From contig NZ_JAAZQJ010000002.1 of assembly GCF_012275375.1 (NCBI RefSeq), positions 558,001 through 622,000 of the forward strand: 64,000 nt of DNA, read 5' to 3'. The notes under the pieces were generated by a model that saw nothing but the letters and a program-made list of their open reading frames with translations, did no database searches and was not told the origin of the DNA. Below, piece by piece: positions 1 through 64,000 of this stretch. Position numbers and translations under genes: made by a program. Numbering within the stretch: the first letter of the stretch is position 1; the number at the start of each line of letters is the position of its first letter. The DNA is from Dyella sp. SG609 (GTDB lineage: Bacteria; Pseudomonadota; Gammaproteobacteria; Xanthomonadales; Rhodanobacteraceae).

Positions 1-1396
1 TGCGCTCGGTGAGCGGACGCTGGTTCAACCATTCCCAATGGAAAAACTGCCGGCGATACAGATAGGCCATGATCAGGAACACGGCCACCACCAGCATCAT
101 GTTGATGAGCACGTGCCACACCAGGCGGCGGATCATCTTCATCACGATCGCGCCCTGCCCGCTCAGGCTCACATTGCCCATCCAGTCGGTGTACGCGCCG
201 AACATGCCGCTGACACCGGCGGGCATGCGCCGCCCGAGGAAACCCGCCAGCGGATCGGCGCCGCGGATCAGGTACGGCGTAAGAAAGGTGGTAATGGCCG
301 ACACCGCCACCGCGACCGGATACAGAAAACTGCTGGTCACCTTCAAGGTCAGGCCGAGCGAGGCGATCACGAACGAGAACTCGCCGATCTGCGCCAGCCC
401 CATGCCCACCCGCAGCGAGGTGCGCCCGCCGTTGCCGGCGACGAAGGTGCCGAAGCTGCAGGTGATCACCTTGCCCAGCACCACCACGATGGTGACCACG
501 GTGATCGGCAGCGCGTACTGCTTCAGCAGCGCCGGATCGATCAGCATGCCGATGGCGACGAAGAACACCGCGCTGAACATGTCGCGCACCGGGGTGATGA
601 TGCGCTCCACCCGCGCCACGCTGTCCGATTCGCCCACGATCGCGCCGATCAGGAAGGCGCCCAGCGCGATGCTGTAGCCCATTTCCGTCACCAGCAGGCA
701 GAAGCCGAAGCACAGGCCCAGCACCGCCACCAGCAGCACGTCGTCGCGCGCCACCCGCGCGATGTAGTCGACCACCCGCGGCACCAGCAGCAGGCCCACC
801 ACCAGCGATACCACCATGAACAGCATCAGGCGCCCGACCGCTTCCATCGCCTGGCCCGCTTCCAGGTCGCCGGTGCTGGCGATGCCGGTGAGCAGCGCCA
901 TCAGCACCACGGCGAGCACGTCCTCGATGATGAGGATGCCGAAGATCAGCTGCGCGAAGCGTTCGCGCTTGAGGTCGAGGTCGTCCAGCGCCTTCATGAT
1001 GATGGTGGTGGAGGAGATCGACAGCATCGCGCCCAGGAACATCGAGTCCATCGGCGTCCAGCCGAAGAAGCGGCCGATCTCGTAGCCGATCCACACCATC
1101 AGCACGATCTCGCACAGCGCCGCCACCAGCGCCGCGCCGCCTACCGCCCTGAGCTTCTTGAGGCTGAATTCCAGGCCCAGCGCGAACAGCAGCAGGATCA
1201 TGCCCAGCTCGGACAGCGTGCGGATGGTGTCTTCGTCGTGGATGAAGATCACCGGCGAGGTATACGGCCCCACCAGCACGCCCGCGATGATGTAGCCGAG
1301 CACCACCGGCTGGCGCAGGCGCTGGAAGATCACCGTGGTGAGGCCGGCGACCAGCATCACCGTGGCGAGATCCTGGATGAAGTGCAGATCGTGCAT
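1..1396 (-). CDS. Monovalent cation:proton antiporter (CPA2/Kef-type), 3' end outside window
   Basis: An open frame on the minus strand starts at the ATG at 1394-1396 and runs off the left edge, giving about 465 residues without a stop. The product is almost wholly hydrophobic and reads as a Na+/H+ exchanger-domain protein of the CPA2 family: it begins MHDLHFIQDLATVMLVAG, has the family-like segment GYIIAGVLVGPYTSP near residue 40, and carries acidic residues in the later helices (IIEDVLAVVLMALLTG) typical of ion-coupling positions. At least eleven membrane segments can be traced. An extra hydrophobic segment (LVWHVLINMMLVVAVFLIMA) follows the core close to the edge, so a further C-terminal domain may lie outside. 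Expected role is inner-membrane K+ or Na+ exchange for protons. Whether a TrkA-N domain follows cannot be seen. Confidence 0.85.
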   Translation of the reverse strand, partial: MHDLHFIQDLATVMLVAGLTTVIFQRLRQPVVLGYIIAGVLVGPYTSPVIFIHDEDTIRTLSELGMILLLFALGLEFSLKKLRAVGGAALVAALCEIVLMVWIGYEIGRFFGWTPMDSMFLGAMLSISSTTIIMKALDDLDLKRERFAQLIFGILIIEDVLAVVLMALLTGIASTGDLEAGQAMEAVGRLMLFMVVSLVVGLLLVPRVVDYIARVARDDVLLVAVLGLCFGFCLLVTEMGYSIALGAFLIGAIVGESDSVARVERIITPVRDMFSAVFFVAIGMLIDPALLKQYALPITVVTIVVVLGKVITCSFGTFVAGNGGRTSLRVGMGLAQIGEFSFVIASLGLTLKVTSSFLYPVAVAVSAITTFLTPYLIRGADPLAGFLGRRMPAGVSGMFGAYTDWMGNVSLSGQGAIVMKMIRRLVWHVLINMMLVVAVFLIMAYLYRRQFFHWEWLNQRPLTER

Positions 1397-1540
1397 GGGC
1401 GCTTCCGTGTCGAGTCATCGCAAGACTACACGGAGGTGTCGGAAGCGCGGCTTCACGCCCTCCACGCTCGCTTGCTCGCCGCCCCGACGCAGGACTGACA
1501 CGCCGCGCGAACATTTGTGAAAATTTTTGTTCGCGGATGC

Positions 1541-1569
1541 TTGACGAAACCCCGATCCCTATCTATTCT
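1541..1569 (+). promoter_or_regulatory. Promoter of the tRNA-Ala/Glu/Asp cluster
   Basis: A TTGACG -35 box at 1541-1546 and a TATTCT -10 box at 1564-1569 are separated by exactly 17 bases. The bases after the -10 box are GC-rich (CGGGCTCC at 1572-1579), the discriminator type found on stringently controlled stable-RNA promoters. The tRNA-Ala begins about 19 bases past the -10 box. Confidence 0.75.
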
Positions 1570-1587
1570 TTCGGGCTCCACAGCAGT

Positions 1588-1663
1588 GGGGCCATAGCTC
1601 AGCTGGGAGAGCGCCTGCATGGCATGCAGGAGGTCGGCGGTTCGATCCCGCCTGGCTCCACCA
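1588..1663 (+). tRNA. tRNA-Ala (anticodon GGC)
   Basis: A complete cloverleaf. The acceptor strand GGGGCCA at 1588-1594 pairs with TGGCTCC at 1653-1659 and contains the G3:U70 wobble pair that identifies alanine tRNA. The anticodon stem is CCTGC/GCAGG around loop ATGGCAT, anticodon GGC. The CCA end (1661-1663) is encoded. It is the first gene of a three-tRNA cluster. Confidence 0.97.
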
Positions 1664-1679
1664 ATAAATTTTAGATTAC

Positions 1680-1755
1680 GTCCCCATCGTCTAGAGGCCT
1701 AGGACATCACCCTTTCACGGTGGCGACCGGGGTTCGAATCCCCGTGGGGACGCCA
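1680..1755 (+). tRNA. tRNA-Glu (anticodon TTC)
   Basis: The acceptor stem GTCCCCA pairs with the TGGGGAC ending before GCCA. The anticodon stem TCACC/GGTGG encloses loop CTTTCAC, giving anticodon TTC. CCA is encoded. It lies 16 bases after tRNA-Ala and is presumably co-transcribed with it. Confidence 0.97.
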
Positions 1756-1841
1756 ATCCAAGCCGCTACTTTAAAGAGTGACGGTGCAGGTTGGGAATCA
1801 GGGGCCTCTTGGTTTTACTGGTTTCAGCTGTTCGAAAATGC

Positions 1842-1918
1842 GGAGCGGTAGTTCAGTCGGTTAGAATGCTGGCCTGTCACGCCGGAGGTCGCGGGTTCGA
1901 GTCCCGTCCGCTCCGCCA
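1842..1918 (+). tRNA. tRNA-Asp (anticodon GTC), copy 1
   Basis: The acceptor GGAGCGG (1842-1848) pairs with CCGCTCC (1908-1914), discriminator G, encoded CCA. The anticodon loop CTGTCAC gives GTC. An 86-base spacer separates it from tRNA-Glu. The gene is identical over its length to the tRNA-Asp on the other strand at 14508-14584. Confidence 0.97.
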
Positions 1919-1930
1919 CTTTTCCAAGGA

Positions 1931-1952
1931 ACCCGCCTGGCGCGGGTTTTTT
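1931..1952 (+). terminator. Rho-independent terminator of the tRNA cluster
   Basis: Stem ACCCGC (1931-1936) and GCGGGT (1942-1947) around CTGGC, followed by a run of T (1947-1952). It ends the Ala-Glu-Asp transcript 13 bases after tRNA-Asp. Confidence 0.85.
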
Positions 1953-1992
1953 GTTGCGCGCGATTCCGCGCCCTCTTCCACCCCCGGCGAAC

Positions 1993-2493
1993 CTACAGCT
2001 CGTGCCCCGGCGGCAAGTCCACCGGCTTGTGCTGCGCCAGCGGCTCCAGCGTGCCGCGCGAATGCCCCTGCTCGGCCAGGTACTCCAGCCAGCGCGAGAG
2101 GAAGCCGTTCATGCGCAGGCGATGCTGCAGCACCGTGTGCGCCGGCGGAAACGGCCCCAGCACCTGCCACAGATGGCGGCCCGGATGGCAATGCAGCGCC
2201 TCGGCCACGTGCGCGTCGGTGTACATGCGCAGCTGCGCCGACGGCGACGGCTGCCCGGTGTTGGCATCGAGGAAGTCGTAGGTCAGTTCCAGTTCCAGCG
2301 TATAGGGATGGCGTTCCTGCACCTGCAGGCGCACGTCCAGCCCGTCGTCCACGCTCGACACATAGAAGCCCGGCGCCAGTTCATGCGGTGCGAACAGGTG
2401 CGCCAGGCGATGGTAGTTCTCCGCATACAGTCCCATCAGGAAGCCGAAGCGATCCGGCAGCAGGGACTGGCGACTGTCCAGCACGGCACTCAT
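1993..2493 (-). CDS. DUF1249 family protein (YqiB-like)
   Basis: A soluble protein of 166 residues starting MSAVLDSRQSLLPDRFGFLM, preceded by AAGG five bases before the ATG. It matches the DUF1249/YqiB family from memory: the PDRFGFLMGLYAENYHRL N-terminus, a middle with DVRLQVQERHPYTLELELTY, and a C-terminal LNGFLSRWL-like helix (here MNGFLSRWLEYL). No enzymatic motif is seen and the family function is unknown to me. Its start lies 25 bases after the ppsR stop on the same strand, so the two probably share a transcript. An upstream in-frame start would overlap ppsR and lacks a better ribosome site. Confidence 0.82.
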   Translation of the reverse strand: MSAVLDSRQSLLPDRFGFLMGLYAENYHRLAHLFAPHELAPGFYVSSVDDGLDVRLQVQERHPYTLELELTYDFLDANTGQPSPSAQLRMYTDAHVAEALHCHPGRHLWQVLGPFPPAHTVLQHRLRMNGFLSRWLEYLAEQGHSRGTLEPLAQHKPVDLPPGHEL

Positions 2494-2518
2494 AAGGACC
2501 TTGGGTACTCCTTCGAAG

Positions 2519-3334
2519 TCAGAACATGGTCCGCTCGATACCGAAGCGGTCAAGGATCTTGCTGGCGATTTCCTCGATCGACGTATGCGTGGTGTTGAGG
2601 CTGGGGATGCTTTCCCGCCGCATCAGCTTCTCGGCCTGCTCCAACTCCCAGCGGCACTGCTGCAGGGTCGCATACCGGCTGCCGGCGCGCCGCTGCTCGC
2701 GGATCTGCGCCAGGCGCTGCGGGTCGATGGTCAGGCCGAACAGCCGGTCCCGGTAGGGACGCAGCCGCACCGGAAGCTCCAGCTTGTCCAGGTCGTCGTC
2801 GGTGAGGGGGTAGTTGGCGGCGCTCACCCCGTAATGCAAGGCCATGTACAGGCAGGTCGGCGTCTTGCCCGAGCGGGATACGCCGACCAGGATCAGGTCG
2901 GCCTGGGCATAGTCCACGTCGATGCCGTCGTCGTGGGACAAGGCGTAGTTGGTGGCATTGATGCGCGCCTCGTACTTGTCGAAGTCCACCATGCCGTGCG
3001 AGCGGTTCACCGCACCCGAGCGCTTGGCGCCCAGCTCGTCTTCCAGCGTGCCGATGAACGGCGCGAACACGTCCAGCATCAGCGCCCCGCTCGCCGCCAC
3101 TATCTCGCACAGGTCGCGCGAGGCCATGGTGTTGACCACGATCGGCCGCTCGCCACTTTGGGCGAAGCGCGTCTTGATGCGCAGCGCGGCGGCCTCCGCT
3201 TTTTGCGCGTCGTCCACGAACGGCAGGCGATGCTTGTCGAATTGCACGCCCTCGAACTGGGCCAGGATGCTGTTGCCGATCGTCTCCGCTGTAATACCAG
3301 TGGAATCGGAGATGTAAAAAACGGTACGCCGCAT
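2519..3334 (-). CDS. ppsR: Phosphoenolpyruvate synthase regulatory protein
   Basis: A 271-residue protein (start [13 protein letters not shown]) of the DUF299/kinase-pyrophosphorylase family. These enzymes inactivate PEP synthase by ADP-dependent phosphorylation of a threonine beside the catalytic histidine and reactivate it by phosphate-dependent dephosphorylation. The P-loop GVSRSGKT lies at residues 151-158 and the N-terminal [15 protein letters not shown] motif is intact. The upstream in-frame extension to 3472 is disregarded because family members begin at this methionine. It is divergent from ppsA, its expected substrate, with 219 bases between the start codons, and is followed by the DUF1249 gene. 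Confidence 0.95.
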
Positions 3335-3396
3335 ACCAGTTCCGCCGGGCCTGCAAAAGTTGGGCGCCACCTTAGCGCAAGCACGAATCCCTGTCT

Positions 3397-3425
3397 TTGC
3401 TTGACCCTCGCCTGACTGGTATGCA
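3397..3425 (+). promoter_or_regulatory. Candidate ppsA promoter
   Basis: TTGCTT at 3397-3402 and TATGCA at 3420-3425 with a 17-base spacer, about 130 bases before the ppsA start in the ppsR/ppsA divergent region. The match is only moderate and no operator could be assigned. Confidence 0.35.
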
Positions 3426-3553
3426 GTTGGCGCGGCAGTGGGCGGCAATGGTCTTCTTGTGCCGTGCACCATCGGCGGCGGACAATACCAGTTCTTTGCG
3501 GCCGATTTTTGGCTGCTCCAGGCCTACCCCTACGAGCTCTTGAGGAGACTCCC

Positions 3554-5941
<2,388 letters not shown>

Positions 5942-5964
5942 GCACGGTTTGCGGCAGGACCTTG

Positions 5965-5997
5965 AAAGGGACGGTGGCGATCACCGTCCCTTTTTTT
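5965..5997 (+). terminator. ppsA terminator
   Basis: A perfect 12-bp stem (5965-5976 with 5982-5993) around a GCGAT loop, ending in seven T. It isolates ppsA from lepB. Confidence 0.92.
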
Positions 5998-6067
5998 GTC
6001 CGGAACTTCGCCGCCCGGCGCCGGTCTTCCCGCTTGGCGCCTATCGCCTCATGCCAGGGGAACGGGA

Positions 6068-6742
6068 ATGGAACGGCTGAAGCAATGCCTCGCGAGAAAC
6101 CGCGGCTTTATCGTTTTCATGTTCTGCATGCTGGTGTTCCGCAGCGCGGTGGCGGACTGGAATGTCGTGCCCACCGGCTCGATGCAGCCGACGATACGCA
6201 TCGGCGACCGCATCGTGGTGGACAAGGCGGCGTATGACATCCGGCTGCCGTTTACGCATGTGTCGCTGCTGCATCGGGGCGATCCTGCACGAGGCGACAT
6301 CGTGGTGCTGGAATCGGACAAGGCCGGCGAGCGGCTGGTGAAGCGGGTGGTCGGCGTGCCGGGCGACGTGGTTGCGCTGCGCGGCAACCGGCTTTACGTC
6401 AACGGGCGGTTTGCGGATTACCGGCCGATGCATGTCGATGGCATCGGCGACGATGCGTGGGATCCGGCGATCTATGTCGCGGAAAATGTCGATGGACGCA
6501 GCCATGCGGTGCGCTGGTCGCAATACAACGCGAGCGCGGATCGCAACTTCGGGCCGGTGACCGTGCCGCCGCATCAGTATCTGATGATGGGCGACAACCG
6601 CGACAACAGCCGGGATTCGCGTTACTACGGCTTCTTTCCGCGCAACGAGATCACGGGAAGAGCGACGCGCGTGGCGATATCGCTCGATCCGGATCATCAC
6701 TATCTGCCGCGTAGCGGGCGGTATTGGGCCAGGCTGGAATAG
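6068..6742 (+). CDS. lepB: Signal peptidase I, compact form with one membrane anchor
   Basis: A 224-residue S26A-family peptidase that would cleave signal peptides at the periplasmic face. One N-terminal anchor (residues about 12-30) precedes the catalytic serine in PTGSMQPT (Ser38); the general-base lysine is Lys92 in GERLVKRVVGVPGD; the GDNRDNSRDSR box closes the site. It is shorter than the two-anchor E. coli enzyme and lacks its first anchor and cytoplasmic loop, so it may be a second, specialised signal peptidase. The start at 6068 has AGGGGAACGGGA immediately upstream. It faces the PP2C phosphatase gene with only 5 bases between the stops. Confidence 0.9.
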   Translation: MERLKQCLARNRGFIVFMFCMLVFRSAVADWNVVPTGSMQPTIRIGDRIVVDKAAYDIRLPFTHVSLLHRGDPARGDIVVLESDKAGERLVKRVVGVPGDVVALRGNRLYVNGRFADYRPMHVDGIGDDAWDPAIYVAENVDGRSHAVRWSQYNASADRNFGPVTVPPHQYLMMGDNRDNSRDSRYYGFFPRNEITGRATRVAISLDPDHHYLPRSGRYWARLE

Positions 6743-6747
6743 CCCGC

Positions 6748-7449
6748 TCAATTGGTCCGGGCGAGAATCACCGTGATGTTGTCGCTGCCGCCGGCTTCCA
6801 GCGCCGCAAGCAGGAGGTGATCCACACATTCCTGCGCGGCGAGATCGCGCCGCTCCACGATGCCGGCGATCACGGCATCGCTCACTTCCTCGGTCAAGCC
6901 ATCGCTGCACAGCAGAAACGCCATGCCCGGCTCGAGCTTGCCCCGCGCCAGACCGATATGCAGCTGATCCACCGCGGTGATGCCGAGCGCCTGGGTGATG
7001 ACGTTGCGCTGCGGATGGCGTGCGGCCTGGGCCGGATCGAGCGTGCCGGCCGCGACCAGTTCCTGCACCAGCGAGTGGTCGTGGCTGATCTGCTTCAGCC
7101 CGTTCTTCCACAGATAGATGCGGCTGTCGCCCACCCAGGCCACTTCGTAGTTGCCCGGGCTCAGCCGCAGCGCCGCGATGGTGGTGCCCATCGGCAACGC
7201 ATCGCGATAGCCGCGCGCCTGCGCCATCAAGCGTTCGTCCGCGCCCTTGATCGCTTCGACCAGGCTGTGGCCACGGGTCACCAGGTCGGCCACTGCATCG
7301 CGCACCAGGGCCGAAGCCACTTCGCCATGCTGATGCCCACCCATGCCGTCGGCGACCAGGAACAGGCCCTGCCCCGCGTCGGCGTAATAGGTGTCCTCGT
7401 TGCGCGCACGCCGCAGGCCGACGTGGGTGCCGTGTCCAAACTCGATCAT
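6748..7449 (-). CDS. PP2C-type serine/threonine protein phosphatase
   Basis: A soluble single-domain protein of 233 residues. It carries the PPM/PP2C metal motifs: RRARNEDTYYADAG near the start, FLVADGMGGHQHGEVAS, WVGDSRIYLW, LLCSDGLTEEVSD and the C-terminal GGSDNITVILAR. These aspartates bind the two metal ions. Such bacterial enzymes dephosphorylate Hanks-type kinase substrates or secretion regulators; no partner kinase is visible here. The start chosen is the second ATG of an ATG-CCC-ATG pair because the family begins MIEFG-like; starting two codons earlier (7455) is equally possible. Confidence 0.92.
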   Translation of the reverse strand: MIEFGHGTHVGLRRARNEDTYYADAGQGLFLVADGMGGHQHGEVASALVRDAVADLVTRGHSLVEAIKGADERLMAQARGYRDALPMGTTIAALRLSPGNYEVAWVGDSRIYLWKNGLKQISHDHSLVQELVAAGTLDPAQAARHPQRNVITQALGITAVDQLHIGLARGKLEPGMAFLLCSDGLTEEVSDAVIAGIVERRDLAAQECVDHLLLAALEAGGSDNITVILARTN

Positions 7450-7561
7450 GGGCATCCGGAAAAAAAGTCTGCGCGGAGCATGCCCCATGACCAGGGAGTT
7501 GTCACGATGAACCGCCTGGCGTATGATCGCCGGCTCGCGCGGACCACCGTGTGACCCCTTT

Positions 7562-7705
<144 letters not shown>

Positions 7706-7895
7706 TGGAGAGAACCGGTTGCTCGGCAAGCCGAGCAACCGGTTCGACAAATTTGTCAGGAACAAATTTGGACAGCCGCAGGCTGGCCCCGCAGCGCGCA
7801 GCGCGAAGGGGTTCGGCCCATGGATGGGCCGAACAATCCCACCTTCCCCACCGAAGCGCGCCCTCCATCGAAGCCAAACAAAAAACGTCCCTTCC

Positions 7896-8118
7896 GGGGC
7901 GTTTTGCGTATCTGGCGGAGAGGGTTGGTATAGAGAACCGGTGACTCGGCAAGCCGAGTCACCGGTTCGACGAATTCGCCGGGAGCGAATTCGGACAGCC
8001 GCAGGCTGGCCCCGCAGCGCGCAGCGCGAAGGGGTTCGGCCCATGGATGGGCCGAACAATCCCACCCCTCCCAACCGAAGCACGCGCCCTATCGAAGCCA
8101 AACAAAAACGCCCCTTCC
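7896..8118 (+). repeat. 223-bp tandem unit 2, multi-hairpin element
   Basis: Second copy. The central stretch equivalent to 7771-7840 is identical to unit 1, but hairpin 1 (7935-7950 and 7953-7968) and hairpin 2 (7971-7979 and 7985-7993) differ from unit 1 only by changes that keep every pair. Hairpin 1 has two compensated pairs, hairpin 2 has three, with the loop changing CAGGA to CGGGA. The antisense tRNA-Ser piece (7911-7925) has one mismatch. A third partial copy of the boundary stem begins at 8119. Together the units fill the whole gap between tRNA-Ser and dnaQ. Confidence 0.85.
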
Positions 8119-8128
8119 GGGGCGTTTT
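8103..8128 (-). terminator. Terminator of the dnaQ operon (bidirectional stem)
   Basis: AACGCCCC (8107-8114) and GGGGCGTT (8119-8126) around TTCC. Read on the minus strand, the stem is followed by five T and lies about 30 bases after the dnaQ stop. The same stem recurs at 7661-7680 and 7884-7903 as the boundary of the 223-bp units. Confidence 0.8.
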
Positions 8129-8158
8129 GCAGACCCAGCCGTGCGCAACAAGCAACCC

Positions 8159-8896
8159 TCAAGAAGCCACCACCTCCCCCACCACCGCTTCCTCTTTGCG
8201 CCAGATGCTCACCCCACCCGCACTCTTGTCCAGCGCGTCCAGCCGCAGCTCATGCGCCGCCACTTCGTCGGCATTCGCACGCAACACCTTCGGCCGCCGG
8301 CTAAGCACCGCCGGCAGGATCACCTGCGCGGCGCCCTGCTGCTCCGGCGCGCTCTCGAACGCCAGGTCCAGCGCGACCTGCCCCGAGGTCATGGCCAGGT
8401 AGACCTCGGCCAGCAGCTGGGAGTCGATCAGGCCGCCGTGCAGGTCGCGGGCGGAGTTATCCACGCCCAAGCGCTTGCACAGCGCGTCCAGGCTGTTGCG
8501 CTGGCCGGGGAAACGCTCGCGCGCCATTGCCAGGGTGTCGATCACCGGGCAGCGATCGGTAATGCGGCCGTAGTTGCCGTCAAGGCGAGCCAGTTCGGCG
8601 TCGAGGAAGCCCAGGTCGAAGCTCGCGTTATGGATGATCAGCTCAGCCCCATCGATAAAGGCCAGAAACTCACCGACCACATCGGCAAACCGCGGCTTAT
8701 CGAGCAGGAACTCATCCTCGATACCGGTGACCTGCTTCGCACCCTCGTCAATCAACCGATCCGGATTGAGATACGTCTGGTAATGGCGCCCGGTAGGACG
8801 GCGCTCGACCATCTCGATGCACGCGATTTCGATCAGGCGATGCCCCTGGCGGACTTCAAGACCGGTGGTTTCGGTATCGAGGACGATCTGCCTCAT
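8159..8896 (-). CDS. dnaQ: DNA polymerase III epsilon subunit (3'-5' proofreading exonuclease)
   Basis: A 245-residue DEDDh exonuclease. Exo I is VLDTETTG (Asp7, Glu9), Exo [13 protein letters not shown] (Asp94) and Exo [13 protein letters not shown] (His153, Asp158). The C-terminal tail after residue about 185 is the part expected to bind the polymerase alpha subunit. The ATG overlaps the rnhA stop by four bases, so the two are translationally coupled, the usual dnaQ/rnhA association in proteobacteria but here in tandem rather than divergent. A terminator shared with the repeat units follows. Confidence 0.95.
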
Positions 8897-9363
8897 CGCG
8901 TGCTCCTGTACTGCTCGGCCTGTTCGCGCGCGGCCACGTCGACGCGCTCGTTCTCCACATGGCCATTATGGCCGCGCACCCATTGCCAGCGCAGCTGATG
9001 CGTCGCGGTGGCAGTGGCAAGCCGCTGCCACAGGTCCTGGTTCTTCACCGGCTTCTTGTCGGCGGTCTTCCAGCCGTTGGCGCGCCACTTCGGCACCCAT
9101 TCCTCGATGCCTTGCATGACGTAGCGCGAGTCGGTGGTGAGCGTCACCTTGCACGGGCGCGTCAGCGCCTCCAGCGCGGCGATCGCGGCCATCAGCTCCA
9201 TGCGATTGTTGGTGGTGTCCGGCTCACCGCCTGCGATCAGGCGTTCGGTCCCCCTCGCGCGCAGCAGGGCGGCCCAGCCGCCCGGCCCCGGATTGCCGAG
9301 GCATGCGCCGTCGGTAAAAGCTTCCACTTCGGTCATCGTTACCTGCAATGGTTCGTCAGTCAT
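8893..9363 (-). CDS. rnhA: Ribonuclease HI
   Basis: A 156-residue enzyme cleaving the RNA strand of RNA-DNA hybrids. Catalytic acids are in [20 protein letters not shown] (Asp), [13 protein letters not shown] (Glu), [14 protein letters not shown] (Asp) and [13 protein letters not shown] (Asp), with the His loop [11 protein letters not shown]. The start at 9363 overlaps the upstream methyltransferase stop by four bases (ATGA), implying coupling. An internal ATG nine codons later ([10 protein letters not shown]) would give a more standard length and cannot be excluded. Confidence 0.95.
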
Positions 9364-10052
9364 GCGTCGGACGGGGCGCCGCGCCGCGCCCCGGGCGCCA
9401 GTTTCACGTTCACCGGCGCGGGTACCAGCGCCGGCTTCAATTTCGGCAGGATCGCCACCCGGCGGTTCTTGCGTGCGATCAGCACATACGCGCCACCCAG
9501 CGGATGCACGCCGCGGGCCTTGGCGCCGGCGTTGGGCCAGACATGCCCCACCCGCTCGACGCGTTCGATCTCCAGCTCTCCTGCCCTGACCCAGCGCTCC
9601 AGCGTCAGCGGCGAGGTGATCGCCGGCATGGTGGTATGGCGGCGCTGCCAGTACACCCAGGGCAGCCAGGCGCTGAGCGGATGCAGGCCGGTCACCGCCA
9701 GCACGCCGCCCGGCGCCAGCACGCGGCAGGCTTCCTGCAGCAGGGACTGCGGCACCGGCGCCACTTCCATCGCATGGCGCAGCAGCACCAGCCCGAAGGC
9801 GTCGTCGGCGAACGGCAGGGGCTCGTCGGCCCTGGCCTTCACGTCGCCCTGGTAACGCTTGCCGACCAGGCGCATGCGCGTCCAGTAGCCCAGCAAAGGC
9901 AGCACCGGCGGATGGTCGTGCGACAGCGCGGACAGCAGCAGCGCATGCGACCCCGCGCAGCGCTGCAGCAGCGGCGCCATGGCGGCGGCTTCCTCCGCCA
10001 GCAGGTGGCGTAGGTGCGCACTGGCGTAGATGTCGGGGTCGCGCTGCAGCAT
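9360..10052 (-). CDS. SAM-dependent methyltransferase (class I, type 11-like)
   Basis: A protein of about 230 residues, first gene of the methyltransferase-rnhA-dnaQ operon. The late methyltransferase motifs are visible: [20 protein letters not shown] (the acidic post-II region) and [20 protein letters not shown]. The glycine-rich SAM motif I is degenerate ([16 protein letters not shown]), so activity on SAM is inferred. The family is conserved next to rnhA in Xanthomonadales; its substrate is unknown to me. The ATG at 10052 is preferred; an in-frame GTG at 10103 would add 17 residues. Confidence 0.8.
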
Positions 10053-10255
10053 GAGATCGGGGCCAACGGTCAGGCGGAGAGTGTAAACGCTGCCCCTGCT
10101 CACATGGGTGCCGCCTACTCCGGCACAAGACTGAACACGCCGGCCCCGGTTAACGCCCGGCTAACGAGCAACCCTCCCGCCCGCTTTATAGTCCCGCACT
10201 TCGCGCAAGCCCGGATGCCTGCGCCAGTCGATACGAAAACGCAGTGGAGTCCCCC

Positions 10256-11020
10256 TTGCACGTCGTACCGCTACCGGCGCTAGCCGACAATTACATCTGG
10301 TTGCTGTACGACGATGCCGGCGACGCGATCGCGGTCGACCCCGGCGAAGCCGCTCCCGTGGAAGCCGCGCTCGCCGAGCGCGGACTGCGCCTGCGCGCGC
10401 TGCTGCTCACGCATCACCATAACGACCATATCGGCGGCGTCGGCGAATTGCTGGCGCGCCATCCGGTGCCGGTGTACGCGCCGCACGACGAGCGCATCGG
10501 CCACGTCACGCAGCGCGTGGCCGATGGCGACACCGTGCATATCGCGCAGCCGGCGGCGCAGTTCCGCGTGCTGGAGATTCCCGGCCATACCCGCAGCCAT
10601 ATCGCCTACGTGGGCAATGGCGTGCTGCTGTGCGGCGACACGCTGTTCAGCATGGGCTGCGGCCGTATGTTCGAAGGCACGCCGCAGCAGATGCTGGCCT
10701 CGCTGGACCGCCTGGCCGACCTGCCCGGCGACCTGAAGGTCTGCTGCGCGCACGAATACACCGCCGCGAACGGGCGCTTCGCGCAGACGGTGGAACCGGC
10801 CAACCCGGCACTGGCGCAGCGCATCGAACAGGTCCGCGCCCTGCGCGAGCGCGCGCAGCCCACGCTGCCGGTGGCGCTCGCCACCGAGCGCGCCACCAAC
10901 CCTTTCCTGCGCGTCGACAGCGACGCCGTGGCGCAATGGTGTACGCGCCACGGCGCCGGCAACGACCGCGTTTCGCGCTTCGCCGCTTTGCGCGCCGCCA
11001 AGGATGAGTTCCGCGCATGA
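10256..11020 (+). CDS. gloB: Hydroxyacylglutathione hydrolase (glyoxalase II)
   Basis: Hydrolyses S-lactoylglutathione to lactate and glutathione, the second step of methylglyoxal detoxification. The 254-residue metallo-beta-lactamase fold shows the binuclear metal motif THHHNDHIGG (about 52-61), then PGHTRSHIAYV, LLCGDTLFSMGCGR and CAHEYTAANGRFA. Homologues start two residues before VVPLPALADNYIW, which matches TTG at 10256 with GTGGAG six bases upstream; the GTG at 10244 lies inside that ribosome site. Its stop overlaps the mltD ATG (ATGA), so the two are coupled. Confidence 0.93.
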   Translation: MHVVPLPALADNYIWLLYDDAGDAIAVDPGEAAPVEAALAERGLRLRALLLTHHHNDHIGGVGELLARHPVPVYAPHDERIGHVTQRVADGDTVHIAQPAAQFRVLEIPGHTRSHIAYVGNGVLLCGDTLFSMGCGRMFEGTPQQMLASLDRLADLPGDLKVCCAHEYTAANGRFAQTVEPANPALAQRIEQVRALRERAQPTLPVALATERATNPFLRVDSDAVAQWCTRHGAGNDRVSRFAALRAAKDEFRA

Positions 11021-12249
11021 CACGTCCCAGTCTCCGCCTTCTTCCCGCTTCGCTCGCGCTCTGCCTGGCCGCCTGCGCCAGCGGTCCGCAGCAGCAGGCA
11101 CCGGCAAGCACCGCCGGCGCGCCGCGCGTGGTCAAGCCATCCGGCAAGCCCGCGGTGGACAACGTCGCCAGCCGCGTCGACGCACCCGCCGCGCCGCAGG
11201 ACAGCGGCAATGTGTGGGACCAGCTGCGCGGCAGCTTCCAGATGGCCGACTGCGATGCGGACCCGGCGATCATGGACTGGGCCCGGCGTTACACGCAGAA
11301 CCCTTCCGCCTTCGAAGCGCAGATGCGCGACGTGATGCCGCGCCTGATGTACGTGCAGCAGATCGCCGCCAGGCATGGCGTGGCCGGCGAGTTCGCCCTG
11401 CTGCCGTGGGTGGAAAGCCATTACCGCCCGGTGCCCGGCGTGAAGGGCAATCCGGCCGGCATGTGGCAGATCATGCCGGTGACGGCCAATGCGCTGGGCA
11501 TGCGCGTGGACAAGAATTTCGACGGCCGCCTGGACATGCCCGCTGCCACCGACGCCATCATGGCCCTGCTCAAGCGCTATCACGACGATCTCGGCGACTG
11601 GCGCATGGCCGACTACGCCTTCAATGCCGGCGAGTTCGCCGTGCGCGGCATGGTCAGCCGCTACGGCATGCCCGGCGAGGAGCCGGCGATTCCCAAGATG
11701 CCGGTCAAGCGCGTCACGCGCGAACACCTGGCCAAGCTGCTGGCCATTTCCTGCGTGGTGCGCGAACCGCAGCGCTTCCATGTGGAACTGCCGCTGATCG
11801 CGCCGGAACAGCAGCTGGTGTCGGTGGACCTGGACCGCTCGATGCCGCTGGCGCAGGCGGCCAATCACGCCGGCATGTCGGTGGATGAACTGAAGAACCT
11901 CAACGCCGGTTTCCGCAACGGCTATGTCGACAAGCGCGCGGCTTCCTATCTGGTGATGCCGAGCGGCCGCGTCGAGCAGTTCCGCAATTCGCTGCTGCAG
12001 AACGGCAACAACCTCGCCAGCGCGGACAGCAATGACAACCGCCTGGCCGCGGCGGCGAACGGCCCTTCCGCCGCGCAGGACGACAGCGCCGCCGCTTCTT
12101 CGCGCACGCATACGGTCAAGGCCGGCGAAACGCTGTGGAACATCGCGCGCCACTATTCGCTGGACGTCAACCAGATCAAGCGCTGGAACGGGCTGCAGAG
12201 CTCCACGCTGCGGCTGGGCCAGGTGCTGAAGCTCAGCGCGCAGGGCTGA
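11017..12249 (+). CDS. mltD: Membrane-bound lytic murein transglycosylase D (lipoprotein, one LysM)
   Basis: A 410-residue outer-membrane lipoprotein: lipobox LAAC with acylated Cys20, an SLT/GH23 domain at about 110-250, and one C-terminal LysM motif (HTVKAGETLWNIARHYSLDV). The catalytic glutamate is Glu133 in LPWVESHYRP, followed by GNPAGMWQIMPVTANALG and the MADYAFNAGE segment. It cleaves glycan strands with formation of 1,6-anhydroMurNAc. E. coli MltD carries two LysM repeats; only one is obvious here, with a second, degenerate region around residues 265-315. It is translationally coupled to gloB, an order common in gammaproteobacteria. Confidence 0.93.
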   Translation: MTRPSLRLLPASLALCLAACASGPQQQAPASTAGAPRVVKPSGKPAVDNVASRVDAPAAPQDSGNVWDQLRGSFQMADCDADPAIMDWARRYTQNPSAFEAQMRDVMPRLMYVQQIAARHGVAGEFALLPWVESHYRPVPGVKGNPAGMWQIMPVTANALGMRVDKNFDGRLDMPAATDAIMALLKRYHDDLGDWRMADYAFNAGEFAVRGMVSRYGMPGEEPAIPKMPVKRVTREHLAKLLAISCVVREPQRFHVELPLIAPEQQLVSVDLDRSMPLAQAANHAGMSVDELKNLNAGFRNGYVDKRAASYLVMPSGRVEQFRNSLLQNGNNLASADSNDNRLAAAANGPSAAQDDSAAASSRTHTVKAGETLWNIARHYSLDVNQIKRWNGLQSSTLRLGQVLKLSAQG

Positions 12250-12407
12250 CCGGCCGCGCAACGCGCCAGACTGGCGTCGCGCCATGGCGCGCCCGCGCGG
12301 CGCGTCCGCTGATGGCGGACGCGGCGGCGCCATCCTCACGCTCGGTTATCGGTGCATGACCGCAATACCGGAGCCCCTGGCGGTATCGCGGCATCGGACT
12401 GTGACGC

Positions 12408-12440
12408 CACCGGATTGCGGCCTGCGCCGGAATGACGGCA
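12408..12440. repeat. Degenerate dispersed repeat fragment
   Basis: The segment resembles the CCGGAATGACGG-type intergenic repeat that, when translated, gives the familiar VIPAQAGIQ peptide (minus-strand translation here reads VIPAQAAIR). It lies in the mltD/ppiD convergent gap beside an imperfect palindrome at 12360-12390. No gene is seen in this gap. Confidence 0.4.
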
Positions 12441-12466
12441 ATGGGTGCCATCGTGGCCGGAAACAA

Positions 12467-12492
12467 AAAAGGCGGCCTCACGGCCGCCTTTT
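12467..12492 (-). terminator. ppiD terminator, likely bidirectional
   Basis: Stem AAAAGGCGGCC (12467-12477) with GGCCGCCTTTT (12482-12492) around TCAC. A-rich and T-rich flanks on both sides suit it to stop both ppiD and mltD transcripts. Confidence 0.85.
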
Positions 12493-12512
12493 CCGTTGCG
12501 CTGCCAGGTCGC

Positions 12513-14417
12513 TTACATGCGATCCGTAGCGACCTTGATCTCGGTCTTCGCCTTCAGCGCGTCGATGAACTCCTGCGTCGCCGAGGCGCCGTACACGCGC
12601 GCCATCTGCTGGCGCAGCATGTCGCGCTGCTGGGCCGGCAGCTTGGACAGGTCGGCGTCCTGCACCTTGTCCAGCGCCACCAGGTCGTAGGAGCCGTCCA
12701 GCTGCGCCACGCTGGTGAACTGCGGCTTGCCCGGCGCGGGATGCGGCAGCTTGAACGCGGCGTCCAGCAGCTCCGGCGCCACGTCGGCCGAGCCGCGGGT
12801 GGCTTCGGCGGAAGTCTTCAGCGGCGCGCCGACCGAGGCGGCCACGGCGGCGATGTCCTCGCCCTTCTGCAGGCGGGCCAGCAGCTCGTCGGACTTGGCC
12901 TTGGCGGCGGCGGCGACGCGCTCGTCCAGGATCTTCTGGCGCACGGTGTCGCGCACCTCGGCCAGCGGCTTGACCGCGGCGGAGACGTGCTTGTCGACGT
13001 GGATCACCACGGCGTGGTCGTTGCCCAGGTCGATCAGGCCGGAATTGTTGCCCTGCGCCAGCACGTCGTCGGCGAATGCGGCCTGCGCTACCTTCGGGTT
13101 GGCGGCAATGCCCGCCCCGCCCTGGCGCGCGAACAGCTCGGTGGTCTTGATCGGCAGGCCCAGCGCCTGCGCGGCGGGTTCCAGCGAACCGGGGTTCTGG
13201 TAAGCGCTGTCGGTGAGCTTGCCGGCGATCTCGTTGTACTTGCGGTCGCGGTCGCCGGTGAGCGCTTCCTTCACCAGCTGCTCGCGCACCTCGGCGAACG
13301 GCTTGGGCTGGCCGTTGCGCACGTCGCGCAGCCACAGCACGTGATAGCCCTCGTCGGACAGCACGGGCTTGGACACCTGGCCCTTCTGCAGCTTGAACAG
13401 CGCCTCGTCGAAGGCGGGGTTGGCCACGCCCTTCTCCAGCCAGCCGAGATCGCCGCCGGTGCGCTTGGAACCCAGGTCGTCTGAGGACTGCCCGGCCAGC
13501 TTGGCGAAGTTGTCCGGCGTCGCTTCGCCGGCCAGCTGCTCGGCCTTGGCCAGCGCGGCCTTCTGCTGCTCCGGCGAGGCGTTCTTCGGCACGTTCACCA
13601 GGATGTGCGAGACCAGGCGCTGCTCCGGCATCATGAAGCGCTGCTTGCCTTCCTCGTAGCGCTTCTTGAGGTCGTCCTCGCTGGGCTGGGTGTCCAGCTT
13701 CAGGTCGTCGCCGCTGACTTCGATGTACTTCACCGAGACCTGCTCGGGATTCATGAAGTCGCCCTGGTGCGACTTGTAGTAGGCGTCGATCTGCGCGTCG
13801 TCGACCTTGACGTCGGTCAGCGCCGGGCGCGGCAGCGCGAAGTAGCGCAGGTCGCGGCGCTGCATGCTCAGGTTGAGGTAGCGGTCGATGTCGGCGTCGG
13901 TGACCAGGGTGGACGCGGTGATCGCGTCGGGCAGCTGGGCGACGTCGAGCTCGTTGCGCAGCTCCGCCTCGAACTGGCCGGGCGTGCGGCCCATGCCGGC
14001 GAGGAAGGCGCGGTACAGGCCGGCGTCGAACTTGCCGTTCTGCTGCAGGCCCGGGAAAGCCATGATGGCGTCGCGCAGCTGCTGGTCGGAGATGCGCATG
14101 CCCATCTTCTCGGCGGCATCCACCAGCAGGCGCTGGTCGATCATCGCGTTGACCACGCGCAGCTTGTTCTCCGGCTTCTCGAACGCGGCGGGGTCGAACT
14201 GCTCGCCCTGCTGCTGGACCATCTGCTGGCGCAGGTTGTTCATGCGCTGCTGGAAGTCCTGCTGGGAGATCTCATGCTTGCCCACCTTCGCCACGAAGGT
14301 CTCGGTGTGCGACATGAAATACGACTCGATGCCGAAGAACGAGATGGCGAAGACACAGATGCCGAGGATGATGATCGACGGCCAGCCGTGCAGCTTGGTA
14401 CGTAGTGCCTGCAACAT
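12513..14417 (-). CDS. ppiD: Peptidylprolyl isomerase D, SurA-N/parvulin periplasmic chaperone
   Basis: A 634-residue inner-membrane-anchored chaperone. One membrane segment (about 15-33, IIILGICVFAISFFGIESYF) places the rest in the periplasm. A SurA-N-like domain follows (AKVGKHEISQQDFQQRMNNL), then a parvulin domain at about 270-365 (VSHILVNVPKN to GGDLGWLEKG and VLSDEGYHVLWL). A second, degenerate parvulin-like region occupies the C-terminal half. It assists outer-membrane protein folding. It lies downstream of hupB and the two tRNAs but beyond their terminator, so it needs its own promoter in 14418-14466. Confidence 0.93.
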   Translation of the reverse strand: MLQALRTKLHGWPSIIILGICVFAISFFGIESYFMSHTETFVAKVGKHEISQQDFQQRMNNLRQQMVQQQGEQFDPAAFEKPENKLRVVNAMIDQRLLVDAAEKMGMRISDQQLRDAIMAFPGLQQNGKFDAGLYRAFLAGMGRTPGQFEAELRNELDVAQLPDAITASTLVTDADIDRYLNLSMQRRDLRYFALPRPALTDVKVDDAQIDAYYKSHQGDFMNPEQVSVKYIEVSGDDLKLDTQPSEDDLKKRYEEGKQRFMMPEQRLVSHILVNVPKNASPEQQKAALAKAEQLAGEATPDNFAKLAGQSSDDLGSKRTGGDLGWLEKGVANPAFDEALFKLQKGQVSKPVLSDEGYHVLWLRDVRNGQPKPFAEVREQLVKEALTGDRDRKYNEIAGKLTDSAYQNPGSLEPAAQALGLPIKTTELFARQGGAGIAANPKVAQAAFADDVLAQGNNSGLIDLGNDHAVVIHVDKHVSAAVKPLAEVRDTVRQKILDERVAAAAKAKSDELLARLQKGEDIAAVAASVGAPLKTSAEATRGSADVAPELLDAAFKLPHPAPGKPQFTSVAQLDGSYDLVALDKVQDADLSKLPAQQRDMLRQQMARVYGASATQEFIDALKAKTEIKVATDRM

Positions 14418-14466
14418 GGGAATCTTCCCGTCAGGGTTGATCGAGTGCGCCCGACCCGGCGCGGTC

Positions 14467-14501
14467 CATAAAAAGCAAGGGCGCCACGCGGGCGCCCTTG
14501 C
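14467..14501 (-). terminator. Terminator of the hupB/tRNA-Val/tRNA-Asp transcript
   Basis: A perfect 11-bp stem (14475-14485 with 14491-14501) around a 5-base loop; on the minus strand it is followed by TTTTT. It lies 6 bases beyond tRNA-Asp. Confidence 0.88.
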
Positions 14502-14507
14502 GAACTG

Positions 14508-14584
14508 TGGCGGAGCGGACGGGACTCGAACCCGCGACCTCCGGCGTGACAGGCCAGCATTCTAACCGACTGAACTACCGCTCC
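14508..14584 (-). tRNA. tRNA-Asp (anticodon GTC), copy 2
   Basis: The reverse complement reads as a full cloverleaf: acceptor GGAGCGG/CCGCTCC, discriminator G, anticodon GTC, encoded CCA. It is identical to the tRNA-Asp at 1842-1918. It follows tRNA-Val by 9 bases. Confidence 0.97.
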
Positions 14585-14593
14585 GCAGTTTTC

Positions 14594-14668
14594 TGGTGGG
14601 TGCTGTAGGGATCGAACCTACGACCATCGCCTTGTAAGGGCGGTGCTCTACCGCTGAGCTAAGCACCC
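14594..14668 (-). tRNA. tRNA-Val (anticodon TAC)
   Basis: Acceptor GGGTGCT pairs with AGCACCC, discriminator A, encoded CCA; anticodon loop CTTACAA gives TAC. It begins only 20 bases after the hupB stop with no strong terminator between, so it is probably processed from a hupB read-through transcript. Confidence 0.97.
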
Positions 14669-14688
14669 GAAACCAAGCGAGAAGCCGC

Positions 14689-14961
14689 TTAGTTTAGGGC
14701 ATCCTTCAGGGTCTTGCCAGCCTTGAAAGCCGGAACCTTCGAGGCCTTGATCTTGATCGTCTCGTTGGTGCGCGGGTTGCGGCCGGTACGGGCGGCGCGC
14801 TTGCGCACGGTGAACGTGCCAAAGCCCACGACCGACACATCGTCACCTTTCTTCAGCGCCTTCTGCACGGTCTCGAAGAAAGCCTCGAGCGCGCGGCCGG
14901 CGTCGGCCTTGGTGAGTTCGGCCTTCTCGGCAATGGCATTGATCAGATCGGTTTTATTCAT
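14689..14961 (-). CDS. hupB: DNA-binding protein HU
   Basis: A 90-residue nucleoid protein starting [20 protein letters not shown]. The dimerisation core is followed by [20 protein letters not shown], which includes the DNA-minor-groove arm with the conserved NP pair, and it ends with [11 protein letters not shown]. Like E. coli hupB it lies just downstream of lon but has its own terminator-separated promoter region. It is followed by two tRNA genes. Confidence 0.96.
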
Positions 14962-15109
14962 TGAGACACTCCCTTAAACGTTATGCGGCCCGCGTGGTCA
15001 GTCTGGGACGAGACGACGCCGACTAGGATGATTTGGCGACCGGTGGGCGCCGCCCCGCGACCCCGCATCATGCGCTTGACGACGACGCGCCTGGATTGCG
15101 GTGCCGCTC

Positions 15110-15138
15110 TTTATACCAGTGGCCCCTAGGGTCCGCAA
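15110..15138 (-). promoter_or_regulatory. Candidate hupB promoter
   Basis: On the minus strand, TTGCGG (15133-15138) and TATAAA (15110-15115) are separated by 17 bases. Transcription would start near 15103 and run into hupB and probably the two tRNAs. Confidence 0.55.
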
Positions 15139-15242
15139 TACAAGCAATACCAAGGCTTTCAGGCTTTTCGAAGGTCTCGCCGGCACTTGCCGGAAGGGGT
15201 GCGAAACGTTACCCGGCGCACATGCGAAGCAGTATTCGCGCA

Positions 15243-15275
15243 ACAAAAAAGTGGCATGCCAGAGGCATGCCACTT
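15243..15275 (-). terminator. lon terminator
   Basis: Stem AAGTGGCATGCC (15249-15260) with GGCATGCCACTT (15264-15275), loop AGA, followed on the minus strand by a T run. It starts about 30 bases after the lon stop. Confidence 0.9.
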
Positions 15276-15304
15276 CGGCTTGCTTACGATGACCAGTGCG
15301 CCGC

Positions 15305-17815
15305 TCAGTGCGGACGAACGGGCGTCTCGGCGGAGTCCTCGTTGCCGTCGACTTTCTTCTCGACCTTCGCGGCAGCTTCCGCTTCGCCGGCCTGGCGCGG
15401 CTGCAGCGGACGCTCCAGCGCGATGTCGAGCACTTCGTCGATCCAGCGCACCGCGTGGATCTCCAGCTGGCCGGTGATGTTGGACGGAATGTCGGCGAGG
15501 TCCTTCTTGTTCTCTTCCGGAATGATCACCGTGGTGATGCCGCCGCGATGCGCCGCCAGCAGCTTCTCCTTGAGGCCACCGATCGGCAGCACGCGGCCGC
15601 GCAGGGTGATCTCGCCGGTCATCGCCACTTCGGAGCGCACCGGCACCTTGGTCAAGGCCGACACCAGCGCCGTGCACATGGCGATGCCCGCGCTCGGGCC
15701 GTCCTTCGGCGTGGCGCCTTCCGGCACGTGGATGTGGATGTCGAGGTTCTGGTGAAATTCCGGGTCGATGCCGAAGCGGTCCGCGCGCGCGCGCACCACG
15801 GAGAGCGCCGCCTGGATCGATTCCTTCATCACGTCGCCGAGCTGGCCGGTATGCACCAGGCGGCCCTTGCCCGGCACGATCGAGGCTTCGATGCTGAGCA
15901 GATCGCCGCCCACCTGCGTCCACGCCAGGCCGGTGACCAGGCCCACTTCGTTCTGCAGTTCCTTGCGGCCGAAATCGAAGCGGCGCACGCCGAGGTAATG
16001 CTCGAGGTTCCCGGAGGTGACCTTGATCGCCGACGGCTTCTTCGCCTTGGCGGTCTTCGCCGTTTCCGGCTTGGCGGCCTTGGCCTTCGACACCTTCTTC
16101 GCCTCGCCCAGGGTGAGCTCCTTCACCACCTTGCGGCAGATCTTGGACACCTCGCGCTCGAGGTTGCGCACGCCGGATTCGCGCGTGTAGTAGCGCACGA
16201 TGTCGCGGATGGCTTCGCCGTCCACGCTGAGTTCTTCCGGCTTCAGGCCATTGGCCTTCAGCTGCTTCGGCAGCAGGTACTTCTGAGCGATTCCCAGCTT
16301 CTCATCCTCGGTGTAGCCGGGGATGCGGATGACTTCCATGCGGTCCAGCAAGGGGCCGGGGATGTTGAGCGAGTTGGCGGTGGCGATCCACATCACCTCG
16401 GACAGGTCGAGATCGACCTCCAGGTAATGGTCGTTGAAGGTGTGGTTCTGTTCCGGATCCAGCACCTCGAGCAGGGCCGAGGACGGATCGCCGCGGAAGT
16501 CCATCGACATCTTGTCGATTTCGTCCAGCACGAACAGCGGGTTCTTGATGCCGACCTTGTTCAAGTTCTGCACGATGCGGCCCGGCATCGAACCGATGTA
16601 CGTGCGGCGATGGCCGCGGATTTCGGCCTCGTCGCGCACGCCGCCCAGGCTCATGCGGACGAACTTGCGGTTGGTCGCCTTGGCGATGGACTGGCCGAGC
16701 GAGGTCTTGCCCACGCCGGGCGGGCCGACCAGGCACAGGATCGGGCCCTTCATGGTGTTCACGCGCTGCTGCACGGCGAGGTATTCGAGGATGCGCTCCT
16801 TGACCTTCTCCAGGCCGAAGTGGTCGGCATCGAGCACGTCCTGCGCCAGCTGCAGGTCCTTGCGCACCTTGCTGCGCTTCTTCCACGGCACGCCGACCAG
16901 CCAGTCGAGGTAGTTGCGCACCACCGTGGCTTCGGCCGACATCGGCGACATCTGGCGCAGCTTGCTGAATTCCTGGCGCGCCTTGGCCAGCACCGGCTTG
17001 GGCATGCCGGCGTTGTCGATCTTCTTCTGCAGTTCCTCGACTTCGTTCGGGCCTTCCTCGCTCTCGCCGAGCTCCTTCTGGATGGCCTTCATCTGTTCGT
17101 TGAGGTAGTACTCGCGCTGGCTCTTCTCCATCTGCGACTTCACGCGGCCGCGGATGCGCTTTTCCACCTGCTGCAGATCCATCTCGCCGTCGACCAGGCC
17201 GATCAGCAATTCGAGGCGCTGGCCGACGTCGGCGGTTTCCAGCACCTTCTGCTTGTCGGCCATGCGCACGGACAGATGCGCGGCGATGGAGTCGGCCAGG
17301 CGCGAGGGATCGTCGATGCCGGACAAGGTGGCCAGCACTTCCGGCGGCAGCTTGCGGCTCTGCTTCACCAGCTGCTCGAACAGCGAGACCAGCGTGCGCG
17401 ACACCACGTCGAGCTCGCGCTCCTTGGCGCTGTACTGCGGCTCGATGATGCGTGAGGTTGCCATCAGCATGCCACCGTCTTCCTGGTACTTCTCGACGGA
17501 TACGCGCGCCTGGCCCTCGACCAGCACCTTCACGGTGCCGTCGGGCAGCTTCAGCAGCTGCAGCACGCCGGCGAGCGTGCCGATCTGATGCAGGTCGGCG
17601 ACCGCGGGGTCGTCGATGTCCGGGCTCTTCTGCGCCACCAGCAGGATCTGGCGCTCGCCTTCCATGGCGCGCTCCAAAGCGCGCATCGATTTGTCGCGGC
17701 CCACGAACAGCGGGATGACCATGTGCGGATAGACCACCACGTCGCGCAGCGGCAGGACCGGAAGCGCGTCCAGCGCGGCACCGGTGGCGACGGGAAGGGG
17801 GGCATTTTTTGCCAT
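15305..17815 (-). CDS. lon: ATP-dependent protease Lon
   Basis: An 836-residue cytoplasmic AAA+ serine protease for misfolded and regulatory proteins. Order: N-terminal substrate domain ([20 protein letters not shown]), coiled-coil region, AAA+ module with Walker [18 protein letters not shown] and Walker [12 protein letters not shown], and the protease domain with the catalytic serine in [14 protein letters not shown] and the lysine in [15 protein letters not shown] linker of Lys/Ala-rich sequence sits between the AAA+ and protease domains (about 595-620). The start [12 protein letters not shown] at 17815 has AGAGGG upstream. No convincing sigma-32 promoter was found; a bare TTGACG lies at 17880-17885. 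Confidence 0.96.
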
Positions 17816-17978
17816 GTGAAATGGTTCCCTCTGGGGACTAAAACGACTACGCCCCGACACTGCGCCGGAGGCATCTGATCGTCAAGTGGAGGCCGGGGCG
17901 TTGTCATACAAGTGCATGCGCGGCAACGAAAAGCAAAACGGCCTGTAGCAATGAAACAGCCACGAAAACCTGGGCCTC

Positions 17979-18011
17979 AAAAAAAACGGCCCCGGATTGC
18001 TCCGGAGCCGT
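17979..18011 (-). terminator. clpX terminator
   Basis: A 10-bp stem (17986-17995 with 18002-18011, one G-U pair in the minus-strand RNA) around a 6-base loop, followed by at least seven T on the minus strand. It separates clpX from lon. Confidence 0.88.
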
Positions 18012-18033
18012 TCGTTCAGCCTGGAAAGACTGT

Positions 18034-19329
18034 TCAGGCCGCGTCGCCGCTCTCGCCCGCCACGCGCTGCTGCTGCAGGTTGCCGCGATAGATCAGGTAG
18101 GGCTCGGCCTGGCCGTTGATGACGGCGTCGTCCACGACCACCTTGCTGACGTGCTCCAGCGAGGGCAGCTCGTACATGGTGTCGAGCAGCACCTGCTCCA
18201 GGATCGTGCGCAGGCCGCGCGCGCCGGTCTTGCGCTTGAGCGCCTTGCGGGCGATCGCCTGCAGGGCCTCCGGGCGGAATTCCAGCTCCACGCCTTCCAT
18301 CTCGAACAGCTTCTTGAACTGCTTGGTGACGGCGTTGCGCGGCTCGGTGAGGATCTTCACCAGGGCCGGCTCGTCCAGCTCGTCCAGGGTCGCGACCACC
18401 GGCAGGCGGCCGACGAATTCCGGGATCAGGCCGAAGCGGACCAGGTCCGCCGGCTCCACGTCCGCCAGCACCTTGCCGAGGTTCTCGGTGCGCTCCTTGC
18501 TGCGCACTTCGGCGGAGAAGCCGATGCCGGTCGTTTCGGAACGCTGCTGGATCACCTTCTCCAGTCCGGCGAACGCGCCGCCGCAGATGAAGAGGATGTT
18601 CTTGGTGTCGACCTGCAGGAATTCCTGCTGCGGATGCTTGCGACCGCCCTGCGGCGGCACCGAGGCCAGCGTGCCTTCGATCAGCTTCAGCAGGGCCTGC
18701 TGCACGCCTTCGCCGGACACGTCGCGGGTGATCGACGGGTTCTCGCTCTTGCGCGAGATCTTGTCGATTTCGTCGATGTAGACGATGCCCGACTGCGCCT
18801 TGTCGACGTCGTAGTCGCACTTCTGCAGCAGCTTCTGGATGATGTTTTCCACGTCCTCGCCCACGTAGCCGGCTTCGGTCAGCGTGGTGGCGTCGGCGAT
18901 CGTGAACGGCACGTTGAGCAGGCGCGCCAGCGTCTCGGCCAGCAGCGTCTTGCCGGAGCCGGTCGGGCCGATCAGCAGGATGTTGGACTTGCCCAGTTCG
19001 ACGTCGTCGCTCTTCTGGCGCGATTCCATGCGCTTGTAGTGGTTGTACACGGCCACCGCCAGCGCCTTCTTGGCGCGGGTCTGGCCGACCACGTACTGAT
19101 CGAGCGTCTCCATGATCTCGCGCGGCTTGGGCAGCTGGCTGCGCCCGGAGGCGGCCTTCTCCTCCAGCTCCTCGCGGATGATGTCGTTGCAAAGCTCCAC
19201 GCACTCGTCGCAGATGAACACGGAGGGACCCGCGATCAGCTTGCGCACTTCATGCTGGCTCTTGCCGCAGAAGGAGCAGTAGAGAATCTTGCCGCTGTCG
19301 TTGGAACGGCCCTGCCGCTCGTCAGTCAT
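18034..19329 (-). CDS. clpX: ATP-dependent Clp protease ATP-binding subunit ClpX
   Basis: A 431-residue AAA+ unfoldase that feeds tagged proteins to ClpP. The N-terminal zinc-binding domain has Cys18, Cys21, Cys40 and Cys43 ([12 protein letters not shown] and [10 protein letters not shown]). Walker A is [16 protein letters not shown], followed by Walker [14 protein letters not shown] and the sensor region. The ClpP-contacting IGF-type loop reads [11 protein letters not shown]. It lies 104 bases after clpP with a stem-loop between, the usual clpP-clpX-lon order. Confidence 0.97.
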
Positions 19330-19373
19330 GCTGTAACCCTGCTGTAAATCGGTTGCGACGCGAGAATAGCACA

Positions 19374-19405
19374 GGGTTCCGCGTCCGATTCCAGACGCAG
19401 AACCC
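19374..19405 (-). other. Stem-loop between clpP and clpX
   Basis: Arms 19374-19385 and 19394-19405 pair over 12 bp with one G-U pair. No T run follows, so it is not a classical terminator; it could attenuate or stabilise the clpP mRNA. Confidence 0.4.
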
Positions 19406-19433
19406 GGCCCTCAAGCACTGTAACGGCCGCGGA

Positions 19434-20063
19434 TCAGGCGGACTTGACCGTTTCGCCGGCGCGGCGGTCCAGCACCTGGTCGATCAGGCCGTAGTCGCGG
19501 GCGGCCTCGGCGCTCATGAAGCGGTCGCGCTCCATGTCCCGCTCGATCTTGTCCAGCGGCTGGCCGGTGTGCTGTACGTAAATATCGTTAAGGCGGCGGC
19601 GCAGGTACAGGATTTCCTGGGCCTGGATCTCGATATCCGTGGCCTGGCCGCGGGCGCCGCCCGACGGCTGGTGGATCATCACGCGCGAATTGGGCAGCGA
19701 ATAGCGCTTGCCCTTGGCGCCGGCCATCAGCAGCAGCGAGGCGGCGCTGCAGGCCTGGCCCACGCACATGGTGCTGACGTCGGGCTTGATGAACTGCATG
19801 GTGTCGTAGATCGCCAGGCCGGCGGTAACCGCACCGCCCGGGCTGTTGATATACAGATGGATGTCCTTGTCCGGGTTTTCGGACTCCAGGAACAGCATCT
19901 GCGCGACCAGCAGGTTGGCAACCTGGTCGTTGACTTCGCCGACGAGGAAGATCACGCGCTCTTTCAGCAGGCGCGAATAAATGTCGTACGAACGCTCGCC
20001 ACGCGCCGTCTGCTCGACGACGATGGGGACCAGGTTGAGGTTCTGGATCGGGTCCATGGCCAT
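19434..20063 (-). CDS. clpP: ATP-dependent Clp protease proteolytic subunit
   Basis: A 209-residue serine protease subunit of the ClpXP/ClpAP barrel. The triad is visible: Ser106 in [12 protein letters not shown], His131 in [14 protein letters not shown] and Asp180 in DMERDRFM. The start [18 protein letters not shown] at 20063 has GGAGAG eight bases upstream; the 34-residue extension to 20165 reads through untranslated sequence. It follows tig, as usual in proteobacteria. Confidence 0.97.
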
Positions 20064-20186
20064 GCTTGTCGCTCTCCGGGTTGATACGCCTGACATTGCT
20101 GATGGATCGTGCTGGAAACCGCGCCAAACCGCCATCCGGGCGGAAATCGCGCGTTCCTGCGGCACGTGGTTCGTCGCTGCCCGCTC

Positions 20187-20214
20187 CGCGGCCGGACCAT
20201 CAAGGCCGGCCGCG
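20187..20214 (-). other. GC-rich stem-loop between tig and clpP
   Basis: CGCGGCCGG (20187-20195) pairs with CCGGCCGCG (20206-20214) around a 10-base loop. No T run follows on the minus strand. It could be an mRNA processing or stability element separating tig from clpP. Confidence 0.35.
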
Positions 20215-20264
20215 TCGACTCCTTAAAACTCCAAGGAACAGCGGGCTGTCGATCGATACCCGCC

Positions 20265-21557
20265 TCAGGCGCTGACCGGGCGCATCACCTCGTCGAAGCT
20301 CAGGTTCTCGTCGGTGGTCTTGGCGTGATCCGCCACCCACAGCGCGACCTGGTCTTCCATCACGCGGTTCTGCAGCCCGGACATCAGTTGGGGGTCGGAG
20401 TTGTACAGTTCAATGACCTTTTCCGGCTCCTCGTAGGTCGAGGCGATCGCGGCGAGCTGCTCGGCCAGGCGGGTGCGGTCCAGCTTCAGCTCCTGCTTGC
20501 GGGCCAGCTCGCTCATCAGCAGGCCGGCGATCACGCGCTTGCGGGCCATCGGCGCGGCGGCCTCGACCAGCTGCGGCGGCGGCTGCTGGCCGCGCGGCAC
20601 GCTGCCGGCGGCGAGCTGCTGGGCCTCGGACTGCACCATGATGTTCGGCACTTCCAGGCCGTCGTGGGCGTCGGCCAGCTTCTCGGCCACCTGGGACTTC
20701 AGGCGCGCCATCAGGGTGGCCTTGAGCTCGCGCTCCAGGTTGTTGCGCACTTCCTTGCGGAACTGCTCCAGGTCGCCGTCGGCGATGCCGAACAGCTTGG
20801 CGAACTCGCCGTCCACGGTGGGGAGCTTGGGTTCCTGCACCTTCACGATCTTGAACGAGACCTTGGCGGTCTTGCCGGCCAGGTTCTCGTTGCGGAAATC
20901 GGCGGGGAATTTCACGTCGGTCTCGAACTCGTCGCCGGCCGAGCGGCCGGTCAGGGCCTCGTCCAGCGCCTTGAACAGGGTGCCGGAGCCCAGCACGCTG
21001 CCGGCGCGCTCCAGGCCTTCGGCCGGGAAGCGGTAGTCGCCGGCGGTGGCGCTGTACTCGAACATCACGAAGTCGCCCTCGGCCGAGGCGCGGGCCACTT
21101 CGTCGAAGCTGCGGCGCTGGGCGCGCAGGGTCTCGATCATCTTCTCGATGTCGGCGTCGGTCACTTCGGCGACCGGGCGCTTGATCTCCAGCGCGGCCAC
21201 GTCGACTTCCGGGAACTCCGGCATGATTTCGAAGGTGGCGGTGTAGGTGATCTCGCCGTTTTCCGGCTGGCCGGTGGTGTCCACCGAGGGGTTGGCGACC
21301 GGACGCAGGTTCTCCTGGTTCACCGCCTCGCGCAGGGTGCTGCCGATCAGGTCGGACAGTACCTCGCCGCGCACCTGCGCGCCGAAGCGCTGCTGGATCA
21401 CCGTGGTCGGCACCTTGCCCGGACGGAAGCCCTTCAGGCGCACCGTGCGGCCCATCTCGGCGATGCGAGCGCTGACCTGCGACTCGAAGCGCTCCGCGGG
21501 GAACTTCACCGTGAGCTTGCGCTCGAGCTTGCCAACGTTTTCAACCGAAACCTGCAT
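20265..21557 (-). CDS. tig: Trigger factor, ribosome-associated chaperone and prolyl isomerase
   Basis: A 430-residue chaperone that binds nascent chains at the exit tunnel. The ribosome-binding signature GFRPGKVP is at about residues 43-50; the FKBP-type isomerase domain spans about 150-245 (EGDFVMFEYSATAGDYRFPAEG), followed by the long helical C-terminal arms. It starts MQVSVENVGKLERKLTVKFP. It is preceded by tRNA-Leu on the same strand, 86 bases away, and followed by clpP. Confidence 0.96.
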   Translation of the reverse strand: MQVSVENVGKLERKLTVKFPAERFESQVSARIAEMGRTVRLKGFRPGKVPTTVIQQRFGAQVRGEVLSDLIGSTLREAVNQENLRPVANPSVDTTGQPENGEITYTATFEIMPEFPEVDVAALEIKRPVAEVTDADIEKMIETLRAQRRSFDEVARASAEGDFVMFEYSATAGDYRFPAEGLERAGSVLGSGTLFKALDEALTGRSAGDEFETDVKFPADFRNENLAGKTAKVSFKIVKVQEPKLPTVDGEFAKLFGIADGDLEQFRKEVRNNLERELKATLMARLKSQVAEKLADAHDGLEVPNIMVQSEAQQLAAGSVPRGQQPPPQLVEAAAPMARKRVIAGLLMSELARKQELKLDRTRLAEQLAAIASTYEEPEKVIELYNSDPQLMSGLQNRVMEDQVALWVADHAKTTDENLSFDEVMRPVSA

Positions 21558-21643
21558 GACGTCTCCTGAATACCCGAAAGTGCGCGCCGACCGCGCCCGG
21601 CGGTCGTGCCGCCCGCAATGAAAACCACCAATTCGATAAGGGA

Positions 21644-21728
21644 TGGTGCGAAAGGAGGGACTCGAACCCTCACGGGGTTAACCGCTGGAACCTAAATCCA
21701 GTGCGTCTACCAATTCCGCCACTTTCGC
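21644..21728 (-). tRNA. tRNA-Leu (anticodon TAG)
   Basis: A class II tRNA on the minus strand: acceptor GCGAAAG/CTTTCGC, discriminator A, encoded CCA, anticodon loop TTTAGGT giving TAG, and a variable arm. It lies upstream of tig with no obvious terminator, so read-through into tig is possible. Confidence 0.97.
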
Positions 21729-21864
21729 TCGGACCGACCCGGGGAAAGACGCCTAAGCTGCGGATACCGCGAGGAATTCACGCAGGCACCTGGCCTGCCC
21801 CGTCCCCCGTCCGTACCCGGGCCCCTCGCCCTAAGTCGATGATTCCCTTACACGAAAGCGGGCC

Positions 21865-21894
21865 ATTTTACGGTTGCGCGCGGCGGCAAGACAA
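21865..21894 (-). promoter_or_regulatory. Candidate promoter for tRNA-Leu/tig
   Basis: On the minus strand TTGTCT (21889-21894) and TAAAAT (21865-21870) with an 18-base spacer. Transcription would start near 21858, leaving a leader of about 130 bases before tRNA-Leu. Confidence 0.5.
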
Positions 21895-21977
21895 GCCGAT
21901 GGCGGCTTGTCCACGCCTTTATATAAAGATGCCGCCCGCTCAATGGCTTGCGCGCCGCAAGCCGCGCGGGCGCGGTC

Positions 21978-23927
21978 TCACAGCTCGCGGAGAACGCGAA
22001 AGCCCACCCGTCCGCTGCGTACATTGCCGTCGGCGCCCTGCCGGTAGGCCGAGCGCACCTGGTCCGGCGAGCTGCCCCAGGAGCCGCCGCGCACCACCCG
22101 GGTCGAGCAGCCGGGGTTGACCCAGGCGCTGCCGTCGGTGGGCGCGCGCACGTAGCTGTCGTGCCAGCAGTCCATCACCCACTCCGACACGTTGCCGTCG
22201 ATATCGAACAAGCCGTATGGGTTGGCTTCGAAGCTCATCACCGGCGCCGGCCCCCAGTAGCCGTCGCGGTACTTCTCGAACGCATTGCTCCAGCGCCGGC
22301 CGCTCTGCGAGCGGTCGCCCGCGCCGGTGAGGTTTTCCACCTTGCGGGTGGGCGTGCCGTTGCCCCACCAGTACTTGGTGGTGGTGCCGCCGCGCAGCGC
22401 GTATTCGAACTCGGCCTCGCTGGGCAGGCGGTAGCGCTTGCCGGTGCGCTGGCTGAGCCAGTCGACGTAGGCCTTGGCGTCGTTCCAGGAAATGTTCACC
22501 ACCGGCAGGCGCTCGTCGGTGGCGGCGCGGCCGGCGTAGTCGCTCTGCCAGGTGGCGTCAGGATCGTCGCGCAGCGCGCCGCTGCGTTCGTCGTAGACGC
22601 TGGCGCCGCCGAGCTTCTGCGAGTCCGGCTGGTAGCCGCTGGCGCGCACGAATTCGCGGAACTGGCCGATGGTGATTTCCGCGCGCGACAGCGCGAAGCC
22701 CTTGCCGATGGCGACCTGGTGCTGCGGCGTCTCCGCGCCCGCATGGCCTTCCTCGCCATCCGGCGCGCCCATGCTGAAGCTGCCGGTGGGAATGACCACC
22801 ATCGACGGCGTCTGCCCCGGCAGATCCACATAACGGTCGGCGAACACCTGCCCCGGCTTGTAGCTGGCGTAGAGGCGCGCATTGGTCAGGCGTTCCTGCA
22901 GGTCGGCGAGGCCCTGCAGGTCTGGCGCCAGCTCCTTCACCTGCTCGGCCAGCTGCAGCGCCAGCGCCTGGTCGCCGCCGTCCAGCGCCGAACGCGCCTG
23001 CGCCAGCAGGTTGGCGGCGCGCTGGTGGCGGATGCCGTCGACGCGGCCCTGCACGTCCTGCAGCGCGGGCGAGCCGGGCAGGATGGTGGCCGCCTCGGTC
23101 AGCGCATCGCCGGCGCCCTTGAAGTCGTTGCTGGCCACCGCGGCCAGGGCGCGATCGAGCACCGCGCGCTGCACCTGCACGATGCCCTGCGCGGCCACCG
23201 CGTTTTCGGCATCGAGCTGCTGCACCTGGCGATACAGCTCCAGCGCATTGCCGCCCTTGGGCGCGTCCACCTTGCCCTGCTGCAGCAAGGCTGCCGCCTG
23301 CGCCAGCATCGGCCGCACCTGGGCCAGTGTCTTGAGCCTGGCCTCGGCCTGGGCCACGTCGTCCTTGCTGTCGGGCACGCTCTTCAATGCGTCGAGCAGG
23401 TCCTTGGCCGACTCCTCGTCGCCGACCAGGATGTCCTGGCCGATCTCCGCCACCAGGCGCGCGCGCACTTCGTACAGGCCCTGCGCGGCGGCGCGGCTGT
23501 CGGGTTTCAGCTTCAGCGCTTCGGCGAACAGCGCGGCGGCGCCGTCCTTGTCGCCGGCCAGCTGGCCGTTGCGCAGCGCCTTGGTGGCCTTGTCCAGCAG
23601 CGCTTCGACTTCGGGCGTATCCGCGCTCTTCTGCTCGGGCAGGCTTTCGTTCTTCCTGCTCATGCGCGCCACGATCACATCGGTCGGGGCCAGCGTCACC
23701 GGCGGGCCGGCATCGAGTTCGGCCTGCGCCGTGCTCGCCGGCGCGCGGCCGGTGCCGAGCGGCGCGGCGGCGGGGCCGAGGTTCATGGCGCGCTGCGTCT
23801 GCACCCGCGTCGGGTCGACATGGAACACGCGCGGAAAGAAGTGATAGACCAGCGCCATCCCGAGCATGACCACGCCAAGCGCTCCGCCCAGGGCGCGCTG
23901 GCGTTGTACGGTTTCCTTGCTCGGCAT
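21978..23927 (-). CDS. Membrane-anchored FGE-sulfatase (SUMF1/EgtB/PvdO) domain protein with TPR-like region
   Basis: A 649-residue protein. A single N-terminal membrane segment (about 14-30, GGALGVVMLGMALVYHFF) anchors it; an Ala/Leu-rich helical region (about 105-350) reads like tetratricopeptide repeats; the C-terminal 270 residues are an FGE-sulfatase domain, with MVVIPTGSFSMGAPDGEEGH, NISWNDAKAYVDWLSQRTG, YRLPSEAEFEYALRGG, NPYGLFDIDGNVSEW and a terminal RVVRGGSWGSSPDQVRSAYR. The domain resembles formylglycine-generating enzyme, but related members serve in other non-haem iron or scaffolding roles. No sulfatase is nearby. It is divergent from rnd. Confidence 0.88.
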   Translation of the reverse strand: MPSKETVQRQRALGGALGVVMLGMALVYHFFPRVFHVDPTRVQTQRAMNLGPAAAPLGTGRAPASTAQAELDAGPPVTLAPTDVIVARMSRKNESLPEQKSADTPEVEALLDKATKALRNGQLAGDKDGAAALFAEALKLKPDSRAAAQGLYEVRARLVAEIGQDILVGDEESAKDLLDALKSVPDSKDDVAQAEARLKTLAQVRPMLAQAAALLQQGKVDAPKGGNALELYRQVQQLDAENAVAAQGIVQVQRAVLDRALAAVASNDFKGAGDALTEAATILPGSPALQDVQGRVDGIRHQRAANLLAQARSALDGGDQALALQLAEQVKELAPDLQGLADLQERLTNARLYASYKPGQVFADRYVDLPGQTPSMVVIPTGSFSMGAPDGEEGHAGAETPQHQVAIGKGFALSRAEITIGQFREFVRASGYQPDSQKLGGASVYDERSGALRDDPDATWQSDYAGRAATDERLPVVNISWNDAKAYVDWLSQRTGKRYRLPSEAEFEYALRGGTTTKYWWGNGTPTRKVENLTGAGDRSQSGRRWSNAFEKYRDGYWGPAPVMSFEANPYGLFDIDGNVSEWVMDCWHDSYVRAPTDGSAWVNPGCSTRVVRGGSWGSSPDQVRSAYRQGADGNVRSGRVGFRVLREL

Positions 23928-24035
23928 GGTGCGTGTCCTTGGGGCAGCCTGCTAAGGTGCGCCGCTAACCATAGGCACAAACCCCTGACAGGACAATGAG
24001 CGATGCATGTCCCTCAGGCTGCGAAGGAAGCTTCG

Positions 24036-25151
24036 ATGCAACTTCCCGTTATCCCGGCGGCGGACTGGATCACCAGCCGCGCTGCGCTCGAGCAATGGCT
24101 TGCCGCGCTGCCCGCCGACGCCGCGCTCGATCTCGACACCGAGTTCATGCGCCGCAACACGTTCTATCCGCAGCTGGCGCTGCTGCAGCTGGGCTGGAAC
24201 GGGCGCTACGCGCTGGTCGATCCGCTCGCCTTCGACATCGGCGACGCGCTGCGCCCGCTGCTCGGCAACGGGCAACTGCTCACCGTGATGCACAGCGGCA
24301 GCGAAGATCTCGAAGCGCTGGCCCCGCTGCTGCCCGGCGGCCCCGCGCGGCTGTTCGACACCCAGATCGCCGCGGCCTTCGTCGGCATGGGCCTGGGCAT
24401 CAGCTATCGCGCGCTGGTGGCCGAACTGGTCGGCGCCGAACTGGACAAGGGCGAGACGCGCTCGGACTGGATGCAGCGTCCGCTCACCGAATCGCAGCGC
24501 GCCTACGCCACGCTCGACGTGGTCTATCTCGAACCCGTGCACGAGCAGCTTGCCGCGCGCCTGGAGCAGCGCGGCCGCGGCGCCTGGCATGCGGAAGACT
24601 GCGAACGCCTCAAGCGCCGCGCCTGCGTGCGCGAAGGCGATCCGCAGCCGCAGGAGAATTTCCGCGGCGCCGCCGAATGGCAGCCCGCGCAGCAGGCGCG
24701 CCTGCGCCGCATCCTGCTGTGGCGCGACGCCACCGCGCGCCAGCAGGACCGCCCGCGCCCCTGGCTGCTGGAAGACGCCCAGGCCATGAACCTGGCGCAG
24801 CTGCCGCCGCAGAGCATGGCCGAACTCGACGAACGCACCCGCGGCCAGCGCGCCCTGCGCAGCCCGCAGCGCACCGAGCTGTTTCATCTGTTGCAGCAGC
24901 CGGTCACCGAAGAAGACATCGCCGCCACCGCGCCGATTCCCGGCACGCCGCAGGGCGAGGCGAAGAAGGCGCTGGCCGCGATGAAGGACGCCGTCGACAG
25001 CACCGCGCTGGCGCTGGACCTGCCCCCCGGCCTGCTGTGCCCGCGCAAGGTGCTGGAGACCTACGTCGTCACCCGCGCCTGGCCGGAATTCCTGGAAGGC
25101 TGGCGCCGCGAACACCTGCACGACCGCCTGGCAAGCCTGCTGCCCGGCTGA
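24036..25151 (+). CDS. rnd: Ribonuclease D
   Basis: A 371-residue 3'-5' exoribonuclease trimming tRNA and other stable-RNA precursors. The DEDD catalytic residues appear in ALDLDTEFMRR (Exo I), VMHSGSEDLEAL (Exo II) and AYATLDVVYLEPVHEQL (Exo III). An HRDC nucleic-acid-binding region follows at about 205-290. The start MQLPVIPAADW has GAAGGAAG five bases upstream; an upstream ATG at 24003 would add 11 unconserved residues. tRNA-Ala(CGC) lies 60 bases downstream on the same strand. Confidence 0.93.
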   Translation: MQLPVIPAADWITSRAALEQWLAALPADAALDLDTEFMRRNTFYPQLALLQLGWNGRYALVDPLAFDIGDALRPLLGNGQLLTVMHSGSEDLEALAPLLPGGPARLFDTQIAAAFVGMGLGISYRALVAELVGAELDKGETRSDWMQRPLTESQRAYATLDVVYLEPVHEQLAARLEQRGRGAWHAEDCERLKRRACVREGDPQPQENFRGAAEWQPAQQARLRRILLWRDATARQQDRPRPWLLEDAQAMNLAQLPPQSMAELDERTRGQRALRSPQRTELFHLLQQPVTEEDIAATAPIPGTPQGEAKKALAAMKDAVDSTALALDLPPGLLCPRKVLETYVVTRAWPEFLEGWRREHLHDRLASLLPG

Positions 25152-25210
25152 GGCTTGCGCGAGGGGGCTTGGCGGCCCCCGGTGCCGCTGCTAATATCCG
25201 CGGCTCGCGT

Positions 25211-25286
<76 letters not shown>

Positions 25287-25300
25287 TTCATTCCAGACAT

Positions 25301-25335
25301 AAAGCCCCGAAAGACCAGCGCTTTCGGGGCTTTTT
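25301..25335 (+). terminator. Terminator of tRNA-Ala (CGC)
   Basis: A 13-bp stem (25301-25313 with 25321-25333) around ACCAGCG, ending in TTTTT. Confidence 0.92.
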
Positions 25336-25436
25336 CGTTGCCCGCCGTTCTTCCCTCGCCCGTTTACCCCACCGCGCCTCATGCTGCGCGCGGGGCTTGC
25401 TCGCACCTCGTCAGGCTGAGCAGCGCAGGTCCAGCA

Positions 25437-25769
25437 TCAGGTGGCGCACGTTGCCTGGGCCGGACTGTCGATGGTGCCGGTGGCGTTGATGCGGTAAGCA
25501 GAGCAGTCGGCATTCTCCTCGCGCCCGTCTTTGATCGCGCACTCGGCCTGGATGGTGAAACCCATGCGGCCATTGAGAGCCGCCCGCGCGACGGAAACGT
25601 CCTGGCAGTTCTCCGACACTCGCGCCAGAACCGTGTCGTTGCGAAGGACGAACGCAAGCAACCCGCGATCCGTGGAGACATCGTCGCTGGCATAACTGGC
25701 GGAAAAGGGGCCCAGGACGGCAAAAGCAGCCACCGGGATCACCGCTATCGTCCGGAACTTCCGATTCAT
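25437..25769 (-). CDS. Small exported protein, uncharacterised
   Basis: A 110-residue protein starting MNRKFRTIAVIPVAAFAV, with AGGAG six bases upstream. A typical signal peptide ends at SASYA-S near residue 28. The mature part of about 82 residues contains four cysteines (ENCQD, AECAI, ADCSA, ATCAT), enough for two disulfides in the periplasm. I do not recognise the family. It lies between tRNA-Ala and the lipoprotein gene, read in the same direction as the lipoprotein. Confidence 0.75.
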   Translation of the reverse strand: MNRKFRTIAVIPVAAFAVLGPFSASYASDDVSTDRGLLAFVLRNDTVLARVSENCQDVSVARAALNGRMGFTIQAECAIKDGREENADCSAYRINATGTIDSPAQATCAT

Positions 25770-25937
25770 ATCCATCTCCTTTGGTTGCATAGGGGCCAGC
25801 TGGCCGTGACTCGCAAACGCATGATGAAGCGAGCGTCTGATGCGCCAATGACCGATTAAAGGCCAGAATCGGCCGGCCCCTCGCCTTCCGGCATATCCGT
25901 CAAGAAGTCACCAAGCCGCCCGGCGATGCGTGGCCAG

Positions 25938-26324
25938 TCAGCGGGCTGAGGAAGGCGGCGCCATCCGCTGCGGCACGCCTGCCACGTTCGACGAGACCAG
26001 CCCCAGTCCCTGCCAGAAGTCCGCCGGATACGACAGCGTGGGCCGCCCCACCCAGCCGCGCACCACGTCCAGCTCATAGCCGCCGTCCACGCGCTTGTAT
26101 GCCACCGAGTTGAGCGCGATGGCATCCCAGTCGCCGGCGTAGCGGATATCGCGCAGGGCATCCGGGTAGTGGCCGTAGCGCACCTTGTACAGCTCGATCA
26201 GCGCGATGGCGGTCTTGAAGTTCTGGTCGCCGAACTTGGCGTCCGCTTGCTGTTTCATGGAGCAGCCCGCGCCGAGGAAAGCTGCTCCAAGCACCACCGC
26301 AAGCATGCATGCACGCAATTTCAT
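25938..26324 (-). CDS. Small lipoprotein with GspG-like C-terminal segment
   Basis: A 128-residue precursor with lipobox LGAGC (acylated cysteine at residue 21) and a strong AGGAG ribosome site. The mature part has FKTAIALIELYKVRYGHYPDAL, which resembles the segment after the pilin helix in type II secretion major pseudopilins (GspG), where a short chain plus YP-(D/T)-L precedes a calcium site. The function is unknown. The last residues (APPSSAR) may be a frameshift artefact: another frame continues with natural-looking sequence to a stop near 25858 (see findings). Confidence 0.75.
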   Translation of the reverse strand: MKLRACMLAVVLGAAFLGAGCSMKQQADAKFGDQNFKTAIALIELYKVRYGHYPDALRDIRYAGDWDAIALNSVAYKRVDGGYELDVVRGWVGRPTLSYPADFWQGLGLVSSNVAGVPQRMAPPSSAR

Positions 26325-26354
26325 TCCATTCTCCTTTTGCGATCCGAAGGAACC

Positions 26355-27290
<936 letters not shown>

Positions 27291-27417
27291 GCGCGCCACC
27301 ATGGCAGCGGCGATACCTGGCGTCAAACGCACGGATAAAGTGCAAATGCTGCGCCTTCCGCCATGCCACGAGCGGCATTAATTTGCCGACATCCACGCTG
27401 CCGGAGTCGCCCGCTTC

Positions 27418-28848
27418 ATGTCCAAGCCGCTTGTTTCCGCCCAGGGCGAATGCGCCATCGAGGGCACCACGCGCCAGCCCGCCGCGCCCTGGGCGCTGGC
27501 CGGCCTGGCGCTGTCCATGCTGCTGCCCTCGCTGGACACCAGCATCGCCAACACCAGCCTGCCGCTGCTGGCGAAAGCGTTCGACGCGCCGTTCCAGCAG
27601 GTGCAATGGGTGGTGCTGGCCTATCTGCTGGCGATCACCACGCTGATCGTCGGCGCCGGACGCCTGGGCGACCTGGTCGGCCGCAGGCGCCTGCTGCTGG
27701 TGGGCATCTTCTGCTTCACCTTCGCTTCGATGCTGTGCGGCGTGAGCGGGCAGCTGTGGGTGCTGATCGCGGCACGCGCGGAGCAGGGACTGGGCGCGGC
27801 GATCATGCTCGCGCTCACCATCGCCAGCGTCAGCGAAGCCGTGCCCCGCGACCGGATCGGCCGCGCGATGGGCCTGCTCGGCACCATGTCGGCAATCGGC
27901 ACCGCGCTGGGGCCGTCGCTGGGCGGCGTGCTGGCGGCGGCGTTCGGCTGGCCGGCGATCTTCCTGGTCAATGTGCCGCTGGGGGTGCTGGCCTTCGTGC
28001 TGGTGTCGCGGCATATGCCGCGGGAGCGCACCGCCGACAAGCCGGCGAGCGCCGGTTTCGACCCGCTCGGCACTGTGCTGCTGGCGGTGGCGCTGGCGGC
28101 GTATGCGCTCGCCATGACACTGGGCCACGGGAAGTTCGGCGCGCTCAATCTCGCGCTTCTGCTGGCCGCCGTTGCGGGCGCCGCGTTGTTCGCCTACGCA
28201 CAGACGCAAGTGGCCGCACCGCTGATTCGCCTGTCGATGCTGCGCGATGGCGACCTGAGCGCGGGGCTGGCGATGAGCGCGCTGGTGTCGGCGGTGATGA
28301 TGACGACGCTGGTGGTCGGGCCGTTCTACCTGTCGCGGGCGCTTGGCCTGGCGCCGCTGTGGGCGGGCCTGGTGTTGTCCTCCGGCCCTTGCGTCACCGC
28401 ATTGAGCGGCGTGCCGGCTGGCCGCCTGGTGGATCGCCTGGGTGCGCGCCGCACGACCGTGCTCGGCCTGATCGGCATCGCCATCGGCACCTCGTTGCTG
28501 TCCCTGTCCACCTTGTGGCCGCTCGGCGTAGCCGGCTATATCGGCCCCATCGTGATCACCACGCTCGGCTATGCGCTGTTCCAGGCTTCCAACAACACCG
28601 CGATGATGACGGGCGTGGCGCAAGGCCAGCGCGGCGTGGTGTCGGGGATGCTCAGCCTGTCGCGCAATCTCGGCCTGGTGACGGGTGCGTCGGCGATGGC
28701 CGGGATATTTGCGTGGGCGGTGGGCAGCGGCGATGTCGCACATGCCGCGCCAACCGCGGTGGCATTCGGCATGCGCACGACCTTCGGCGTGGCCGCGGCC
28801 TTGATGGTGCTGGCGATCAGAGTTTCAGCCCGGCGTAGGTTGGGGTGA
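27418..28848 (+). CDS. MFS drug-efflux transporter, DHA2-like
   Basis: A 476-residue membrane protein with about 14 predicted segments. The MFS signature between helices 2 and 3 reads GAGRLGDLVGRRRLLLVG; motif C-like GLLGTMSAIGTALGPSLGG is in helix 5. These point to proton-driven export of hydrophobic compounds. The divergent LysR regulator probably controls it. The last residues (RRRLG) and the TGA stop are encoded by a dispersed repeat, so the original C-terminus may have been altered. Confidence 0.9.
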   Translation: MSKPLVSAQGECAIEGTTRQPAAPWALAGLALSMLLPSLDTSIANTSLPLLAKAFDAPFQQVQWVVLAYLLAITTLIVGAGRLGDLVGRRRLLLVGIFCFTFASMLCGVSGQLWVLIAARAEQGLGAAIMLALTIASVSEAVPRDRIGRAMGLLGTMSAIGTALGPSLGGVLAAAFGWPAIFLVNVPLGVLAFVLVSRHMPRERTADKPASAGFDPLGTVLLAVALAAYALAMTLGHGKFGALNLALLLAAVAGAALFAYAQTQVAAPLIRLSMLRDGDLSAGLAMSALVSAVMMTTLVVGPFYLSRALGLAPLWAGLVLSSGPCVTALSGVPAGRLVDRLGARRTTVLGLIGIAIGTSLLSLSTLWPLGVAGYIGPIVITTLGYALFQASNNTAMMTGVAQGQRGVVSGMLSLSRNLGLVTGASAMAGIFAWAVGSGDVAHAAPTAVAFGMRTTFGVAAALMVLAIRVSARRRLG

Positions 28849-28928
28849 GCGCAGCGAACTCCAACCTACGCCGGCACCGCCTCGCACGTCCGTTGGGGTT
28901 CGCGTTCGCTCACCCCAACCTACGCCGG
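28830..28928. repeat. Dispersed GTAGGTTGGGGTGAGC inverted repeat, copy 1
   Basis: Left arm 28832-28865 and right arm 28892-28926 are near-perfect reverse complements of about 34 bases, with a 26-base centre. Related copies lie at 44531 and 55898. It begins inside the MFS gene, supplies its stop codon and ends 7 bases before the stop of the convergent small gene. Confidence 0.85.
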
Positions 28929-28934
28929 ATGTTT

Positions 28935-29111
28935 CTACGCGGGGTGCGATGCTTTCAACCGGCGCGGCTTGATCGCTTTGTCGACGTGCTTCGCGGGAGC
29001 ATCCCGCCGGCGCCGCTTCGCCACCGAACGCCACGCCACGGTGGCGACGCCACCGGCGGAACTCACTCCGCCGGCGATCAGCCACGCGGTACCGATGCAT
29101 AAAGGACACAT
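28935..29111 (-). CDS. Small protein with N-terminal CPLC motif
   Basis: A 58-residue reading frame too short for ordinary gene calls. It starts MCPLCIGTAWLIAGGVSSAG, has GGAGGG upstream and begins 12 bases after the DUF899 stop on the same strand. Residues 6-26 form one hydrophobic segment, followed by a strongly basic tail (RSVAKRRRRDAPAKHVDKAI). The CxxC pair at the N-terminus suggests a thiol or metal site at the membrane. Similar short CPxC membrane proteins occur beside redox genes in proteobacteria, by recollection. It is probably the last gene of the arsR-DUF899 operon. Confidence 0.7.
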   Translation of the reverse strand: MCPLCIGTAWLIAGGVSSAGGVATVAWRSVAKRRRRDAPAKHVDKAIKPRRLKASHPA

Positions 29112-29123
29112 AAGCCGCCCTCC

Positions 29124-29717
29124 TCAATGTTCGCCGCAGCAGGGCGGCACGGCCGCGGTCACCCCGGGCCACTCGCCGACGCCGCCCGGCAGCATGTCGA
29201 AGAAATGCCACAGCACGCAGAAGTCGTCGCCGGGACTGAAGCCGGTGTCGGATACGCGCAAGATGGCGTCGCCGTCGCGGCGGAACACCGACAGCCCCGG
29301 CAGCCAGCCGCCCTTGGGCGATACATAGCCCATGTCCCTGGCAAAGCTGCTGCCTTCGTGGCTGAGTATCGGGAATGTCCAGCCGCGCAGCTCCGCCATG
29401 CGCTTCTGCACCGAAGGACGATCCGGACTGGTCACGGCGAAACCCGCGCGCGTCACCACATGCTGGTGGATGCCGTTGTAGCCATCCGCCCACAGCGTGC
29501 AGTACGAACAGGCCACGCCCATGTTGTGCACCACGATCAGGTCTTCGTGTTCGCCGAACAGCTCGGACAGGCGCACCTTGCCCTCGCTGCCGTTGAACTC
29601 GTAATCGTCCACCCGCTGCGGCTCCACGCTGGCCAGCGTGTCGCGCATCTGCTCGCGGATGGCGGCGATCTGGCGGCGGTAGTCGGCGAGCTTGCCGCTC
29701 ACGTCGTTGTATTTCAT
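29124..29717 (-). CDS. DUF899 thioredoxin-like protein, copy A
   Basis: A 197-residue soluble protein of the thioredoxin-fold DUF899 family. The likely active-site region is VHNMGVACSYCTLWADGYNG, with a CSYC pair; downstream it has FPILSHEGSSFARDMGY and GLSVFRRDGDAILRVSDTG. It starts 18 bases after the stop of the second DUF899 gene and is only moderately similar to it. A redox role is inferred from the fold; no substrate can be named. The C-terminus ends in a further CC pair (VPPCCGEH). Confidence 0.88.
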   Translation of the reverse strand: MKYNDVSGKLADYRRQIAAIREQMRDTLASVEPQRVDDYEFNGSEGKVRLSELFGEHEDLIVVHNMGVACSYCTLWADGYNGIHQHVVTRAGFAVTSPDRPSVQKRMAELRGWTFPILSHEGSSFARDMGYVSPKGGWLPGLSVFRRDGDAILRVSDTGFSPGDDFCVLWHFFDMLPGGVGEWPGVTAAVPPCCGEH

Positions 29718-29735
29718 GGCGGTGTTCCTTGGCGC

Positions 29736-30440
29736 TCAGGTGCCGTAGGCGATGCGGTGCTTCACCCAGGCCATCGGGTACGACAGGCTTTCCTCGTTGC
29801 GGCCCAGCGGCGAAGCATCCAGGTACTGGTAGGCGGCGTTGAAGATGTCGATGCCGCGCGAGTAGGTGGAATAGGTGTGGTAGACCTTGCCGTCCTCGTC
29901 CTTGAAGAACGCGCTGACGCCGGGGTAATCGGTGCCGCTTACCTTGATGCTGCCGTAGTTGTAGTAAGCCTCGCCGCGCTCGAGCACGTCGGGCCGGAAC
30001 GACACCTGGTAGTCGTAGTTGAAATCGTCCAGCGAGGACACCCAGGGGAAAGCCCAGCCGAACTCGCGCGCCTGCTTCTGCAGCTTGGCCAGCGGCGCGC
30101 GCGAGATCGCCGCGAAGGCGACGTCGTGCTGGGCCAGGTGCGGCACGATGCCGTTGAAGTTGTCGGCCCAGAACGCGCAGCTCTTGCAGCTGATCTCCCA
30201 CTCCGGCGCGTACATCAGGTGATAGACCATCAGCTGGCTGCGATCGCCGAACAGATCGGCCAGCGTGGCCCTGCCCTGCGCCGTCTCGAACGCATAGTTC
30301 TTCTCGACCAGCTCCCACGGCAGCTCCTGGCGCTGCCGGGTGACTTCGTCGCGCAGATGGGTGAGTTCTTTCTCTTTGGCGAGGAAGAGCTTGCGGGCCT
30401 TGAGCCATTCCTCGTGACTGACGATGCGATGCTGAGCCAT
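29736..30440 (-). CDS. DUF899 thioredoxin-like protein, copy B
   Basis: A 234-residue DUF899 member starting MAQHRIVSHEEWLKARKLFL. The active-site region is APEWEISCKSCAFWADNFNG with a CKSC pair, followed by HDVAFAAISRAPLAKLQKQA and GWAFPWVSSLDDFNYDY. It ends with YPMAWVKHRIAYGT, a tail typical of this family. The start at 30440 has GAGG eight bases before; an ATG two codons upstream is too close to it. It lies 63 bases after the ArsR gene. Confidence 0.88.
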   Translation of the reverse strand: MAQHRIVSHEEWLKARKLFLAKEKELTHLRDEVTRQRQELPWELVEKNYAFETAQGRATLADLFGDRSQLMVYHLMYAPEWEISCKSCAFWADNFNGIVPHLAQHDVAFAAISRAPLAKLQKQAREFGWAFPWVSSLDDFNYDYQVSFRPDVLERGEAYYNYGSIKVSGTDYPGVSAFFKDEDGKVYHTYSTYSRGIDIFNAAYQYLDASPLGRNEESLSYPMAWVKHRIAYGT

Positions 30441-30503
30441 GACCATTACCTCGGGATAAGGGGGAGTTGGGGCTTGCATGGACGGCGCGCCGTCGCGGCG
30501 CGC

Positions 30504-30950
30504 TTATTTCCTGCCTGGCGTGCGCTTCTTCGCGGCTTTGCGCGCCGGCTTCGCGGCCGCCGCGGCGCGGCGCTCGTCGATATCCGCCAGGGTGACGGCG
30601 AGCAGGTCGAACTGCTGCTGCCAGTATTTGCTGTAGCGGTTCATCCATACCGCCGCTTCCAGCATGGGGCCGGCATCCAGGCTGCAGCGGCTGATCCGGC
30701 CGGTGCGTTCCTGCTGGATCAGGCCGGTGCGCACCAGCACCTGGATATGGCGCGATACGGCCTGCAGCGAGATATCGAAAGCGGCGGCGATTTCCGATAC
30801 CAGCAAGGCCTGGCCGTCGAGCCGTTCGAGGATGTCCCGGCGTACCGGATCGGAAAGCGCGAAGAACACCTGGTTGAGGCGTTCCCGGGCCAGCTCGGGG
30901 TGTTCGCCCGAGGCGTCGACGAGGTGCAGAAGCTGCTGGATATTCATCAT
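30504..30950 (-). CDS. ArsR-family repressor controlling the DUF899 operon
   Basis: A 148-residue winged-helix protein: RLNQVFFALSDPVRRDILERLDGQALLVSEIAAAFDISLQAVSRHIQVLVRTGLIQQERTGR is the classical ArsR core at about 25-87. There is no obvious metal-binding cysteine motif in the recognition helix, so it is more like the SdpR/YjdI-type repressors found with SRPBCC or DUF899 genes. The C-terminus is a basic Ala/Lys tail. The gene starts directly at the predicted transcription start, without a ribosome site, so the mRNA may be leaderless. Two palindromes overlap its promoter, implying autorepression. Confidence 0.88.
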   Translation of the reverse strand: MMNIQQLLHLVDASGEHPELARERLNQVFFALSDPVRRDILERLDGQALLVSEIAAAFDISLQAVSRHIQVLVRTGLIQQERTGRISRCSLDAGPMLEAAVWMNRYSKYWQQQFDLLAVTLADIDERRAAAAAKPARKAAKKRTPGRK

Positions 30951-30956
30951 GGGGGA

Positions 30957-30998
30957 TGAATATCAACTCATTCGTTGATAATCAACAATGAAGTTGAT
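30957..30998 (-). promoter_or_regulatory. Promoter with double ATCAAC-N6-GTTGAT operator
   Basis: On the minus strand TTGATT (30980-30985) and TATTCA (30957-30962) with a 17-base spacer put the start at about 30950, the first base of the ArsR ATG. ATCAAC-N6-GTTGAT occurs twice (30962-30979 and 30981-30998), period 19 bases, covering the -35 and reaching the -10 box. This is what an autoregulated ArsR dimer site should look like. Confidence 0.7.
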
Positions 30999-31089
30999 TT
31001 TTTAGACGATCGAGCTATCCAGATCATTGGGATAGCTCAATCGACTCAGCATCAGCGCCGGACAGAAGTCCGACCGGCGCTCCCTCGCC

Positions 31090-34000
31090 TCAGAACCGGT
31101 AACTGAACATCACCGACGCCGCCTGCGCCGACGCATGCCCCACCTTGAGCAGCGCGTCGTAGCTCAGCGACAAGGTCGACGCCCGCGTCGGATGCATCGC
31201 CACGCTCGCGCCCAGCGTGGCGTAGGAGCGCGGCAGATCCGTGCCGGGTGCGGCGAACAAGGTGCCGTCCTGCGCCGCCACCGTCACGCCGCGGTGGCGG
31301 CCGGCGGTTTCGGTGGCGTAGCCGGCGCGCAATTGCAGATCCAGCGGCTTGCCGTCGTTGTCGAAGGACCGGTCGAACGACAGCCCGACATACGGCTGCA
31401 GGCTGCGCGCGCTGTCCACGCCTACGCGCAGGTTCTGCCCGCGCGCGCCGTCTTCGCCGAAGGCATTGCCGTGGAAGTAGGCGTAGCGCGCGCCGATGCT
31501 CGGCGTCAGCGTGCCGCCGCCCACCGCAAGCGGCATGGCCGCCTGCAGCGCCGCGGTGAATTCGTGCCCCACGTGATCGCCTTCGGCCACGCCGATGCCG
31601 CCGAAGTTGCGCTTCTGCGAGAGGTCGTCGAAGGCGTAGCCCACCGTGCCGGACAGGCGCACCGCACCCAGCGGCTGCGCGCCGTAAAGGGCCAGGCGCA
31701 CGGTGTCGGTCTGCGCGGTGTCGCCGGTCACGTTCTCGCGCAGGTTGCTGTGCGAGAAGCCCGCCGCAACGCCGACGGTGGCATCGCCCAGCGGACGATC
31801 CACACCCATCATCAGGCCGTACTGGTCCATGTGGAAACCGGGTTGCCCGCTGCGTCCTTCGATATCGGTGCCGGCACCCGATGCGGTCACCCACAGGCCG
31901 TCGCCCTTGCGCGACCGGTCATCGAGCAGCGCGCGATCCACCAGCGAAGCATTGGCGGACTGCGCGCGCAGCAGCGCGGCGGTGCCGAGCGCGGCGTAGT
32001 TGGAGGTCTGCGTGGGTGCGATCACGGTTGGCCCGGTCGGCCCACTCGGGCCGGTCGGCGTCGCCAGGTTCAGGCCGACCTGGTTCGCGCCGTAGGTGAC
32101 CGTGGGCGTAAGCGTGCCGAGCGCGGCGCCATTGGCATACGTATTGGTGACGTTGCCGAACGTGCCGGTGACGCTGCCGCCCGCCGTCACGATGGTGTAC
32201 TGGTGCGCGGCATAAGTGCCCGGATCGTAGATAAGCGCCAGCGTGCCGCCCAGGCTGGCGTTGCCGCCCACCTTCAGCAACGAGGCATCGGTCGGACTCA
32301 CTTCGATGGACAGCGTGCCGTTCGCCGACTGCGCGTAGTTGCCGGCCACCGTCAACGTACCGATGGATCCACCCGGCGCCACCATGCCGTCGTTGGTGAC
32401 GCTGCCGGTGATGCTGCCATGGCCCTGCAGCTTGCCTTGCGCGCCCACCGCCACGTCGCCGCCGAGAACCGCGCCGGGCGAACTGGCATCGCCAACCGCC
32501 AGCGTGCCAGCCGTCACATTGGTCTTGCCGGTGAACGCGCTGCTGTCGCCATTGACGGTCAGCACCGCACTGCCCTGCTTGTTCAACACGCCGCTGCCCG
32601 TGAAGCTGCCGGCGAACGTGCCGCCGCCGAGGTTCAAGGTGTTGGCGCCGAGCGCCACGCGGCTGCCGCCGACGCCGGCCAGCGTGGCGATGGTCTGCGC
32701 GCCGGCGGCGGAGATATCGAAGCTCGCGCCGCTGCCGTTCAAGGCGAGCGCCGTCGCCGGCACCAGCGAGCCGCTGCCGGCCAGGGCCAGGGTGCCGCCG
32801 GTGACGGTGGTGGCGCCGGTGTAGGTATTGGCGCCGGTCAATGTCTGCGTGCCACCGCTCAAGCTCAGCCCGCCCGTACCGCCGATCGCTCCGCCGAAGC
32901 TGCCGTTCGCCTGCGTCAGGGTCAGCGACTGGCTGCCGAGATTCACGCTGCCGGTACCGGCCAACCCGGCGATCGACGTACCGGACGTGGTCGCCGAGAT
33001 ATCGAAGTTGCCATTGGCGAGCGTGACGCCGCTCGATGCCGCGATGCTGCCGCCGCCCTGCAGCAGCAGCGTGGCGCCGTTGATAGTGGTCGCGCCGGTG
33101 TAGGTGTTCACGCCGGTCAGCGTCTGCGTGCCGCCGCCCAGCGTCAGTCCGCCCGCGCCGCCGATCACCCCGTCGAACGTGCCGGCGGCCTGCATGATCG
33201 TCAGCACGCTGCCGCCGAGATTCACGCTGCCCGTGCCGGTGAGGTTGGCGACCGATGCGCCGCTGCTGCTCGCGGCGATATCGAAGGTGCCGTTCGCCAG
33301 CGCAAGCCCGCTGGATGCCGCGATGCTGCCGCCGCCCTGCAGCGCGAGAGCGCCGCTGACGGTCGTTGCGCCGGTATAGGCGTTATTGCCCGTCAGCGTT
33401 TCGGTACCGGCGACGTTCAGACCGCCCGCTCCGGAAATCGCGCCACCGAACTGGCCACTGCCCACCAGCGTGAGCGCCTGGCTGCCGAGGTTCACCGCAC
33501 CGCCGCCGCCAAGCGCGTGGATCGTCGCGCCGGTGTTCGCGGCCGTCACGTCGAGCGTGCCGTCGACCGTCACCGCGCTGGAGGAAGCGATGCTGCCCGC
33601 GCCGGTCAGTGCCAGCGTGGCGCCGGTGCCGATCGCGGTCTGGCCGCTGTACGCCTGCGCGGCGCTGAAAGCCTGCGTACCGCCGGTGATGGCAACGCCG
33701 CCGGTTCCTGTCATCGCGCCGTCGTAGCTGCCGCTTGCACTGGTGAGCGTCAACGTCTGCGCACCGAGATTCACGCCGCCATTGCCGGTGAGCGCCTTGA
33801 TGCTCGCACCGGCCGTCGTACCCGAGATATCGAAGCTGCCGCCATTCGCCACGCCGCTCGACGCCGCGATGCTGCCCGTCCCCGTCAAGGCCAGCGTGGC
33901 GCCCTGCTGGATCGTGGTGGCACCGGTATAGGCATTGCTGCCGCTGAGCGTCTCCGTGCCGCCGGCCACGACCAGGTCGCCCGCGCCAGTGATGTTGCCG

Positions 34001-37000
34001 CCGAAGTTGCCGGCCGCCTGCGTCAAGGTGAGCGTGTGCAAGCCCAGATTGACCTGGCTGTTGGCGCCGCTGCCGCTGAGCGTGGCGATGGATGCGCCGT
34101 TCGTCGCACCCGTGATGTCGAACAGGCCATTCGCCACCACCCCGCTCGACGCGGCAATGCTGCCGTTGCCGGACAAGGCCAGCGTACCGGCGCTGTCGAT
34201 GGTGGTCAGCCCGGTATACGCGTTGACGCCGCTGAGGAATTGCGCGCCGCCCGCAATGGTGAGCCCGCCGCTGCCGGAGATGATGCCGTCGAACGCGCTG
34301 CCGCCATTGGCGATGGTGAGCGTCTGCGCACCGAGCGTGACGGCGCCGCTGCCGGAAAGCTGCTGGATGCTCGCACCCGCGGTCGTTCCCGCGATATCGA
34401 ACGTACCGTTGTTCGCCACACCGCTGGACTGCGCGATGGAGCCGGCGCCGCTCAGCGCCAGCGTGGCGCCATTGTCGATCGCGGTGGCGCCGGTGTAGCC
34501 GTTGTTGCCGCTCAGCGTCTGTGTGCCCGCACCGATCTCGATGCCGCCCGTACCGCCGATGGCGCCGCTGAAGCTGCCGCTGGCCTGGGTAATCGTCAGC
34601 TGCTGTGCACCGAGATTGACCGCGCCACTGCCGGTCAAGCTGCTGATGCTCGCGCCATTGCTGGTGGCGGAGATATCGAAGGTGCCATCGCTCGCCACCC
34701 CGCTCGACGCCGCGATGCTGCCCAAGCCGCTCAACGCCAGCGTGGCGCCGCTGCCGATGCTGGTGGCGCCGGTGTATGCCTGCACGCCCGAAAACGTCTG
34801 CGTGCCACCGCTGACGGTCAGCCCGCCGCTGCCGCCGATCACGCCGGCATAGGTGCCGCCGCCATTGGTCAGCGTGAGCGTCTGCGCACCCAGCGCGACA
34901 TTGCCATTGCCGGACAGGCGGGTGATCGATGCACCGCTGCTGGTGCCGGAGATGTCGAAGCCGCCGCCGTTCAATACCAGGCCTGCCGAACTGGAAATAC
35001 TGCCCGTGCCGGTGAGCGCGAGCAGGGCGCCATTGGCGACGGTGGTCTGGCCCGTATACGCATTGCTGCCGCTCAGTGTCTGCGTGCCGCCCGCGATGGT
35101 CAGGCCGCCGCTGCCCGCGATGCCGCCTGCGAAATCGCCGCTGGCGTCGGTGATGTTGAGGTACTGCGAACCCAGCGCCACCGCGCCGCTGCCGGTCAGC
35201 GCGGCGATCGCCACGCTGCCGCTGCTGCCGGAAATATCGAAGTTGCCGTTATTCACCAGGCCGCTGGAACTGGCGATGCTGCCGGCGCCGGCCAGCGCCA
35301 GCGTGGCGCCGGCATCGATGGCGGTCTGGCCGGTGTAGGTGTTGACGCCGGAAAAGCCCTGCGTGCCGCCGGCTACCGTGACGCCGCCCGAGCCGGAAAT
35401 GACACCGGCAAACTGCGAACTGGCCTGGGTCAGGGTCAGATCCTTGGCACCCAGCACGACCGAGCCCGCACCGGCGAGCGATGCGATGCTGCTGCCGCTG
35501 GCCGTGGTGCCGGATATATCGAAGCTGCCATCGGCAGTAACCAGCGATGACGAAGCGATACTGCCCGCGCCGGTCAACGCAAGCGTCGCACCGGCGCCGA
35601 TGCCGGTCGCGCCGGTATAGGCCTGCGCGGCGGTCAGCGTCTGCGCGCCGCCGGCGATCGACAGGCCGCCGCTGCCGCTCGCGACGCCGTCGAAGCTGCC
35701 GCTCGCATTGGTCAGCGTCAACGTCTTGCTGCCGAGCAGGATATTGCCGGCGCCGCTGATGGCCGTTACCGAAGCGCCGGCGTTGGTGCCGCTGATATCG
35801 AAGTTACCGTTCACTGCCACGCCGCTCGAAGCGGCGATGCTGCCGTTGCCGCTCAGCGCCAGCGTGCCGCTGTTGATGGTGGTGGAACCGGTGTACGTAT
35901 TGATGCCCGACAGCGTCAGCGTGCCGCTGCCGTTCTGTTCCAGATTGCCGGTGCCATCGATGGCGCCGCCCAGCGATACCGCATCGCTGCGGTTGAAGGC
36001 GAGCGTGCCCAGGTTGTGCACATTGCCGACGATCGAACCGGTGGTGCCGCCGTTGCCGATCTGCAAGGTGGAACCGGTGTCGATCGAGGTGCCGCCGGTG
36101 TACGTACCCGTGCCGGAAAGCGTGAGCGTGCCGGCACCGGTCACGGCCAGGGCGCCTGCGCCGGAGATCGGGCCGGAGAACTGCAGCCCATCCGCGCCAT
36201 CCATGTCGCCGGTGAGGATGGAACCGGCGCCTAGCGTGATCGCGTTGTCCAGCACCATGTTCACGTCCTGCGCGAACACGCGCGCCTGCGCGCCCGCCGC
36301 GAGGTCGATGCCGCCGGTGATGCTGCTGCCGTCGAACATGGTCAGCGCATTGCCGGTGCCGTTGAACTGGATCGCCAGTGCGGTGCTGCCGTCCGGGTTG
36401 AGTCCGCCGCTGATGCTGCCGCCGGGGCCGTTGACGATGGTGTTGCCGTTCCAGGTGACCACGCCGATGCCGCCCTGTCCGCCCACGGCACCGTTGCCGC
36501 CGGCGATGCTGCCGTCGTTCTGCAGCGTGGCGAACTGGCCGACCAGGTTGACGCCCGCACCGCCGCTGCCGCCGTGCGCGGAGTTGTCGGCGCTGCCGGT
36601 GCCTGCCACCGCGCCGTTGCCGCCCTGGATGCCGCCGCTGTTGGTGGTCGAGCTGTTCTGGCCCAGCACCAGCACGCCATCGCCGCCCGCGCCGCCGCCG
36701 CCGTTGTTGCCGCCGCTGCCGCCCGCGCCGCCGGAGCCGCCGGTGACCTGGCCATCGATCTGGATGTCGGCATCGTCCGCCACCGCCAGCACGCCGGCAC
36801 CGCCGCCGCCGCCGCCCGCGCCATTGCTGGCGCCGCCGCTGGTACCGTTGCCGCCCGCGCCGCCGCTGCCGCCCGCCACCGCCGCGCCGCCCTGCACGTT
36901 CAACTGGATGCCGGCAGCGGTAAACGTCACGCCCGCACCGCCGCCGCCACCGCCGCTGGCGAAATTGAAGCCGTTGGCACCGGCCGCGCCCGTGCCGCCA

Positions 37001-37452
37001 TTCGAGGTGGCAGTAATGTCGAGCGTGCCGCCGCCGGTGGTGCCGACGCTGCCGCCGGCGCCGCCGGCGTTCTCGCCCGCCGCGCCCGCGCCGCCTACGC
37101 CATTGGCACCCGCCGGCGCACCGACGACCTGGTCGGTTGCGCCGGTGCCTGAATTGAACACGCTCGCGCCACCGCCGCTGCCGTTGCCCGCGCCGCCACC
37201 ACCGGTGCGTTGCGGAATGCCCGCGCCGCCCGGCGCGCTGCAGGAAGGAATATCGCTGGCGTTGGAGCTGCACGCGGCCCACGCCGTCGACGAGATCATG
37301 GCCAGGCTCACCGCCAGCGCGAGGGCGCGCAGCACGGGCGCAATCCGCGCCCCGCTTCGGCCGGACACGCCGCTGCTTGCATGCGCCAGTTCGGAAGCCA
37401 CCTGCAGCAGGCGCAGCGAACGATTCCAGACGAGCCGGTAGATGCGGTTCAT
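31090..37452 (-). CDS. Large type Va autotransporter adhesin with about twelve 92-residue repeats
   Basis: A 2120-residue outer-membrane protein. It begins with an extended signal peptide of the ESPR type (MNRIYRLVWNRSLRLLQVAS), cleavage near AWA-A at about 59. Residues 80-250 are a Gly/Ala-rich collagen-like low-complexity stretch. Residues about 525-1620 hold roughly twelve tandem 92-residue repeats, each with a GSIAASSG-type, FDISGT-type and YTGATTI-type segment, characteristic of autotransporter-associated beta-helix strands. A C-terminal 300-residue beta-barrel (from about 1815, GLWVTASGAGTDIEG) ends in SVMFSYRF, with the terminal aromatic. It probably forms a long surface fibre for adhesion or biofilm. 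CAGGGG is seven bases before the ATG. Confidence 0.9.
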   Translation of the reverse strand: MNRIYRLVWNRSLRLLQVASELAHASSGVSGRSGARIAPVLRALALAVSLAMISSTAWAACSSNASDIPSCSAPGGAGIPQRTGGGGAGNGSGGGASVFNSGTGATDQVVGAPAGANGVGGAGAAGENAGGAGGSVGTTGGGTLDITATSNGGTGAAGANGFNFASGGGGGGAGVTFTAAGIQLNVQGGAAVAGGSGGAGGNGTSGGASNGAGGGGGGAGVLAVADDADIQIDGQVTGGSGGAGGSGGNNGGGGAGGDGVLVLGQNSSTTNSGGIQGGNGAVAGTGSADNSAHGGSGGAGVNLVGQFATLQNDGSIAGGNGAVGGQGGIGVVTWNGNTIVNGPGGSISGGLNPDGSTALAIQFNGTGNALTMFDGSSITGGIDLAAGAQARVFAQDVNMVLDNAITLGAGSILTGDMDGADGLQFSGPISGAGALAVTGAGTLTLSGTGTYTGGTSIDTGSTLQIGNGGTTGSIVGNVHNLGTLAFNRSDAVSLGGAIDGTGNLEQNGSGTLTLSGINTYTGSTTINSGTLALSGNGSIAASSGVAVNGNFDISGTNAGASVTAISGAGNILLGSKTLTLTNASGSFDGVASGSGGLSIAGGAQTLTAAQAYTGATGIGAGATLALTGAGSIASSSLVTADGSFDISGTTASGSSIASLAGAGSVVLGAKDLTLTQASSQFAGVISGSGGVTVAGGTQGFSGVNTYTGQTAIDAGATLALAGAGSIASSSGLVNNGNFDISGSSGSVAIAALTGSGAVALGSQYLNITDASGDFAGGIAGSGGLTIAGGTQTLSGSNAYTGQTTVANGALLALTGTGSISSSAGLVLNGGGFDISGTSSGASITRLSGNGNVALGAQTLTLTNGGGTYAGVIGGSGGLTVSGGTQTFSGVQAYTGATSIGSGATLALSGLGSIAASSGVASDGTFDISATSNGASISSLTGSGAVNLGAQQLTITQASGSFSGAIGGTGGIEIGAGTQTLSGNNGYTGATAIDNGATLALSGAGSIAQSSGVANNGTFDIAGTTAGASIQQLSGSGAVTLGAQTLTIANGGSAFDGIISGSGGLTIAGGAQFLSGVNAYTGLTTIDSAGTLALSGNGSIAASSGVVANGLFDITGATNGASIATLSGSGANSQVNLGLHTLTLTQAAGNFGGNITGAGDLVVAGGTETLSGSNAYTGATTIQQGATLALTGTGSIAASSGVANGGSFDISGTTAGASIKALTGNGGVNLGAQTLTLTSASGSYDGAMTGTGGVAITGGTQAFSAAQAYSGQTAIGTGATLALTGAGSIASSSAVTVDGTLDVTAANTGATIHALGGGGAVNLGSQALTLVGSGQFGGAISGAGGLNVAGTETLTGNNAYTGATTVSGALALQGGGSIAASSGLALANGTFDIAASSSGASVANLTGTGSVNLGGSVLTIMQAAGTFDGVIGGAGGLTLGGGTQTLTGVNTYTGATTINGATLLLQGGGSIAASSGVTLANGNFDISATTSGTSIAGLAGTGSVNLGSQSLTLTQANGSFGGAIGGTGGLSLSGGTQTLTGANTYTGATTVTGGTLALAGSGSLVPATALALNGSGASFDISAAGAQTIATLAGVGGSRVALGANTLNLGGGTFAGSFTGSGVLNKQGSAVLTVNGDSSAFTGKTNVTAGTLAVGDASSPGAVLGGDVAVGAQGKLQGHGSITGSVTNDGMVAPGGSIGTLTVAGNYAQSANGTLSIEVSPTDASLLKVGGNASLGGTLALIYDPGTYAAHQYTIVTAGGSVTGTFGNVTNTYANGAALGTLTPTVTYGANQVGLNLATPTGPSGPTGPTVIAPTQTSNYAALGTAALLRAQSANASLVDRALLDDRSRKGDGLWVTASGAGTDIEGRSGQPGFHMDQYGLMMGVDRPLGDATVGVAAGFSHSNLRENVTGDTAQTDTVRLALYGAQPLGAVRLSGTVGYAFDDLSQKRNFGGIGVAEGDHVGHEFTAALQAAMPLAVGGGTLTPSIGARYAYFHGNAFGEDGARGQNLRVGVDSARSLQPYVGLSFDRSFDNDGKPLDLQLRAGYATETAGRHRGVTVAAQDGTLFAAPGTDLPRSYATLGASVAMHPTRASTLSLSYDALLKVGHASAQAASVMFSYRF

Positions 37453-37875
37453 GGCGGTACCCCTGTTTATGGGTCGATCGATCGGCCACTCGCGGCATGG
37501 CGCCGGGGCCGCTTGCAGCAAGCATGGGCGGATGGCATAGACCGATCGTTCGGGGTGCGTGCGGAACCGGCTTGCAGCACAAAGCTTCGCGTCGCGCGAT
37601 GGAAGCGATTCCATCGGCGTTCCCCAACGACCGCTACCAACATCCCCTGGATTCGACTTCGCGCCGTGCCTTCCGCCGGATGGAGGAACAGCGCCCCCTT
37701 GTCGAGCCGGGGGCCTGAACGCCGCACTCCATGGCGACGGGCCGTCGACTCGCGTGGCGTATGGTGCACGCGCACATGTGGCCCGGCAATGTAACTTCCG
37801 GCCGGTGATGCGCCCGGCAGCAGCGGCGGCGGGCACTGGCTATGATCTGCCGTTTCCCCACGCCAGGAGTGTGCC
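37453..37875. other. Divergent intergenic region, autotransporter/RidA
   Basis: No gene is supported in these 423 bases. Several CGATCG-type short palindromes occur (around 37475-37485 and 37540-37545). Both flanking genes must be transcribed from here, but no confident promoter boxes were identified. Confidence 0.4.
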
Positions 37876-38349
37876 GTGTCGCGACGTCCCGCCTGCTGTC
37901 TCGCTGTTGCCGTGCTCGCCTTCGCCGGCTGCGCCCATGCCGCCGATACGCCCGCCGGCGTGCGCTATCTCGATCCCGCCGGCTTGTCCAAGCCCACCGG
38001 CTATACCCACGTGGTGGACGTGCCGGCCGGCGCGCGCACGCTGTATCTGTCCGGCCAGATCGCGCTGGATGCGAAAGGCAACCTGGTCGGCGCCGGCGAT
38101 TTCGCGGCACAGGCCGAGCAGGTCTTCGCCAATATCGATACGGCGCTGAAGGCGTCGGGCGCGAGCTTCCGCAATGTCGTGAAGCTCAACATATACGTCA
38201 CCGACATGACGCAGCTCAAAGCGCTGCGTGCGGCGCGCGACAAGTACGTCGACGTGCAGCATCCGCCGGCGAGCACCTTGGTCGAGGTGAGCAAGCTGGG
38301 GCGCGAAGGCTTGCTGCTGGAAGTCGAAGCGACGGCCGTCGTGCCGTAA
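37876..38349 (+). CDS. Exported RidA (YjgF/YER057c/UK114) family protein
   Basis: A 157-residue precursor starting at GTG with AGGAG six bases upstream. The first 22 residues form a signal peptide (CCLAVAVLAFAGCAHA-A), which is unusual because RidA enamine/imine deaminases are normally cytoplasmic. The RidA fold is recognisable in GARTLYLSGQIALDAKGNLV, QAEQVFANIDTALKASGASF, VVKLNIYVTDM and HPPASTLVEVSKLG. The catalytic arginine of canonical RidA (CxRxxV) is not evident in STLVEVSKLGREGLLLEVEA, so deaminase activity is doubtful. It is divergent from the autotransporter. Confidence 0.85.
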   Translation: MSRRPACCLAVAVLAFAGCAHAADTPAGVRYLDPAGLSKPTGYTHVVDVPAGARTLYLSGQIALDAKGNLVGAGDFAAQAEQVFANIDTALKASGASFRNVVKLNIYVTDMTQLKALRAARDKYVDVQHPPASTLVEVSKLGREGLLLEVEATAVVP

Positions 38350-38354
38350 CGCTA

Positions 38355-38394
38355 CCCCCTCTCCCCGCGGGGAGAGGATCGGGGTGAGGGGGCC
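38355..38394. repeat. Dispersed CTCTCCCC/GGGGAGAG repeat, copy A
   Basis: A palindromic core CTCTCCCCGCGGGGAGAG followed by a GGGGTGAGGGGG tail. Copies of the same family occur at 62228 and 62352. It lies between the RidA gene and the iron operon and could act as the terminator of the former. Confidence 0.75.
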
Positions 38395-38512
38395 TACGGA
38401 GCGATGAAGCAGGAGCACAAAAGCAAGCGACGCTTCGTCGATCTTCTACCGCAACCACCCACCCCTCATCCGGCTGTGCCACGTTTAGCCGCCCAAACAC
38501 TTGCCCTCTCCA

Positions 38513-38533
38513 TATAAGAATCATTATCATTTG
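38513..38533 (+). promoter_or_regulatory. Fur box before the TonB-receptor operon
   Basis: The sequence AAGAATCATTATCATTTGA at 38516-38534 reads on the other strand TGATAATGATTCTT, matching the GATAATGATAATCATTATC Fur consensus closely in one half and partly in the other. It overlaps a TATAAG at 38513-38518 and lies about 100 bases before the receptor start, so iron repression is likely. Confidence 0.7.
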
Positions 38534-38619
38534 AGGCTGACAACCCCGCAGCAAGCCACGTCGCTCCGCCGACCCAGCCGCTCCTTCTTCATCAACGGTG
38601 CCTCCCGCGTGGAAGCTCC

Positions 38620-40824
38620 GTGCCCAAGGACGCACCCGTGGCCGGCCACTCCCCCGCTTCTCCCTCGTTCCACCGCAGCGCTCTCGCCCTCGCCTGCCTG
38701 CTCGCCCTCGCCTGCCTGCTCGCCTTCGCCGCACCGGCGCTCGCCACCGAACCGCCCGCCACCGACAGCGACCACAAGGACCAGCGCCGCGTCACCACGC
38801 TCGAAGGCGTGAGTGCCACCGCCAATGTCGACGACCACGGCTACACCGTGCCCGCCGCCAGCGGTGCGACGCGCCTGCCGCTGTCGCTGCGCGAGACGCC
38901 GCAGTCGGTGAGCGTGGTCACGCGCGCGCAGATGGACGACTTCGGCCTGAACAACATCAACGACGTGCTCGGCCGCACCACCGGCATCAACGTCGAGAAG
39001 ATCGAAACCGACCGCACCTACTACAGCGCGCGCGGCTTCGACATCACCAACTTCCTGACCGACGGCCTGGGCATGCCGTTCGCCAACGGCGGGCAGGAAG
39101 GCGATATCGACACCGCCATCTACGACCATATCGAAGTGCTGCGCGGCGCCAACGGCCTGCTCTCGTTCACCGGCAATCCCTCGGCCACCATCGACTTCGT
39201 GCGCAAGCGCCCCACCGCCGACCTGCAGGGCAGCGTGGGCGCCACCGTGGGCAGCTGGAACAACCGGCGGCTGGACGGCGACCTGTCCGGCGCGCTCAAT
39301 GCATCGAAGAGCGTGCGCGGCCGCGTGGTACTGGCCGATCAACAGAGCGACAGCTATCTCGACCGCTATGCGGTACGTAAGAAAGTGGCCGCCGGCATGC
39401 TGGAAGCGGACCTGACGCCCAACACCCTGCTCTCGGCCGGCATCACCTGGCAGAAGAATGCGCCGAAGAGCCCGATGTGGGGCGCGCTGCCGCTGTACAA
39501 CACCGACGGCACCCCCACCGACTACCGCCGCTCCACCAGCACCGCCGCCGACTGGTCGCGCTGGGACATGAGCAACACGCAGTCCTACCTGTCGCTGTCG
39601 CACGACTTCGCCAACGGCTGGAGCGTGAAAGCCGCGCTCAACTACCGCCGCCTGGCCGGCGCCAGCGAGCTGTTCTACATCTATGGCACGCCGGATGCGG
39701 CCACCGGCCTGGGCCTCTTCAGCTACCCCTCGCAGTACAACAGCACCGAGAAGCAGTACTACGCCGATGTCTACGCCAGCGGCCCGTTCTCGCTGGGCGG
39801 CCGCGAACACGAGCTGGTGCTGGGCGTGAACGCGGGCAAGAGCGACGTGGACCAGCTCTCCGGCTACTCCACCGACATCGGCACCGCGCTGCCGCCGCTG
39901 TGGGACTGGAACGGCCGCTACGCCAAGCCCGCCTTCAACGCCTACTACAACAGCGCGCAGTTCCACATCCGCCGCCGCAGCGCCTATGCCACCGCGCGCT
40001 GGAACCTGGCCGACTCGCTGAAGCTGATCACCGGCGCCACCCTCACCCATGTCGAGAGCACCGGCCAGAACTACGGCGTGCCGCATGCGTACGAGAAAAC
40101 CAAGGCCACGCCCTTCGTCGGCGCGGTCTACGACCTCAACGCGCACTACTCGCTGTATGCCAGCTACGCCAAGCTGTTCAATCCGCAGACCGAAGTGGAC
40201 GTCAACAACCGCGTGCTCGCGCCGGTCACCGGCGACAATCTCGAAGCCGGCATCAAGGGCGCCTGGATGGACGACCGCCTCAACGCCTCGTTCGCGGTAT
40301 TCCGCTCGCGCCAGAACAACTACGCCGAATCGGTGGGCATCAACCCGGCCACCGCGCAGAACTACTACCGCGGCATCAACGCCACCTCCACCGGCTACGA
40401 ATTCGATCTCGCCGGCCAGATCACCCCGGACTGGGAAGCCAGCGCCGGCATCACCCAGCTCGGCATCGAGGACGACCAGGACCGCAACGTGCGCACCTAC
40501 GTGCCGCGCCGCACGCTGCGCATCCACACCACCTACCGCTTGCCGTGGATGCCCGGCCTGAAAGTGGGCGGCTCGCTGCGCTGGCAGGACCGCATCGTGC
40601 GCGACCAGCTGGCGCTGGATACGCAGGGCCGCGAGATCTACACCACCCAGGGCAGCTATGCGCTGCTGGGCCTGATGGCGCGCTACGACTTCGATCCTTC
40701 GTGGAGCGCCACGCTCAACCTGGACAACCTCACCAACCGCAAATACATCGCCAGCCTGTACTGGGCACAGGGCTACTACGGCGCGCCCACCAACTGGCAG
40801 TTGAACGTGACGTACCGGTTCTGA
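38620..40824 (+). CDS. TonB-dependent siderophore receptor (FhuE/FpvA-like)
   Basis: A 734-residue outer-membrane receptor. The signal peptide ends at APALA-T near residue 42. After it comes a short segment with TTLEGVSATA (possible TonB-box region), a plug domain at about 75-190 (LRETPQSVSVVTRAQMDDF, NDVLGRTTGINVEK, DHIEVLRGANGLL) and a 22-strand-type barrel ending in WQLNVTYRF. The TPQSVSVVTR plug motif is typical of ferric hydroxamate/catecholate receptors. The start is GTG at 38620; a GTG at 38641 is an alternative. A Fur box lies upstream and the three following genes are tightly packed. Confidence 0.9.
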   Translation: MPKDAPVAGHSPASPSFHRSALALACLLALACLLAFAAPALATEPPATDSDHKDQRRVTTLEGVSATANVDDHGYTVPAASGATRLPLSLRETPQSVSVVTRAQMDDFGLNNINDVLGRTTGINVEKIETDRTYYSARGFDITNFLTDGLGMPFANGGQEGDIDTAIYDHIEVLRGANGLLSFTGNPSATIDFVRKRPTADLQGSVGATVGSWNNRRLDGDLSGALNASKSVRGRVVLADQQSDSYLDRYAVRKKVAAGMLEADLTPNTLLSAGITWQKNAPKSPMWGALPLYNTDGTPTDYRRSTSTAADWSRWDMSNTQSYLSLSHDFANGWSVKAALNYRRLAGASELFYIYGTPDAATGLGLFSYPSQYNSTEKQYYADVYASGPFSLGGREHELVLGVNAGKSDVDQLSGYSTDIGTALPPLWDWNGRYAKPAFNAYYNSAQFHIRRRSAYATARWNLADSLKLITGATLTHVESTGQNYGVPHAYEKTKATPFVGAVYDLNAHYSLYASYAKLFNPQTEVDVNNRVLAPVTGDNLEAGIKGAWMDDRLNASFAVFRSRQNNYAESVGINPATAQNYYRGINATSTGYEFDLAGQITPDWEASAGITQLGIEDDQDRNVRTYVPRRTLRIHTTYRLPWMPGLKVGGSLRWQDRIVRDQLALDTQGREIYTTQGSYALLGLMARYDFDPSWSATLNLDNLTNRKYIASLYWAQGYYGAPTNWQLNVTYRF

Positions 40825-40827
40825 GCC

Positions 40828-41088
40828 ATGGTGCCCGCTGCCCTCCTGCTGTGTTTCGCCAGCGCGCTGCTGTTCTACCTGGCCAGCCCGCAGCAGCGCC
40901 TGCGCGCCCGGCCGCTGCCGTCGTGGATACGGCTGGCGGCATTGGCGTTCGCGGCCAGCGGCGCCGGTGCGTGGATCGACGTGCTGGGCCTGGGCGCGGG
41001 GCTGTTCACCGCGCTTACCGCACTGATGCTCGGCTGGGTCGGCCTGCCCTACGCGGCGTGGTATGCCTCGCGCGGGGAGCGGCGATGA
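40828..41088 (+). CDS. Small inner-membrane protein (DUF3325-like), iron operon
   Basis: An 86-residue protein with three hydrophobic segments (MVPAALLLCFASALLFYLAS, LAALAFAASGAGAWIDVLG, LFTALTALMLGWVGLPYAAW). It starts 3 bases after the receptor stop and overlaps the next gene by four bases (ATGA). Size and context fit the DUF3325 proteins that accompany TonB receptors and PepSY proteins; the assignment is from memory. The function is unknown; a role in reducing or importing iron siderophore is inferred. Confidence 0.72.
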   Translation: MVPAALLLCFASALLFYLASPQQRLRARPLPSWIRLAALAFAASGAGAWIDVLGLGAGLFTALTALMLGWVGLPYAAWYASRGERR

Positions 41089-41345
41089 TCGCGCGCTGCC
41101 TGGCCGGCACCGTGCTCGGCTTTCCGCTGTCGGGGATGCTGCTGGCGCTGTGCCTGTTCTGGCTGCCCCGGCATGGGCAGGATTGGTTGATTCCCGTGCT
41201 GCTGCTGTTCTTCCCGCTGTGGGTGGGCGTGATGGCGGGCAGCTATATGTTCCGCAGCGGCGCGCGCGCATGGCTGATGCTGGCTGCCGCCAATGGCGCG
41301 GCGTTCGCTCTGCTATGGCTGTCGCGCCACGTCGCCGGCGCCTGA
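41085..41345 (+). CDS. Small inner-membrane protein (DUF3649-like), iron operon
   Basis: An 86-residue protein starting MIARCLAGTVLGFPLSGMLL. Three membrane segments and the C-terminal FRSGARAWLMLAAANGAAF stretch resemble DUF3649 members of iron-uptake operons. Its ATG overlaps the preceding stop and it ends 7 bases before the PepSY gene. The product is probably a partner of the PepSY protein. Confidence 0.75.
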   Translation: MIARCLAGTVLGFPLSGMLLALCLFWLPRHGQDWLIPVLLLFFPLWVGVMAGSYMFRSGARAWLMLAAANGAAFALLWLSRHVAGA

Positions 41346-41352
41346 GGCCTGC

Positions 41353-42939
41353 ATGAAATCCTCCACCATCCGCACCTTCCAGACCGTCCACACCTGGACC
41401 GGCCTGCTCGCCGGCTTCGCGCTGTTCGTGGCGTTCTATGCCGGCGCGCTCACCGTGTTCCATCACGACATCGCGCTGTGGCAAAGCCCGCCGTGGCGCA
41501 GCGAACCGGCGCGCGACGTCTCCGTGCAGACCATGATCGACCGCCTGCTCGCCGCGCATCCGAAGGCCGCCAAGGATTTCGGCATCGTGCTGGCGCCGCC
41601 GGGCACCGCCCAGGGTCCGTATGCGTACTGGAACGATGGCGAGGAACATTTCGCCACCGCCGACAAGCTGGACCGCCCCACCGACGACGCAGGCGCCACC
41701 CGCGGCCAACTGGCCGACTTCGTCTACGCGCTGCACGATTCGCTGGGCATTCCGGTGGTGGGCCTGTACCTGATGGGCATCGTCAGCGTGATCTACGGCC
41801 TGGCGCTGATCTCCGGCCTGCTGATCCACCTGCCGCAGCTGCTGGGCGACCTGTTCGCGCTGCGCCCCGGCCGCAACCTCAAGCGGCTATGGCAGGACGC
41901 GCACAACGCCATCGGCGTGCTGAGCCTGCCCTTCCACATCATTTTCGCGGTGACCGGCGCGCTGATGTGCCTGTTCGTGCCGCTGTTCGCCGCGCTCAAC
42001 CTGATCGCCTTCGACGGCAAGCTGGACGATGCCTTCGCCAAGGCGATCAGCACCGCGCCGACGGTGCAGGCCAGCGGACGCGCGGCACCGATGCTTTCGG
42101 CCGAGGCGCTGATCGAACGCGCGCGCGCCTCGGCGCTGTCGCTCGGCGTCACCCGCTTCGAACCGGACTACGTGCACTACGACCACTACGGCGACGCCAA
42201 CGCCCTGGTGCAGGTGCGCGGCGTGTCGGAGCGCACGCTGGGCACCTACGGCACCATCGCGCTCAACGGCGCCACCGGCGCGGTGCTGGAGCAGCACGTG
42301 GGCGCCGCGCACAGCGTCAACGGACTGGTCAATTCCTCGATCTATGCGCTGCACTTCGGCAACTTCGGCGGACGCGCGGTGCAGTGGCTGTATTTCCTGC
42401 TCGGTCTGGCGGGCGCGTTCCTGTTCTATTCCGGCAATTTGTTGTGGATCGAATCGCGGCGCAAGCGCCGCCACGCCGAACAGCCGCGCAAGACGCTGGT
42501 GATGGCGCGCGCCACCCTGGGCGTGTGCCTGGGCACCTGCGCCGGGATTGCGGCGGCATTCGCGGCGACGATGCTTGCGCAGGCGCTGGGCATCGATCCC
42601 GCCATGCCGCAGCAAGCCGCCTGCTATGGCGTGGTGGCGCTGGCGGTGGCGTATGCCTGCATGCGTCCGGTGGCGCGGGCCGCGGTGGAGTTGCTGCTGT
42701 TCACCGCGGCGGCGCACGTGGCGGTGGCGATCGCCGACCTCATCCGTAACGCGCCGGCGTGGAGCCAGCCATGGACGCCGCAGTCGCTGGCGGTGCTGGG
42801 CGTGGACCTCACCGGCATCGCCCTGGGCATCGGCTTTGCGTGGCTGGCGCGGGCCAGCCGGCAGCGTGCGCTGCATGGGGATGCCCATAGCGTATGGGCC
42901 GCCTCTTCCGCTCGGCCAGGCATGCACGCCGAAGTCTGA
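41353..42939 (+). CDS. PepSY-associated transmembrane protein, iron operon
   Basis: A 528-residue inner-membrane protein. The N-terminus FQTVHTWTGLLAGFALFVAFYAGALTVFHHDI is the characteristic PepSY_TM helix with conserved His; a long periplasmic loop follows, then LHDSLGIPVVGLYLMGIVSVIYGLALISGLLIHLPQ, AHNAIGVLSLPFHIIFAVTGALM and more helices at the C-terminus. The paired histidines resemble those of siderophore reductases such as FoxB/PiuB-type proteins, so haem-linked ferric reduction after uptake is a reasonable inference. Last gene of the receptor operon. Confidence 0.88.
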   Translation: MKSSTIRTFQTVHTWTGLLAGFALFVAFYAGALTVFHHDIALWQSPPWRSEPARDVSVQTMIDRLLAAHPKAAKDFGIVLAPPGTAQGPYAYWNDGEEHFATADKLDRPTDDAGATRGQLADFVYALHDSLGIPVVGLYLMGIVSVIYGLALISGLLIHLPQLLGDLFALRPGRNLKRLWQDAHNAIGVLSLPFHIIFAVTGALMCLFVPLFAALNLIAFDGKLDDAFAKAISTAPTVQASGRAAPMLSAEALIERARASALSLGVTRFEPDYVHYDHYGDANALVQVRGVSERTLGTYGTIALNGATGAVLEQHVGAAHSVNGLVNSSIYALHFGNFGGRAVQWLYFLLGLAGAFLFYSGNLLWIESRRKRRHAEQPRKTLVMARATLGVCLGTCAGIAAAFAATMLAQALGIDPAMPQQAACYGVVALAVAYACMRPVARAAVELLLFTAAAHVAVAIADLIRNAPAWSQPWTPQSLAVLGVDLTGIALGIGFAWLARASRQRALHGDAHSVWAASSARPGMHAEV

Positions 42940-43105
42940 AGAACCTGCCGGTCACGCGTACTTCACGCGTATAGAAATCATCGATCGGTGCAATTCGATC
43001 AATCAATTATTCATGGCCGCCGGCGAGGCATAGGCTCGCGGCAGGCGGCTTCATTACCAAGGGGGACACGTCAGGCCGCCTGCTACCCAACGCAAGGGAG
43101 GCCCC

Positions 43106-44521
43106 ATGAAACGCGCAACCGTAAAGCACGGACGGCGACTCGCGCTGGCGATCGCCGTGACCTTCGCCGTGGCCGGATCGGTGCAGAGCCAGCAAGCCGA
43201 CTCTTCCCGCAAGCCGCCGCCGAGCAGCTACGCGCCGGTGATCGAACCGGATTTCGCCACCACCATGCAACGCATGTCGCAGGCCAAGGCCGGCGTCATG
43301 CAGCGCCAGAAGAACCTGCTGCAGGAACGCTACGACCTTGCCGACAAGCCGGCCAAAGGCGTGACCATGTCGCGCGGCAAGCCGGTGCAGGAAGGCGTAC
43401 GCGTGAAACTCCGCTCCGGCACCAGCTGGCAGCAGCTGGCCGACCTGTCGCCGGACGAGATCAAGAGCAAGGACCTGTTTCCGTCCGGCTTCCTGCCCCT
43501 GCCGCATCCCAACCATCCCGAAGGCGGCATGGTGTTTCCGCATTTCGAGATCGAGCGGATCAAGCAGCAGGACAACCGCGACCTGACCCGCTTCGACCTG
43601 GACTTCGACCTGCCGGACCACATCCTGCCGGAGTTCCCGCAAGCGATCTTCCTCACCACGCGCCCGGACCTGGGCGATGTCTCCAAGGGCAAGCTGGTCA
43701 CGCTGGACAATTACTACGAGCTGTTCAACGGCCTTCTCAATCCGAAGCAGCTGGAAGGCCTGCGCCTGCTGGTCACGCCGTTTCCGCAGCAGCAGTTCAA
43801 TGCCACCGGCGACCGGCGTTCCGCGCGGCCCAGCCTGGGCGTGGCCTGTTTCGATTGCCATGCCAACGGCAGCACCAATGGCGCCACCCACCTGGTGGGT
43901 GACATCCGCCCGCAGGAATTCCGCCACCGCATCGAGACACCGTCGCTGCGCGGCGTGAACATCCAGCGGCTGTTCGGCTCGCAGCGCGCCTTGAAGACGG
44001 TGGAGGATTTCACCGAGTTCGAACAGCGCGCGGCCTACTTCGACGGCGATCCGGTGATCGCCACCAAGAAGGGCGTGAACATTCTGGAGCGCGGCAGCCA
44101 GGTGCATTTCATGGCGGAGTTCCAGGAGATCCTGGATTTCCCGCCCGCGCCCAAGCTGGCCTGGGACGGCAAGCTCGATCCCGCGAAAGCGAGCGAGCAG
44201 GAGTTGCGCGGGCAGGCGGTGTTCTTCGGCAAGGGCCAGTGCAGCGGCTGCCATACGCCGCCCTACTACACCGACGGCAACATGCATAACCTGCAGGCGG
44301 AGCGCTTCTACAAGCCACGCATGATCAACGGCATGATGGCCGGCGCGGACGGCCCGATCAAAACCTTCGCGCTGCGCGGCATCAAGGACACGCCGCCGTA
44401 TCTGCACGATGGGCGGCTGCTGACGCTGGACGACACGGTGGAGTATTTCAACCTGGTGCTGGGCACGAAGTTGAACGAGCAGGAGAAGCAGGACCTAGTG
44501 GCGTTCATGCGGGTGCTGTAG
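43106..44521 (+). CDS. Exported diheme cytochrome c
   Basis: A 471-residue periplasmic protein with a signal peptide (about 1-29, cleavage near VQS-Q). Two haem-binding motifs are present: CFDCH at 248-252 and CSGCH at 379-383. The C-terminal part (ELRGQAVFFGKGQCSGCHTP to TPPYLHDGRLLTLDDTVEYFN) is typical of the MauG/cytochrome-c-peroxidase group, where the C-terminal haem receives electrons. The first 230 residues are not recognisable to me. GGGAGG lies 4 bases before the ATG. It faces the PQQ glucose dehydrogenase across a dispersed repeat. Confidence 0.85.
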   Translation: MKRATVKHGRRLALAIAVTFAVAGSVQSQQADSSRKPPPSSYAPVIEPDFATTMQRMSQAKAGVMQRQKNLLQERYDLADKPAKGVTMSRGKPVQEGVRVKLRSGTSWQQLADLSPDEIKSKDLFPSGFLPLPHPNHPEGGMVFPHFEIERIKQQDNRDLTRFDLDFDLPDHILPEFPQAIFLTTRPDLGDVSKGKLVTLDNYYELFNGLLNPKQLEGLRLLVTPFPQQQFNATGDRRSARPSLGVACFDCHANGSTNGATHLVGDIRPQEFRHRIETPSLRGVNIQRLFGSQRALKTVEDFTEFEQRAAYFDGDPVIATKKGVNILERGSQVHFMAEFQEILDFPPAPKLAWDGKLDPAKASEQELRGQAVFFGKGQCSGCHTPPYYTDGNMHNLQAERFYKPRMINGMMAGADGPIKTFALRGIKDTPPYLHDGRLLTLDDTVEYFNLVLGTKLNEQEKQDLVAFMRVL

Positions 44522-44530
44522 GCATCAACG

Positions 44531-44611
44531 CCGGCGTAGGTTGGGGTGATAACCCAACGTCGTCGCATCCACGATGCGCAGCGATGTTGGGGTTGTCACC
44601 CCAACCTACGG
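44531..44611. repeat. Dispersed GTAGGTTGGGGTGA inverted repeat, copy 2
   Basis: Left arm GGCGTAGGTTGGGGTGATAA begins at 44533; the right arm ends GTCACCCCAACCTACGGC at 44612. The centre (44559-44585) contains a smaller CGTCGCATC..GATGCGCAGCGATG palindrome. It starts 9 bases after the cytochrome stop and contains the stop codon of the convergent glucose dehydrogenase. Confidence 0.8.
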
Positions 44612-47065
44612 CTTGGGCAGCGCATAGGCGACCAGGGCGTCGCCCATCTTCGTTCCCAGCGAACCATGGCCGCCGGCCATGATCACCACGTATTGCCGCC
44701 CGGTCTGGTCGGAGACATAGCTCATCGGCGTCGCCTGCCCGCCTGCGGGCAGCCGCGCCTGCCACAGCTGGCGGCCGTCGCGCACGTCGTAGGCACGCAG
44801 ATAGTCGTCCAGCGCAGCGCCCATGAAGGCCACGCCGCCGCCGGTGGCGATCATGCCGCCGAGGCTCGGCACGCCCAGCGGCAGCGGAATCGGCAGGGGC
44901 GCGTTGTCCACCACCGTGCCATTGCGATGCATCCACACCTTGCGCATGGTGCGCAGGTCCACCGCCGCCACATAGCCCCACGGCGGCGCCTGGCAGGGAA
45001 TGCCCAGCGGCGACAGCAGCGGCTGCAGGTCGACCGCGAACGGCGTGCCCTGCATCGGCTGCAGGCCGTGCTCGACGCCGGTGGAACCCTTGGCGCTCTT
45101 GGCTTCTTCCTTCTCGCGCGTGATCAGCCGCGACACGAAGGCCATGTAGTTGGGATTGCCCACCAGCAGCTGCCGCGCGGGATCCACCGCCACGCCGCCC
45201 CAGTCGAACACGCCGTAGTTGCCCGGATACACCAGCGAGCCCTGTTCCGAGGGCGGCGTAAAGATGCCGTCGTAGCGCAGCCGCTTGAACTTGATGCGGC
45301 ACACCAGCTGGTCATAGGGATTGGTGCCCCACATATCCGCTTCGCGCAGCGGACGCTCCGGCGTGAAGCTCAGTGCGGAGAACGGTTGCGTGGGCGAAGT
45401 GCGGTCGCCGGTGGCCGCGCCCTGCGGCACCGGCTGCTCCGGCGCCGGCACGATGGGCTTGCCGTCGCGCCGGTCCAGCACGTAGATATCGCCGCGCTTG
45501 GTCGACGCCACCAGCGCCGGCCGCTTGCCCTGCGGCGTGTCCAGGTCGACCAGGCTGGGCTGGCCGCCGATATCCATGTCCCACAGATCGTGATGCACGG
45601 TCTGGTAGACCCAGCGCAGCTTGCCGGTGGCGATCTCCAGCGCCACGATCGCGCTGCTGAAACGCTCGCCTTCGGGATAGCGGTCGCCGCCCCACATGTC
45701 CGGCGTCTGGTTGCCCATCGGGATATAGACCAGGCCGAGCTTCTCGTCGACGCTGGACACGCTCCACGAGTTCGGCGAATTGTGCTTGTAGTGCGCGCCG
45801 GCCGGCAGCGGCTCGGTGCTGGCGGGATCGGCCGCATCCCAGTTCCACAGCAGCTTGCCGCTGGTGACGTCGTAGCCGCGGATCACGCCGGAGGGTTCGT
45901 CGGTCGATTCGTTGTCGGTGACGCTGGCCGACACGATCAGCACATTGCGCGTGACCGTGGGCGGCGAGGTGGGATTGAGAAAACCGCGCCGCGTCATCGC
46001 CATGCCCTGGTTCAAGCCGATCGCGCCGTGGTCGCCGAAGTCGGTGCAGGGCTGGCCGTTGTCGGCATTGAGCGCGATCACGGTGGCATCGGCGGTGGGC
46101 GCGAAGATGCGGCGCGGGCAGCTGTCGAAATGGATCGCCTCGGCCACCACCGCACCCTTAGGCGTCGGCGGCGGCGCCACCGGCGCCACGCCTTCGGCCG
46201 CAGCCTGCGCGGCATAGGCGCCGGAATCGTGATACGCCACGCCGCGGCAGATCATGTGCTGATAGCCCTTGGCATCGCGGTTGATCTTCGGGTCGTAGCG
46301 CCAGCGTTCCTTGCCGGTGTCGGGATCGAGCGCAATCACGATGTTGTGCGGCGTGCACAGGTACAGCATGCCGTTGGCTTTCAGCGGGGTCACTTCATTG
46401 GCGATCTCGGTGGGATCGCCGGGGCCCTTGAGGTCGCCGGTGTGGAAGGTCCACGCCACCTGCAGTTTCGAGACGTTTTCCGGCGTGATCTGCGCGGCCG
46501 GCGCGTACCGGTCGCCGTAGCCGGAGCGGCCGTAGGCGGTCCAGTCGTTCGGCGGCGTGCCGGTGGCATCGGCGGACGGAGGCGCGCCCACGCTCTCGTC
46601 GGCCATGGCGCCGGCGAGCGTGTGGTAGTCGGTGAAGTACGCCACCGCGCCCACCGCCACGCTTGCGGCCATCGCCACCCACAGCGGCAAGGTGCCCGTC
46701 GCCCAGCGCAAGGCCGCTTCCGGATCCGGCTCCAGGCGCCGCGACACCCACGGCAACAGCAACCACGCGCCCAGCACGAACCACACCGCCAGCCGCGGCA
46801 CCAGCTGCCACCAGTCGAAGCGCACCTCGTAGATCGCCCACAGCAAGGTGGCAAGCAGCAGCAGCGCGTGCAGGCCCAGCGCCAGGCCGCTCCCTCGCCA
46901 CGCCAGCCAGCCGGTGGCGATCAGCACCGCGCCGGCCAGCACGTAGTACGGCGAACCGCCGAGCACGAGCAGCCACGCGCCACCGGCCAGCAGGGCCAGG
47001 CCCAGGAGTACGAACACTGCCGCGGTGATCCACAGCGCGGCGGCCGGTCGGGACTTCGTCTCCAT
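44606..47065 (-). CDS. gcd: Membrane-bound PQQ-dependent glucose (aldose) dehydrogenase
   Basis: An 819-residue quinoprotein oxidising glucose to gluconolactone in the periplasm and passing electrons to ubiquinone. The first 150 residues contain five hydrophobic segments; the rest is an eight-bladed PQQ propeller with repeated W-motifs (LQVAWTFHTGDLKGPGDP, RWRYDPKIN, LLWNWDAADP, LRWVYQTVHHDLWDMDIGGQ, KVWMHRNGT, QLWQARLPAGGQATPMSY). It begins METKSRPAAALWIT with GGAAGAG upstream; the longer frame to 47209 is non-conserved. No PQQ synthesis genes are in the window, so the cofactor must come from elsewhere. Its TAG stop lies in a dispersed repeat. Confidence 0.93.
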   Translation of the reverse strand: METKSRPAAALWITAAVFVLLGLALLAGGAWLLVLGGSPYYVLAGAVLIATGWLAWRGSGLALGLHALLLLATLLWAIYEVRFDWWQLVPRLAVWFVLGAWLLLPWVSRRLEPDPEAALRWATGTLPLWVAMAASVAVGAVAYFTDYHTLAGAMADESVGAPPSADATGTPPNDWTAYGRSGYGDRYAPAAQITPENVSKLQVAWTFHTGDLKGPGDPTEIANEVTPLKANGMLYLCTPHNIVIALDPDTGKERWRYDPKINRDAKGYQHMICRGVAYHDSGAYAAQAAAEGVAPVAPPPTPKGAVVAEAIHFDSCPRRIFAPTADATVIALNADNGQPCTDFGDHGAIGLNQGMAMTRRGFLNPTSPPTVTRNVLIVSASVTDNESTDEPSGVIRGYDVTSGKLLWNWDAADPASTEPLPAGAHYKHNSPNSWSVSSVDEKLGLVYIPMGNQTPDMWGGDRYPEGERFSSAIVALEIATGKLRWVYQTVHHDLWDMDIGGQPSLVDLDTPQGKRPALVASTKRGDIYVLDRRDGKPIVPAPEQPVPQGAATGDRTSPTQPFSALSFTPERPLREADMWGTNPYDQLVCRIKFKRLRYDGIFTPPSEQGSLVYPGNYGVFDWGGVAVDPARQLLVGNPNYMAFVSRLITREKEEAKSAKGSTGVEHGLQPMQGTPFAVDLQPLLSPLGIPCQAPPWGYVAAVDLRTMRKVWMHRNGTVVDNAPLPIPLPLGVPSLGGMIATGGGVAFMGAALDDYLRAYDVRDGRQLWQARLPAGGQATPMSYVSDQTGRQYVVIMAGGHGSLGTKMGDALVAYALPKP

Positions 47066-47308
47066 TCGCTCTTCCCTTGTCGCGTATCGAACGGCGGGGC
47101 ATCGCCAGATGGCCCGCGCCACATGGTCGGCAAGCCGCCGTTGGGGTTTCGTGACGCCAAGCGCGTGCTTGCCGCAGCGCCCGACTATGGCGCATGCCGA
47201 TGAACGCACACCGAGCCGCGCGGGCCGACCGCGTACGCGCTGGGAAAAAGCACGCCGCCCCGCCGCTTTCTCGCGCCGGGTCCGCTTCCTCTATACTTGC
47301 CGCCCGTT

Positions 47309-47385
47309 GCCCCCGTAGCTCAGTTGGATAGAGCGTCCCCCTCCTAAGGGGAAGGTCGTACGTTCGAATCGTATCGGGGGCACCA
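47309..47385 (+). tRNA. tRNA-Arg (anticodon CCT)
   Basis: Acceptor GCCCCCG (47309-47315) pairs with CGGGGGC (47375-47381), discriminator A, encoded CCA. The anticodon stem TCCCC/GGGGA encloses CTCCTAA, anticodon CCT, reading the rare AGG codon. A good TATACT -10 box stands at 47292-47297; the -35 region is weak. Single-copy rare-codon tRNAs are frequent integration sites, but no integrase or att repeat is seen here. Confidence 0.96.
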
Positions 47386-47414
47386 CTCTTCGCTGGCGGC
47401 GGGCCGGCTTGTCA

Positions 47415-48497
47415 CTAAGCGGCCTCGCCCGCCACCGGCTCCAGCGGCCTGCGCGCGATGCGCTGCTTGAGCGCCATCGCCGGCGCCTCCACCAGCCGCC
47501 AGGACAGCATGCCGGCCAGCAGCGCCAGCGGCGCGGCCAGCACGAACATCTTGTACGGACCGGCCGACGGCAGGTAATGCGCGATCACCTGCTGGATGGG
47601 AAACGCGTAGAGATAGACGCCATAGCTGTAGTCGTCGATCCAGCGCGGCAGCGCCAGCTTGCGTCCGTAGCCGATCACCAGCGTGCCGTAGGCCAGGGTC
47701 AGATAGCACAGCGGATAGAACGCGCGGGTATCGGCGGAAAGAAAGGTCATCGCCAGCAGCGCCACCGCCAGCGCCGGGCTGTAGGGAATGAAGCGGCGGT
47801 TGACGTACACCAGGCCGCCGAAGCAGAACATCGCCGCGAGCTTATATTCCCAGACCCCATGCGCAATCATCGGCAGAAAGTCGAAGAACGCGGATGCGAT
47901 CAGCAGCACGGCCAGCGCATTCAACGCCGCGCGCGACTTGTACGCCGCCAGCGCGGCCAGGCCCACCAGGATGTACAGCCGCACCTCCACCGGGATGGTC
48001 CACAGGCTGCCGTTGATCACGCCGGCGAAGGCGCCGTCGCGCAAGGTCACGCCGGGAAGATCGCCCGCGATGCGATAGGTGGTGGCGTTGGTGAGCAGAT
48101 AGCGCCAGGTGGTGGGCGAGGAGAAATACTCCGGCAGGCTCAGCGACGTGAACACCGTGCCCAGCACGAAGGTCATCACCAGCGCGCAGACGATCAGGCC
48201 CGGAAAAATGCGCAGCGCGCGCTTGGCGAAATAGCTGGCGGCGGAACGGCTTTCCACGCAGCTCTTGGTCACCAGGAAACCGCTGATCACGAAGAAGATG
48301 AAAAGCCCGATCCGGTGGCTGAGGATTTCCGGGTCGCGCGACACCAGCGAAGCCAGGTCCACGCAGGAAGCGCATTCCGCGGCCAGGCGGAACGAATGGC
48401 CGTAGACCACCAGCATCGCCGCCAGCAGGCGCAGCAGCAGGAAGTTGTTGGACTGCTGGTCTGCGCGTTCCGCGCATATCGCTTCGAACGTCTTCAA
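47415..48497 (-). CDS. Acyltransferase 3 family membrane protein (OafA/OatA-like)
   Basis: A 360-residue protein with about ten membrane segments. The family signature NNFLLLRLLAAMLVVYGHSFRL, containing the catalytic histidine, is near residue 25, followed by RIGLFIFFVISGFLVTKS and RIFPGLIVCALVM. It should O-acylate a polysaccharide, peptidoglycan or lipid head group in the envelope; the substrate cannot be read. The likely start is TTG at 48497 with GAGGAG five bases upstream. An ATG at 48581 would add 28 residues rich in charged amino acids and lacks a ribosome site. Confidence 0.88.
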   Translation of the reverse strand: MKTFEAICAERADQQSNNFLLLRLLAAMLVVYGHSFRLAAECASCVDLASLVSRDPEILSHRIGLFIFFVISGFLVTKSCVESRSAASYFAKRALRIFPGLIVCALVMTFVLGTVFTSLSLPEYFSSPTTWRYLLTNATTYRIAGDLPGVTLRDGAFAGVINGSLWTIPVEVRLYILVGLAALAAYKSRAALNALAVLLIASAFFDFLPMIAHGVWEYKLAAMFCFGGLVYVNRRFIPYSPALAVALLAMTFLSADTRAFYPLCYLTLAYGTLVIGYGRKLALPRWIDDYSYGVYLYAFPIQQVIAHYLPSAGPYKMFVLAAPLALLAGMLSWRLVEAPAMALKQRIARRPLEPVAGEAA

Positions 48498-48758
48498 GAG
48501 GACTCCTCGCAACGGCGGCAGGGCCGCGGCCGTTTTTTTCCGCGCGGAGGATACGCCAGAACCATGTCGTATCCCTGTCACGCAAATCCCCCCGGGTGAG
48601 GCCCTGCCGGCCCGATGGCGCGGCGCACCATCCGCCGCCGCCGGCCGTGCCTCGGGCCTACCCGTGCCGGCCTGCTAGAATTGCCCTTTTCCACCCATCC
48701 CTAATCACCCATCCCAAACCACCTCCGCGCCCCCAGGCGCCACGGTCCAGGAGCAAGC

Positions 48759-50294
48759 ATGTCCCACGAAATCCTCAAGGCGCTCGGCATCGGCGCGGAG
48801 CATTCCGGCACCTATCTCGGCCAGGGCGAATGGTCCCGCACGGCGGACGCCGGCGCGCTGCAGCCGGTGAATCCGGCCACCGGCGAGGTGATCGGCACCG
48901 TGCACGCCTCCAGCGCCGCCGACTACGAAACCATCGTCAAGCGCGCCCAGGAAGCCTTCAAGACCTGGCGCACCACCCCGGCCCCGCGCCGCGGCGAAGC
49001 CGTGCGCCTGTGCGGCGAAGCGCTGCGCAAGCACAAGGATGCCCTCGGCTCGCTGGTCGCGCTGGAGATGGGCAAGATCAAGCCCGAAGGCGACGGCGAA
49101 GTGCAGGAGATGATCGACATCGCCGACTTCGCGGTGGGCCAGAGCCGCATGCTCTACGGCTACACCATGCATTCGGAGCGCCCCGGCCACCGCATGTACG
49201 AGCAGTACCACCCGCTGGGCCTGGTCGGCATCATCAGCGCGTTCAACTTCCCGGTGGCGGTGTGGGCGTGGAACGCCTTCCTCGCGGCGATCTGCGGCGA
49301 CATCTGCATCTGGAAGCCGTCGCCGAAGACCCCGCTGTCGGCCATCGCCACCATGAAGATCTGCAACGAGGCGCTGCAGGCCGGCGGCTTCCCGGACATC
49401 TTCTTCCTGTTCAACGACGCCGGCACCGACCTCTCGCAGGGCTTCGTCGACGACAAGCGCATCCCGCTGATCAGCTTCACCGGTTCCACCAAGGTCGGCC
49501 GCATGGTCGGCGAGCGCGTGGCGCGCCGCATGGGCCGCTCGCTGCTGGAGCTGGGCGGCAACAACGCCATCATCCTGGACGCGAGCGCCGACCTTAAGCT
49601 GGCCATTCCGGCCATCGTGTTCGGCGCGGTCGGCACCGCCGGCCAGCGCTGCACCACCACGCGCCGCCTGTTCGTGCACGAGTCCATCGTCGGCGAAGTG
49701 ACCGACAAGCTGGTCGCCGCCTACAAGCAGGTGGAAGGCAAGATCGGCGACCCCACCCTGGCCACCACCCTGATGGGCCCGCTCAACAGCCAGGACGCCG
49801 TGCAGGCGTATCTCGGCGCGGTGGAGAAGGCCAAGGCCAGCGGCGGCAAGGTGCTGACCGGCGGCGCCGCGCTCACCGACCGCAAGGGCAACTTCGTGCT
49901 GCCGACCATCGTCGCCGGCGTCAAGAACAGCGACGAGGTGGTGCAGACGGAAACCTTCGCGCCGATCCTCTACATCATGCCGTTCAAGAGCCTGGACGAA
50001 GCGATCGAGCTGCAGAACGACGTGCCGCAGGGCCTGTCCTCGGCGATCTTCACGCGCGACCTGAAGGCGGCGGAGCAGTATCTGTCCGCGGCCGGCTCGG
50101 ACTGCGGCATCGCCAACGTCAATATCGGCACCTCCGGTGCGGAAATCGGCGGCGCCTTCGGCGGCGAGAAGGAGACCGGCGGCGGCCGCGAATCCGGTTC
50201 GGACGCGTGGAAGGTGTACATGCGCCGCCAGACCAACACCAGCAACTATTCGGATTCGCTGCCGCTGGCCCAGGGCATCAAGTTCGACCTGTAA
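48759..50294 (+). CDS. amaB: L-aminoadipate-semialdehyde dehydrogenase (ALDH7 family)
   Basis: A 511-residue NAD(P)-dependent aldehyde dehydrogenase. The signature [14 protein letters not shown] and the catalytic Cys298 in [13 protein letters not shown] are intact, with the NAD-site segment [49 protein letters not shown] and the closing residues are typical of ALDH7 enzymes, which oxidise 2-aminoadipate 6-semialdehyde to 2-aminoadipate in lysine breakdown (antiquitin/AmaB). Substrate assignment is by family only. AGGAG lies five bases before the ATG; a strong terminator follows. Confidence 0.9.
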
Positions 50295-50302
50295 GTGCGA
50301 CG

Positions 50303-50330
50303 GCGCCCGGCCACGCGCCGGGCGCTTTTT
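50303..50330 (+). terminator. amaB terminator
   Basis: A 9-bp stem GCGCCCGGC/GCCGGGCGC (50303-50311 and 50317-50325) around CACGC, followed by TTTTT. Confidence 0.9.
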
Positions 50331-50373
50331 CCATAGGTAACGGTGGCTCCCTGAGGTCCCAAGGACTAGCGCC

Positions 50374-51141
50374 ATGACCGATCTGCAAGCCACGGAACGA
50401 TTCAGCAACCGCGTCGAGGACTACGTCCGCTACCGCCCGGATTACCCCAGGGCGATGCTGGACTGGCTGCAGCGCGAGCACGGCGTGACGCCGCAGTGGC
50501 TGGTCGCCGACGTCGGCGCCGGCACCGGCATCTCCAGCAAGCTGTTTCTCGATGCCGACTACCGCGTGATCGCGGTGGAACCCAATGCCGCCATGCGCGC
50601 GGCGGCGGAGAAATGGCTGGGCCTGGACCAGCACTTCCGCGCCCTGGACGGCCGCGCCGACAAGACCGGCCTGGCCGCGCACAGCGTGGACCTGGTGTCG
50701 GTGGCGCAGGCCTTCCACTGGTTCGACGAAGACGCCACCCGCCACGAGTTCGCGCGGATCCTGCGCCCGCACGGGCTGGCGGCGATCTACTGGAACAGCC
50801 GCCGCCTGACCGGCACGCCGTTCCTGGAAGGCTACGAGGCGCTGCTGCAGCGCTACGGCACCGACTACACCAGCGTGGCCGAACGCTACGCCGACGAGCC
50901 GCGCATGCGCGCCTGGTTCGGCGACGGTTACCGCGGCAGCGGCAGTTTCGAGCATCGCCAGCAGCTGGATTTCGACAACCTGCGCGGGCGCTTGATGTCC
51001 TCCTCGTATGCGCCGAAGGAAGACCATCCGCAGCACGCGCCGATGATGCAGGCGCTGCGCGAGCTGTTCGACGCCACCGCGCGCGACGGCCAGATCAGTT
51101 TCGATTACGACACCCGCGTCTACGTGGGCCACCCAGGCTAA
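50374..51141 (+). CDS. Class I SAM-dependent methyltransferase
   Basis: A 255-residue soluble protein starting [20 protein letters not shown]. The SAM site is clear: [18 protein letters not shown] (motif I), [15 protein letters not shown] (motif post-I), [18 protein letters not shown] (motif II) and [18 protein letters not shown] (motif III). The family is that of type-11 methyltransferases annotated against small molecules or trans-aconitate-like acids; the substrate is not known. It lies 11 bases before pyrD on the same strand, which suggests a shared transcript. Confidence 0.88.
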
Positions 51142-51152
51142 GCACCGCACGC

Positions 51153-52190
51153 ATGTATTCCTATCTTCGCCCCCTGCTGTTCGCGCTCGACGCGGAAACG
51201 GCGCACCGCGTCACGCTGTACGGGCTGGACGTGGCCCACCGCAGCAACTTCCTGCACGTGCTGGCCCGGCCGCCGCAGGCCTTGCCGGTCCACGTGTTCG
51301 GCATCGACTTCCCCAACCCGGTCGGCCTCGCCGCCGGCCTGGACAAGAACGCCGACCATCTCGATGCGCTCGGCGCGCTCGGCTTCGGCTTCGTCGAAGT
51401 GGGTACCACCACGCCGCGCCCGCAGCCGGGCAACGACAAGCCGCGCATGTTCCGCCTGCCGCGGCACGAGGCGGTGATCAACCGGCTGGGCTTCAACAAT
51501 GCCGGCGTGGATGCGCTGGTGCGCAACGTGCAGCGCTCCAACTACCGCGGCGTGCTGGGCATCAATATCGGCAAGAACAAGGACACGCCGAACGACAAGG
51601 CGGTCGACGACTACCTCTTCTGCCTGGAGCGCGTGTATGCGCACGCCAGCTACGTGACGGTGAACATCTCCTCGCCGAACACCCAGGGCCTGCGCGACCT
51701 GCAGGAAGAAGCCACGCTGCGCCGCTTTATCGAAACGCTGCGCGAGGCGCAGGAGCGCCTGGGCGCGCAGTCCGGCCAGCGCAAGCCGATGCTGCTGAAG
51801 ATCGCGCCGGACCTGGCCGAGGCGGAGCTGGACGGCATCGCCGAGGTGCTGCTCGCCACCGGCATCGACGGCCTGATCTGCACCAACACCACCATCGAGC
51901 GCGGCCCGGTGGCCAGCTCGCCGCACGGCAACGAAACCGGCGGCCTGTCCGGGCGCCCGCTGTATGCGCGCTCCACCGAAGTGCTGCGCGGCATGCGCCG
52001 CCGCCTGGGCGAGCGCGTGCCCATCGTGGGCGTGGGCGGCATCCTCGACGGCGCCGATGCGGCCGGCAAGATCGCGGCGGGCGCGGCGCTGGTGCAGCTG
52101 TATTCCGGCATGGTGTATCGCGGCCCGGAACTGATCGGCGAATGCGTGGACGAAATCCGCCGCCAGGGCGAGCACGACGATGCCGGCTGA
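51153..52190 (+). CDS. pyrD: Dihydroorotate dehydrogenase (quinone), class 2
   Basis: A 345-residue flavoprotein oxidising dihydroorotate to orotate with ubiquinone, in pyrimidine synthesis. The short N-terminal membrane-associating helix [18 protein letters not shown] marks class 2. FMN and substrate motifs follow: [42 protein letters not shown], the catalytic serine in [18 protein letters not shown], and [17 protein letters not shown]. The frame overlaps murB by 11 bases. Confidence 0.96.
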
Positions 52191-53250
52191 CCGCTACGCG
52201 CTGCCGCCGGAACGCACCGACATGGGCGGCTACGCGCTGATCGAAAACGCCCCGCTGGGCCAGCGCAACACGCTGCGCGTCAATGCGCGCGCGCGCCTGC
52301 TGGCCGAGGTCACCGAAGCGGCTAGGCTGCCGGAGCTGCTGGACTTCCCCGCCGTGCGCAGCGGCCCGCTGCTGGTGCTGGGCGAAGGCAGCAACCTGCT
52401 GCTGGCCGGCGACGTCGACGGCACCGTGGTGGCCATGGCCAACCGCGGCGTGCAGGTGGAGCAGGCAGGCGAGCTCACCCGCATCGCGGTGGCCGCGGGC
52501 GAGCGCTGGGACGACTTCGTGCGCTGGACCCTGGGCCAGGGCTTCGCCGGCCTGGAAAACCTGATCCTGATCCCCGGCACGGTCGGCGCCGCGCCGATCC
52601 AGAACATCGGCGCCTACGGCACCGAAGTGGCCGAGTTCATCGAAAGCGTGGAAGCCTGGGATACGCGCGAGCGCCGCGTGGCGGTGCTGAGCCGCGACGA
52701 CTGCGCCTTCGCTTACCGCGACTCGCTGTTCAAGCGCGAACCCGGCCGCTACATCGTCACCGCGGTGCGCTTCGCCCTGCCCCGCGCGCACGCGCTGCGC
52801 CTGGACTATGCCGGCATCCGCGAGGAACTGGCGCGCATGGGCGTGGACAAGCCCGCGCCGTTCCACGTCGCCGAGGCGGTGGTGCACCTGCGCACGCGCA
52901 AGCTGCCGGACCCGGCGGTGATCGGCAATGCCGGCAGCTTCTTCAAGAATCCCGTCGTCGCTGCGGCCGTGGGCGAAGCACTGAAGCGCGACCATCCGGA
53001 ACTGGCCGCCTGGCCGGGCGCGGACGGGCGCTGGAAGCTCTCCGCCGCCTGGCTGATCGAAGCGGCCGGCTTCAAGGGCCAGCGCGACGGCGACGCCGGC
53101 ATCTCCAACCGCCATGCGCTGGTGCTGGTCAACCACGGCCAGGCCAGCGGCGCCCAGCTGTGGGCGTTCGCGCAGAAGGTGATCGCCGGTGTGCACGCCA
53201 GGTTCGGTGTGACGTTAGAGCCCGAACCGGTGGTCGTCGGCAAGGGATAA
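52180..53250 (+). CDS. murB: UDP-N-acetylenolpyruvoylglucosamine reductase
   Basis: A 356-residue FAD enzyme reducing UDP-GlcNAc-enolpyruvate to UDP-MurNAc in peptidoglycan synthesis. Motifs: [60 protein letters not shown] and [12 protein letters not shown], where the serine is catalytic. It is a type I MurB from its length and inserted C-terminal region. The start [18 protein letters not shown] overlaps pyrD; an internal ATG at [12 protein letters not shown] (codon 15) may be the true start and would avoid the overlap. Confidence 0.95.
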
Positions 53251-53253
53251 ACC

Positions 53254-53715
53254 ATGAGGCTGGCAGGGAAGATCGCGCTGCATCTGTTGCTGATATTCGC
53301 GGTGCTGATCATTCCGCCGCTGGTTTACGACCAGGCGTCCAAGCATATCCGCGGCGAATCGCCCTGGCTCTACGCCGGCGGCCTCACTTATCCGCTGTAC
53401 CTGGGCTGGTGGATGACGCGGATCGGCCATCCGCGCATCCGCGCCATCCTGCTGCACCTGCTCGCCTTCGCCACGCTGTTGTCGGCGCTGGTGCTGGTGC
53501 TCGATCCGCGTACCGCCGGCTTCGCGCCGTTCCTGCCGGCCGTGGCGACCCTGCCCTGCATCGCGCTGGCCGTGCTGCGCGCCTGGCAGGGGCGCGGCGA
53601 GCAGGCGCGCACGCATGTGTATGCGCTGTTGCTGCTGATTCCGTTCGCGCTGTTCCTCACCGCGCTGATCGTGATCGGCATGTCGCTCACCGCCATGCAC
53701 GGCATGCGCTGGTAA
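53254..53715 (+). CDS. Small membrane protein, uncharacterised
   Basis: A 153-residue protein starting three bases after murB, so co-transcribed. Four to five hydrophobic segments are visible (KIALHLLLIFAVLIIPPLVY, AILLHLLAFATLLSALVLVL, AVATLPCIALAVLRAW, VYALLLLIPFALFLTALIVIGMSL). No motif or family is recognised. Its position suggests no particular role in cell-wall synthesis; conservation of the linkage would be the test. Confidence 0.75.
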   Translation: MRLAGKIALHLLLIFAVLIIPPLVYDQASKHIRGESPWLYAGGLTYPLYLGWWMTRIGHPRIRAILLHLLAFATLLSALVLVLDPRTAGFAPFLPAVATLPCIALAVLRAWQGRGEQARTHVYALLLLIPFALFLTALIVIGMSLTAMHGMRW

Positions 53716-53724
53716 GCCGCCGGC

Positions 53725-54963
53725 TCAGGCCGCGCCGGCGGCCTTGCGCCTGGGGCCATCGAGGTTCGGCAGCAGCACGGTGATCACGCCAAGCAGCGGC
53801 AGGTAGGCGCACAGGCCGTAGACGAAATCGATGCCCTGCGCGTCCGCCACCTTGCCCAGCACCGCGGCGCCGATGCCGCCCATGCCGAAGGCGAAGCCGA
53901 AGAACAGGCCGGAGATCATGCCCACGCGGCCGGGAATCAGCTCCTGCGCATAGACCAGGATGGCCGAGAACGCCGAGGACAGGATCAGGCCGATCACCAC
54001 CGTGAGCACGCCGGTCCAGAACAGGCTGGCGTGCGGCAACAGCAGGGTGAACGGCGCCACGCCCAGGATCGAGGCCCAGATCACCCACTTGCGCCCGATG
54101 CGGTCGCCCACCGGTCCGCCGATCAGCGAACCGGCCGCCACCGCGAACAGGAACACGAACAGATGCGTCTGCGCGTTGGGCACCGACACGCCGAACTTGT
54201 GGATCAGATAAAAGGTGTAATAGCTGGTGATGCTGGCGATGTAGAAGTACTTGGAGAAGATCAGCAGCCCCAGGATCGCCACCGCGCCGGCCACGCGGCC
54301 GCGCGTCAGCGTCACCGTTGCGTGGCGCGCCTTGGCCTTGCCGCGCGCCGCGTGGTGGTCGCGGTACCACGCGCTCACCTGCAGCAGCACCACGATCGCT
54401 AGCAGCGCCGCCAGCGCGAACCAGGCCACGCTGCCGCGGCCGTGCGGCACGATGATCCACGCCGCCAGCAGCGGCCCCAGCGAGGCGCCGGTATTGCCGC
54501 CGACCTGGAACAGCGACTGCGCCAGGCCGTGGCGTCCGCCCGAGGCCATGCGCGCCACGCGCGAGGATTCCGGATGGAACACCGACGATCCCGTGCCCAC
54601 CAGCGCCGCGGCCACCAGCAGCAGGCCGAAGTTCGGCGCGTTTGCCAGCAGCAGCAGGCCGCACAGGGTGAAGCCCATGCCCACCGGCAAGGAGAACGGC
54701 ATCGGCTTGCGGTCGGTGATCATGCCCACCATCGGCTGCAGCAGCGAGGCGGTGACCTGGTAGGTCAGCGTGATCAGGCCGACCTGGGCGAAGCTCAGGT
54801 GGAAGCCTTCCTTCAGGATCGGATAGATGGCCAGGATCAACGACTGGATCATGTCGTTGAGCAGGTGGGCGAAGCTGATCGCGCCGATGATGCCGAATTC
54901 GGTCTTCGGCTCGGTCTTGGGCGCGGCGGCCGGCAGGGGGAGATCTTCGACGCGGGTCTGCAT
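53725..54963 (-). CDS. fsr: MFS efflux protein, fosmidomycin-resistance (Fsr) type
   Basis: A 412-residue transporter with 12 predicted segments. It resembles Fsr: ISFAHLLNDMIQSLILAIYPILKEGFHLSF at the N-terminus, GSSVFHPESSRVARMASGGRHGLAQSLFQVGGNTG in the fifth helix region, and LIPGRVGMISGLFFGFAFGMGGIG late. The start MQTRVEDLPLPAA at 54963 avoids a proline-rich extension to 55053. It is divergent from an AraC regulator 128 bases away, which probably controls it. The substrate could be fosmidomycin-like or an endogenous metabolite. Confidence 0.88.
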   Translation of the reverse strand: MQTRVEDLPLPAAAPKTEPKTEFGIIGAISFAHLLNDMIQSLILAIYPILKEGFHLSFAQVGLITLTYQVTASLLQPMVGMITDRKPMPFSLPVGMGFTLCGLLLLANAPNFGLLLVAAALVGTGSSVFHPESSRVARMASGGRHGLAQSLFQVGGNTGASLGPLLAAWIIVPHGRGSVAWFALAALLAIVVLLQVSAWYRDHHAARGKAKARHATVTLTRGRVAGAVAILGLLIFSKYFYIASITSYYTFYLIHKFGVSVPNAQTHLFVFLFAVAAGSLIGGPVGDRIGRKWVIWASILGVAPFTLLLPHASLFWTGVLTVVIGLILSSAFSAILVYAQELIPGRVGMISGLFFGFAFGMGGIGAAVLGKVADAQGIDFVYGLCAYLPLLGVITVLLPNLDGPRRKAAGAA

Positions 54964-55091
54964 GGGAGCGGGCGGGTCTGTGGGGGACGGTGGGTGCGGC
55001 GGCTTGCCGCGCACAGGCCAGCACCTTAAATTGGGCCTTGCCGGCCCGCTCACGCCAGCGGGTCAATATCCGTCGAATTCGGGCCATCCCC

Positions 55092-55892
55092 ATGCGCCAG
55101 ACCCGCGTCAACCACTACGAGGACGTGCCGCGCGCCATCGTCGCCACCGGCAACGACTACCCCGCCCGCTTCGTGCTGCCCGCCCATGCGCACAAGCGCG
55201 CCCAGCTGCTGTACGCGGCCACCGGCGTGGTCAAGACCATCACGCCCGAGGGCAGCTGGATCGTGCCGCCGCGCCGCGCGCTGTGGATTCCGGCCGGCGT
55301 GATGCACGAAGTGCATATGGACGGCGAGGTGAGCACGCGCAGCGCCTACCTGCAGCCGGAGGTGGCGCGCCATCTGTGGCCGCACTGCCAGGTGATCGCC
55401 GTGTCGCCGCTGCTGCACGAGCTGCTCGAAGCCGCCGTCGACCTGCCCGTGGAATACGCGCTGGACAGCCGCGACGGCCGCCTGATGGCGCTGCTGCTGG
55501 ACGAGATCGCCGCCATGCCCACCCTCGCCCTCAACACCCCGTTGCCGGCCGAGCCGCGCCTGCACAAGCTCTGCCGCGCGCTGCTGGATGCGCCGGCGCT
55601 GGATCTGGATATCGACGCGGTGGCGGCCAAGGTGGACATGAGCCGGCGGCATTTCACGCGCACGTTCCGGCAGCAGACGGGGATGAGTTATGCGGCGTGG
55701 CGGCAGCAGGCGTGCCTGCTGGCGGCGTTGACGCGGCTGGGGCGGGGGCAGTCGATTACTGAGGTGGCGGTGGAGCTGGGGTATGGGAGTGCGAGTGCGT
55801 TTACGGCGGCGTTTCGGCGGGTGCTGGGGGAACCACCGAGCCGGTATATGGCGGGAGAGCAGCGGCCGCGCGCCAAGGGTGCTCCGACCTGA
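55092..55892 (+). CDS. AraC-family regulator with cupin N-terminus
   Basis: A 266-residue protein. The N-terminal half is a cupin effector domain (FVLPAHAHKRAQLLYAATGV, WIVPPRRALWIPAGVMHEV); the C-terminal AraC domain has two helix-turn-helices (IDAVAAKVDMSRRHFTRTFRQQTG and SITEVAVELGYGSASAFTAAFRRVLGEPPSRY). The frame from 54990 is longer but begins in the shared promoter region, so the start MRQTRVNHYEDVPRA at 55092 is preferred. It is divergent from fsr. Confidence 0.9.
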   Translation: MRQTRVNHYEDVPRAIVATGNDYPARFVLPAHAHKRAQLLYAATGVVKTITPEGSWIVPPRRALWIPAGVMHEVHMDGEVSTRSAYLQPEVARHLWPHCQVIAVSPLLHELLEAAVDLPVEYALDSRDGRLMALLLDEIAAMPTLALNTPLPAEPRLHKLCRALLDAPALDLDIDAVAAKVDMSRRHFTRTFRQQTGMSYAAWRQQACLLAALTRLGRGQSITEVAVELGYGSASAFTAAFRRVLGEPPSRYMAGEQRPRAKGAPT

Positions 55893-55897
55893 AACAG

Positions 55898-55993
55898 CAC
55901 GGCGCAGATTGGGGTGAGCGCAGCGAACCCCAACACCGCACCGCCAGGCGCCTCGCATTGTTGGGGTTCGCTGCGCTCACCCTAACCTACGCC
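55898..55993. repeat. Dispersed GTAGGTTGGGGTGAGC inverted repeat, copy 3
   Basis: Left arm 55899-55932 (slightly degenerate, GCAGATTGGGG in place of GTAGGTTGGGG) and right arm 55958-55991 (GTTGGGGTTCGCTGCGCTCACCC then TAACCTACGCC) form a long hairpin around a 25-base centre. It lies between the AraC gene and the convergent epimerase gene and ends 8 bases before the latter's stop. Confidence 0.85.
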
Positions 55994-56000
55994 GGCCGCG

Positions 56001-56945
56001 TTAGAGGCAACCCGCCCCCACCAGCGCACTACGCAGCGCATCCACCACCGGCGTCGCCGGCACCTCGCCGAGAAACCGCCGCAGCTTCGCATCCTCCAGC
56101 CGCGCCTCGTGCTTCCACAAATAGCGCATCTTCCACAGTTCGCGCAGCGTCTCCACGAACGGCTGCGCCACTGCCACCATCCACCATGGAAAGCGCGCCG
56201 CGCGCACCGTCGCATCGCCGGTCGCCGCGCGCACCGCGTCGACCATCTGGTGGCCGTCGAGCCAATAGCCGCCGAAATGGAATGCAGCGAACGGCTCCAG
56301 CTCGTCGGCGCGATCGAGCAGGCGCGCCAGCGTTTCGGCCACGTCGGGCAGATACGCCCAGGCGTGGCCCAGCTCCGGCGGTCCCGGATAGCTCACCGCG
56401 CGCACCTTGCTGCCGGCCTTCACCAGCCCCTGCGAAAACCAGCTGTTGCCCGTATTGCGCGGGCCGATGAAGTCGCCGCAGCGCAGGATCAGCACCGGCG
56501 CGCCTTCGTTCGCCGCCTGCGCCAGCCGCTGCTCCATCGCCACGCGCAGTTCGCCCTTGCGGCTGGCCGGATGCTGGGGCGCATCCTCGGTAAGCACCGG
56601 GAAGGCGTCGAGGCCGTAGTTGTAGATGGTGCCCGGCAGCACGATGCGCGCGCCGGCTGCTTTTGCCGCGGCGATGGTGTGGTCCAGCATCGGCAGCACC
56701 AGTTTCTCCCAGCCGCGATAGCCCGGCGGATTCACCGCATGCACGATCACGTCGGCGCCGGCCGCGGCGCGCAGCACGTCGGCCGCCACCATCGCATCGC
56801 CCTGCACCCACTCGATGCCTTCCAAGCTGCCGGGCTGGCGCGCCAGCGCGCGCACATGCCAGCCATGGCGCAGCAGGGCCATGCAGGTCTCGCCGCCCAC
56901 GCCGCCGTTGGCGCCTACCACCAGTACCGTCTTCGTGCGCTTCAT
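56001..56945 (-). CDS. NAD(P)-dependent epimerase/dehydratase-like SDR
   Basis: A 314-residue Rossmann protein: TVLVVGANGGVGGETCMALLRHG is the glycine-rich NAD(P) motif (GxxGxxG), with YRGWEKLVLPMLDHTIAAAKA and LPGTIYNYG further on. The YxxxK catalytic pair of classical SDRs is not clear (a tyrosine occurs in NYGLDAF), so it belongs to the atypical NmrA/epimerase type. The start MKRTKTVLVVGANG is preferred to 57044. It is divergent from a LysR regulator 91 bases away, the likely controller. Confidence 0.85.
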   Translation of the reverse strand: MKRTKTVLVVGANGGVGGETCMALLRHGWHVRALARQPGSLEGIEWVQGDAMVAADVLRAAAGADVIVHAVNPPGYRGWEKLVLPMLDHTIAAAKAAGARIVLPGTIYNYGLDAFPVLTEDAPQHPASRKGELRVAMEQRLAQAANEGAPVLILRCGDFIGPRNTGNSWFSQGLVKAGSKVRAVSYPGPPELGHAWAYLPDVAETLARLLDRADELEPFAAFHFGGYWLDGHQMVDAVRAATGDATVRAARFPWWMVAVAQPFVETLRELWKMRYLWKHEARLEDAKLRRFLGEVPATPVVDALRSALVGAGCL

Positions 56946-57036
56946 CGTGTCGTCCTCCGTTGGGATGGGCCAAGCTTGGCCTTGGGGCGCCCATAAGAAA
57001 ATCCACGAAGACCGAACATCTGCTATACAAATATGC

Positions 57037-57930
57037 ATGGACAAGCCCGAACCCTCCTGGGACCTCTACCGCTCCTTCCTCGCCGTGATGCGCGCAGGCA
57101 GCCTGTCCGGCGCCGCGCGCGCCCTGGCCATGACCCAGCCCAGCCTGGGCCGGCATATCCGCGAGCTGGAAGCGGCGCTGGACGCCGCGCTGTTCACCCG
57201 CTCGCCGCAGGGCCTGCTGCCCACCGAGCTGGCCTTGCGCCTGGTGCCGCATGCGGAAGCGATGGCCTCGGCGACGGCGGCGCTGCGGCGTGCGATCGGC
57301 GCGGGCGAAGATGCCGTGCGCGGCGTGGTGCGCCTCACCGCCAGCGAAGCGATCGGCACCGAAGTGCTGCCGCCGATGCTGACCGAGTTCCGCCGCGAAC
57401 ACCCCGGGGTGACCATCGAGCTGGTGGTCACCGACCGCGCGCAGGACCTGCTGCGCAAGGACGCGGACCTGGCCATCCGCATGGCCCGCCCCACCCAGCA
57501 GGCGCTGATCGCGCGCCAGCTCGCGCGCATCGAGCTGGGCCTGTTCGCGCATCCGCGCTATCTGCGCCGGCACGGTGCGCCGGCCACGCTGGACGAGCTG
57601 CGCGAACACAGCCTGATCGGCTTCGACCAGGAACCGCCGTACCTGCGCACGCTGCGCCCCAAGCACCTGCCCTGGACGCGCGAGCATTTCGCGCTGCGCA
57701 CCGACCACCCGCTGGCCGCGCTGGCGGCAATGCGTGCCGGCTACGGCATCGGCATCTGCCAGGTGCCCTTGGCCGCGCGCACGCCGAAGCTGGTGCGCCT
57801 GCTGGCGCAGGAACTGTCGATCCCGATGGAATGCTGGGTGGTGATGCACGAGGACCTGCGCCGCCAGGCCGCCGTGCGCAGCCTGTTCGACTATCTCGGC
57901 GAAGCCTTGAATGCTTACGCGCAAAGCTGA
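57037..57930 (+). CDS. LysR-family regulator of the adjacent epimerase gene
   Basis: A 297-residue regulator: SWDLYRSFLAVMRAGSLSGAARALAMTQPSLGRHIRELEAALDAALFTRS is the DNA-binding domain at about 7-56, followed by a substrate-binding effector domain (VRLTASEAIGTEVLPPMLTEF, DLLRKDADLAIRMARPTQ). Start MDKPEPSWDLYRSF at 57037 was chosen because the longer frame from 56815 crosses the divergent promoter. Confidence 0.88.
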   Translation: MDKPEPSWDLYRSFLAVMRAGSLSGAARALAMTQPSLGRHIRELEAALDAALFTRSPQGLLPTELALRLVPHAEAMASATAALRRAIGAGEDAVRGVVRLTASEAIGTEVLPPMLTEFRREHPGVTIELVVTDRAQDLLRKDADLAIRMARPTQQALIARQLARIELGLFAHPRYLRRHGAPATLDELREHSLIGFDQEPPYLRTLRPKHLPWTREHFALRTDHPLAALAAMRAGYGIGICQVPLAARTPKLVRLLAQELSIPMECWVVMHEDLRRQAAVRSLFDYLGEALNAYAQS

Positions 57931-58079
57931 GCGCCGTCACGCCGCCGTCAAATTTCCGCAGCAATATGACGGTTTGCGAAATGGCCCGGACTGACCGCCG
58001 GGCTTACGGCATGCCTGCCGCGGCAACGGGGTAGGATGCCTGTTCCCACACCCCGTCCGCGGGGATCAGGAAGCACCCG

Positions 58080-60245
58080 ATGTCCAGCAGCGAAAACCGC
58101 CCCAGCCTCACGGTCGAAGAAGCGCCCGCCACCGCCATGCCCGCGGGCGACGCGCAGGGCGCGCCGCCGGATCTCAACGACAGCAGCCTGTACATCCACC
58201 GCGAGCTGTCCCAGCTGCAGTTCAACATCCGCGTGCTGGACCAGGCGCTGGACGAGCGCAAGCCGATCCTGGAGCGCCTGAAGTTTTTGCTGATCTTCTC
58301 CAGCAACATGGACGAGTTCTTCGAGATCCGCGTGGCCGGCCTGAAGAGCCAGATCGCCTTCGACCACGAGATCGTCGGCCCGGACGCCATCGCCCCGCGC
58401 CGCGCGCTCACCGAGATCAGCGAGATCGCACACAAGCAGATCGAGCGGCAGTACACCATCCTCAACGAGAGCGTGCTGCCGGAGCTGGCGCGCCACGGTA
58501 TCCGCATCGTGCGCCGCAACGAGTGGTCGCATAAACAGAAGCTGTGGGTGCGCCGCTATTTCCGCCACGAGGTGGCGCCGCTGGTCACGCCGATCGGCCT
58601 GGACCCGACGCATCCCTTCCCGCTGCTGGTCAACAAGAGCCTCAACTTCATCGTGCAGCTGGAAGGCGTGGACGCGTTCGGCCGCGACTCCGGCCTGGCC
58701 GTGGTGCCAGCCCCGCGCGTGCTGCCGCGCCTGATCCGCCTGCCGGACGACGTGTGCGAAGGCGGCGAGAACTTCGTGCTGCTGTCCTCGATCATCCACG
58801 CGCATACCGAGGAATTGTTCCCCGGCATGTCGGTGCGCGGCTGCTATCAGTTCCGCCTGACCCGCAACGCCGACCTCACGATCGATCCGGAAGACGTGGA
58901 AGACCTCGCCCGCGCGCTGCGCGGCGAGCTGTACTCGCGCCGCTTCGGCGACGCGGTGCGCCTGGAAGTTGCCGACAACTGCCCGAAGGAACTCACCGAT
59001 TATCTGCTGAAGCAGTTCGGCCTTACCGCGGCGGAGATGTACGAGGTCAACGGCCCGGTCAATCTCACCCGCCTGATGGGCCTGGCCAACAAGTCGCATG
59101 CGCCGCAGCTGCTGTATCCGCCGTTCACGCCGGCCATCCCCAAGGCGCTGAAGAAAGAGGAAGACCTGTTCCAGGTGATCGGCAAGCAGGACGTGCTGCT
59201 GCTGCATCCGTTCGAATCCTTCGCGCCGGTGGTGGATCTTCTGCACCAGGCCGCGAAAGACCCGAACGTGCTGGCGATCAAGCAGACGCTGTACCGCAGC
59301 GGCGCCAACTCCGAGATCGTCGACGCGCTGGTGGATGCCGCGCGCGCGGGCAAGGAAGTGACCGTGGTGGTGGAGCTGCGCGCGCGCTTCGACGAGGAGT
59401 CCAACCTCACCCTCGCCTCGCGCCTGCAGCAGGCGGGCGCGATGGTGATCTACGGCGTGGTGGGCGTGAAGACGCATGCCAAGCTGATGCTGATCCAGCG
59501 CCGCGAAGGCGACGAACTGGTGCGCTACGCGCACCTGGGCACCGGCAACTACCACACCGGCAATGCGCGCCTGTACACCGACTACAGCCTGCTCACCTCC
59601 GACCAGGCGCTGTGCGAGGACGTGCACAAGCTGTTCAGCCAGCTCACCGGCATGGGCAAGGTGCTGCGCATGAAGAAGCTGCTGCATGCGCCGTTCACCC
59701 TGAAGAAAACGCTGCTGGAACTGATCGCGCGCGAGACCGCGCATGCGCAGGCCGGCCGCGCCGCGCAGATCATCGCCAAGGTCAACGCGCTGACCGACCC
59801 GAAGGTGATCCGCGCGCTGTACAAGGCCAGCATGGCCGGGGTGAAGATCGAACTGATCGTGCGCGGCATGTGCTGCCTGCGCCCCGGCGTGCCGGGCGTG
59901 TCGCACAACATCCGTGTGCGCTCGATCGTGGATCGTTTCCTGGAACACAGCCGCGCCTACTGGTTCGCCAACAACGGCGACGACGAACTGTTCCTGGCCA
60001 GCGCCGACCTGATGGAGCGCAACCTCGACCGCCGCGTCGAAACCGGCTTCCCGATCGAGAGCAAGAAGCTGCAGCAGCGCGTGAAGAAGGAACTGGAACT
60101 CTACCTCGCCGACAACAGCAGCGCGTCGGTGCTGCAGGCGGACGGCCATTATCACCGCCTCGCACCGTCCGGCCAGGCGGTACGCAATGCGCAGGCGCAG
60201 CTGCTGGAGCGCATCTGCGGCGTGGGCGCCAACCCCGTCGAATAG
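58080..60245 (+). CDS. ppk: Polyphosphate kinase 1
   Basis: A 721-residue enzyme making polyphosphate from ATP. The family opens [46 protein letters not shown] (residues about 40-86). The autophosphorylated His466 is in [13 protein letters not shown]; the second catalytic segment is [43 protein letters not shown] is also diagnostic. It ends [14 protein letters not shown]. The 40 residues before the first conserved segment are low-complexity. A second, unrelated pair of genes starts 122 bases downstream. Confidence 0.96.
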
Positions 60246-60367
60246 GCCGCCACGTGCAGGCTTCGTGAAGGGCCAGGCGAGCGTGATGGAGTTCTGGTTT
60301 GACCTGATATCCCGGTGCTAGTCTCGATCGGCCGCATTGTCGCGGCTCAATCGCAAAGGGCATTCAC

Positions 60368-60541
60368 ATGGAACTTCAGGAACTCACCGTGCGTGAAGAA
60401 GGCGTGATTGCAGCTGACGTGTTCGGCGTGCCGATGGACGCGCCGATGCAGAAACAGGCCCCCATGCAGAAGCGTGCGCCGAAGACCCGGTTCGACGGCG
60501 ATATCGGCACCTTCGGCGGCCGCAACGACGGCGGCGGCTGA
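60368..60541 (+). CDS. 57-residue peptide, possible RiPP precursor
   Basis: An orphan peptide with a good AAGGG ribosome site seven bases before the ATG. It has an acidic first half (MELQELTVREEGVIAADVFG), a short basic stretch built from three imperfect six-residue repeats (APMQKQ, APMQKR, APKTRF), and a glycine-rich C-terminus (FDGDIGTFGGRNDGGG). A leader rich in Glu/Asp with a distinct hydrophilic tail, followed by a terminator and an asparagine-synthetase-like gene, is how RiPP precursors are organised. It does not match the canonical lasso arrangement of Thr at -2 with Gly/Ala at +1 and Asp/Glu at ring position 7-9, so the class is open. No homologue is recalled. Confidence 0.65.
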   Translation: MELQELTVREEGVIAADVFGVPMDAPMQKQAPMQKRAPKTRFDGDIGTFGGRNDGGG

Positions 60542-60583
60542 GTCGCCGCGCAACGTGACCACGCGCCCTCACGGGTGACCGCC

Positions 60584-60612
60584 AAGCCGCCTCGCCAACG
60601 GGGCGGCTTTTT
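60584..60612 (+). terminator. Terminator between peptide and cyclase genes
   Basis: AAGCCGCC (60584-60591) pairs with GGCGGCTT (60602-60609) around a 10-base loop, followed by TTTTT. It lies 42 bases after the peptide stop and 38 bases before the next ATG. In RiPP operons such a stem lowers expression of the enzyme relative to the peptide. Confidence 0.8.
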
Positions 60613-60650
60613 CATGCCGGTATGGCTGGCCCGCCTTTCATGGACGGAAC

Positions 60651-62219
60651 ATGCTCAAGGCCACGATCGCGCTTGCCGATCTTGCATTCGATCCGCGCTG
60701 GGACGGCCAGGCCGTCGCCTTCGGCGCCAGCCGCATCGAACCGTTCGCGCATCCCGCGCTGGAAACCCTGCTGGTGCGCACCGACGGCCAATGGTTTGCC
60801 ACCGTGCGCGAGCGCCGCACCGAAGGCGGCGCGCCGGCGCGGCAACTGGACGTCGACGCGGCCGAATTCGAACAGCGCTACCGCGAATGCCTGCTGTGGC
60901 CGCTCGATTACGCCATGGTCGAAGCGGCGCAGGCCGGGTGCCGCCTCAAGCTGCGCGCAGGCGTGTTCGGCGCGTTGCCGGTGTATGCGCGCGCCACGGA
61001 CGACCGGCTGGAACTGTCCTGGGATGCCGGCGACCTGACCCGCGCGCCGACCGCGCTGGACTTCGAAATAGCGAGCCATCGCCTCGCGCTGCACACGATC
61101 TACTCGGCGCGGCAGATCGCGGTCGGCATCGTGATGCTGACCGAACGCGCCTCGCTGTCCGTCGAACCTGGCAAGGCCAGCTATCACTATCCGCCGCCGG
61201 TGCAGGTCACCACGCTGGCGCAGGCGCGCGAGCGCGACGCATGGCTGGCTTCATTCGCCGCGCAATTGCGCGAAGCAGTCGATGCGCGCCCGTTCGTCGC
61301 GGCACGCAGCGCACTCGAACTCAGCGGCGGCATGGACTCGGCCACGGTGGCCTGCGGCCTGGCCGCGATCGCCGCACCGCGCAGCAGCCTCGGCATCCTG
61401 CTCGAAGGCGAGACCCGGCCGCCGCAGTTGAAGCGCCGCGGGGCTATCGTGGAACGACTTGGGCTGCACGACGAAACGGTGGAGATCGCTGCGCGGTCCC
61501 CAAGCCTCGACCTGCGCCCGGTGCCGGGACAGCGGCTGGGCTTCAATCAGGAGTATTACCTGGAGGCCTGCGCCGCACTGTGGGATCGCGCCGCGTCGCT
61601 CGGTTGCGACCGGCTCTATACCGGCGTGGGCGGCGACGAGCTGTTTCCCGACTACCTGCACGAACTGGCCAGCGAAGGCGACACGCTCGAAGCGCAACGC
61701 GAGCGCACGCACCGCGCACAAGTCGACACGCTGCTCACGCCGCGCGCGCGGGAGGCCGCGCGCGGCCTGCACAGCTTCGGCGCGCCAGCCGGCCCGGTGC
61801 CGGCCACCGCGCTCGCCGCGCAGGCCTGCCGCGCAGCGGATATCGCACGGCGCGGGCTGTGGCCGGTGAATCCATTGAGCGATCCGCGCCTGGCGCGGTT
61901 CTGCCATCAGCTCCCGCTCGAGCAACGACGCGGGCGCGCCCTGATGCAGCGCTATCTGCAGCAGCAGCTCGGCGAGGATACGTTTCCGGCCGGTTATCGG
62001 AAGGAGACGTTCGAGCAGGTGTTTCCAGCTTTGATCGCGGCACAGGCGGGCATGCTGACGGAACAGTTGCGCGAATGCGCGCTGGCGGATCTTGGGCTGG
62101 TCGACCGGCGTGGCGTGATGGCGCTGCTCGACGCGGTAGCGGCCAGCCAGGCGCGTGCGCCGACGGCGGTGCTGGTGTCGTTTCTGTGGATGGAGCGGTT
62201 GGCGAGGCAGTGGGGGTGA
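60651..62219 (+). CDS. Asparagine-synthetase-like protein (macrolactam/lasso-cyclase type)
   Basis: A 522-residue ATP-binding enzyme. The PP-loop motif SGGMDSA is at 225-231 and a second nucleotide-site motif, GVGGDELFPDY, begins at about 325. The N-terminal 200 residues resemble a class-II glutaminase fold but lack the essential Cys2 (the protein begins MLKATIALADL), so it cannot use glutamine. Length and layout match the lasso peptide cyclase McjC (N-terminal inactive GATase plus C-terminal Asn-synthase), which adenylates a side-chain carboxylate to form an isopeptide ring. It starts with GGACGG upstream. There is no B-protein (transglutaminase-like peptidase) or transporter next to it. Confidence 0.85.
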   Translation: MLKATIALADLAFDPRWDGQAVAFGASRIEPFAHPALETLLVRTDGQWFATVRERRTEGGAPARQLDVDAAEFEQRYRECLLWPLDYAMVEAAQAGCRLKLRAGVFGALPVYARATDDRLELSWDAGDLTRAPTALDFEIASHRLALHTIYSARQIAVGIVMLTERASLSVEPGKASYHYPPPVQVTTLAQARERDAWLASFAAQLREAVDARPFVAARSALELSGGMDSATVACGLAAIAAPRSSLGILLEGETRPPQLKRRGAIVERLGLHDETVEIAARSPSLDLRPVPGQRLGFNQEYYLEACAALWDRAASLGCDRLYTGVGGDELFPDYLHELASEGDTLEAQRERTHRAQVDTLLTPRAREAARGLHSFGAPAGPVPATALAAQACRAADIARRGLWPVNPLSDPRLARFCHQLPLEQRRGRALMQRYLQQQLGEDTFPAGYRKETFEQVFPALIAAQAGMLTEQLRECALADLGLVDRRGVMALLDAVAASQARAPTAVLVSFLWMERLARQWG

Positions 62220-62227
62220 CTATGGAA

Positions 62228-62394
62228 CCCTTCTCCCCTCCGGGGAGAAAGTAGCGGCAGCCGGATTAGGGGTGGGTGCTCGCGATTACGCTTCTACGAA
62301 AAGAAGAAAAGCTCTTGAGCTTATCGAGACCCTCCACTCACCGCTCCGCCCGGCCCCTCACCCCGACCCTCTCCCCGGAGGGGAGAGGGAGCAA
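62228..62394. repeat. Dispersed CTCTCCCC/GGGGAGAG repeats, copies B and C
   Basis: Copy B (62228-62275) has TTCTCCCCTCCGGGGAGAA followed by GGATTAGGGGTGGG; copy C (62352-62389) has the inverse arrangement, CCCCTCACCCCGACCCTCTC then CCCGGAGGGGAGAGGG. Together they fill most of the gap between the convergent cyclase and reductase genes. They belong to the same family as the copy at 38355. Confidence 0.75.
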
Positions 62395-62402
62395 ACTGCG
62401 CT

Positions 62403-62951
62403 TCAGCGAAAACGCTTTATCCATGCCACGTACTTGTCCACGAACCCTTGCAGGAACTTCTTCGTGCCGTCGCTCGAAATATTCCCCTCGCCGTCGATCA
62501 ACCCGTCCTTGTACGCAATGAACACCTCCGGCTGCGCCAGCAAGGGCACGTCCACATAGGCCAGCACATTGCGCAGATGCTGCTGCGACAAGGCCGAGCC
62601 GGTCGCGCCGATCGAGGCGCCGATCACCGCGCCGGGCTTGCCCGCGAAGGAATTCGTCCCCCACGGCCGCGAGGCGATGTCGATCGCGTTCTTCAGCACG
62701 CCGGGAATCGAACGGTTGTATTCGGGCGTCACGAACAGCAGCGCATCCGCCGCTTCCACCGCCTGCTTCAGCTGCTGGCACGCGGCCGGATAGTCGCCGT
62801 CGAAATCCTGGTTGTAGAGCGGCAACCCGCCGATGTCGATGTGCTCGAACGAAAGATCCTTCGGCGCCAGCTTTTCCACCGCACGGGCGAGTTTGCGGTT
62901 GATCGAATCCTGGCGAAGGCTGCCCACGAAGACGGCGACCTTGGTGCTCAT
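62403..62951 (-). CDS. NAD(P)H-dependent FMN reductase (chromate/quinone reductase type)
   Basis: A 182-residue flavodoxin-like reductase starting MSTKVAVFVGSLRQDSINRK. The FMN-phosphate loop VGSLRQDSINRKL and the segment FVTPEYNRSIPGVLKNAIDIAS, which contacts the isoalloxazine, are typical of ChrR/YieF/azoreductase-type enzymes reducing quinones, chromate or azo dyes. The upstream extension to 63029 is unlikely. It is convergent with the cyclase gene. Confidence 0.92.
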   Translation of the reverse strand: MSTKVAVFVGSLRQDSINRKLARAVEKLAPKDLSFEHIDIGGLPLYNQDFDGDYPAACQQLKQAVEAADALLFVTPEYNRSIPGVLKNAIDIASRPWGTNSFAGKPGAVIGASIGATGSALSQQHLRNVLAYVDVPLLAQPEVFIAYKDGLIDGEGNISSDGTKKFLQGFVDKYVAWIKRFR

Positions 62952-63051
62952 GGCGAATGCTCCTTCCGGGAAAGGGAACGCCCAAGCTTGCGGAGCCGCG
63001 GTCAAGGCAAGGTGACGCCTGGATGGCACGCCCCATGCTTTCTTTCCTAGG

Positions 63052-63067
63052 CCATTCGTCCGAATGG
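63052..63067. promoter_or_regulatory. Perfect 7-2-7 palindrome upstream of the sensor gene
   Basis: CCATTCG-TC-CGAATGG, in the gap between the FMN reductase and the 7TMR gene. It could be an operator for either divergent gene; the supporting data are only the palindrome and position. Confidence 0.3.
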
Positions 63068-63168
63068 GTCAGCCGCCGCGACTCGGCCAGAATCCAAGGC
63101 CAGACCGCACGGCAGAGCCGGGCCAGGATGGCCGCGGACGCCAGGCGGGCCGGCAGGGGGGTGTGGTG

Positions 63169-64000
63169 GTGGCAGGCTGGTTACCAGGAACGCACAGGTG
63201 GCGGCGATGGTTCGTCCTCGCGCTGCTGCTGCTCGTGCCATGGCGCGCCATGCCGCAGCCCGCGGCCGCGATGGAGGCGGCCTGGTGCGCGGCGCGGCCC
63301 GGCGACACGCCGGCCGGCGTGCTGGCCGCCTTCGACCGCGGCGAGCTGCGCGCCTTCGACCCGTCCGCGATGACTCCCATCCTCAATCCCGGCGAAGCCG
63401 CCTGGGTGGTGCTGCGGCCGCTGCCGACGCCGCTGGTCGAGGAGCGCGCGCTCACCATCGAACCGCCGCCGCTGACGCCCGTGACCCTGTACGCGCGCGG
63501 CGAACCCGCGCGCCGGCTGGCCCTGGACGATTTCGACGCGCCGCTGCACGGCCACGGCCGGCTGGCCTGGCGCATGCCGGCCGACACGGGCGCCACCGCG
63601 CCGATCCTGCTGCGCTTCGAAGCCAATGCCGCGGCCAGCGCGCCGATGCGCTTCGGCTTGCAGCCCTGGGCCGACTATCTGCGCGACGACGCCGGCTGGC
63701 TGATGTTCGCCAGCGCCTGCTTCGCGGTGATGCTGGCGATGGCCGCGTTCGCGCTGTGCCTGGCGCTGATGCTGCGCGACGCCACCTTCGGCTGGTATGC
63801 CGGCTATGTGTGCTGCTACGCGGCGATCCAGGGCATCCAGACCGGCTATGTGTTCCATCCGATGGAGTGGGCCTGGCTGGCCGGCACCGCGCAGGTGGCC
63901 GCGCCCACGGCGGCGCTGCTGTCACTGGCCTTCGCCGCGGTGTTCGTGGCGCGCTTCTGCGATCTGCAGCGCTTCGCGCCGGCGCTACACGCCACCACGC
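63169..64000 (+). CDS. 7TMR-DISM sensor protein, 5' part only
   Basis: Open to the right edge (277 codons visible). A GTG start at 63169 with AGGGGG upstream gives a signal peptide (WRRWFVLALLLLVPWRAMPQ). Then come an extracytoplasmic domain with NPGEAAWVVLRPLPTPLVEE and RLAWRMPADTGATAPILLRF (like 7TMR-DISM extracellular domain 2) and the first transmembrane helices of the seven-helix module, from residue about 183 (GWLMFASACFAVMLAMAAFA, WYAGYVCCYAAIQGIQTGYV). Such receptors usually end in a GGDEF or histidine-kinase domain, outside the window. An in-frame ATG at 63064 would lengthen the N-terminus by 35 residues. Confidence 0.78.
   Translation, partial: MAGWLPGTHRWRRWFVLALLLLVPWRAMPQPAAAMEAAWCAARPGDTPAGVLAAFDRGELRAFDPSAMTPILNPGEAAWVVLRPLPTPLVEERALTIEPPPLTPVTLYARGEPARRLALDDFDAPLHGHGRLAWRMPADTGATAPILLRFEANAAASAPMRFGLQPWADYLRDDAGWLMFASACFAVMLAMAAFALCLALMLRDATFGWYAGYVCCYAAIQGIQTGYVFHPMEWAWLAGTAQVAAPTAALLSLAFAAVFVARFCDLQRFAPALHATT

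Follow-up and report, generated by a model that had tools for sequence, protein, structure and literature searches.

A conserved unit of a short peptide and an asparagine-synthetase-like enzyme in Dyella and its relatives: a candidate pathway for Lys-Asp macrolactam peptides

The window, the whole stretch of 64,000 nucleotides of Dyella sp. SG609 that was analysed, carries on its + strand, in this order, ppk (58080-60245), a peptide ORF (60368-60541) and, after a gap of 109 nt, an enzyme ORF (60651-62219). A 57-residue peptide and a 522-residue enzyme behind ppk had been described in a first-pass annotation, and both ORFs are present as it described them. The features on which the following argument draws are these:

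60368..60541, + strand: precursor peptide gene of 57 aa with an ATG start, recognized as an ORF and by a match to the homologue profile (E 1.2e-22, the peptide itself being one of the profile's 36 rows)
60368..60481, + strand: leader-like part, residues 1-38, in which the motif of the relatives is NPFGIQMDGPMQ, here ADVFGVPMDAPMQ with the leader Pro26
60482..60484, + strand: codon AAG of Lys39, the proposed nucleophile (Lys 6 or 7 residues before Asp in 48/48 peptides)
60485..60499, + strand: variable ring loop, residues 40-44 (TRFDG), with 31 different loops in 48 peptides
60500..60502, + strand: codon GAT of Asp45, the proposed acceptor carboxylate (invariant alignment column; Asp in 48/48 peptides)
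60503..60538, + strand: C-terminal tail, residues 46-57 (IGTFGGRNDGGG), variable and 6-15 residues long in 48 peptides
about 60585..60612, + strand: hairpin and T-run between the genes, attenuator- or terminator-like (fold -19.2 kcal/mol; terminator scan; conservation)
60651..62219, + strand: asparagine-synthetase-like enzyme of 522 aa with an ATG start, a candidate Lys-Asp macrolactam synthetase (PF00733; AF2 model; alignments)
61323..61340, + strand: PP-loop SGGMDS, residues 225-230, the ATP pyrophosphatase motif (S225, G226, G227, D229 and S230 invariant in alignments A1 and A3)
61623..61646, + strand: GVGGDELF loop, residues 325-332 (residue 326 V, I or L in 35/35 near relatives)
61995..62012, + strand: YRKETF segment, residues 449-454, with Lys451 fully conserved in A1 and Glu452 in A3

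The suggestion that the peptide is an orphan and the locus cryptic found no support in comparison with other genomes. The enzyme was found in 31 of 233 family genomes, at 37 places and with 50-100% identity, in a scan that took best candidates only (at most six scored in the genomes shown), and the peptide profile had matches in the same 31 genomes, the two lists being matched by eye, and in none of the other 202. The 202 blanks are the informative half of this result because the profile was built from the 31 positive genomes. A peptide gene lies close by at all 36 of the enzyme places that were opened (of 37); the pairing of a RiPP-like peptide with an asparagine-synthetase (AS)-like enzyme thus holds, and relatives that keep the enzyme without the peptide frame, named earlier as what would refute it, were not encountered. 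The peptide ends 76-165 nt upstream of the enzyme in 32 of the 36 places, lies downstream of it in L058, L059 and L060, and is present in L062 as two copies, 0.45 and 2.2 kb upstream. Genomes G103, G112 and G116 have additional precursor genes to which no enzyme gene is adjacent, and tandem precursor copies occur too. Dyella marensis has the pair with an enzyme identity of 83%, and Luteimonas gilva combines a single enzyme with two peptides.

Beyond the family, an order-wide scan (398 genomes) revealed the pair in four added genomes of a second family, which are probably Xanthomonas, to judge from a neighbouring symporter gene ~98% identical to that of X. sacchari. Scans of the class (369 genomes) and of the phylum (349 genomes), both restricted to the best four or fewer candidates per genome, are soft negatives, the former returning only the window's own genome and the latter no true pair enzyme. 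Partial matches in 18 other genomes of the phylum scan (model positions 86-345, frames of 596-957 aa) were set aside as ordinary AsnB-like proteins by length and similarity, a different AS-like fragment from Legionellales (L004) was dropped, and the phage records searched gave no match. Around the pair (~8 kb, families of at least 80 aa), the largest other neighbour family occurs in 7 of 36 locus entries at scattered distances, and no gene other than the peptide was found to be common to most of these entries, two of which are one region and which stand apart from the five Xanthomonas-type loci. A transporter, listed as absent from the Dyella locus, is likewise not a conserved neighbour of the pair in Rhodanobacteraceae loci.

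Comparison of 48 peptides from Xanthomonadales (47 different sequences) revealed a fixed pair of residues. Lys and Asp are spaced as Lys-x5-Asp in 38 peptides, including Lys39-TRFDG-Asp45 of Dyella, and as Lys-x6-Asp in the other 10, with neither Arg at the Lys site nor Glu at the Asp site in any of the 48. Both codons of each residue are used (AAG 34 and AAA 14 at the Lys site; GAT 33 and GAC 15 at the Asp site). In a 36-peptide MAFFT alignment the columns of Pro26 and Asp45 are invariant and that of Lys39 is at least 90% Lys, short of 100% because gaps for the two spacings displace some rows; the distance from the leader Pro to Lys is 12-13 in 44/48 peptides and 17 in the other four. The candidate acceptors, proposed originally as the Asp residues of FDGDIGTFGGRNDGGG, are thereby narrowed to Asp45. 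Lys39 had been overlooked in that reading of the sequence. A second Lys/Asp pair with a fitting spacing occurs in 15/48 peptides, and in such cases the pair at the aligned position was chosen. On a quick enzyme tree, three changes are needed to account for the Lys-Asp spacing.

Outside the fixed pair the peptides vary considerably. The residue before Lys is P in 30, M in 10, H in 4, L in 2 and W or F in one each, while seven kinds of residue occupy position -2, and this variability around Lys does not have the look of a single protease site. The Gly-rich tail noted in the Dyella peptide is present but is not the conserved part, as relatives have other, branch-specific tails (IGRIGSTHSGGDWG, ARWYYSGG, SRWYSTQPGG, GRGYYRG), some rich in Tyr or Trp; the C-terminal residue is Gly in 41/48 peptides and is not invariant. 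Nei-Gojobori dN/dS was below 0.5 in 11 of 12 hand-picked peptide pairs, and was ~1 for the window's peptide and its nearest relative, which differ too little for judgement. The locus has a linked precursor with a conserved leader and variable core, together with a candidate modifying enzyme, as is general for RiPPs.

The terminator-like element placed between the genes in the first-pass annotation was recovered as a hairpin and T-run, and it is conserved: a hairpin followed by TTTT is found in 25 of 32 homologous intergenic regions (-15.7 to -24 kcal/mol), and inverted repeats are visible by eye in the seven that have no TTTT. Because a generic terminator scan of 60230-62450 that recovered the hairpin gave 2 sites vs 1.3 expected, the weight of this element lies in its conservation. 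No sigma-70-like promoter appeared in a generic scan of the same interval. The hairpin could favour expression of the peptide over that of the enzyme. A peptide that is no RiPP precursor, but regulates an enzyme acting on a free amino acid or belongs to it as a small subunit, would suit a two-gene unit that has no evident dedicated transporter or tailoring gene alongside in the Dyella genome. This reading is considered very improbable, as the leader-like conserved half, the variable loop and tail around a fixed Lys and Asp, precursor genes without an adjoining enzyme, tandem precursors and the intergenic hairpin form the pattern of a precursor, not that of a subunit.

The enzyme matches Pfam Asn_synthase (PF00733) weakly (33 bits, E 5e-8), and scores 32 bits against the albusnodin-type macrolactam cyclase model NF033561 (cut-off 300) and 18 bits against the lasso model NF033535 (cut-off 525); nine of its relatives fall likewise far under the NCBIfam lasso and albusnodin-type cut-offs. 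Against the PDB, phmmer with the single enzyme gave no match, while an enzyme profile gave two, an NAD synthetase and a beta-lactam synthetase (E ~0.001). An AF2 model (pLDDT 90.3, pTM 0.90) has structural matches to the hydroxyamidotransferase TsnB9 (Z 21.6 over 471 aligned residues) and, across both domains, to AsnB and to the carbapenam and beta-lactam synthetases (Z 18.7-19.8, 386-403 of 522 residues), so that the predicted fold is that of the asparagine/beta-lactam synthetases. No lasso cyclase is among the structure matches listed, which excludes nothing. Known beta-lactam and carbapenam synthetases form an intramolecular amide, on small-molecule substrates. The likeness to them is one of two-domain AS fold (Z 19-20), at 12-16% identity in the structure alignments, and the difference is in the substrate.

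Among 19 diverse members the SGGxDS and GxGGD motifs of the ATP site do not vary; residue 326 is variable in distant relatives. The absence of the glutaminase cysteine is borne out, residue 2 being Leu in the Dyella enzyme and L in 21, I in 13 and F in 1 of the 35 rows of A1, with Cys in none; the glutaminase-like domain appears from the model to be retained as a fold, a point that counts against the Lys-Asp staple. Asparagine synthetase B is recognized by Cys2 and by an acidic residue within the GxG[AGS]DE loop, in whose places the Dyella enzyme has ML and GVG. Glu or Asp stands at the equivalent of residue 326 (GEG or GDG) in five of six AsnB-like proteins, the sixth being unmatched by the pattern, and the Cys2 of these six is no independent result because they were trimmed at an MC start. 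AS-family enzymes adenylate a carboxylate, which an amine then attacks, the substrates of AsnB being free Asp and ammonia. With the glutaminase Cys gone, the attacking amine would come from elsewhere.

This bears on the alternative that Asp is modified in another way, by amidation to Asn with ammonia, conjugation to a free amine or an aspartimide-type dehydration, with Lys only positioning the substrate. It has precedent, since AS-like RiPP enzymes amidate or nitrilate and can use free ammonia, TsrC, ScdTA and PesC performing C-terminal amidation or nitrilation with ammonia (PesC from glutamine), according to PMC13060819. These enzymes share with the pair enzyme the superfamily and the use of peptide substrates, but TsrC, ScdTA and PesC act on a C-terminal carboxylate, whereas the pair enzyme lacks Cys2 and its peptides have no fixed C-terminus; for both of these reasons C-terminal amidation was set aside. 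The broader alternative is judged quite improbable: the cysteine is lost in 35/35 rows of A1, the acidic residue of GxGxDE (5/6 AsnB-like proteins) is V, I or L in 35/35, a Lys fixed at 6 or 7 from Asp exceeds what positioning would need, and a C-terminus that is Gly in 41/48 without being invariant argues against its amidation.

Relatives of the enzyme also occur on plasmids. A protein search of plasmid records yielded 53 records matching the enzyme, in Xanthomonas, rhizobia and Streptomyces, with identities to the Dyella enzyme of 50% (Xanthomonas sacchari), 47% (Mesorhizobium and Aminobacter), 39-41% (12 of 13 Bradyrhizobium records) and 26-30% (one Bradyrhizobium, Rhizobium and Streptomyces records). 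At the 18 plasmid loci that were opened, the enzymes are 24-50% identical and 1-3 small ORFs lie upstream of each. Peptides of distant loci were first picked by a Lys-Asp/Glu motif, a bias cured only in part by a recount without the motif filter, in which 18 of 38 upstream small ORFs carried the motif, exactly one per locus. As background, the motif falls in the last 26 residues of 112 of 2975 ATG-started ORFs of 30-65 aa at the loci (3.8%, true ones included). The motif peptides include LPKVRLPGDSATLMYYL (Mesorhizobium), YPKGPFPSDSANEGYL (Bradyrhizobium), MIKGGKPGDMDKLDV (Rhizobium), TKFVLSGDSARFRY (B. japonicum) and, in Streptomyces, DKPAGTEDQGYRDEN and DKAAETSDQGRFED; the Streptomyces peptide of locus L160, which has no close homologue in support, is the least sure. 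With the 48 Xanthomonadales peptides, Lys-x5-Asp or Lys-x6-Asp is present in 66/66, although the 18 plasmid peptides include many near-copies (one sequence is common to three Bradyrhizobium peptides, and one core to five from Rhizobium).

Of the Rhizobium loci opened, four have the pair next to a gene for acyl-homoserine-lactone synthase, with nifHDK following in two of them, and luxR/luxI-type genes lie within ~5 kb of the pair in Pop5 and B. japonicum S06B. If the pair makes a peptide product, the nifHDK and acyl-homoserine-lactone synthase neighbours on Rhizobium plasmids would point to a peptide of the root environment, with a role in symbiosis or competition. Among the rhizobial loci, some add genes for a phosphotransferase and a GNAT acetyltransferase and some carry an ABC transporter gene close to the pair; ABC genes with 56% identity to each other are present at two of the three Streptomyces loci. 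Kinase, acetyltransferase and ABC-type genes are common as tailoring, immunity and export genes of peptide clusters, and such neighbours fit a peptide product.

The main rival to a side-chain staple is a lasso-like ring, in which a housekeeping or unlinked protease would cut before Lys39 and the alpha-amine of Lys39 would be joined to Asp45, in a ring perhaps threaded by the tail. An Asp or Glu at 7-9 had been reported as absent, which is not supported, as Asp45 is residue 7 if Lys39 is residue 1; counted in this way, Asp is at 7 in 38 and at 8 in 10 of the 48 peptides. Rings of these sizes lie within the lasso range of 7-9 (PMC9266682). They are expected equally of a lasso ring with Lys as residue 1, which counts against the Lys-Asp staple. 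The pair also shares with benenodin- and xanthomonin-type lasso systems an AS-like ATP enzyme, from the superfamily to which lasso cyclases belong, a short precursor and, as proposed, an Asp acceptor, and several tails have a Trp or Tyr that could plug the ring. Lasso clusters often have an ABC transporter gene, and such genes lie near some of the loci in rhizobia and near two of the three in Streptomyces.

Other observations make the lasso-like ring unlikely. If only the alpha-amine counted, the invariance of Lys would be without reason, and Thr at -2, with Lys as residue 1, is found in 1/48 peptides, in agreement with its reported absence (47/48). The earlier finding of no B protease is upheld as well: none is linked, and the window's own genome has a single match to PF13471 (lasso B protease), below the cut-off, in a 650-aa frame. 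Across 35 pair-bearing genomes, PF13471 matched in 29 and reached the cut-off in 23, of which 20 were discounted because the matches are partial or broken. Near full-length intact matches are confined to three genomes (G065, G172 and G431), in frames of 240-254 aa remote from the pair; the remainder are partial in frames of 504-658 aa or, in G104, lie in a 163-aa frame with 3 stops, and none of the matches listed for the 35 genomes adjoins the pair. The full-length B protease of G065 and of G172 forms part of an ordinary lasso locus elsewhere in the genome, which includes an SGGxDS cyclase of its own and a precursor resembling that of xanthomonin; the 3.3 kb around the match in G431 showed no cyclase. 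A maximum-likelihood tree places 26 members of the enzyme family in one clade (100/100), apart from six lasso cyclases and 11 AsnB-like proteins, on a tree whose root was not inferred and whose long branches meet, and whose six lasso cyclases are proteobacterial, the actinobacterial and albusnodin-type ones being missing. Reciprocal plasmid searches returned 53 records for the pair enzyme vs 26 for a lasso cyclase, with no common genus by genus tally, and none of the 18 opened plasmid loci has a gene annotated as lasso isopeptidase. The earlier proposal of a different macrolactam class finds support.

The reading considered fairly probable is that the pair makes a RiPP: the enzyme would activate Asp45 by adenylation and the Lys39 side chain would attack it through its amine, closing a macrolactam with no need to remove the leader first. 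The ribosome would make the 57-residue precursor, with residues 1-38 as leader, and the AS-like enzyme itself may bind this leader, because no conserved recognition gene lies beside the pair. The enzyme would spend ATP on adenylating the carboxylate in the Asp45 side chain, and Lys39 would supply the attacking side-chain amine in place of ammonia, giving a Lys39-Asp45 isopeptide with loss of water, in a ring of 26 atoms and 7 residues (8 residues in 10/48 relatives). Trimming and export may follow through general peptidases and transporters. Since Lys and Asp are both invariant, keep a set spacing and are not replaced by Arg or Glu, the simplest nucleophile is the side chain of Lys, and use of a side-chain amine would explain the missing B protease, as no protease would be needed to free an alpha-amine.

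The wider proposal, toward which the balance tilts slightly, is of a separate RiPP class in which an AS-fold enzyme staples an invariant Lys to an equally invariant Asp six or seven residues on, with the leader attached and no protease, in Xanthomonadales and on plasmids of legume symbionts and Streptomyces, joined in some lineages by kinase, acetyltransferase and ABC genes. Graspetides and microviridins are omega-amide RiPPs with side-chain Lys-Asp lactams made by ATP-grasp ligases. The proposed lactam, which is drawn from Lys/Asp invariance only, would be of the same side-chain to side-chain kind, but the enzyme here is PF00733 by Pfam and has a predicted asparagine synthetase fold. The combination of an AS-like enzyme and a short peptide is familiar; the conserved Lys/Asp pair, the missing linked protease and the separate clade are new.

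The pair is real and conserved and, by the literature searched, undescribed: no description was found in the open-licence PMC literature, covered by titles and abstract openings and with subscription papers mostly outside. The word "asparagine" is absent from the main text of PMC13133039, and PMC3538637 names an asnB gene, which may or may not be that of the pair. The Lys-Asp two-gene unit is possibly an unreported kind of cyclic peptide pathway. If so, one enzyme and one peptide would be enough for a stapled peptide from coded Lys and Asp and, with no leader protease of the sort lasso systems have, would offer a simple engineering tool. Part of the uncharacterized AS-like RiPP space, put at about 300 candidates by one survey (PMC13060819), would also be filled.

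The Xanthomonas sacchari pair has S9 peptidase genes and a gene for a peptide symporter on its flanks, as do the four g67 loci. An S9 peptidase as a linked isopeptidase was set aside, as the same flanking genes in the g67 loci may be plain synteny. In a comparison of 59 loci, the symporter gene was in no other locus and the S9 gene gave only partial matches of 27-28% (L063 and L065) outside the Xanthomonas-type loci, while S9 peptidase and symporter genes are common to all five loci of that type.

Precursor genes without an adjoining enzyme gene were found at three loci (L133, L134 and L135) in genomes that carry the precursor-enzyme pair elsewhere, which suggests that a single asparagine-synthetase-like enzyme may act on several peptides. 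Two further pair-bearing genomes (G065 and G172) encode, at loci L136 and L138, respectively, a full-length B protein, a cyclase with the SGGxDS motif and a xanthomonin-like precursor bearing ETQGGPLTNEVIGGF or ETKGMAGITENFGL; these are ordinary lasso loci.

Genes for a phosphotransferase and a GNAT acetyltransferase lie downstream of the enzyme gene in the rhizobial loci L156, L165, L169 and L170, with GntR regulators or ABC transporters close to some of them; these are possible tailoring or immunity genes. On a plasmid of Streptomyces sp. NBC_00334 (L160), a methyltransferase gene (7470-8216) overlaps the 3' end of the enzyme gene and possibly provides a tailoring step in that lineage. Because similarity continues past the end of its 366-residue annotation, the enzyme copy on pRL10 of Rhizobium johnstonii 3841 (L168, 7938-9380) looks broken, though the peptide frame in L168 is open. 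Other Rhizobium strains have whole copies.

Just 3' of the enzyme gene in the window lies an imperfect inverted repeat:

62229-62257 and 62361-62389, arms of 29 nt, 83% identity

The arms are rich in CCCTCTCCCC/GGGGAGAGGG, and the element looks like a dispersed intergenic repeat.
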